This document shows positions 1-33,416 of a stretch of 33,416 nucleotides of DNA, piece after piece (position 1 is the first letter of the stretch; each line of letters opens with the position of its first letter). This stretch comes from Candidatus Aminicenantota bacterium (GTDB lineage: Bacteria > Acidobacteriota > Aminicenantia > UBA2199), in NCBI GenBank assembly GCA_011772425.1, contig WVZO01000065.1, positions 3,618 to 37,033 on the forward strand, in the 5' to 3' direction. Made by a program: the position numbers and the translations under genes. The notes under the pieces were generated by a model. It was given only the letters and a program-made list of their open reading frames with translations, was not told where the DNA came from and did no database searches.

Positions 1-1
1 C

Positions 2-91
2 GAAACGATTTCAGAAATAACCGATTTACCTGTAGAGCGAATAGAGTTACTAAAGAACGCTGTCCAGGAGGAAAATGCTGCGGATCGATAA
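2..91 (+). CDS. C-terminal fragment of a protein truncated by the window edge; possibly Rpn/PD-(D/E)XK transposase-like nuclease tail
   Basis: Frame 2 reads ETISEITDLPVERIELLKNAVQEENAADR* ; the 'ISEITDLPVERIELLK' style tail resembles C-termini of Rpn-family proteins. Only 29 aa visible. Confidence 0.4.
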   Translation, partial: ETISEITDLPVERIELLKNAVQEENAADR

Positions 92-113
92 TTTTATTGG
101 AGATTTTTTTCAA

Positions 114-155
114 CAAAAAATGTGAAAATGTGAAAATGAAAATGTGAAAATGTGC
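114..155. repeat. Short simple tandem repeat (aaaatgtg)n, imperfect
   Basis: aaaaaatgtgaaaatgtgaaaatgaaaatgtgaaaatgtg read directly. Confidence 0.8.
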
Positions 156-246
156 ACGGTGCATGACAATATGACTTTAATGTTGCATCTTATTGGTAAT
201 ACAAGAATAGTTAAACTCCGCCCGAAGGGCATCTTATATCTCTCCT

Positions 247-436
247 ACCGCACGGGCACTCTGAAAAAACCTCTGCCCTCCGTGCGAATATACTAACCAA
301 TACGCATATCTACAGGATGGACATAAAAACTAAAAAAGAAAAAATTTAAAAATGTCCATCCTGAAAATACTATGCCTCCGGCGGCCAGGGGGATTCTTTT
401 CGAGAAAACCACCCCCCTGGACCCCCCGCAAAAGCT
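247..436 (+). repeat. Structured dispersed intergenic element, copy A (three consecutive hairpins)
   Basis: Hairpins 249-286 (CGCACGG/CCGTGCG), 313-363 (CAGGATGGACAT/ATGTCCATCCTG), 385-420 (CCAGGGGG/CCCCCTGG); same order and conserved loop GCACTCTGAAAAA in inverted copy B at ~9153-9366. Confidence 0.8.
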
Positions 437-476
437 TTTCATAATACCCACAAATATTTTTGTTTGTTTTTGTGGC

Positions 477-517
477 CCTTCGTTTTATCACCGCATTGTA
501 AATGCCTTCGTGGCTAA
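477..517. repeat. Dispersed repeat copy: CCTTCGttttatcACCGCATTGTAAATGCCTTCGTGGCTAA
   Basis: Near-identical to 10389-10433 and 16065-16110; contains the polA stop codon (514-516). Confidence 0.8.
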
Positions 518-3210
518 ATAACCTTTTTCAAACTTCCCCAGGTTTTGCCAGTCTCAAGATCCACCTTCAAAGGAACCCTCAACTCCACCGCATTCTCCAT
601 CTCCTCCTTGACAATCTGAAGCAACTGCCGCTCCTCCCCAGGCGGATACTCAAACACCAACTCATCATGCACCTGCATCACCAATTTACTCTTCATTCCC
701 GCTTGTTCCATTTTTCTATGAATATTGATCATGGCAATCTTGATAATATCCGCGGCACTGCCCTGGATAACCGTGTTAATGGCCATGCGCTTGCCGTTCT
801 CCTTGACAATGCGATTGGAACTGAGAATTTCCGGGATATCCCGCCGCCTCCCGGAAATGGTTTTAACTTCCGGTTCCTTTTCGGCTTTAGCAATTACTTC
901 ATCCATAAACGCCTTTACCCCGGCATGCTTTTCATAATACATATCGATAAAATTCCTGGCTTCTTTAAAACTGACTCCCAATTCTTTGGAGAGTGAATAG
1001 GGACCACTGCCGTACAGGACGGAAAAATTAATAATCTTGGCCCGCTTTCGCTTTTCTTTGGGACTTGAAAACAAGTCGTCGCCAAACACCGTGTCAGCCG
1101 TATGCTGATGAATATCAAAATCCCTGGCAAAGGCTTCCAACAAATTCGGGTCCTGCGAAAAATGGGCCATCACCCGCAATTCAATCTGGGAGTAATCAGC
1201 AGCCAGCAGGAATTTGCCTTCTTCGGCAATAAACGCATCCCTGACATTGATACCGGCAACTTCACCTACCGGAATGTTTTGCAAATTAGGGTCGGAGGAC
1301 GACAAACGACCGGTGGCTGTAACCGTCTGGTTAAACGAACTATGAACACGGCTGCTGTTGTCTACACTGTCCAGCAGACCAATAAGATACGTGGACAACA
1401 GTTTTTTATAGGTTCGATAATCAATAATCTTGGCCACGATGGGAAATTCTTTTAATTCATTCAACACTTCAATATCAGTGGAATAGGATTTGGTTTTGCG
1501 GGTTTTCTTTTTAACCGGCAAATTCATCTTCTCAAATAACAATTCTCCCAACTGCTGGGATGAATTCAGGTTTAACCGGTACCCGGCCATTTGATAGATT
1601 TCCTGCTCGATAGAATCGATCTTTTCCTCCATGGTCTTGGCAGCACGCTTTAAAAAATCCACGTCCACCCGCACACCGGCATATTCCATTTCCATGAGAA
1701 TTTTAACCAGGGGCATTTCAATATTGGTATACAAATCCTCCAGTGCTTTCTCTTTGATGCTTTTTCCCAATATGTCCACCAGTTTCAGACTCAGGTAGGA
1801 ATCATCGATGCAGTACTTGCTGAGGGTCTCCATATCAACGGCGATTAATTTTTTCTGCTCTTTCCCTTTGCCCACCAGCTCATCATACTCCACCTGCCTG
1901 TATTTCAAAAACTCCAGTGTCAGGTCCTTGAGATTATGGGCCCGCCGGTTGGGATGAATCAAATAGGACATCACCATGGAGTCGTCGGCAGCACCGTTGA
2001 CTTCAATACCATGGTGTCTAAGATGCAATATATCAAATTTGAGGTTATGACCGGTTTTTTTGATATCGGGGGCTGCAAAAAGTTCCGCCAGTTCTTTTTT
2101 GAAATCGTCAAAACCGATGGTAATATCCCGGGCATCGGCTTTTGAGTAAAGGAAAGGAATATAATAACCTTCGCTTTTAAAAGAGATGGAAAGCCCCACG
2201 ATTTCGGCCCTGAAAAATTCGAGATGGGTGGTCTCCAGGTCAAAAGCGAAATATTTTTCTTCCCGGATTTTTTCCTTCAATTGTTTCAATTGATGAGCAT
2301 TTTTGATGATCTCATATTTAATGTCCAGGGTCGTGGTTCTGACCTCCGGTTTTGTTTTGGCAGTATCTTCGAATCGTTTCAACAGGCTGCTAAACGATAA
2401 CTTGCGGTAAAAGTCCAGGAGTTGGGGAGTAATTTCATCCTTGAAGGGTTTGATGAGGAATTCTTCTTTTATTTCCGGGGCATTGGCCAGGTCGATCAAC
2501 TGCCTGGAGATTTGCAGCGATTCCCGGTTGTTTTCAATTTTTTTCTTGATTTTTTCATCGGCTTCATCGAGGTTGTTGAGCAGGTTATCCAGGCTCTGGA
2601 ATTTCTCGATAATTTTTAAGGCGGTTTTTTCACCGATCCCGGGGACCCCCGGAATATTGTCGGAGGTATCGCCGGTGAGGGAGAGATAATCGACAATTTG
2701 CCGGGGAGAAACACCAAAATGCTCTTTGACAGCAGACGCATCCAGTTTTTGTTTTAATTTCGGGTGAAAAATAAAAATATGGTCGTCCACCAACTGGAAC
2801 AGGTCTTTATCTGCAGAAAATATCAATACGTCGTTTCCTTTGCCGGCTTCGGCAGTTGAGCAGGCAGCAATCACATCGTCGGCCTCAAAACCGGAGGCCT
2901 CAAACAATTGAATACCCCGCAGCGCCAGGTATTCTTTTACCAGGGGAATTTGTTGGACCAATTCTTCAGGAGGAACCAGGCGTTTGGCTTTATAGGGTTC
3001 GAACCATTGATGGCGGAAGGTTTTTTCTTTTGAATCAAAGGCGACCCCAATGCGGTGGGGCTGCACATCGCGGATGATACTCTCAACCCGGGTGACAAAA
3101 CCGTAAATGGCACCTGTAGGTTCTCCTTTAAGAGTTCTCATATTCCGGTTGGAATAGAAGGAACTGAACAACAGGTACATGCCGTCGATTAAAAAAATTG
3201 TTTCACTCAT
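514..3210 (-). CDS. polA: DNA polymerase I (5'-3' exo, 3'-5' exo and polymerase domains)
   Basis: 898 aa; N-terminal FEN/5'-exo motifs (FSADKDLFQLV, GDTSDNIPGVPGIGEKTA), 3'-5' exo FDLETT, polymerase motifs ADYSQIELRVMAHFSQD, KIINFSVLYGSGPYSL, MQVHDELVFE. Confidence 0.98.
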   Translation of the reverse strand: MSETIFLIDGMYLLFSSFYSNRNMRTLKGEPTGAIYGFVTRVESIIRDVQPHRIGVAFDSKEKTFRHQWFEPYKAKRLVPPEELVQQIPLVKEYLALRGIQLFEASGFEADDVIAACSTAEAGKGNDVLIFSADKDLFQLVDDHIFIFHPKLKQKLDASAVKEHFGVSPRQIVDYLSLTGDTSDNIPGVPGIGEKTALKIIEKFQSLDNLLNNLDEADEKIKKKIENNRESLQISRQLIDLANAPEIKEEFLIKPFKDEITPQLLDFYRKLSFSSLLKRFEDTAKTKPEVRTTTLDIKYEIIKNAHQLKQLKEKIREEKYFAFDLETTHLEFFRAEIVGLSISFKSEGYYIPFLYSKADARDITIGFDDFKKELAELFAAPDIKKTGHNLKFDILHLRHHGIEVNGAADDSMVMSYLIHPNRRAHNLKDLTLEFLKYRQVEYDELVGKGKEQKKLIAVDMETLSKYCIDDSYLSLKLVDILGKSIKEKALEDLYTNIEMPLVKILMEMEYAGVRVDVDFLKRAAKTMEEKIDSIEQEIYQMAGYRLNLNSSQQLGELLFEKMNLPVKKKTRKTKSYSTDIEVLNELKEFPIVAKIIDYRTYKKLLSTYLIGLLDSVDNSSRVHSSFNQTVTATGRLSSSDPNLQNIPVGEVAGINVRDAFIAEEGKFLLAADYSQIELRVMAHFSQDPNLLEAFARDFDIHQHTADTVFGDDLFSSPKEKRKRAKIINFSVLYGSGPYSLSKELGVSFKEARNFIDMYYEKHAGVKAFMDEVIAKAEKEPEVKTISGRRRDIPEILSSNRIVKENGKRMAINTVIQGSAADIIKIAMINIHRKMEQAGMKSKLVMQVHDELVFEYPPGEERQLLQIVKEEMENAVELRVPLKVDLETGKTWGSLKKVI

Positions 3211-3255
3211 CGACGTTATACGTTAATACCTTAATACGTAAAAATTACGTCATAT

Positions 3256-3597
3256 CTATTCCGAGATTGATTCTTGTTGATCCAGGTAATCCAGCACCAT
3301 TTCATCAAGGGGCATGTCATTGACGACTTGCGTATCCAGCGACAATAGGTGCAGAAATTTCCCACCTTTTAACTCCAAAATCACCTGCTCATGTTGGGTT
3401 TTCATCATGTCTTTGATGCGTTTTCGGGCATCGGATTTTTTTAACAGGTGACTATAGGAAATTCGCCTGGACAACAAGATTTCTCCACTATGGTAAACCA
3501 GGGTTTCGACGGTGGGGTTACTTTCCCCTTTATCTTCCGTCTGAATATGAAACACCTCATCGCGGTACTTAATATCAGTGTTAAAACCTACAATCAT
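3256..3597 (-). CDS. Conserved hypothetical protein
   Basis: ORF 3256..3747; more plausible start MIVGFNTDIKYRDEVFHIQTEDKG at 3597. No family recognised. Confidence 0.6.
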   Translation of the reverse strand: MIVGFNTDIKYRDEVFHIQTEDKGESNPTVETLVYHSGEILLSRRISYSHLLKKSDARKRIKDMMKTQHEQVILELKGGKFLHLLSLDTQVVNDMPLDEMVLDYLDQQESISE

Positions 3598-3799
3598 AAA
3601 CAGATAATAATTTAAATCAAACTTGTTGTCAAGGGTTTGTGCTGATTTAGCTGAATTCTTTGATTTTTTTGTTAATTTTTGGCGTTTTTTGCTTTTTAAA
3701 TGGGACACTGCTGCGTCATGCAAAGGGATCGTGGAGACAGCCGGCAACCGGTACCCGTGCCCCCAAACGAAACCGCTGCTTATTCTATGTGATTATTTC

Positions 3800-4153
3800 C
3801 TATTCTTCCTTGCTTCTACCCATTATAAGGTCATATTCATCATCATCAACAGGCTCCAGGTGACCGGTTCCTTCACAGGTAGTCAGGTCGATATCAGCTA
3901 CACATCGGACTTTGTCATAATTGAGAATCAGACCGCCAACCAGGTGCACCGTTCCCTTGGCTTCCTCAAAATTCCCGTCATCGAATTTACAATCTCTCCG
4001 GTCCAGTTGAATACCGACTTCTGTACCGGTTTTTTTGAACATGACATGAACATAATCCCTGTCAACACACTCTTTTAAGGCTTTCGCTGTTTTTTCCGGT
4101 CTTGCTGTTTCTACGGGCTGCTCTTTGGTCAGCCGCTCTACCAATTCGTTCAT
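3800..4153 (-). CDS. Hypothetical protein (117 aa)
   Basis: ORF with good ribosome binding site (aggaggataataATG on the minus strand). Confidence 0.65.
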   Translation of the reverse strand: MNELVERLTKEQPVETARPEKTAKALKECVDRDYVHVMFKKTGTEVGIQLDRRDCKFDDGNFEEAKGTVHLVGGLILNYDKVRCVADIDLTTCEGTGHLEPVDDDEYDLIMGRSKEE

Positions 4154-4304
4154 TATTATCCTCCTATAATATCATGTATTTAAATTTATCACATGTGATA
4201 TTGCCAACACTAAAGTTTACAAAAAAAGTGCGATTCTAGCAAGTGTAAAAATAAAAAAAACTGAAATTTTTTACCATTATTTTTCCATCTTTATTCATCA
4301 ACCT

Positions 4305-6023
4305 TCACTCTTCAGTTTGAGCTTTCAACTCCTTCCTGTAGTGATCCAGCATGGTTGCTTTTGATATCAGGCCCAAAAATTTGTTACTTTCTACCACCGG
4401 TAAACTCCAGGCATTGGCGGCATCAAAGGTATTTAAAATATCTCCCACCCTGTCGTTCAATGATACGGTGGTTAATTCAGTTTCCATAACCTCTTCCACG
4501 ATGATAGAATTCAGGAGGTGGGTGTCAAAGAGATAGTTCTTAATATCATTAAAATACACCATACCCAGGAATTTGCCGGTGTTCCTGTCTTCAACCGGGA
4601 AATAATTTCGCCGGGATTTTTTTATCAGGGGGATAAGTTCTTTGAGCACCATTCCAGGGTAAACGGTTACCAGGTCGGTTTCCAAAAGTTCTTCGGGTTG
4701 GATTTCCGATAAGATACGGCCATCGGTGCGGGGTCTCAGCAGGTAACCTTTTTTTACCAATTCGTAATGGTAAATAGAGTGTTTTTCCACCAGTTTCACC
4801 AGGGTAGAAGTCAAGAAAGAGACCAGCAGCAGTGGTAATATCGCGTCGTATCCGCCGGTAATTTCAACGATCAGGAATATGCCGCTGAGGGGTGCATGGA
4901 GTGTCCCGCTCAGCATGCCTGCCATCCCCACCAGGGAGAAGAGCGCTGCTCCTGTAAATGTTGCCCGGGGAAAAACCAGGGTTAACAATTGGAAATAAAA
5001 AAATCCCCCCAGGCTGCCAATCACCAGGGAAGGTGCGAATACACCACCAGCCCCCCCGGCCCCCAATGTCAAAGAGGTGGCCAGCATTTTCATCAGGATA
5101 AGCACCAGTACCACAGCCGCAGGCGACGTGAAATCTCCGGCAATCAATTCCCTTACCAACTCATACCCTTCACCTTTAACAATGGGGAAAAAGATGGTGA
5201 TGACTCCCACCAGCAGCCCACCACAAACAGCCTGCACCAGGAAATTCCGAAGATATTTGTCCAGGGTCATGGAGACCCATTTCAACATCCTGATAAAAAC
5301 CAGGGAAAACAGGGCAAAGGCAACGGCAAGTCCCACTGTGGCAAATATGTCATTGATATTGAATCCAAATTCCCGGTGGAGAAAGGGAATCTGGTTACCC
5401 TTTAGCAGCCGGCTGACAACAGTGCCGGTTACCGAAGAGATTGCCACGGGAAGCATATTCTGGGGAACCCATTCACCCAGGATCACCTCCATGGTAAAAA
5501 TCACACCGGTCACCGGTGCATTAAAAATGGAGGCAATAGCTGCGGCTGCACCGGAACCGGTAACGGCAACACGAATTCTTTCATTGGATTTAAAATAGCC
5601 GGCGATATTGGAGCCAATGGCTGCCCCGCTGATAACAACCGGCGCCTCCGGACCGGCAGACCCGCCGCTGGCAATGGTGATTAAACTGCCCACCAACCTG
5701 GAAAAAGAGGAACGAAGCTTTAATGCCCCTCCTTTCATACTGACACTGTAAAGCACTTCCGGTACCCCATGACCGCCAAAATCCTTAATAATATATTTTA
5801 ATACCAATACGGTTAGGGTAATACCTGCCATGGGAAACAAGAACACATAGAAGTTTCCATGGAGCTGTTCCAGGAGGTGGGACAATTTTTCCAGTCCGTA
5901 ATTTAATCCCACTGCGGCAAAACCACTGCACAATCCTACCAAAGTACCAATAATGACCAGTTGAAGCCGGGTATCCAGGTTAATGAAAATCGCCCTGATC
6001 TTTTCGTTCCAGTGTTTCATCAT
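4305..6023 (-). CDS. ClC-family chloride channel/antiporter with C-terminal CBS pair
   Basis: GSGGSAGPEAPVVISG-type region (SGGSAGPEAP), GGVFAPSLVIG motif, C-terminal CBS domains (LVTVYPGMVLKELIPLI..., ELTTVSLNDRVGDILNTF). Confidence 0.93.
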   Translation of the reverse strand: MMKHWNEKIRAIFINLDTRLQLVIIGTLVGLCSGFAAVGLNYGLEKLSHLLEQLHGNFYVFLFPMAGITLTVLVLKYIIKDFGGHGVPEVLYSVSMKGGALKLRSSFSRLVGSLITIASGGSAGPEAPVVISGAAIGSNIAGYFKSNERIRVAVTGSGAAAAIASIFNAPVTGVIFTMEVILGEWVPQNMLPVAISSVTGTVVSRLLKGNQIPFLHREFGFNINDIFATVGLAVAFALFSLVFIRMLKWVSMTLDKYLRNFLVQAVCGGLLVGVITIFFPIVKGEGYELVRELIAGDFTSPAAVVLVLILMKMLATSLTLGAGGAGGVFAPSLVIGSLGGFFYFQLLTLVFPRATFTGAALFSLVGMAGMLSGTLHAPLSGIFLIVEITGGYDAILPLLLVSFLTSTLVKLVEKHSIYHYELVKKGYLLRPRTDGRILSEIQPEELLETDLVTVYPGMVLKELIPLIKKSRRNYFPVEDRNTGKFLGMVYFNDIKNYLFDTHLLNSIIVEEVMETELTTVSLNDRVGDILNTFDAANAWSLPVVESNKFLGLISKATMLDHYRKELKAQTEE

Positions 6024-6050
6024 CCCACATTAACAATTAACCATTAGTAA

Positions 6051-6773
6051 TCAATCCGAAACATTATCTTTCTCTTTTCTTAATTTTGTTTCGATTTGTT
6101 CGATTTTTGAAAGTATGTCATCTTCGCCGGCTCTTTTTTTTAAGAGAGCCAAAAACTCGTTGTCCCGCAAGCATATACTGAGCCTGGAAAGCAGTTTCAG
6201 GTGGGTTTGGGTATTGGGGCTTAACATCAGGAAGAGCACAAATACATCTTCGCCGTCAACGGCATTAAAATCCACCGGTTGTTCCAGGAAGGCTGTGGTA
6301 ATGATGGGGTGTTCCAGGTTGAGATTCAGGGTACTCCGGGGATGAGGGATAGCCACACCTTTACCCATGCCGGTAGAAGCGATCTCTTCCCGGTTGAGTA
6401 ATTCATTGAGCACCATTTCTTTGTCTGCGTCTTCCGACAATTTCAACTTTTCCACTGCATGTTTCAATACGGAATAGATATCGCTGCCCTCCAGGCTGCG
6501 AATGATTCCACCGTGTTGAATGGCTTTTTTCAAGATGATGGATTCATCTATTCGGGTTCCGGCTGCTGCATCAGTATCTTTTTTTTGCTTATCCACCAGG
6601 AGCAAATCATGGGACCTGGCCCAGTCGATGATTTCGTTTTCTATGAATACATAGCCGTTTTTTTTTCGTTTGCAGGGGATTTTTCCCTGGTAAGCCCACC
6701 GCAGCACCGTAACCATGGGTGTTGCCAATAACTGCGCCACATCTTTGGCAGTTAATATTTTTTTCTTTTTCAT
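6051..6773 (-). CDS. Excisionase/MerR-like HTH domain fused to a PTS EIIA(Ntr)-type domain
   Basis: N-term KKILTAKDVAQLLATPMVTVLRWAYQGKIPCKRKKNGYVF; C-term LLNREEIASTGMGKGVAIPHPRS (EIIA active-site His motif). Confidence 0.88.
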   Translation of the reverse strand: MKKKKILTAKDVAQLLATPMVTVLRWAYQGKIPCKRKKNGYVFIENEIIDWARSHDLLLVDKQKKDTDAAAGTRIDESIILKKAIQHGGIIRSLEGSDIYSVLKHAVEKLKLSEDADKEMVLNELLNREEIASTGMGKGVAIPHPRSTLNLNLEHPIITTAFLEQPVDFNAVDGEDVFVLFLMLSPNTQTHLKLLSRLSICLRDNEFLALLKKRAGEDDILSKIEQIETKLRKEKDNVSD

Positions 6774-6840
6774 TTTTTTGATTATTTTTTTAAACGCATA
6801 AGTTTAACAAAGTTATGCGGTTCTGACAATATGGTTAACT

Positions 6841-7013
6841 AATTTTTAGCTCATAGCTCATAGCTCATAGCTCATAGGGAGCAGAATAAGAATAGATTAT
6901 TGCCAATTGGAAAAGATGAGCACAGGTTTAGAATAACATCTTCTTAATATCTTTGAGCTGCTGCACTAATCTCTTCCTATCAGCTATGAGCTATGAGCTA
7001 TGAACTAAATTTA
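6841..7013. repeat. Inverted repeat built from heptads (agctcat)4 ... (atgagct)n in a divergent promoter region
   Basis: 6848-6875 agctcat x4; 6982-7006 agctatgagctatgagctatgaact; flanks aatttttagct/gaactaaattt also inverted. Confidence 0.8.
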
Positions 7014-7092
7014 AAAAAAAACTTGACTGGAGGAGGAAATTCATTTATAAATCTTTCTTAGCATATTCTACAACCTGGAGACAAACATTCGA

Positions 7093-9123
7093 TTGAAAAT
7101 GAACGTATCGACAATTAAGCAGAAGGCATTGGCATTAGTGGACAAATTCAAAACCTCGGATCATCTGTTTATGATCATTGTACCTATTATCATCGGGTTA
7201 TTGGGGGGACTTGGAGCAGCAGCCTTGAAATTTTTAATTCATTTTTTCCAATATATTTTATGGACGAATGAGCATTATATTGCCCCCTGGTATTTAAAGC
7301 TTATCATCCCTGCCGGCGGGGCATTTGTGGTAGGACTGATTATTTATTTTTTTTCACAGGAAGCTAAAGGTCACGGTGTTCCTGAAGTGATGGAAGCCAT
7401 TGCCATTCGGAATGGTGTGATCCGGCCGCGTGTGGTGGTGGGCAAAGTATTGGCGTCCGCTCTCACCATCGGTTCCGGCGGTTCTGTCGGCAGGGAAGGC
7501 CCGATTATTCAAACCGGTTCTGCCATCGGTTCGGTGCTGGGCCAGATATTTAAACTTTCCAGGCGGCGTATGCAAACGTTAGTGGGCTGTGGTGCTGCCG
7601 CAGGTATAGCCGCTGCTTTTAATGCGCCTATTGCCGGTGCCATGTTCGCGGTGGAAATTATACTGGGAGATTTCACTGTCAGTCAATTCTCCCCTATTGT
7701 TATATCGTCTGTCACTGCCACGGTGGTGTCACGTGCATTTTACGGCAATTACCCGGCGTTCCAGGTGCCCAAATACGAGCTGATACACTGGATCGAGCTC
7801 ATCCCTTACGCTGTCCTGGGACTTATTGCCGGTATTGTGGCCGTATTATTCATTAGAGTGCTCTATTTTATTGAAGGCAAATTCGATGCGATCAAGGTCC
7901 CGGATTTTTATAAAACCACGGTGGGCGGCCTGATGGTGGGAAGTCTTGGTATTTTCTTTCCCCAGATTTTCGGCGTGGGATACGATGCCATTAACCAGGC
8001 GTTATATGGACAAATGGACGTATGGTTGTTGGGTGCCTTAATATTTTTAAAAATACTGGCATCTTCTCTTACCCTGGGTTCCGGCAGCTCCGGGGGTATT
8101 TTTGCACCGTCGTTATTCATGGGTGCCATGACCGGTGGTTTTTTTGGCAGTATTCTTCACAAACTATTCCCCGCCATCACGGCCGGGCCCGGCGCCTATG
8201 CGCTGGTAGCCATGAGTGCGGTGGTGGCTGCCACCACCCACGCCCCTATTACGGCCATATTGATTATTTTCGAGATGACCGGTGATTACAAAATTATTCT
8301 TCCCCTGATGATCGCCACCATTATCAGCCTGGTGACTACCAGGTTCCAGGAAGGGTCCATCTATACGTTGAAACTGATGCGGCGTGGTATCAACATCCAC
8401 GAGGGAAAAGAGCTCAATGTGTTGAGGTCCATGAAAGTCAAAGATGTGATGCGCCGCAGCATTGAAATCCTCTCCCCGGATACACCCATGACCGAGGTGA
8501 TTGAAAAATTCATAACTTCAGAGCACAACGAATTTTACATTAAGGATGAGAAAGGACAGATTAGCGAACGAATTTCACAGATAGAACTGGGTGCGATTGC
8601 ACCTCAGTATGAGACGTTAAAGGATTTTGTCCTGGCAAAGGATATCACGATACCCAATATGGCGGTGGTGAATGAGAACGACAACCTGGGTTATGTGATG
8701 CGCCAATTTGGCAAGGAAAATATCAGTGAAATCCCGGTGGTATCTTCTTCTGATTCGACAAACGTATTGGGAACCGTATGGCGGTTGGATGTGATTACGG
8801 CTTACAACAAGGAGATATTGAAACGGGACCTGGCCGGAGAGGTGTTGACAACCCTGACCAATGTATCCCGGAAAAAAATGGTAGAAGTGATGGAAGGATA
8901 TTATATGCATGAAATTGATGTACCAGCCAACTTTATCGGGAAAAAAATAAAGGAATTGGATGTAAGGAATAAATACGGGGTGGATATTATTTTAATCAAG
9001 AAAAAATCCAGGAATGGTCAATTGGTGACGGAGTTTCCCCATGCCCGCTATACGTTTCATCCCCATGATAGTTTGCTGCTTTTAGGTGAACGGGAGAAGG
9101 TGGAGTATATGAGTAAATTATAG
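7093..9123 (+). CDS. ClC-family chloride channel/antiporter with CBS and C-terminal TrkA-C (RCK_C)-like domain
   Basis: GSGGSVGREGPIIQTGSAIGS, GSGSSGGIFAPSLFMGA; C-term IDVPANFIGKKIKELDVRNKYGVDIILIKKK...FHPHDSLLLLGEREKVEYM typical of TrkA-C. Confidence 0.94.
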   Translation: MKMNVSTIKQKALALVDKFKTSDHLFMIIVPIIIGLLGGLGAAALKFLIHFFQYILWTNEHYIAPWYLKLIIPAGGAFVVGLIIYFFSQEAKGHGVPEVMEAIAIRNGVIRPRVVVGKVLASALTIGSGGSVGREGPIIQTGSAIGSVLGQIFKLSRRRMQTLVGCGAAAGIAAAFNAPIAGAMFAVEIILGDFTVSQFSPIVISSVTATVVSRAFYGNYPAFQVPKYELIHWIELIPYAVLGLIAGIVAVLFIRVLYFIEGKFDAIKVPDFYKTTVGGLMVGSLGIFFPQIFGVGYDAINQALYGQMDVWLLGALIFLKILASSLTLGSGSSGGIFAPSLFMGAMTGGFFGSILHKLFPAITAGPGAYALVAMSAVVAATTHAPITAILIIFEMTGDYKIILPLMIATIISLVTTRFQEGSIYTLKLMRRGINIHEGKELNVLRSMKVKDVMRRSIEILSPDTPMTEVIEKFITSEHNEFYIKDEKGQISERISQIELGAIAPQYETLKDFVLAKDITIPNMAVVNENDNLGYVMRQFGKENISEIPVVSSSDSTNVLGTVWRLDVITAYNKEILKRDLAGEVLTTLTNVSRKKMVEVMEGYYMHEIDVPANFIGKKIKELDVRNKYGVDIILIKKKSRNGQLVTEFPHARYTFHPHDSLLLLGEREKVEYMSKL

Positions 9124-9152
9124 GTTTTCCTTGCCTAGCGACTTTTTTTTAT

Positions 9153-9366
9153 AAAAAGTTTTGCAGGGTCCAGGGGCGGTTTTTCAAAAGAGCCCCTGGC
9201 CGCCGGAGGCAAAAAAAAAGTTCTTTTAGAGTTTTAATAGTAATTCAGGATGGGCAGGCTGAAGGTTATATAAATTTTTTTCGATTTTCTGCCCATCCTG
9301 TAGATAAAAATATGGAGCAGTAGATCCACACGGAGGGCATCAGCTTTTTCAGAGTGCCCGTGCGGT
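9153..9366 (-). repeat. Structured dispersed intergenic element, copy B (inverted relative to copy A)
   Basis: Hairpins 9170-9199 (CCAGGGGC/GCCCCTGG), 9246-9300 (CAGGATGGGCAG/CTGCCCATCCTG), 9326-9365 (CCACACGG/CCGTGCGG); reverse complement aligns to copy A. Confidence 0.8.
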
Positions 9367-9444
9367 ACGAGAGGTTAGCTTTAAAGATTTCCCGCTTATC
9401 TCTTTTTTAGTGGGAAACTATTCATTCCATATGAAATAAGCCTT

Positions 9445-9996
9445 CTATTTAATATTGCTTAAAAGCCTATTAAATTCCTCCTGAAAATCTTTTTCCTCAT
9501 AAGAAAGTGATTTTAATTGCCTTTTGATATATTTAATATCGGCATTACTGTTTTTTATTAGAATTTTTCGCGCATCTTCTATGTCCCTCGGACGCCCGGA
9601 GAATATTTTAAAGATAATTAAATCTTCCAATGAAGCATATTTTACGACAGTATCATTTATTGTTACCTGGTTTGCCCTTTTGATGGCCTCTTGTTCAAAG
9701 GGAGAAAAAGAAAAAATCACATCTACCCTGATGCCGCTTTTAGCTTCAATCAGTGGCAAAACCATGGTTTGTTTGACAAACTGGTGTAAATCTTTTGGAA
9801 GCGGTTTCAATGAAATATCTTTCATTATCTTTACGATTTTATCTACCGCGTCGATGTTCAACCCGATAGTAATATCGATATCCCTGGTCAACCGGGGTTC
9901 ACCATAAAGCAACACCGCCTGCCCACCGATTATGATATAAGGAATATCGTGCGTTTCGAATTGCCTGGCGATATTTACAAGTAATTCTTTGAACAT
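9445..9996 (-). CDS. Nucleotidyltransferase-fold protein (AbiEii/DUF6036-like)
   Basis: IPYIIIGGQAVLLYGEPRLTRDIDITIG (GG..A....G..R.T.DiD) and distal VDVIFSF; ends SLEDLIIFKIFSGRPRDIEDARKIL. Confidence 0.88.
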   Translation of the reverse strand: MFKELLVNIARQFETHDIPYIIIGGQAVLLYGEPRLTRDIDITIGLNIDAVDKIVKIMKDISLKPLPKDLHQFVKQTMVLPLIEAKSGIRVDVIFSFSPFEQEAIKRANQVTINDTVVKYASLEDLIIFKIFSGRPRDIEDARKILIKNSNADIKYIKRQLKSLSYEEKDFQEEFNRLLSNIK

Positions 9997-9998
9997 AT

Positions 9999-10217
9999 TT
10001 ATGTGGTTACAGGCACAGAGGGCCCCCGGTTTAAAATTTTAGCCAGGCGGATGTCATCTTCCATGCCGTCATAAGGATCCTTTAGAGGGAATAAGCCCAA
10101 TTCAACCGCATGCTGCCACATGGCTTCGTAAATTTCCAGGTTCCTGGAAAAGTCGACTTTTTCATCTGCTGCCAGTTGGTTTTCAAAGGCTTCAAGATAT
10201 TCTTTGTTTTTTACCAT
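9999..10217 (-). CDS. Small hypothetical protein, probable partner of the adjacent nucleotidyltransferase
   Basis: 72 aa ORF, 2-bp gap to the NTase gene, same strand. Confidence 0.65.
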   Translation of the reverse strand: MVKNKEYLEAFENQLAADEKVDFSRNLEIYEAMWQHAVELGLFPLKDPYDGMEDDIRLAKILNRGPSVPVTT

Positions 10218-10388
10218 TTTCTCATTATCGTTAACATTTTTTAATCCTGGTACATTGTACTAAATCAACAAGAAAAAGTAAACACCGATTCTCCCGGACT
10301 TTTCATCTAATTGATTTCCTGCTTTCCCCTTTTTATTATGGATTTTTTGTGTTCTTTTGTTTTTTTTGCGACTTTTTTATTTGCATCT

Positions 10389-10433
10389 CTTCGCGCTTAT
10401 TACCGCATTGTAAATGCCTTCGCGGCTAACTTA
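10389..10433. repeat. Dispersed repeat copy: CTTCGCGCTTATTACCGCATTGTAAATGCCTTCGCGGCTAACTTA
   Basis: Matches 477-517 and 16065-16110. Confidence 0.8.
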
Positions 10434-10474
10434 CTCCAGCTTGCAGATTTGCCGGTGCTTGCAGCTTAACCGCT

Positions 10475-10705
10475 TAAAATCATTCCCACATTAATGGAAA
10501 TGGTTCACACAACGATAGAAATCATTGCCACAGTGATAGAAATGACTCACACAGCGATAGAAATCGTTCCCACAGTGATAGAAATGACTCACACAGCGAT
10601 AGAAATCATTACTACAGTGATAGAAATGACTCACACAATGGTAGAAATCGTTCCCACAATGATTGAAATGGCTCACACAGCGATAGAAATGACTCCCACA
10701 AGCCA
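10475..10705. repeat. 21-bp minisatellite (~11 units, alternating as a 42-bp higher-order unit)
   Basis: Units such as atagaaatgactcacacagcg / atagaaatcgttcccacagtg; direct reading. Confidence 0.95.
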
Positions 10706-11199
10706 GGAAGGGTAAAATAAAAAAGGGACAGTCAGAAAGCGCTCAGAAAGCGCCGATCAAAACCGGCAGGAGGTCGAAATAAAGTGCCAGTTAAATAATT
10801 TCACAGGGTTTCATTACGCTGATGGCACAGAAGACCAAAAGCCGAAAGTAGGAGTATAAGTAGAAATACTCATTTTTTACAAAGGGGGTTGACTTTACTT
10901 CTCAAAGTATGGTAAAAATATTCTTCTGGTAAAACTGACAATGGTTAGATGGGAAACAACTGAGTTGGCAGGGCGGAAAGGAGTAAGTAAAAAAGTTCAA
11001 CCCTCAAGGGCGGAAGCTTGTGCGGAATTAGAACCGTCGATTTTGGGAAGGCGAAAAGGGGTGAACCTGGAAGAGGTCAGGCCCCAGGGGCGGGAACCCA
11101 GCCGTAATGAGCTTTATTTTTACTCTTTGTTGCCAAAGAATCCTTGATATACAAATTTCGTATAACAATTATTATTTGACTATTTGGGAGGTATTAAAA

Positions 11200-12018
11200 A
11201 TGATATCGAATTGGTTTTTAAAAGGGAATCATAAAAAATTTCGTAATAGTATGTCCTCAATTATTGATGATGCCGCAGTAGATCTTTGTAGGTCTGATTC
11301 GAGAGAAACTTTGGGAGATGAACATGAGCAATGCCAGCATCTCTTCACAAAAGTTTATACTTTGATGCGAGAGAGGCAGAAAGAGCTAACCGATAATCTT
11401 TTATGCTGTTCGAGAGTGCATGATCCCGTTATTGAACTTCGGTACTATAAGTCTAAGGTTAAAAGATCTCAAAATTCGAAAAATCCACAATTCATTGAAA
11501 GTGAAACAGGTGCTGATTTTGCCCTTGCTTTACGTATTGATCTTCCGGGTATTTTGCGAATTGAACGCTCCGTTCTTGGACAAGCTAAAGTGCTTGATAA
11601 GAAGTCAACACCAATCAATGAGGATCAACTTGAGACAATATTATCTGTTGGTGGTGCTGAATCGGCTACATTTATTATTTGGGGGACTCATACTTCACCA
11701 GTTGTAATAAGCGCTGATAACATAGCTTCTTTCTGCCAAACACAAAACACTATGCGTTTGAACTCAAGTGTGCTTCCATTGGGAAAACCTCTGTCTGAAT
11801 TTTTTTGTGATGCATTCATAAGTCTTTGGTTTGGAAAAAGTTATGACCCTGAAAAGGAGGGAGATAAACCACCATCATCTTCGATTCCAGTTCTTTACCA
11901 TTTTTTGCACCGAGGGAATCCTCCGCCCAATGTTGTTTATTTTGGTATAATGTCTGGACGTCGATTAAATATTCCACCAGGGGTATATGTGCACGATCGA
12001 GTCGATATTCCAGATTAA
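11200..12018 (+). CDS. Hypothetical protein with candidate PD-(D/E)XK-like motif (E-x-TGADF ... QAK)
   Basis: Start after GGGAGGTATTAAAAATG at 11200; FIESETGADFALALRIDLPGILRIERSVLGQAKVLD resembles E/D...D...QxK nuclease cores. Confidence 0.6.
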   Translation: MISNWFLKGNHKKFRNSMSSIIDDAAVDLCRSDSRETLGDEHEQCQHLFTKVYTLMRERQKELTDNLLCCSRVHDPVIELRYYKSKVKRSQNSKNPQFIESETGADFALALRIDLPGILRIERSVLGQAKVLDKKSTPINEDQLETILSVGGAESATFIIWGTHTSPVVISADNIASFCQTQNTMRLNSSVLPLGKPLSEFFCDAFISLWFGKSYDPEKEGDKPPSSSIPVLYHFLHRGNPPPNVVYFGIMSGRRLNIPPGVYVHDRVDIPD

Positions 12019-12121
12019 TCAAATAACAAAAGGCTCGAGCAGACAGCAAGAAACTCAGGCACGGGATTGCTTGGGAGAAAAAGTCGCCTGGCAAAAAATC
12101 TCGAAATTGGGAGAAATTGTT

Positions 12122-13321
12122 ATGAGTGATATTTTTATTAGTTATGCCCATTCTGATCGGGAAAGGGCACAAAACCTGGCAAAGGCCCTTAAGAAACAAG
12201 GATGGTCAGTCTGGTGGGACCGCCAAATCCCTCCTGGAAAAACATTTGATGATGTTATTGAAGAGGCATTGGATGCAGCTAAATGTATAATTGTGCTATG
12301 GTCAAAAGATTCTGTGACATCAGAGTGGGTAAAAGCTGAAGCAGCTGAGGGCAAAAAACGAAAAATTTTAATACCAATCTTGATAGATGATGTAAAAATT
12401 CCTCTCGAATTCCGACGAACCCACGCAGTACGGCTTGAGGATTGGGGAGGAACATTAACTCATAAAGAATTTGACAGCTTATTGGAAGCTGTCACAGCAA
12501 TTCTTGATGAACCTGTCATACAAAAAATATCACCTTCTCCAGAGCCGAAAAAGAATATCAACCAAGACAAGCAAAGAAAAACTAAAAGAAGGAGAGTATC
12601 AATATGGGTTACATTATTCTTCATAGTTATTTTTTTGATTGTAATATATTTTATCATAAGAACCATTTATCCATCGAAAGATTTTAAAGACCACAATACT
12701 ATAATAAATAATGGGCTAATAGCATATTATCCATTTAATGGAAATGCTAACGATGAAAGCGGTAATGCCTACCACGGAAGGGTTTATGGGGCGACTTTGA
12801 CAAGAGACAGATTGGGAAATGAAAATCGTGCATATGCATTTGATGGAATTAATGATTATATAGAAATTCCTGCAATGGGAGAAGTTGATGAATTTACCTT
12901 CGTAACCTGGTTGTATGTCAATACATTCATTGATGGTGATAAATTGAAGGTAATAAGAAATGATAGAGGTTGGTCAATTGGTGATATTCATTTTCAATTT
13001 GGATATACTGCTTGTGTTGGATTTGCTATACTTGGATGTGAGTACAATGTGTCTTTTGATTATCAATTTGATTCAGGCAAGTGGTACCATATTGCCGTTG
13101 CATTCAGCAAAAATAATCGTTTTGTAAGATTATATATAAACGGAAATTTTGAGCGAGAATGGATTTTTAGAAAACGTATAATATCTCCTACTCTCGGAGT
13201 TTCTTGGATAGGGGGTTGGGATAGTGAAAATAGATATTTTGATGGTATAATAGATGAATTCAGAATATATAATATAGCACTTTCGCAAGATGAGATTAAT
13301 TTATTATATACAATGAATTGA
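12122..13321 (+). CDS. TIR domain - transmembrane helix - LamG/concanavalin-like domain protein
   Basis: MSDIFISYAHSDRERAQNLAKALKKQGWSVWWDRQIPPGKTF...SEWVKAEAAEG (TIR), RRRVSIWVTLFFIVIFLIVIYFIIRTIY (TM), GLIAYYPFNGNANDESGNAYHGRVYGA...RAYAFDGINDYIEIP...GKWYHIAVAFSKNNRFVRLYINGNF...GIIDEFRIYNIALSQDEI (LamG). Confidence 0.92.
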   Translation: MSDIFISYAHSDRERAQNLAKALKKQGWSVWWDRQIPPGKTFDDVIEEALDAAKCIIVLWSKDSVTSEWVKAEAAEGKKRKILIPILIDDVKIPLEFRRTHAVRLEDWGGTLTHKEFDSLLEAVTAILDEPVIQKISPSPEPKKNINQDKQRKTKRRRVSIWVTLFFIVIFLIVIYFIIRTIYPSKDFKDHNTIINNGLIAYYPFNGNANDESGNAYHGRVYGATLTRDRLGNENRAYAFDGINDYIEIPAMGEVDEFTFVTWLYVNTFIDGDKLKVIRNDRGWSIGDIHFQFGYTACVGFAILGCEYNVSFDYQFDSGKWYHIAVAFSKNNRFVRLYINGNFEREWIFRKRIISPTLGVSWIGGWDSENRYFDGIIDEFRIYNIALSQDEINLLYTMN

Positions 13322-13368
13322 AAAGGATGAAAAATGAAAAAGGGCCAGGAAAAACAATTCGGAACTGG

Positions 13369-14409
13369 TCATAAAGAAATATACCCGGCGGCAACAATGA
13401 TGTCATCCTGGTAAAAGGCTCCTATTTGACCGGGGGTAACCGATTTTTCCGGTTTTGCAAATTTTGCCTTTATATACTCCTTTGAAACTTCAGTGATTTC
13501 AACCTCTGAAAATGGCGTCATGTACCTTATCTTCACTTTAAACACATCGCCGGTTTTGATTTCCTTCCAGTATACCGGTTTAGCAACCGTCAGCGTATCC
13601 GCATAAAGATGTTTTTCTTCCCCCAGGGTGACGGTATTATTTTGAACATCTTTTTTTACCACGTAAAGTTTCCTGTCCGAGGCAAAACCGGTTCCCCGGC
13701 GCTGCCCAATGGTGAAGTAAACCGCCCCTTTATGTTTACCGATTTTATTTCCCCTGACATCCAGGAAATCCCCCGGTTTAAAATATCGCTTTGGCAGGTG
13801 TTTTTTTAAGTAATCGATTAGTTTTTTATCATGCAGAAAACAGACATCCTGGCTTTCTTCTTTATTCACCAGCGGCAGGTCTTCTACCTTTTTCCTGACT
13901 TCTTCGATAGTTAAAGCAGAGATGGGGAAAATCACCCGCTTTAACGCTTCTTCTCCGATCATGGAGAGGAAATAGATTTGCGATTTTGTCCGGTCTTTGG
14001 GTTCGGTTAGAAAATAATGCCCATTGACCAGGGTTTTAGCCGCATAGTGGCCGGTGGCGTAGAAATCTGCCTGTTGGGTTTTGAGGGCTTCTTGCATCAA
14101 GAGGTTAAATTTTATGTTATTGTTGCAAGCCACACAGGGATTGGGCGTGAGGCTGGCGGCATAGGCACGCAGAAAGTAGTCGATGACTTTTTCCTGGAAC
14201 GGCGTTCTCATGTCGATAATTTTCAAGGGAACAGTCAACACTTGGGCCAGGTGTTTGAGTTTTTCAAAGCGTTGATCTTCGCCCTTGATGCCCAATTTCA
14301 TGGTCATGGCCTGCACATTGTAATCCTGTTCTTTCAACAAAACCACAGAAGCGGTGGAATCTTTTCCCCCGCTAAGGGCGACAACCACTTTTTGTTTGCG
14401 GTTAGTCAT
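13369..14409 (-). CDS. mnmA: tRNA 2-thiouridine synthase MnmA-like
   Basis: ALSGGKDSTASVVLL PP-loop, LTPNPCVACNNNIKFNLL, ATGHYA, KDRTKSQIYFLSMI, ESQDVCFL, GAVYFTIGQRRGTGFASDRKLYVV. Confidence 0.93.
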   Translation of the reverse strand: MTNRKQKVVVALSGGKDSTASVVLLKEQDYNVQAMTMKLGIKGEDQRFEKLKHLAQVLTVPLKIIDMRTPFQEKVIDYFLRAYAASLTPNPCVACNNNIKFNLLMQEALKTQQADFYATGHYAAKTLVNGHYFLTEPKDRTKSQIYFLSMIGEEALKRVIFPISALTIEEVRKKVEDLPLVNKEESQDVCFLHDKKLIDYLKKHLPKRYFKPGDFLDVRGNKIGKHKGAVYFTIGQRRGTGFASDRKLYVVKKDVQNNTVTLGEEKHLYADTLTVAKPVYWKEIKTGDVFKVKIRYMTPFSEVEITEVSKEYIKAKFAKPEKSVTPGQIGAFYQDDIIVAAGYISL

Positions 14410-14412
14410 TAT

Positions 14413-14610
14413 TTATACGAGTGCAATAGCATACTTAACACAGGCGCGGATATCTTCAACAGTAAGATCGGGGTAGTAATCCCGAATGATCTCTTCAAAC
14501 GAGATCCCTTCATCAATTAGTTCCAGTACGTTTTGTACTGTTATGCGTGTACCCTTTACACAGGGTTTCCCGGAATGTATCCTGGGATTGACCGCAATTC
14601 TATTCATCAT
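14413..14610 (-). CDS. DUF433-family (antitoxin-like) protein
   Basis: RIAVNPRIHSGKPCVKGTRITVQNVLELIDEGISFEEIIRDYYPDLTVEDIRACVKYA. Confidence 0.9.
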   Translation of the reverse strand: MMNRIAVNPRIHSGKPCVKGTRITVQNVLELIDEGISFEEIIRDYYPDLTVEDIRACVKYAIALV

Positions 14611-14719
14611 TTTGCCTCTAATAAATTTATTTCAGATACGTTGATATTATACATAAGTTTGTCCTATTTTTCAATTTAGAAAGTTGGAAATTGAATTTAG
14701 GAGGTCCCAAAATCACCAC

Positions 14720-14993
14720 CTAATTTTAGCCACGAAGATACACGAAGGGCCACGAAGAAAACAATATGAAGAAAACAATATAATGAAAACTCCCTTTAAT
14801 AAAAAGTTTTGGGAGGTCCAGCAACAGGCTGGCAGCCCCGGCCTATTAAGTGAACTTTCTTGTTTGATTGTCCTCTTTACAAATGACCAATGACAAATGA
14901 CTAATGACCTCTCTTGAAAGGTTCCCGGCCGCCGGAGGCACAGATTGACATTTGTCTTTGTGCTTCTTCGTGTACCTTTGTGGCTAAAATTAG
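14720..14993. repeat. Repeat-mosaic segment bounded by 28-bp near-perfect inverted repeats
   Basis: 14720-14747 CTAATTTTAGCCACGAAGATACACGAAG; 14966-14993 is its reverse complement with 2 mismatches (CTTCGTGTACCTTTGTGGCTAAAATTAG). Confidence 0.85.
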
Positions 14994-14996
14994 CGG

Positions 14997-15563
14997 CTAA
15001 TCCATTAAATCAGTTTCACCGAAAACAATACCCTGGAACGTCTCAATGTCCACGCCCCGTTTCCATTCATCCATGGGCAGCCCGGCTTTTCGACACCCCC
15101 AGGAAATATAATACTCCAGGTCCCATCCCTGTTCTACCGGAACCTGGGGCAGCAGCAATCCCTTCATAAATCCTTTGCTTATTATGATCCCGTCCCTGCC
15201 CACCACAACATCCTCATGGCTTTTCACTTTTTTGGGTACAGTCAAAACCGATATTTCAATATCGATATCATCCAACTCATCAACAGTAACCGGGGGGAAC
15301 CTGGGGTCTTCGGTGGCAGAGGTTATGGCATTATCCACTACCGATTCAAGCAAAGACTTTATCGGTGTTGGATATCCGATACATCCTCTCAAATCGCCTT
15401 TTTTATGAAGGGTGACAAATACACCTCGATGCTCCTGGAATTTGGGATTATCAGTGGGGGGGTATTCTTTTTTCCTTTCGCTGAGATAGGCTTCAATGGT
15501 GCGCCTGGCTAATTGTAATAATTCTTTCTTTTCTTCAATAGTGTATGGGTCATTCTCATTCAT
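14997..15563 (-). CDS. AMMECR1 domain / AmmeMemoRadiSam system protein A-like
   Basis: GVFVTLHKKGDLRGCIGYPTPIKSLLESVVDNAITSATEDPRFPPVTVDELDDIDIEISVLT. Confidence 0.93.
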   Translation of the reverse strand: MNENDPYTIEEKKELLQLARRTIEAYLSERKKEYPPTDNPKFQEHRGVFVTLHKKGDLRGCIGYPTPIKSLLESVVDNAITSATEDPRFPPVTVDELDDIDIEISVLTVPKKVKSHEDVVVGRDGIIISKGFMKGLLLPQVPVEQGWDLEYYISWGCRKAGLPMDEWKRGVDIETFQGIVFGETDLMD

Positions 15564-15588
15564 AGCGCCTCCTTTATCTCGTTTTTTT

Positions 15589-15635
15589 AGCCACTAAGAC
15601 ACAAAGGCACAAAGGGTCCCGGTGTCTTTGTGGCT
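15589..15635. repeat. Hairpin formed by facing copies of the CTTTGTGG-type repeat
   Basis: AGCCACTAAGACAC (15589-15602) and GTGTCTTTGTGGCT (15622-15635), 13/14 pairing. Confidence 0.85.
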
Positions 15636-15648
15636 GCTTTTTTCATTT

Positions 15649-15993
15649 TTAGATCCTCTCCTGCGGCAGCCGGATATATTGGTTATCTGCATCATATAAG
15701 TAAAACTCCGGCTGGGGAGATTTTATTCGTATCACCATATCCTCGATAAACCAATCACTAAAAAAGGGTTCTTTATTGTTAAAAAAAACACCCAGCAGCT
15801 TATCGCCTAATTTATTGTATATCCTGGCATAGACGTCATCGATGGTGTTTTCATCAAAATTGACGGGGAAGAGATTCTCAATTATTGTATGTTTCCCGAT
15901 GCGTTGTCCGATGATGAAGCCTGTTTCATTGGAATGAATTCCCGCTACCAATTCCATTTGCATTAATGCGGCCGGTGTCAGTTTAATTTTCAT
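15649..15993 (-). CDS. Hypothetical protein; possibly degenerate JAB/MPN-like fold
   Basis: 114 aa; GFIIGQRIGKHTIIENLFPVNFD...LLGVFFNNKEPF loosely resembles JAB/MPN pattern without the zinc ligands. Confidence 0.5.
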   Translation of the reverse strand: MKIKLTPAALMQMELVAGIHSNETGFIIGQRIGKHTIIENLFPVNFDENTIDDVYARIYNKLGDKLLGVFFNNKEPFFSDWFIEDMVIRIKSPQPEFYLYDADNQYIRLPQERI

Positions 15994-16064
15994 AGCTTAC
16001 TTTTTAACATATCAGGCTAATTTTTTCAAGGGCTGTTTTTCACCACGAAGGCACGAAGAACGTT

Positions 16065-16110
16065 CCTTCGCGCTTATTACCGCATTGTAAATGCCTTCGT
16101 GTTTAACTTA
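16065..16110. repeat. Dispersed repeat copy: CCTTCGCGCTTATTACCGCATTGTAAATGCCTTCGTGTTTAACTTA
   Basis: Matches 477-517 and 10389-10433; contains the stop codon of the adjacent gene (16103-16105). Confidence 0.8.
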
Positions 16111-17047
16111 ACAGCATGGCGGCCAGCAGCGGGATCATTATCTCGTGATGACCGATAAAATAATACCCTTTTCCTCCCTTGGTTATAGGCCGGCTCACCA
16201 CATTCTCCGCAGGCCGGTAGTGCTTAATAAAATCAAATACAGCAGTATAAAAATGTTTAAGTTTAATGCCCTGGGCAGTGCAGAAGGCCAGGGCCTTTAA
16301 AAAAATCTCCGGCAAAATCACTGCTGAACCAATATTAATATACACCCCGCCGTCACTTATTTTCGAGACCACGGAAGAGAACTGTAAAAAATCGGTTTCA
16401 GCCAGTTTACCGGCCACTGCACCGTCAAAATTGGGATGGTAGTGAATCACGTCCGTACCCAGGGCAGGATGAACCGTAACCGGTATATTTAATTTGTAGG
16501 CTTTATATAAAATACTGTATTGATTATAGGAAAAACTGCTGCTGATAAGGTACTGTCCCACGGCTTCCCCGGCGCCGAGGTCTTGCTCGACACCCTCTTT
16601 TAACGCTACATTTAAAAACAACCCGGTTTCTTCCGTATTGCCAAATGTACCCTTATATAAGTTCTCCTTTACATTTTCAGAGGTTTTACCGGCAAGGGCG
16701 ATCTCAAAATCATGGATCATAAAGGCACCGTTGACGGCGATGGCAGAAACCCACCCCCTTTCCATTAAATCGATGATAATCGAACTTAAGCCTACTTTTA
16801 TGATGTGAGCTCCCAGGCCCAGGATAATGGGTTTATCCTTTTTCCTGGCGGTTCTTACATGGCTGCAAAACTCACTTAAATCTCCGGCTGCTAAAAAATT
16901 GGGCAGCGACTTTACAAAGGAATTAAAATCAGAACCCGGTTCAAAGGGCCGGGCAAAATTATTGACGTCTACCAATGATTTCCTTTCCTGGATGGATATG
17001 GTATTCAAATTTTTTTTGTTCAGTAAGGGGTATTTTTTATAAGGCAT
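16103..17047 (-). CDS. Conserved protein, deoxyhypusine-synthase-like (Rossmann-type)
   Basis: Likely start MPYKKYPLL at 17047 (TAATG overlap with pgsA stop). GLGAHIIKVGLSSIIIDLMERGWVSAIAVNGAFMIHDFEIALAGKTSE; family call from recollection of this conserved pattern. Confidence 0.55.
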   Translation of the reverse strand: MPYKKYPLLNKKNLNTISIQERKSLVDVNNFARPFEPGSDFNSFVKSLPNFLAAGDLSEFCSHVRTARKKDKPIILGLGAHIIKVGLSSIIIDLMERGWVSAIAVNGAFMIHDFEIALAGKTSENVKENLYKGTFGNTEETGLFLNVALKEGVEQDLGAGEAVGQYLISSSFSYNQYSILYKAYKLNIPVTVHPALGTDVIHYHPNFDGAVAGKLAETDFLQFSSVVSKISDGGVYINIGSAVILPEIFLKALAFCTAQGIKLKHFYTAVFDFIKHYRPAENVVSRPITKGGKGYYFIGHHEIMIPLLAAMLLS

Positions 17048-17607
17048 TACTGTTCTTTTAACGTCTTGCTCCTGGAATATTTCATCACGTACTCGACTCC
17101 ACTGTAAATGGTTAAAAATACCGCAAAATAAAGAATAATGGTTCCGATTTCCCAAATCAGATGGGAGTGAGGCACTTTGGGGTGCACAATCAACAGCCCG
17201 ATGGCCACCACTTGAACAAAGGTTTTTTTCTTAGCCAACCATGAGGTGGAAAAATCAGAGTCTTTTACCATATAATAGAACCTGAAGCCGGTAATAAAAA
17301 TTTCTCTTAAAATAATGACGGCTGCCACCCAGGCATCTACATACTCCAGGTATACCAGGGCCAGCAAGGCAGCTGTCACCAACAATTTATCCGCCAATGG
17401 GTCCAGGAATTTTCCCAACTCGGTTATCTGGTTGTACTTCCTGGCAAAATATCCATCCACTGCATCTGTCACTGACGCCACCAGGAAAATCAAAAAAGCA
17501 ATAATTTCTTTGTTTTCCATTTCTGTCAGCAATATTACCAGGAATATAGGGACCAGGACTATTCGCCCAATGGTTATCACATTTGCCAGTGTCATCTTAT
17601 AGGTCAT
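17047..17607 (-). CDS. pgsA: CDP-diacylglycerol--glycerol-3-phosphate 3-phosphatidyltransferase
   Basis: TLANVITIGRIVLVPIFLVIL; CDP-alcohol phosphatidyltransferase motif DAVDGYFARKYNQITELGKFLDPLADKLL. Confidence 0.93.
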   Translation of the reverse strand: MTYKMTLANVITIGRIVLVPIFLVILLTEMENKEIIAFLIFLVASVTDAVDGYFARKYNQITELGKFLDPLADKLLVTAALLALVYLEYVDAWVAAVIILREIFITGFRFYYMVKDSDFSTSWLAKKKTFVQVVAIGLLIVHPKVPHSHLIWEIGTIILYFAVFLTIYSGVEYVMKYSRSKTLKEQ

Positions 17608-17659
17608 TCTGGTTATTATTTTATACTTAATTCACAAAAAAAGCAATAGGAAAAATCTC

Positions 17660-18373
17660 CTAAGACCGTGCCAGAGTTATTGCTGCCACATCTGCGGCGT
17701 GTTTGCTTAACAATTGCGCGCATTTGGTAACAGTTGTTCCCGTGGTGTAGACATCATCGATCAACAGGACTTTTTTTCCTTTTATCTCCTGGGGATTTTT
17801 CAGTTTAAAGGCGCCGTCCAGGTTTCTTATTCGTTTTGCTTTGCTTAAACCGGCCTGGGGTGGGGTTTCCTTGACTTTTACCAGGTAGCCGGATAACAGC
17901 TTAATTCCCAGGCGTTGGCATAAAATTTTCGCTGCTTCAAGGATAGGCCCAAACTCTCGCTTCCTGCTTTTGTCCGGTGGAACCGGGACAATACCATCGA
18001 AATCCTCGTTGATCACGTCGTTAACCAATTCGATATAGTAATCGACAAATAGATTCTTTAATTTTTCAACTCCGCTGTATTTGTACAAGAGGATCAAATC
18101 TTTCATCAGGCCCTGGTACCGAGAATATGAGACGTGTTTTCGAAAAGGAGGGGGATTGAGGATGCATTCCCCACACCTGTCATAATCATTGTCCATTATC
18201 CTGCCGCATATACGGCATTGGGGATCGCGGTTAAGGGTAATGGTTGCCCGGCATTCCCGGCATACGCATACCCTGGCTTCATCGCTAAAAACCAGGGGCT
18301 CTCCACACCCTTTGCAAGAAGAAAGAAAAATAGAAAGCTGCAAACGATGAAAGAATTCCTTAAACCACCGCAT
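17660..18373 (-). CDS. ComF-family phosphoribosyltransferase (amidophosphoribosyltransferase-like)
   Basis: Zn-ribbon CKGCGEPLVF...CRICGRIMDNDYDRCGEC, and PRPP motif KKVLLIDDVYTTGTTVTKCAQLL. Confidence 0.92.
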   Translation of the reverse strand: MRWFKEFFHRLQLSIFLSSCKGCGEPLVFSDEARVCVCRECRATITLNRDPQCRICGRIMDNDYDRCGECILNPPPFRKHVSYSRYQGLMKDLILLYKYSGVEKLKNLFVDYYIELVNDVINEDFDGIVPVPPDKSRKREFGPILEAAKILCQRLGIKLLSGYLVKVKETPPQAGLSKAKRIRNLDGAFKLKNPQEIKGKKVLLIDDVYTTGTTVTKCAQLLSKHAADVAAITLARS

Positions 18374-18406
18374 TTTAGTTGAGTGGGTAAGTGGGTGAGT
18401 TACTTC

Positions 18407-21400
18407 TTATTTCTTCAGCTTCTCCACGGGGAATGGTTGATGTTTGGGCCAGGGTCTGGGGTCTTCTTTGATTTTTTTCTTCAATATTTCAATGGCTTTC
18501 ATTAATTGGGCATCATATCCCCGCTCCGCTTCTACGGGGTGGAGATCAACGACAATATCCGGTTCCACGCCGATATTTTCTATTATCCATTCACCTTTTG
18601 GGCTGTAAATCCGGTAATCCGGTGCGGTTAAGCCACCGCCGTCAATCATACTGATGAACATGGATATCCCCACCAATCCTCCCCAGGAGCGGGTTCCCAC
18701 AATGGGTCCCATTTTTCGTGTCCTGAAAACAAAAGGGAATTCATCACCACCGGAACCGGCGTAGCGATTGGTAAGGCACACCATATGCGCCCGGGTAGCC
18801 ACACTTGGGCTGCTCTGATCATGGGAATACCGGCGGGTCCAATAGGAGTGAATCTCCTTGTCCAGGCGGCCAAGAAAAATGTCAGGGTCCAATCCCCCAG
18901 CGTTAAACCGGCCATCCACGATGAGTCCTTTTTTGCGGGTCTGGGAGTAGAAATATTTGGGAAATTCAATGGCTGAACCTGAAAACGTATCAGGGAAATG
19001 GATATAACCGATCTGGCCGTTGGATTCTTTTTCTGCAAGCAAGCGGTTGTGTTCCACCCAGTCCAGGTATCGCAGCCGGAATTCGCTGGACAAGGGTTTG
19101 ACGGTGATTTCCCTGGCACCAATGTCTGAGGGTTTGGTGTTGACCCGTAGCGTCACCTGCTTTCCGGCCAGGTCCTGGAAATAACTGTAAATATTTCGAT
19201 CCGTGGTCACCGGTTCTTCATTAACCGCCAACAGGTAGTCACCGGGTTCTACCTGAATTCCCGGGCCATGGAGAGGTGGTATGATTCTCCGGGACCAATC
19301 CGGCACCCGGTATATCTTTTTGAACTGGTAGCGTTTATTTTTTATATCCACTTCATAATCGGCCCCCAGCATGCCGATATTGACCCCTTTGGCCGAACGC
19401 TGGCGATCCCCGCCATAGACATACGTATGGGAAGTATTGAGTTCACCGATCAACTCGCCGATAATATAGCGCACATCCTGGCGGCAGGAGGCACGCTTAA
19501 TCAACGGTTCATACTTCTTTTTCATGGCAGCCCAATCGATCCCCTTCATGTTGGCATCATAATAAAAATCACGCTCCAGGCGCCAGGCTTCATTAAAAAT
19601 CTGCAGCCACTCCCTGAGTGGGTCGATCACCATTTTCAAATCGGAAAGATTAAGCGCTTCGTCTTTGGATTCTTCCTCATCCACTTCGATGATTCCCACG
19701 GAATCCTCTTTCTTGTAAATAATGTGGGTACCATCAAAGGAAAGTTTATACGCATCGATACCCTTAATAACGGTTTCCTCTTTCCTATCTTCAAAAGAAA
19801 AGGTAACCAGGTTCCGGGGGCCTACAGACCGGAACTCGAACTGGTTGAAATCCCCTTTTTCTGCATTCAAATAGTAAATCGCCTCATCATTTACCGCCAG
19901 GTTCCGATAGTTACCCCGCGGCAGGGGCAGCATTTCAATTCGTTCAGCAATGCCCTCAAAATCTATCCTCACACGGACCTTTTTATTTTCTTTATCGATC
20001 TTTTCTTTTTTCTTCTTCTTTTTTCCTTTTTTGTCTTCCTCTTCCTCTTCATCTTTTTTCCTGGCATCCGGTTCCTCCTCGTCGCTCTTGAAAGGCAAGA
20101 ACCGTTTCCCATCCTTTTTGAGGGTCAAACAGCAAATGGAAGCCAGGTTCTTATAAACCATTTCCCATTCAAAATCACAAAACGTGGGATTGAAACGGCG
20201 ATTGGAGACAAAAAACAAATGTTCACCATCTTCTGAAAAAACCGGGCCAAAATCATTGAAAAGACCATTACTCACACCATGGACTTTACCGGTTTCCAGG
20301 GAATAGATGTAAATCTTATTAACCAGGTCTGCATCCATTTTGGTATAGGCCAGGTAACGGCTGTCCGGTGACCAGGCAAAATCATAGATGGGTTTAAGGT
20401 CCAATGAGATATCGACATTCTCATATTTGGCATGGTCCACTTCCGTGATTTTTTTGGTTTTAACGTCCAGGTAATAGCAGCGGAGTGTTTGATCGGCAAA
20501 GGCGATTTTTTTGCTGTCCGGTGACCAGCGCAGGGTATGACGGTAGCCATCTTTATGTTGGGTTAATTGAATCGCTTCGGTTTTGCCCATGGGGTCTATC
20601 AGGTATATTTCATATTCGCCGCTTTTATCGGAAATATAGGCGATGGTTTTGCCATCCGGTGACCAGGCAGCATCCTTGTCCCGTGCCCCGGGGTCCCGGG
20701 TTAAATTACGCGTGGGGCCATCTTTTTGGGGTACGGTAAAGACTTCACCCCGGGCCACAATAAGCGCACGCTTCCCAGAAGGTGAGCAATCAAAACCCGT
20801 GATGTATCTATCTACCTTTTTAATGTAAGGCCGCGTTTCAGCAGCATCCGTATAAATTTCCACCGGGATAGGTTTGGTCTGTTTTGTGTTAACATCCAGC
20901 AGCCAGAGGGCACCTCCCAGTTCATAGACGATTTCATTTTTACCCTTACTGGGGCGGCGCACATCATAATCCCGGTGATGGGTAAGCTGCTCGATTTTCC
21001 CGGTTTTTGTATCATAGGCATAAATGTTCAGTACATCATCGCGGTCCGAACTAAAATAGATGTTATCGCCTATCCACATGGGGAAACGGTCGGTTCCTTT
21101 GAATCGGGTGAGTTTCCGGTCCTGTTGGGTTTTAAAATCATAAAGATAAATATCCTGGGCCCATCCGCCTTTGTAGCGTTTCCAGGTGCGGAATTCCCTG
21201 GCAGTACGATTGTAGGCGATTTTTTCTCCATCCGGCGAGAAACTGCCGTGGGCGGCTTCATGCAAAATCAATGGTTCAAGGCCGGTGCCGTCCGGCGATA
21301 CCATAAAAAGCCGGGTAAAATACTCAAAACCCAACCGCCTCGAGCGAAAAATAATTTTGTTCTTAAGGGGATGCCAACCCACCACTTCATCGTCAAACGG

Positions 21401-21766
21401 ATGATACGTCACACGGGTAATACTACCCCCATGTACATTCATCACATAAACGTCCGAATTGCCGTCGTACTCACCGGTAAATGCAATCAGTTTTCCATCC
21501 GGTGAAAACTTGGGAAAACGTTCTTCACCGTCGTGAATGGTTAAACGTACGGCTGCCCCTCCGTTAATCGGGGCTTTCCAGATATCTTCACCGTAAACAA
21601 ACACAACAGTACCGCTGTCCTCATGAACATCGGGAAATCGCATCAAGTATCTCTGCTGAGCACTATTACCCGCTGTAACAGGGGCCGTTAAGCCAACAAT
21701 AACTGTCAGCATCAGTAGAACCACCAATACTAATTTCCTTGGCAATAAACACTGTATCCGTTTCAT
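18407..21766 (-). CDS. Tricorn-like protease (S41 family) with N-terminal signal peptide and beta-propeller domains
   Basis: WD40/TolB-like propeller repeats (FSPDGKLIAFTGEYDGNSDVYVM, WSPDGKTIAYISDKSGEYEIY), PDZ, and catalytic region VCLTNRYAGSGGDEFPFVFRTRKMGPIVGTRSWGG; RBS AAAGGAGG. Confidence 0.95.
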   Translation of the reverse strand: MKRIQCLLPRKLVLVVLLMLTVIVGLTAPVTAGNSAQQRYLMRFPDVHEDSGTVVFVYGEDIWKAPINGGAAVRLTIHDGEERFPKFSPDGKLIAFTGEYDGNSDVYVMNVHGGSITRVTYHPFDDEVVGWHPLKNKIIFRSRRLGFEYFTRLFMVSPDGTGLEPLILHEAAHGSFSPDGEKIAYNRTAREFRTWKRYKGGWAQDIYLYDFKTQQDRKLTRFKGTDRFPMWIGDNIYFSSDRDDVLNIYAYDTKTGKIEQLTHHRDYDVRRPSKGKNEIVYELGGALWLLDVNTKQTKPIPVEIYTDAAETRPYIKKVDRYITGFDCSPSGKRALIVARGEVFTVPQKDGPTRNLTRDPGARDKDAAWSPDGKTIAYISDKSGEYEIYLIDPMGKTEAIQLTQHKDGYRHTLRWSPDSKKIAFADQTLRCYYLDVKTKKITEVDHAKYENVDISLDLKPIYDFAWSPDSRYLAYTKMDADLVNKIYIYSLETGKVHGVSNGLFNDFGPVFSEDGEHLFFVSNRRFNPTFCDFEWEMVYKNLASICCLTLKKDGKRFLPFKSDEEEPDARKKDEEEEEDKKGKKKKKKEKIDKENKKVRVRIDFEGIAERIEMLPLPRGNYRNLAVNDEAIYYLNAEKGDFNQFEFRSVGPRNLVTFSFEDRKEETVIKGIDAYKLSFDGTHIIYKKEDSVGIIEVDEEESKDEALNLSDLKMVIDPLREWLQIFNEAWRLERDFYYDANMKGIDWAAMKKKYEPLIKRASCRQDVRYIIGELIGELNTSHTYVYGGDRQRSAKGVNIGMLGADYEVDIKNKRYQFKKIYRVPDWSRRIIPPLHGPGIQVEPGDYLLAVNEEPVTTDRNIYSYFQDLAGKQVTLRVNTKPSDIGAREITVKPLSSEFRLRYLDWVEHNRLLAEKESNGQIGYIHFPDTFSGSAIEFPKYFYSQTRKKGLIVDGRFNAGGLDPDIFLGRLDKEIHSYWTRRYSHDQSSPSVATRAHMVCLTNRYAGSGGDEFPFVFRTRKMGPIVGTRSWGGLVGISMFISMIDGGGLTAPDYRIYSPKGEWIIENIGVEPDIVVDLHPVEAERGYDAQLMKAIEILKKKIKEDPRPWPKHQPFPVEKLKK

Positions 21767-21943
21767 AAATCTACCTCCTTTAATTAAATAATATTATATA
21801 TGACCATTCGTTTAAATTCCAGTCTTATTCGTTTAAATCTATTGTACGTAAATAACTGCTGTATTGTTTCGTTTAAAATTAAAAATTTAAAATTAATTTT
21901 ATCCCTGGAAATCGATTTCATTTTATGAGAAAATGATGTATAA

Positions 21944-21997
21944 GAGCATAGAGCATAGAGCAGAGAGCAAATTTATACTCTACGCTCTTTGCTGCAT
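21944..21997. repeat. Heptad array (gagcata)n plus decayed inverted partner
   Basis: gagcatagagcatagagcagagagc ... tactctacgctctttgctgcat, immediately before the RBS of the next gene. Confidence 0.7.
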
Positions 21998-22008
21998 AGG
22001 AGGTTTTC

Positions 22009-23049
22009 ATGATTAAGAGACGATTATTAATCGTTGGTATAGGGGCATTGGTTTTATTTGCTCCGTCTTTTTTCACTTTACATGCGAAAGAGGCAATTGA
22101 AAGGCCTTCCGAAGGAAAACTCTGGCCGCAGATAACAGCCTACAAAACCGGGTATTTGCAGGTATCCGATTTACATAAGATATTCTACCAATTAGGGGGG
22201 AATCCCCACGGCAAACCAGTTATGGTGCTTCACGGCGGCCCCGGTTCAGGCTGTTATCCGACTCTCTTTCGCTACTTCAACCCGGAAAAATTTCATATCG
22301 TTTTACATGACCAGCGTGGCTCAGGGAAAAGCCAGCCTTATGCTGAACTCAAGGAGAATACCACCTGGTACCTGGTAGAAGATATTGAGAAACTGCGAAA
22401 GCACCTGAACCTGGGCAAGGTCATCCTGTTCGGTGGTTCCTGGGGGTCTACGCTGGCCCTGGCTTACGCCGAGACCTATCCGCAGCATGTTAATGGTATA
22501 ATCATGCGGGGTGTGTTTACCTCCACCAAAGAGGAAATCGACCATTTTTATCATGGTGGAACCGCTTTCTTTTTTCCGGAAACTCACCAGAAGCTGGCAG
22601 CCCTGGTGGATCACCCGGGAAAAAAGAATTTTGCTGCCCAATTATTGAAAAAACTTCAAAGCCCGGACCCCAAAATCCGGGAAAAATATGCCCGGGCCTG
22701 GGCTGTATATGAAAGCAAAATCGCCCTCCTTGACATGCCGGACCAGAGGATAGAAAATTTTCTGAAATACTGGAATCCCTACGCTTTTGCTTTAATTGAG
22801 AATTATTATATGGCCAATGGTTGTTTTTTTAAAGAAGGTCAATTGCTGCAAAATGCTGACAAGCTGGCAGATATCCCGATAATCATGGTCAATGGCCGTT
22901 ACGACATGATCTGTCCTCCCATTACCGCTTACAAACTTCAAATAAAATTACCCAAATCGCGGTTGATTATTGCAGAGAAAGCGGGCCATTCGGAATCGGA
23001 GCCGCCGGTTCAGCGGGAACTGGTAAAAGCAGCTAAAGAATTTGAATAA
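22009..23049 (+). CDS. Proline iminopeptidase-like alpha/beta hydrolase (S33), with signal peptide
   Basis: HGGPGSGCYPTLFRYFNPEKFHIVLHDQRGSGKS, GGSWGSTLALAYAETYP, YDMICPP, AGHSESEP; N-term MIKRRLLIVGIGALVLFAPSFFTLHAKE. Confidence 0.92.
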   Translation: MIKRRLLIVGIGALVLFAPSFFTLHAKEAIERPSEGKLWPQITAYKTGYLQVSDLHKIFYQLGGNPHGKPVMVLHGGPGSGCYPTLFRYFNPEKFHIVLHDQRGSGKSQPYAELKENTTWYLVEDIEKLRKHLNLGKVILFGGSWGSTLALAYAETYPQHVNGIIMRGVFTSTKEEIDHFYHGGTAFFFPETHQKLAALVDHPGKKNFAAQLLKKLQSPDPKIREKYARAWAVYESKIALLDMPDQRIENFLKYWNPYAFALIENYYMANGCFFKEGQLLQNADKLADIPIIMVNGRYDMICPPITAYKLQIKLPKSRLIIAEKAGHSESEPPVQRELVKAAKEFE

Positions 23050-23060
23050 GGAGATGAATC

Positions 23061-23816
23061 ATGGTGTCTTCATTTCAATTCAGAGAAAAACTCAAAGAGG
23101 GTAAGCCCCTGATCGGTACGGTTCAGACCTTAAATTCCCCGGAGGTTACGGAGATTTTGGCAGCCGTGGGATTTGATTGGTTATTTATCGACCTGGAGCA
23201 TTCAATCCTGGATATAGAGGGTGCTCAGCGCATTCTCCAGGCAGCCGGGCCGCAGTGCCCCTGTATCATTCGACCGCCGTCCCAGGAGGAGGTATGGATA
23301 AAAAAAATACTGGACACTGGGGCCGCCGGTATTATTGTTCCCCGGGTGAAATCAGTGGAGGAAGCAGCCAGGATTGTCAAATGCAGCAAATACCCTCCTG
23401 AAGGAGATCGAAGCGTGGGACTTTCCCGTGCACATGGGTACGGGTTATCCTTCCAGGAGTACGTGGACAATGCCAACCGGGAAATTGCTGTCATATTGCA
23501 AATCGAACACATCGATGCCGTAAGAGATCTCGAAACCATTGTGAAAATACCCGGTATAGACGGTCTTCTCGTGGGACCTTACGATCTATCCGGCAGCATG
23601 GGAAAAATCGGACAGGTAAACGACCCGGAGGTGCAGCAGGAGATACAACGGGTTCGGCAGGTTTGCCTGGAGGCAAATATGGTCCTGGGAATTTTTACCA
23701 CTAACCCGGAAGATGTAAAAACCCTGATTGAAAAAGGCTACACCCTGATTGCCCTGGGAATAGACACCATGCTCATGGGTCAATATTTGAGGCAGTTGGT
23801 CCAATCGGTGAAGTAG
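23061..23816 (+). CDS. HpcH/HpaI-family aldolase
   Basis: VGFDWLFIDLEHSILD, GAAGIIVPRVKSVEEAARIVKCSKYPPEGDRSVGLSRAHGYG, GPYDLSGSMG. Confidence 0.94.
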   Translation: MVSSFQFREKLKEGKPLIGTVQTLNSPEVTEILAAVGFDWLFIDLEHSILDIEGAQRILQAAGPQCPCIIRPPSQEEVWIKKILDTGAAGIIVPRVKSVEEAARIVKCSKYPPEGDRSVGLSRAHGYGLSFQEYVDNANREIAVILQIEHIDAVRDLETIVKIPGIDGLLVGPYDLSGSMGKIGQVNDPEVQQEIQRVRQVCLEANMVLGIFTTNPEDVKTLIEKGYTLIALGIDTMLMGQYLRQLVQSVK

Positions 23817-23961
23817 AAAAAGAATGGAATGATGGAATCAAAGGAAAAAGGTATAACCCATCCGAATGATGCACGTAAATTCGTATATAAAATTATAAAG
23901 TGTTTTTTCACTTTGTGCCTTTGTGGCTATTTGCATGAAAATAAAAAAGGAGGATTTACTC

Positions 23962-26250
23962 ATGAAAAAAATGGAGCCATCGATTTTAATCTTTCTGGTG
24001 ATTTTTGTTTTTTCCGGTTATTTGGGCGGTTCCGGCCAGTTGGCAGAGGATATGGACCACTCCATTAAAAATATCGAGACGTTTACCCGCCTCTATGGGT
24101 ATGTCAGGTATTTTTATCCCGGTGATGAAGCGGCGCAAACCGATTGGGAAAAATTTGCCGTTTATGGGGTAAAAAAAGTGGAAAAAGTCCGTAATCGTTC
24201 GGAATTAAAGCAAGCGCTGCAAGAACTCTTTTTACCCATTGCGCCTGCCCTGGTGATTCATGACTCCAACCGGAAAACTCGTTTCTCAAGCACCCGGATT
24301 ACGCCGCCGCCGGCAATCAAAAAAAAGATGAACGTGGTGGTCTGGCAGCACCTGGGGGTGGGATTCGGAGAAGCCCGCAGTATTTATCGCAGCATCCGCT
24401 TAAACAGGAAAGACGAGCTGACCTACAAACGTAATATTGGCGTAATGATCCAGGTACTCGATGCAGCACCTTTCCAGGGGAAACAGGTAAAACTCCGGGC
24501 TGCCGTAAAAGTAGCAGAAGGGGCAGGCCACATGTGGCTCCGCGTGGACCGGATGAACAAAGCAATGGGTTTTTTCGATAATATGAATGACCGTCCCGTT
24601 AAATCCAATGAATGGAACTATTACGAAATTACCGGACCCGTGGCAGAGGATGCGCAAAGGGTGGTTTTCGGATGTTTTCTGCAGGGTTCCGGCCAACTGT
24701 GGGTGGATGATTACCAGTTTTTTGTAAAAGAGGATAAAAAATGGAAATCCGTTACCCTTAAAAACCCGGATTTTGAAGAAGATAAGGATGGCGGCCCGCC
24801 GCAGGAATGGATAGCCCTAAGCGAGGGTTATTCATACCAGGTCACAGCGGATACCGCAGCCAGGGGCAGGAAGAGTACGATTATCAAGAGCGACCCCGGA
24901 TCAGGACTGGTGTTTGACCGGAAACCCCAATTCGGGGAACATATTTCCAAAGAATTGGGCTCCAGGTTGTCCTGCCTCATGCCCATCGCCTTGTATGGGA
25001 CGGAAGATTATACCTACCCCAAAGCTTCACCCGCCGCGTTGAACCGCTTGAAAGCCGCCATTGAAGAAGAGGTTCCCAAAGAGGAGAAACTCAGCGGTGA
25101 TGTCCTATACGTCAGGTTGGGGGATATTGTCATGGCCTGGAATATATTTCAACATTTCTATCCCTATTTCGACGTAACAAAAACCGACTGGAACGCTTCG
25201 CTGACCGAAGCATTGGCATCTGCTTACAACGATAAAAATAAACAGGATTTCTTGAAAACCCTGAGAAAATTGGTTGCCCATCTGAAAGATGGGCATGGTA
25301 GAGTTTATTTAAAAGGGGATACCACCGCTTTTCATGCCCCTCCCATCCAATGGGATTGGATTGAAGGGAAACTGGTGATCACGGGGATTTTCCATAAATT
25401 CCTTAAAGGCATCCATATGGGGGATGTGGTGGTTGAGATAGACGGCGTAAAGGCGAAAGATGCAATAAAAAATGAAGCCCTTTACATCTCGGCAGCCACT
25501 GAAGGCTGGCTCCATTACCGTACCCTCAACGAATTGTTAGCCGGACCCAAAGATTCCCAAATGACCCTGAAAATAGAAAGGGATGGAGAATTTCATGAGA
25601 TCACCCTGCAGCGGTCAGAAGAATATATGAAATACTACAATAAATCTAAAAATAATGTTTACTACAAAAAAATCGATGAGGATATATACTACCTGAACCT
25701 AAACAATATACCCGTGGATGATATCAACCAGTTGATGCCGGAACTGGAAAAAGCCAAAGCCATCATTTGCGACTTAAGGGGTTATCCCAACAGCAACCAC
25801 CAATTGATTTCCCACTTGCTGAAAGAAAAAGATGAGGATTTGTGGATGTGGGTACCCCAGATCATTTACCCGGATTATGAAAACGTCACTTACAAAGGTC
25901 ACGGTTGGCACATGAAGCCGCTTAAACCTCACTTAACCGCTAAAATCGTTTTCATTACTAACGGCAGGGCCATCAGTTATGCCGAATCTTTCATGGGATA
26001 TATCGAACATTACAAATTGGCCACCATCGTGGGGCAGCCCACAGCTGGGACCAACGGCAATGTAAATCCTTTTACCTTGCCCGGCGGCTACAGGGTAATG
26101 TGGACCGGCATGCGGGTGCTGAAGCATGACGGGTCCCAGCATCACGGGGTAGGAATTATTCCTCATGTGCGGGTGGAGCGTACCATCAAGGGTGTCAAAG
26201 AAGGCCGGGACGAATTCCTGGAAAAAGCCATCGAGATCGCCAAGAAATAG
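23962..26250 (+). CDS. S41-family peptidase, secreted, with PDZ-like domain
   Basis: Start MKKMEPSILIFLVIFVFSGYL after AAAAAGGAGG; KLVAHLKDGHGRVYL, KAIICDLRGYPNSNHQLISHLL, FITNGRAISYAESFMGYIEHYKLATIVGQPTAGTNGNVN. Confidence 0.92.
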   Translation: MKKMEPSILIFLVIFVFSGYLGGSGQLAEDMDHSIKNIETFTRLYGYVRYFYPGDEAAQTDWEKFAVYGVKKVEKVRNRSELKQALQELFLPIAPALVIHDSNRKTRFSSTRITPPPAIKKKMNVVVWQHLGVGFGEARSIYRSIRLNRKDELTYKRNIGVMIQVLDAAPFQGKQVKLRAAVKVAEGAGHMWLRVDRMNKAMGFFDNMNDRPVKSNEWNYYEITGPVAEDAQRVVFGCFLQGSGQLWVDDYQFFVKEDKKWKSVTLKNPDFEEDKDGGPPQEWIALSEGYSYQVTADTAARGRKSTIIKSDPGSGLVFDRKPQFGEHISKELGSRLSCLMPIALYGTEDYTYPKASPAALNRLKAAIEEEVPKEEKLSGDVLYVRLGDIVMAWNIFQHFYPYFDVTKTDWNASLTEALASAYNDKNKQDFLKTLRKLVAHLKDGHGRVYLKGDTTAFHAPPIQWDWIEGKLVITGIFHKFLKGIHMGDVVVEIDGVKAKDAIKNEALYISAATEGWLHYRTLNELLAGPKDSQMTLKIERDGEFHEITLQRSEEYMKYYNKSKNNVYYKKIDEDIYYLNLNNIPVDDINQLMPELEKAKAIICDLRGYPNSNHQLISHLLKEKDEDLWMWVPQIIYPDYENVTYKGHGWHMKPLKPHLTAKIVFITNGRAISYAESFMGYIEHYKLATIVGQPTAGTNGNVNPFTLPGGYRVMWTGMRVLKHDGSQHHGVGIIPHVRVERTIKGVKEGRDEFLEKAIEIAKK

Positions 26251-26307
26251 TTGGAATTGCGAAGACATCGGTTCCTTTTTGCGTACCTATTTATAGGTGG
26301 TTAATGA

Positions 26308-26556
26308 TTAAGGCCTATTTATTGAAAAATTTTCCAGTGTGGAGAGGATTTTTTCCTTTTGCGAGGGAGTGAATTCATCACCATAAAAACGCAGAAACAT
26401 TTCTTTCCGCCAGTTTTTTTTATCCGTTATGGTGGATAAAACGATTCGCCTGGCAGTGCCAAGCATGGAAAAACACATTTTGACTCTTTCTTCAGGGGTT
26501 TTCCTCATCAACATGTCGTTATAAATCCGCTCCATCTTCTTACTTGTGTCTTTCAT
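26308..26556 (-). CDS. Small hypothetical protein, probable partner of adjacent nucleotidyltransferase-like gene
   Basis: 82 aa; overlaps 3' end of 26540..27016 by 17 bp on same strand. Confidence 0.65.
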   Translation of the reverse strand: MKDTSKKMERIYNDMLMRKTPEERVKMCFSMLGTARRIVLSTITDKKNWRKEMFLRFYGDEFTPSQKEKILSTLENFSINRP

Positions 26557-27016
26557 CTAAAACCCTCCCTAAAATCAAATCCAAACCTAAACGGGCGCAC
26601 CATTTCTTGACATAATCCATAGCAAAGTCCAAATCCATCAGGCTGACGATATCTTTTATCTGCATTTCTGAAAAGCTGTCCTTTGCCCAGTAAAGCTTGG
26701 AAATAATAAGGTCTTCAAGCGAAACTACGAAAACGTCCTGGTCTTCCAGTTTCCTTTTTTTTCTTTTGTTGAATTCCAGAATTCTATATTCCTCGTTCTT
26801 ACAAATAATGAAGTCAACTTTAATAACTGTTTCCAGGTGAATAATGTTGAACATGGTTTGATTTCTAATGGCATCTGTTACCATATCTTTGTCGATATCA
26901 CGGGTCATCCTGGGTTTCCCGTAAAAAGTGAGTGCCACGGATCCACTGAGCATATAATCAAACTCAGCATCGTTCAAGCGCCTGGCAACCAGCTTCAATA
27001 AATCCAATTCATTCAT
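26540..27016 (-). CDS. Nucleotidyltransferase-fold protein with apparent internal in-frame deletion
   Basis: DYMLSGSVALTFYGKPRMTRDID then immediately KDMVTDAIRNQTMFNIIHLETVIKVDFII; spacing between TRDID and VD about half of that in 9445..9996. Confidence 0.75.
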   Translation of the reverse strand: MNELDLLKLVARRLNDAEFDYMLSGSVALTFYGKPRMTRDIDKDMVTDAIRNQTMFNIIHLETVIKVDFIICKNEEYRILEFNKRKKRKLEDQDVFVVSLEDLIISKLYWAKDSFSEMQIKDIVSLMDLDFAMDYVKKWCARLGLDLILGRVLDERHK

Positions 27017-27129
27017 GGAATCATAATAGTATCAAAAAAGCGATTCCGCAACCCTCTTTTTTTTGTTTTCTGAGGCGAAAGGAAGTTTTTTGACTGCCCC
27101 CTTCCCATCTTCGTGCATCAGCAAAATTA

Positions 27130-27219
27130 GCTCATGCGTGAGCAAAATTAGTTAACGGAGAAAATTTTTCCCGGCGGGTTGGTTCTGGTAAGGAAGCCTT
27201 ACAGATGGTCCGAAGGACC
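27130..27219. repeat. Cluster of three short perfect hairpins upstream of the DUF6515-like gene
   Basis: GCTCAtgcgTGAGC (27130-27143), GTAAGGaagCCTTAC (27188-27202), GGTCCgaaGGACC (27207-27219). Confidence 0.7.
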
Positions 27220-27302
27220 TGCAATGCCCCGTCACGCCATGCGCCACGCCGTGGGGTTGACAAAATAATTTCTTTTTATTACCATTTGGAACAGGAGAAT
27301 GT

Positions 27303-28091
27303 ATGATGATTAGAAATATAATCAAAAAATCTGTTTTGATTTTTTTCCTGGGGATGGTTACGATGGTGTTTTGTCTAGAAACCATTGTGATTACAGCCAG
27401 TGCTGGTACTGGAAATGATTACGCGTATGCCGGCGCTGGGGTTACTCAAAAGAAGAAGAAAAAAAAGCCGAAACCTCCCAGGAAAAAACCGCCAAAGCAT
27501 GTTGTAAAGCCTCATAAAAAACCGCTGCCGCCAAAATATCGTCCAAAATACGGCAAAAAGGTGGTTGTACTTCCCAATGGTCACAGGGTGATTACTGTTA
27601 AAAAACGAAAATATTACTATCATAATGGCATCTACTATTGGCCTGGCAAAGCAGGGTATGCTGTCATTGCCGGACCCATAGGCGCACGAATTACTTTGCT
27701 CCCACCTGGATACAGGCATATTTATGTTAGAACAGTACCCTATTACTATTACTACGGCACGTATTACCATTATGACCCGGTTGAAAAAATTTATGTCGTG
27801 GTGGACTCGCCGTTAGGAGCGGAAATTGAAGAATTGCCGGAGGGATATGAAACTCTTTACCTGGGAGAAACGCCTTACTATTACTGTCACGGTTCGTATT
27901 ACCGGTATTATCCGGATCGACAGGTTTACATGGTGATAAAGGCCCCGCCGGGTTTGGAGCTTAGAACCATGCCTTATGGATACGAAACGGTAGTGGTTGG
28001 CGGGACAAGGCATTTTCTTTATAGGGGAGTCTATTATCGCCCGTTCATCCGAGGTGGAGTAACCCTATATAAAGTAGTGAAGGTGAAGTAA
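27303..28091 (+). CDS. DUF6515-like Tyr-rich repeat protein with N-terminal signal/anchor and Lys/Pro-rich linker
   Basis: Repeated YYYxxGxYY...GYxxxxV modules; KKKKKKPKPPRKKPPKHVVKPHKKP linker. Confidence 0.75.
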   Translation: MMIRNIIKKSVLIFFLGMVTMVFCLETIVITASAGTGNDYAYAGAGVTQKKKKKKPKPPRKKPPKHVVKPHKKPLPPKYRPKYGKKVVVLPNGHRVITVKKRKYYYHNGIYYWPGKAGYAVIAGPIGARITLLPPGYRHIYVRTVPYYYYYGTYYHYDPVEKIYVVVDSPLGAEIEELPEGYETLYLGETPYYYCHGSYYRYYPDRQVYMVIKAPPGLELRTMPYGYETVVVGGTRHFLYRGVYYRPFIRGGVTLYKVVKVK

Positions 28092-28119
28092 GAAGTAGGA
28101 AGTAAGAAGTAAGAAGTCG
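28085..28119. repeat. Heptad array (gaagtaa)5
   Basis: gaagtaagaagtaggaagtaagaagtaagaagtcg; first unit contains the stop codon of the preceding CDS. Confidence 0.9.
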
Positions 28120-28160
28120 ATCAGTGTATCAGGAGGCAGAATAGAAGCTTGACATTTAAC

Positions 28161-28243
28161 TAGTTAATTTTTGCGATAAAATAAAAATTACCTAGTTTAT
28201 TTTTATGATAAGGAAAAGATTACCTGGTTAATTTTTTTCCATC
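28161..28243. repeat. AT-rich 32-bp tandem repeat, ~2.6 copies
   Basis: tagttaatttttgcgataaaataaaaattacc / tagtttatttttatgataaggaaaagattacc / tggttaattttttt. Confidence 0.85.
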
Positions 28244-28258
28244 TTTGAAATAACTTTT

Positions 28259-28284
28259 AACTTTTTGACTGTCACCTTATTCTT
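28259..28284. repeat. 26-bp direct repeat, copy 1
   Basis: AACTTTTTGACTGTCACCTTATTCTT, one mismatch to 28957-28982. Confidence 0.85.
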
Positions 28285-28407
28285 TATTCTGAAAATGCTT
28301 TTTGGGATGGAGTTGATTTTTTTCTCTATTTGTGGTAAGTTATTGTTTCCTGTGGAAATTGGCAGCCTTGAGTTTGAAATCAGAAAAGGAGCTATACTTA
28401 ATTCAGC

Positions 28408-28641
28408 ATGAACTTCGAGATCATTGGTAAAATCCAGGAGATTGAGACAATCGCCGTAGGTGGCCGGATTCGGGATATTATGAGGCTGCGTAAGCAATTT
28501 GGTTATGGAAGGTGGCGAAAACTCAAAGGAGTTGCCAACGTTCGCCTGGCGAATGGCCGTATCCGCAGGGCTGAAGTTCATTGGTATGAAGCCCACGGGA
28601 TCGGCAAGAAGAAAATGAAAATAAAGCGTTTTTTGAGTTAG
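28408..28641 (+). CDS. Small conserved hypothetical protein
   Basis: MNFEIIGKIQEIETIAVGGRIRDIMRLRKQFGYGRWRKLKGVANVRLANGRIRRAEVHWYEAHGIGKKKMKIKRFLS; conserved-looking small basic protein. Confidence 0.7.
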   Translation: MNFEIIGKIQEIETIAVGGRIRDIMRLRKQFGYGRWRKLKGVANVRLANGRIRRAEVHWYEAHGIGKKKMKIKRFLS

Positions 28642-28647
28642 AAGAGT

Positions 28648-28878
28648 ATGATGAAAAAGGACAGCAAAATAAAATTCGCTCTTTGCGTAAGAAATGACGA
28701 CTGTGAAGACCTTGAAGTGCGTAAGATATATCAAGTTATACCCGACAAGCAGGCTTCACAAGAGGGTTACTTCAGGGTCGTGGATGAATCCGGGGAAGAT
28801 TACCTGTACCCGGAATCGTACTTCCTTCTCATTGAGCTTCCACACAAAGCCCAGGAACTTATAGCGGCAGCCTCCTAA
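28648..28878 (+). CDS. Small conserved hypothetical protein
   Basis: MMKKDSKIKFALCVRNDDCEDLEVRKIYQVIPDKQASQEGYFRVVDESGEDYLYPESYFLLIELP; 6 bp downstream of previous ORF. Confidence 0.7.
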   Translation: MMKKDSKIKFALCVRNDDCEDLEVRKIYQVIPDKQASQEGYFRVVDESGEDYLYPESYFLLIELPHKAQELIAAAS

Positions 28879-28956
28879 ATATCCCCCTGGCCCTGGCCTC
28901 AACATTTGACCACACCAAAACTTCCCAAAATTAACCATAAATTTTCTCAGAAAATT

Positions 28957-28982
28957 AACTTTCTGACTGTCACCTTATTCTT
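28957..28982. repeat. 26-bp direct repeat, copy 2
   Basis: AACTTTCTGACTGTCACCTTATTCTT. Confidence 0.85.
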
Positions 28983-29074
28983 CCTTCCTACTTTGTATCC
29001 TTCGTGGCTAAATTTAAAATCAACTCTTGCTTTTTCTCTTGATTTATGGTAAAGTCCATAACCGGAGATGAAAA

Positions 29075-31174
29075 ATGGAAAAGGAATCAGATAAAAAAGA
29101 TTTTTTCATCAGCTATAACCGCAATGATGAAAAGGCTGCCGAATGGATAGCCTGGCAGCTTGAAGAAGCGGGTTATACAACCTTTATCCAGGCATGGGAC
29201 TTTCGTCCTGGAAATAACTTTGTTGCTGAGATGGATAAAGCAGTAAAAAAATGTGAACGCACCATTGCAGTGCTTTCTGAGAATTATCTTCAATCCGGGT
29301 TTACCAAAGCAGAGTGGACTGCTGCTTTTGCCAAAGACCCCACCGGTGAAAAACGATTATTAATCCCGATTCGTGTTAAGGATTGTGATGTCGAAGGTCT
29401 TCTGGGTCAAATTATTTATATTGACCTGGTAGTAAAAGAGGATAAGAATTACATTGGCCCGGTGTGTTTGAAGGAAAAGAAGGTGAAAAAGAAGCTGTTG
29501 GATGAGATACAGGACAGGTTAAAACCAGCAGAATCCCCTCCTTTCAATGGATTTGGTAATGGAACTCGACCTGTTTCCGCCGGGATAGACAGCGACGAAA
29601 TACTTAAAAAAAGAGGAGATTATCTCAAGGAAGTATTAGAGAAAGCCATCAAAAGTAATTACCATATGGAATTGAATCTGGAGCAAGAAATCGAAAAAGA
29701 GATTGAAGTAGAGGATGAAAAAACAGGAGAAATCGAAAAAAGGAAAGAATTGGTATGGGAAGCAGTGGAATTAGAAAAAATATTAACAGACCAAAACAAC
29801 TATATCCTTATTAATCCTTCCGGTATGGGAAAAACAACCTTTTTAACCCATGCAGCTTCCAAGCTTCTCGAAATCGATAACGGTTATAAGTTCCTTCCGT
29901 TTATTACTACCTGCATCGACTTAAATCAAAGAGGAACCGCTATATCTATAAACGATTTTATCCAAAAAAACCTGGAATCTACTTATTACAATTCTCAGAC
30001 ATCACTGATCGACAAAGAATGGGAAAACCTCTGTATATTGATGGATGCGCTGGACCAGGCCAGGGATGTAAATGACATCGTTTCTTCACTCCTTCTTCAA
30101 AATCAATACTGCAATTATAAAAAGGCCAAAATCATCCTATCATCCAGGCAAAATACCGCGGATAAGGTAAGAGAAGGATTTAACAAAATCCGGCTCAAAC
30201 TCCCTGAAGATGATGAGGTGCGGCATTACCTTGGAGAAAAACATTATAACAATTTAAAATCGTTAATCGATTCTTCAAGAGAACTGGTAACCGTTCCTGT
30301 GCTTCTTGAAATGCTCAGGATAATTTCAGAAAGAGGAGATATCTCCGCCAAAATAGATAACCGTACCAGTCTATACTCTGAATTTACCCGGATTCTTATT
30401 GACCAGGAGCGAAACAAACCCAGGTATTGGCAAAATCCTCCATTAATAGACGATTTTATCGATTCTGAATTGGAAGAAAGCCTGGAAAAAATCGCCTTTT
30501 TCTCCCTTGCTAATCACGAAATCCTTGAAATAGGAAAAGATAAACTTATAAGACATTTCGATTCACCGGAAAAAAAATATGCTCTTTTAAACGCAGGAAT
30601 CCTACTGGAATTATTTGAAGACAGGGAATTAAAATTAATTTTCCGGCATCAATCCTTCCAGGCCTATTTTGCTGCCAGGTATATATATAACCGGCAGCCC
30701 GAATATTTTAACCAACTCACGAATGATATTGCCTTTTTCTACAGCGATATATGGTACGAAGTTTTACGATTTTTTATTGGACTTGTGAAAGACCCTCAAA
30801 AAGCAGAAGAAATGATTCATTCAATTTATCAACAGAAAGACAAAAAAGATGATCTCAATCATTCACTAAGATTAATCTTTGCATTTTTTCTCATGTCTGA
30901 GACACGAGTGAGCAACGAAAAAGTTCTTGAATTGTATAAACAATTGGGTAATCTATTAAAAAATAATGTAAGTAATTTGGAATTCATCAAATCAAATATC
31001 GATAAATTCAATACCGGTAATAGAGATCAAAGGCGAAAAACTGATATTATACTAAAACTACTCCTTAAGGATGATTACTGGTATACCCGAAAAGTTGCAG
31101 TGGAAGTTTTAGGAAAGATAGGGATCTCAAAAGACATTCCACTGTTAAAAAAACTGCTCAAAGATAAATCCTAG
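29075..31174 (+). CDS. TIR-NACHT (STAND NTPase) protein, N-terminal part of a TIR-NACHT-HEAT gene interrupted by in-frame TAG
   Basis: KDFFISYNRNDEKAAEWIAWQLEEAGYTTFIQAWDFRPGNNFV...FTKAEW (TIR); YILINPSGMGKTTFLTHAA (P-loop), LCILMDALDQARDV (Walker B), KIILSSRQN, FRHQSFQAYFAARYIYN (NACHT); final RKVAVEVLGKIGISKDIPLLKKLL (HEAT). Confidence 0.92.
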   Translation: MEKESDKKDFFISYNRNDEKAAEWIAWQLEEAGYTTFIQAWDFRPGNNFVAEMDKAVKKCERTIAVLSENYLQSGFTKAEWTAAFAKDPTGEKRLLIPIRVKDCDVEGLLGQIIYIDLVVKEDKNYIGPVCLKEKKVKKKLLDEIQDRLKPAESPPFNGFGNGTRPVSAGIDSDEILKKRGDYLKEVLEKAIKSNYHMELNLEQEIEKEIEVEDEKTGEIEKRKELVWEAVELEKILTDQNNYILINPSGMGKTTFLTHAASKLLEIDNGYKFLPFITTCIDLNQRGTAISINDFIQKNLESTYYNSQTSLIDKEWENLCILMDALDQARDVNDIVSSLLLQNQYCNYKKAKIILSSRQNTADKVREGFNKIRLKLPEDDEVRHYLGEKHYNNLKSLIDSSRELVTVPVLLEMLRIISERGDISAKIDNRTSLYSEFTRILIDQERNKPRYWQNPPLIDDFIDSELEESLEKIAFFSLANHEILEIGKDKLIRHFDSPEKKYALLNAGILLELFEDRELKLIFRHQSFQAYFAARYIYNRQPEYFNQLTNDIAFFYSDIWYEVLRFFIGLVKDPQKAEEMIHSIYQQKDKKDDLNHSLRLIFAFFLMSETRVSNEKVLELYKQLGNLLKNNVSNLEFIKSNIDKFNTGNRDQRRKTDIILKLLLKDDYWYTRKVAVEVLGKIGISKDIPLLKKLLKDKS

Positions 31175-32068
31175 CCTGTAAAGAAGGCTGCAAAAACCTC
31201 AATAGCCTTCTTACTGTCAAAAAAACCCCTCAGTGTTAAAAAGAGTCATGTTCGAAGGTTTAAAGCCAAAGCTTTGGGTAAGACATGGACTTCAAAGAAT
31301 ATTCCACAGTTAGTATCCTATCTTGGGCATTCTGAGTGGCGTAACCGAAAGGCTGCAGTGGAAGTTTTAGGCAAGATAGGGTCTTCAAAATACACCGAAC
31401 TTTTAGAAAATTTGCTCAGTGATAATATTAGCTATGTCCGACGTTATGCAGCCGAGGCATTAGGTAATATTGGAACCTTAGAAAATACTGATTTACTAAA
31501 AAAGCCGCTTAGTGATGATGTTTATTTTGTCCGACATGCTTCAGTCACAGCTTTAGGTAAAATAGGGACCTCAAAGGACATCAAACTGTTAAAAAAACTG
31601 CTCAGCGATGATGTTAGTTCTGTCCGACGTGCTGCTGTTGAAGCTCTAGGTAAGATCGGGACCTCAAAAAATATTTCAATGATAATACCTCTGCTCAAGG
31701 AAAAAGAGGGTTTTGTCCGACGTGCCGCAGCCGAAGCTTTAGGAAATATCGGAACTTCAGAAAACATTCAATCGTTAAAACCACTAATCAATGATCCTGT
31801 CTGGCGCGTTCGATGTGCCGCAACCGAAACTTTAGGTAAGATCGGAACCTCAAAGGATATTTCAATGTTAAAACCTCTGCTAATGGAAAAAGAGATTTTT
31901 GTCCGCCGTGCTGCTATTGAAGCATTAGGTAAGATCGGAACCTCAAAAAACATTCAAATGTTAGAACAATTCCTCAGTAAAAAGGACAAAAATGTTCGAC
32001 GTGCCGCAGCATTAGCGATTGAAAGTATTTATAAAAGGATGGAACCAAAATTAAAAATTATAACTTAG
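31175..32068 (+). pseudogene. HEAT-repeat continuation of the TIR-NACHT gene in the same reading frame after the TAG
   Basis: Frame is identical to 29075..31174 (open from 31175); repeats VRRAAVEALGKIGTSKNIxxLxxLLxxxxxx of 31 aa. ORF caller starts it at TTG 31274. Confidence 0.8.
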
Positions 32069-32091
32069 TTCACTTCGCTCACAATTGGCTG

Positions 32092-32124
32092 CCTGCCTGT
32101 GCGTCTCCGCACGCAGACAGGTAG
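32092..32124. repeat. Palindromic REP-like hairpin
   Basis: CCTGCCTGTGCGTctccgcACGCAGACAGGTAG. Confidence 0.75.
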
Positions 32125-32195
32125 TGTTGGAATATCGGGTTTTAAGATGACGGAGGGCGAAGTTTCCCCTCCTTTTAACCAAACTCACTCCGGGA

Positions 32196-32280
32196 GGAAC
32201 TCCAAATTTCACTGTCGCACCTCAATAAATCACAGTGACTTTTTGAAATTTTACTGTCAAATATTGATTTTCTCCCGGAG
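32196..32280. repeat. Inverted repeat CTCCGGGAG ... CTCCCGGAG
   Basis: Nine-base exact inverted repeat near 32196-32204 and 32272-32280, with inner AAATTTCACTGT/ACAGTGA..GAAATTT complementarity. Confidence 0.6.
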
Positions 32281-32517
32281 GGAAACGTTCAGCTAGATAT
32301 GAGGGCTTCTACAATTCTGTTATTAATCCCGGGGAACCACGGGTCGAAAACCACGGGACGAAGAAATATTAACCACAAAAAGATGCGGCTTTACGCCATT
32401 GTGGAGGTGCATACGTTTCATTTAATCATCTCTCACCCGGGATATTTTCCATATGTCACCTTTTTTCGCTTAGGATTTCCACTTGAATAATTTTTGATTT
32501 TGTATTATCTTTATTCA

Positions 32518-33351
32518 ATGAGAATTCCATTCATTCTTTTGTTGTTTTTTTCTTTTTTTCTTCCTGCGTATGCGTACTGCGGGGAAAATAAACTCCCTGC
32601 GGAAAACAAAGAAAAGGAGGTAAAAAAGACAAGAGAGCCGTTTCTTAAAGAATGGCTAAAGGAAGAGTTGGAGATTTGGACATCACCGGCCAGGATAAAA
32701 AAGAAAAATATTTTATTTTTAGGTGGGCTCGCCTTAACGACCTCCATTTTAATAAAGAATGACGAACGTCTTTACAGGGATGTACAGGATTTCACCGGCA
32801 ATCATCAGTTGGTAAAAGACAGCAGTCCGGTCATCACTCAATTGGGTTCGGTTCCTTTAAATATCGGCGTGATGGGTTCATTTTACCTAGTGGGTGCTTT
32901 ATTGAAGGATGACCGCGCCAAAGATACGGCGCGCCTGGGTTTAAAAAGTTTACTTCATGCAATCGTGGTATCGCAGGTCCTGAAACGGTTATTTCGAAGA
33001 CAGCGGCCTTATGTTGAAAATGGTGTTGACCGCTGGTTTAACCGTGGAAGCGGGTATGATAATCGTGCATTCCCCTCCGGGCACACCACCCTCGCCTGGA
33101 GTACGGCAACCGTGATTGCCGGGATGTACAAAGATAAACCGGCAGTACCTATCATCTGCTATTCCCTTGCCACCCTGGCCGGTTTATCCCGTATGACTGA
33201 AAATAAGCATTGGGCATCCGATGTACTGGTAGGGACCGTATTGGGATATTCCATCGGCCGTTTTGTATTAAGAAAACAAAACAACCGTTTAATGGTAACC
33301 CCGGTGATTAATTCCCGGAAAGTCGGGCTGAATCTTTTGTATGTTTTCTAA
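32518..33351 (+). CDS. PAP2-family membrane phosphatase
   Basis: KRLFRRQRPYVENG, RAFPSGHTTLAWSTATVIAGMY, SRMTENKHWASDVLVGTVLGYSIGR (PAP2 motifs); N-terminal signal peptide from MRIPFILLLFF. Confidence 0.93.
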   Translation: MRIPFILLLFFSFFLPAYAYCGENKLPAENKEKEVKKTREPFLKEWLKEELEIWTSPARIKKKNILFLGGLALTTSILIKNDERLYRDVQDFTGNHQLVKDSSPVITQLGSVPLNIGVMGSFYLVGALLKDDRAKDTARLGLKSLLHAIVVSQVLKRLFRRQRPYVENGVDRWFNRGSGYDNRAFPSGHTTLAWSTATVIAGMYKDKPAVPIICYSLATLAGLSRMTENKHWASDVLVGTVLGYSIGRFVLRKQNNRLMVTPVINSRKVGLNLLYVF

Positions 33352-33401
33352 CCGGGAAAGAAAACTGCTTAAGAAGAGAAGAAATTAAGCTAAAGGCTTC
33401 A

Positions 33402-33413
33402 CCCCCCCCCCCC
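33402..33413. repeat. Poly-C homopolymer (12 C) at the window end
   Basis: acccccccccccc gca at the last bases. Confidence 0.9.
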
Positions 33414-33416
33414 GCA

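Follow-up and report, generated by a model that had tools for sequence, protein, structure and literature searches.

A putative cassette-derived PD-(D/E)XK-like defence nuclease beside a membrane TIR gene in a Candidatus Aminicenantota genome

The DNA analysed (hereafter the window) was a stretch of 33,416 nucleotides from a Candidatus Aminicenantota bacterium. Two genes were located on its + strand. ORF1 (11200–12018; 272 aa), which belongs, as a divergent representative, to a PD-(D/E)XK-like family that has no name so far, was preceded by a ribosome-binding site read from the sequence (GGGAGG, 11186–11191, + strand) and carried an E-x2-TGADF-x20-QAK core motif (11497–11589, + strand; E100, D106, Q128, and K130). 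ORF2 (12122–13321; 399 aa) encoded a TIR-TM-LamG protein and had its own ribosome site (GGGAG, 12109–12113, + strand). The gap between the two genes was 103 bp, and both are real genes. The original prediction had described an ORF with E-x-TGADF-(~20)-GQAK followed by a TIR gene on the same strand; both were borne out, the motif reading ESETGADF-x20-QAK. An attC left-half-like element (AAATAACAAAAGGCTCGAGCAGACAG, 12021–12046, + strand) was found 3 bp past the stop codon of ORF1, and a dispersed genome repeat of about AAAAAGTCGCCTGGCAAAAAA was located at 12074–12100, between ORF1 and ORF2. When the intergenic DNA was used as the query, the own genome gave 39 further weak matches, which for the most part fell on the dispersed repeat, and no further copies of the attC-like part came back. 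A related form of the repeat seems to be present at 9130–9160.

Upstream of ORF1, a DUF6036/DUF2204/AbiEii-like nucleotidyltransferase gene was located at 9445–9996 on the minus strand, followed by a 42-bp tandem array at 10477–10700 consisting of two 21-bp halves, CACACAGYGATAGAAAT. This array was open in frame on both strands, yet it looks non-coding. The downstream neighbour of ORF2 was mnmA, a tRNA-thiouridylase gene (13369–14409, minus strand). Of the repeats and nucleotidyltransferase genes predicted to flank the locus, the tandem array and one nucleotidyltransferase gene were present on the upstream side; the downstream gene was not a nucleotidyltransferase. Synteny comparison showed that the neighbours of mnmA differed in two genomes of the same genus (G001 and G003), so no empty insertion site could be read. 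Elsewhere in the window, at 29075–32068, a TIR-NACHT protein (699 aa) and, next to it, a HEAT-repeat protein of 264 aa constitute a second, STAND-like defence candidate; the gene of the HEAT-repeat protein contained 93-bp tandem repeats.

Domain analysis of ORF2 revealed a TIR_2 domain (aa 4–110; 12131–12451, + strand; E 1e-25), a transmembrane helix predicted by hydropathy at about aa 161–183 (12602–12670, + strand) with a Lys/Arg-rich stretch just before it, and a Laminin_G_3/ConA-like domain (aa 241–393; 12842–13300, + strand; E 5e-21) predicted to be extracytoplasmic. The candidate NADase glutamate, E73, aligned with the catalytic-glutamate position of AbTIR-type NADases. The TIR-TM-LamG architecture first proposed for ORF2 therefore agrees with the TIR_2 match, the hydrophobic stretch and the Laminin_G_3 match. 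PADLOC gave SAVED_TIR as the best model, followed by the ThsB and TIR-pAgo models, which matched the TIR part only. ORF2 shares the TIR fold and the NADase glutamate with Thoeris ThsB, CBASS Cap12 and TIR-APAZ short-Argonaute effectors; however, it differs from these in that a TM helix links up with a LamG domain on the outside and in having no adjoining ThsA, CD-NTase, SAVED or Argonaute gene. No ThsA-type (SIR2/SLOG) domain was detected among the window proteins scanned, so ORF2 could not be assigned to Thoeris. It could not be assigned to CBASS either, since the nearest nucleotidyltransferase was the DUF6036/AbiEii-like one, 1.2 kb upstream of ORF1 and on the opposite strand. Plausibly, ORF2 is a membrane receptor that would consume NAD+ on activation.

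ORF2 had 22 matches in the own genome, and about 20 of these were TIR domains. One belonged to a second TIR-TM protein (L024, contig C519), whose TIR domain was 52% identical and whose outside domain was different. The outer domain appears to have been swapped between these TIR-TM paralogues.

ORF1 alone as the query had no match in Pfam, PADLOC, NCBIfam or the PDB, and nothing was found in homology searches of plasmids, phages, 100 relatives, 396 genomes of the phylum and the genome contigs. Plasmid matches at E 5–10 were regarded as noise. The degenerate DNA motif of ORF1 occurred once in the window and not at all in shuffles. In an earlier motif scan, most matches were to an unrelated phage structural protein. 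The family was recovered with the pattern E-x2-TGAD-[FLIMV]-x20-QAK, searched at the DNA level in 85,000 genomes plus viral sequences. The scan yielded 20 genome loci and one true viral locus; 15 of the 20 genome loci and the viral one were clear relatives, and the remaining genome loci were chance matches or DUF6615-like proteins. Two more were added later: L087, the second relative in a phage contig, and L088, a distant one from a plasmid (47.9 bits). Family members were about 320 aa long, were found in bacteria, archaea and phages, and had SHEERLTG-x-LVSE and E-x2-TGAD...QAK in common. Those relatives that were scanned against family models gave no match.

A profile built without ORF1 scored ORF1 at 47.5 bits over residues 98–213, and with the motif masked the score was 9.7 bits, compared with at most 7.7 in 5000 shuffles. 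The E, TGAD and QxK positions were fully conserved in the family, and D106, Q128 and K130 were invariant in 18 aligned proteins. These comparisons make ORF1, at the sequence level, clearly a divergent member of a family that is not represented by any model in Pfam, PADLOC or NCBIfam. ORF1 retained E100, T103–D106, Q128, K130, Q143 and P167. It had ERQKELTDN where the family has SHEERLTGN, and the conserved D138 position of the family was missing; ORF1 could therefore be inactive. The helix-1 glutamates of the family (E96/E97) aligned with Q60/K61 of ORF1, adjoining E62; in ORF1 this glutamate has thus moved or been lost. No missing N-terminus was found in the upstream frames.

The AlphaFold model of ORF1, built with 18 sequences, had an overall pLDDT of 60, with values of about 72–92 for residues 100–200 and above 80 for residues 121–200; the N-terminal 97 residues were modelled with low confidence. 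The core contained strands at 107–115, 119–131 and 156–161 with flanking helices. Foldseek analysis showed that the best matches were archaeal Hjc resolvases (E 3e-4, probability 1.0), followed by RecU. The model of one relative, L078, had a pLDDT of 88.5, and its best matches were weak ones of the same fold, including ACE1 (Cas4-like), PvuII, DpnI and MspJI. A search of viral structures with the family model gave weak matches only. Structure prediction of the 272-aa protein, put forward in the original prediction as a check, thus returned a nuclease fold core, and the PD-(D/E)XK call held for that core; the kinship of ORF1 with proteins in which the E, TGAD and QxK positions are fully conserved is clear. 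The Asp and (D/E/Q)xK residues expected of PD-(D/E)XK enzymes were present (D106, Q128, and K130). The models support a predicted PD-(D/E)XK core of the alpha-beta-beta-beta-alpha-beta type in ORF1, which may have nuclease activity.

Hjc/RecU resolvases and PvuII-type PD-(D/E)XK nucleases resemble the family of ORF1 in the core fold, the helix Glu, the Asp and the (E/Q)xK arrangement; however, no PDB chain matched ORF1 meaningfully by sequence or profile, and its family is larger, sporadic, and located in cassettes and phages. The restriction-endonuclease-like DUF6615 (PF20320) shares the TGAD-x20-QAK core, and three DUF6615-like proteins were obtained in the pattern scan (L069, L073, and L080), L073 matching PF20320 at E 2e-76. 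In contrast, ORF1 and its family did not match the DUF6615 model; they are set apart by a helical N-terminal region that bears SHEERLTG and by a different C-terminal half.

Analysis of the genomic settings showed that attC sites flanked at least 5 of the 17 relatives (L070, L078, L083, L065, and L075). The attC sites were canonical on both sides of L070 and present on both sides of L078. All of these sites and that of L072 were read from the sequence, and those of L070, L072, L078 and L083 were also scored by script. Simple attC finders overlooked several evident sites, whose arms were unequal. An integron-integrase-like recombinase was located upstream of L083 and a GmrSD/NsnA gene downstream. 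Two relatives were situated in phage contigs (L051 and L087). In both (L051, 4845–5804; L087, 5737–6825) the nuclease-family gene lay among phage structural genes, a superinfection-exclusion-like placement. A type II DNA methyltransferase ended 3 bp upstream of L084, and a methyltransferase and a TPR protein were found upstream of L079 and L074, respectively. A KwaB gene was located 40 bp upstream of L082; this arrangement (L082, 186–2225) may be a Kiwa variant. L068 had an HmaB-like gene on one side and an HmaC-like gene on the other, and after these came the TIR-APAZ protein of a short Argonaute system. A CAP12/PCTIR-type TIR gene lay downstream of L072, with an attC in between.

These neighbourhoods make a defence role of the family plausible. 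Integron cassettes have been reported to carry anti-phage genes, among them type II/IV restriction genes of reduced size (PMC12409362), and such storage of anti-phage genes fits the relatives of ORF1 well. The cassette genes (Darracq et al. 2025; Getz et al. 2025, reviewed in PMC12409362) likewise are single-gene attC cassettes encoding defence-type proteins and small restriction enzymes; in contrast to them, the ORF1 family lacks a Pfam/PADLOC/NCBIfam model, and no report of its being tested against phages was found.

The Hjc and RecU resolvases being the closest structural matches, ORF1 might instead be a DNA-repair nuclease that is unrelated to ORF2, the latter being an adhesion or signalling receptor with no part in defence. 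Adhesion proteins often contain LamG domains. However, the family was found in 0 of 395 other genomes of the phylum; such a sporadic spread is unlike that of a housekeeping repair enzyme, as are its locations in cassettes, phages and defence islands, and a TIR domain with the NADase glutamate suits immune effectors. A non-defence pair is therefore most improbable.

Position 12021 of the window was scored with an attC weight matrix constructed from nine left halves, none of them from the window. With 17.5 bits it came out on top of all 66,780 positions, the runner-up scoring 13.3, although the likeness had been seen by eye beforehand and the rank was not blind. Among 266,650 positions of the own genome, scores this high were obtained only at an integrase-side attC, at the attC of a SIR2-TIR gene and at the window site. 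A DNA pattern derived from two attC left halves matched those two sites only, while its reversed control gave 6 matches, and it was discarded as evidence. The right-half scan revealed no recognisable right half for the left half at 12021, so no complete attC was found downstream of ORF1.

The own genome encoded an integron integrase (TIGR02249, 457.7 bits, cut-off 265; contig C581). This locus (L130, 14674–16467) comprised the integrase gene and, past the 3' end of that gene, a single canonical attC together with an ORF of 194 aa; such a layout is of the inverse type. On contig C558 (L027, about 18278–18300, minus strand), a SIR2-TIR fusion gene stood directly before a full attC (AGCTAAC...GTTAGAC). 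Judged by the sequence and by a TIR match to ORF2, the genome of the window thus has a SIR2-TIR defence gene that is carried on a cassette. Since the genome has an integron integrase and an attC left half stands right after the stop codon of ORF1, we infer that this copy of ORF1 originated as a cassette whose attC was later truncated; the cassette origin of this copy rests on 26 bases.

The truncated attC and the dispersed repeat between ORF1 and ORF2, together with the altered SHEERLTG motif, the loss of D138 and the shortened N-terminus, would also suit a nuclease-family member that has decayed and become inactive, that is, a captured cassette in the course of being lost. However, 272 codons were still open behind a good ribosome site, and E100, D106, Q128, K130, Q143 and P167 were kept. 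Decay is accordingly rather unlikely.

The original prediction had further proposed that the two genes form one defence module. In such a module, the LamG/TIR protein would sense infection with the nuclease as a second effector, or the nuclease would detect DNA and the membrane TIR protein would kill the cell. The two genes shared a strand, were separated by 103 bp and were both preceded by a good ribosome site, and a + strand terminator-like site between them was absent; among 100 relatives, both genes were found in this genome only, and L072 provided a second nuclease-TIR neighbour pair. However, the relatives of ORF1 occurred singly, flanked by attC sites or within phages, the L072 pair was split by an attC and had a TIR of another type, an attC left half lay between ORF1 and ORF2, and the LamG domain would face outside the cytoplasm, separated from a DNA nuclease. 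In the neighbourhood survey, suggested as a further check, TIR genes made up 2 of 101 neighbour ORFs (16 loci), namely that of L072 and the TIR-APAZ short-Argonaute pair of L068. An adjacent TIR gene was found in 1 of the 17 relatives (L072), and a TIR two genes away in one other (L068); no close relatives of ORF1 occurred in the collections searched, and these counts therefore rest on family relatives. A recurrent pairing was thus lacking. A complete absence of TIR genes beside homologues of ORF1 had been named beforehand as telling against the pair; owing to L072, the absence was not strictly complete. Considering that TIR domains account for most of the 22 matches of ORF2 in the own genome, a chance TIR neighbour of ORF1 is unremarkable.

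A true two-gene module is therefore distinctly unlikely. Very unlikely, too, is a new kind of defence pair anchored in the membrane, in which a PD-(D/E)XK nuclease borne on a cassette would cooperate with a TIR receptor whose lectin-like domain lies outside. ORF2 is most likely a separate neighbour of ORF1 and not the second half of a two-gene system.

Taken together, ORF1 is probably a cassette-derived, stand-alone defence nuclease and a defence-type neighbour of the separate membrane TIR gene ORF2, with which it would form no obligate pair. As the family often travels as one gene, it appears to be self-sufficient. Most likely, ORF1 would have a restriction role, which is also the simplest mechanism, acting as a self-sufficient restriction-type DNA nuclease that would be type IV-like or dependent on a phage signal. 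The TGAD aspartate, the QxK pair and the helix glutamate would coordinate the metal, and invading DNA would be cut. Host DNA would be spared through absence of the recognised modification or, where one is present, by a partner methyltransferase. ORF1 would have arrived as an integron cassette and lost the right half of its attC afterwards. For ORF2, the presumed topology places the TIR domain inside the cell, followed by one transmembrane helix and the LamG domain outside. On triggering by the outer domain or by oligomerisation, it may deplete NAD+ or make an NAD-derived signal.

An apparent two-gene defence operon can thus be a chance neighbourhood that arose from cassette capture, which calls for caution in guilt-by-association scans. 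The family to which ORF1 belongs is a new PD-(D/E)XK family without a public model, widespread but rare in archaea, many bacterial phyla and phages, and with a cassette lifestyle. Its ties to integron cassettes and defence islands provide a short list of one-gene anti-phage candidates.
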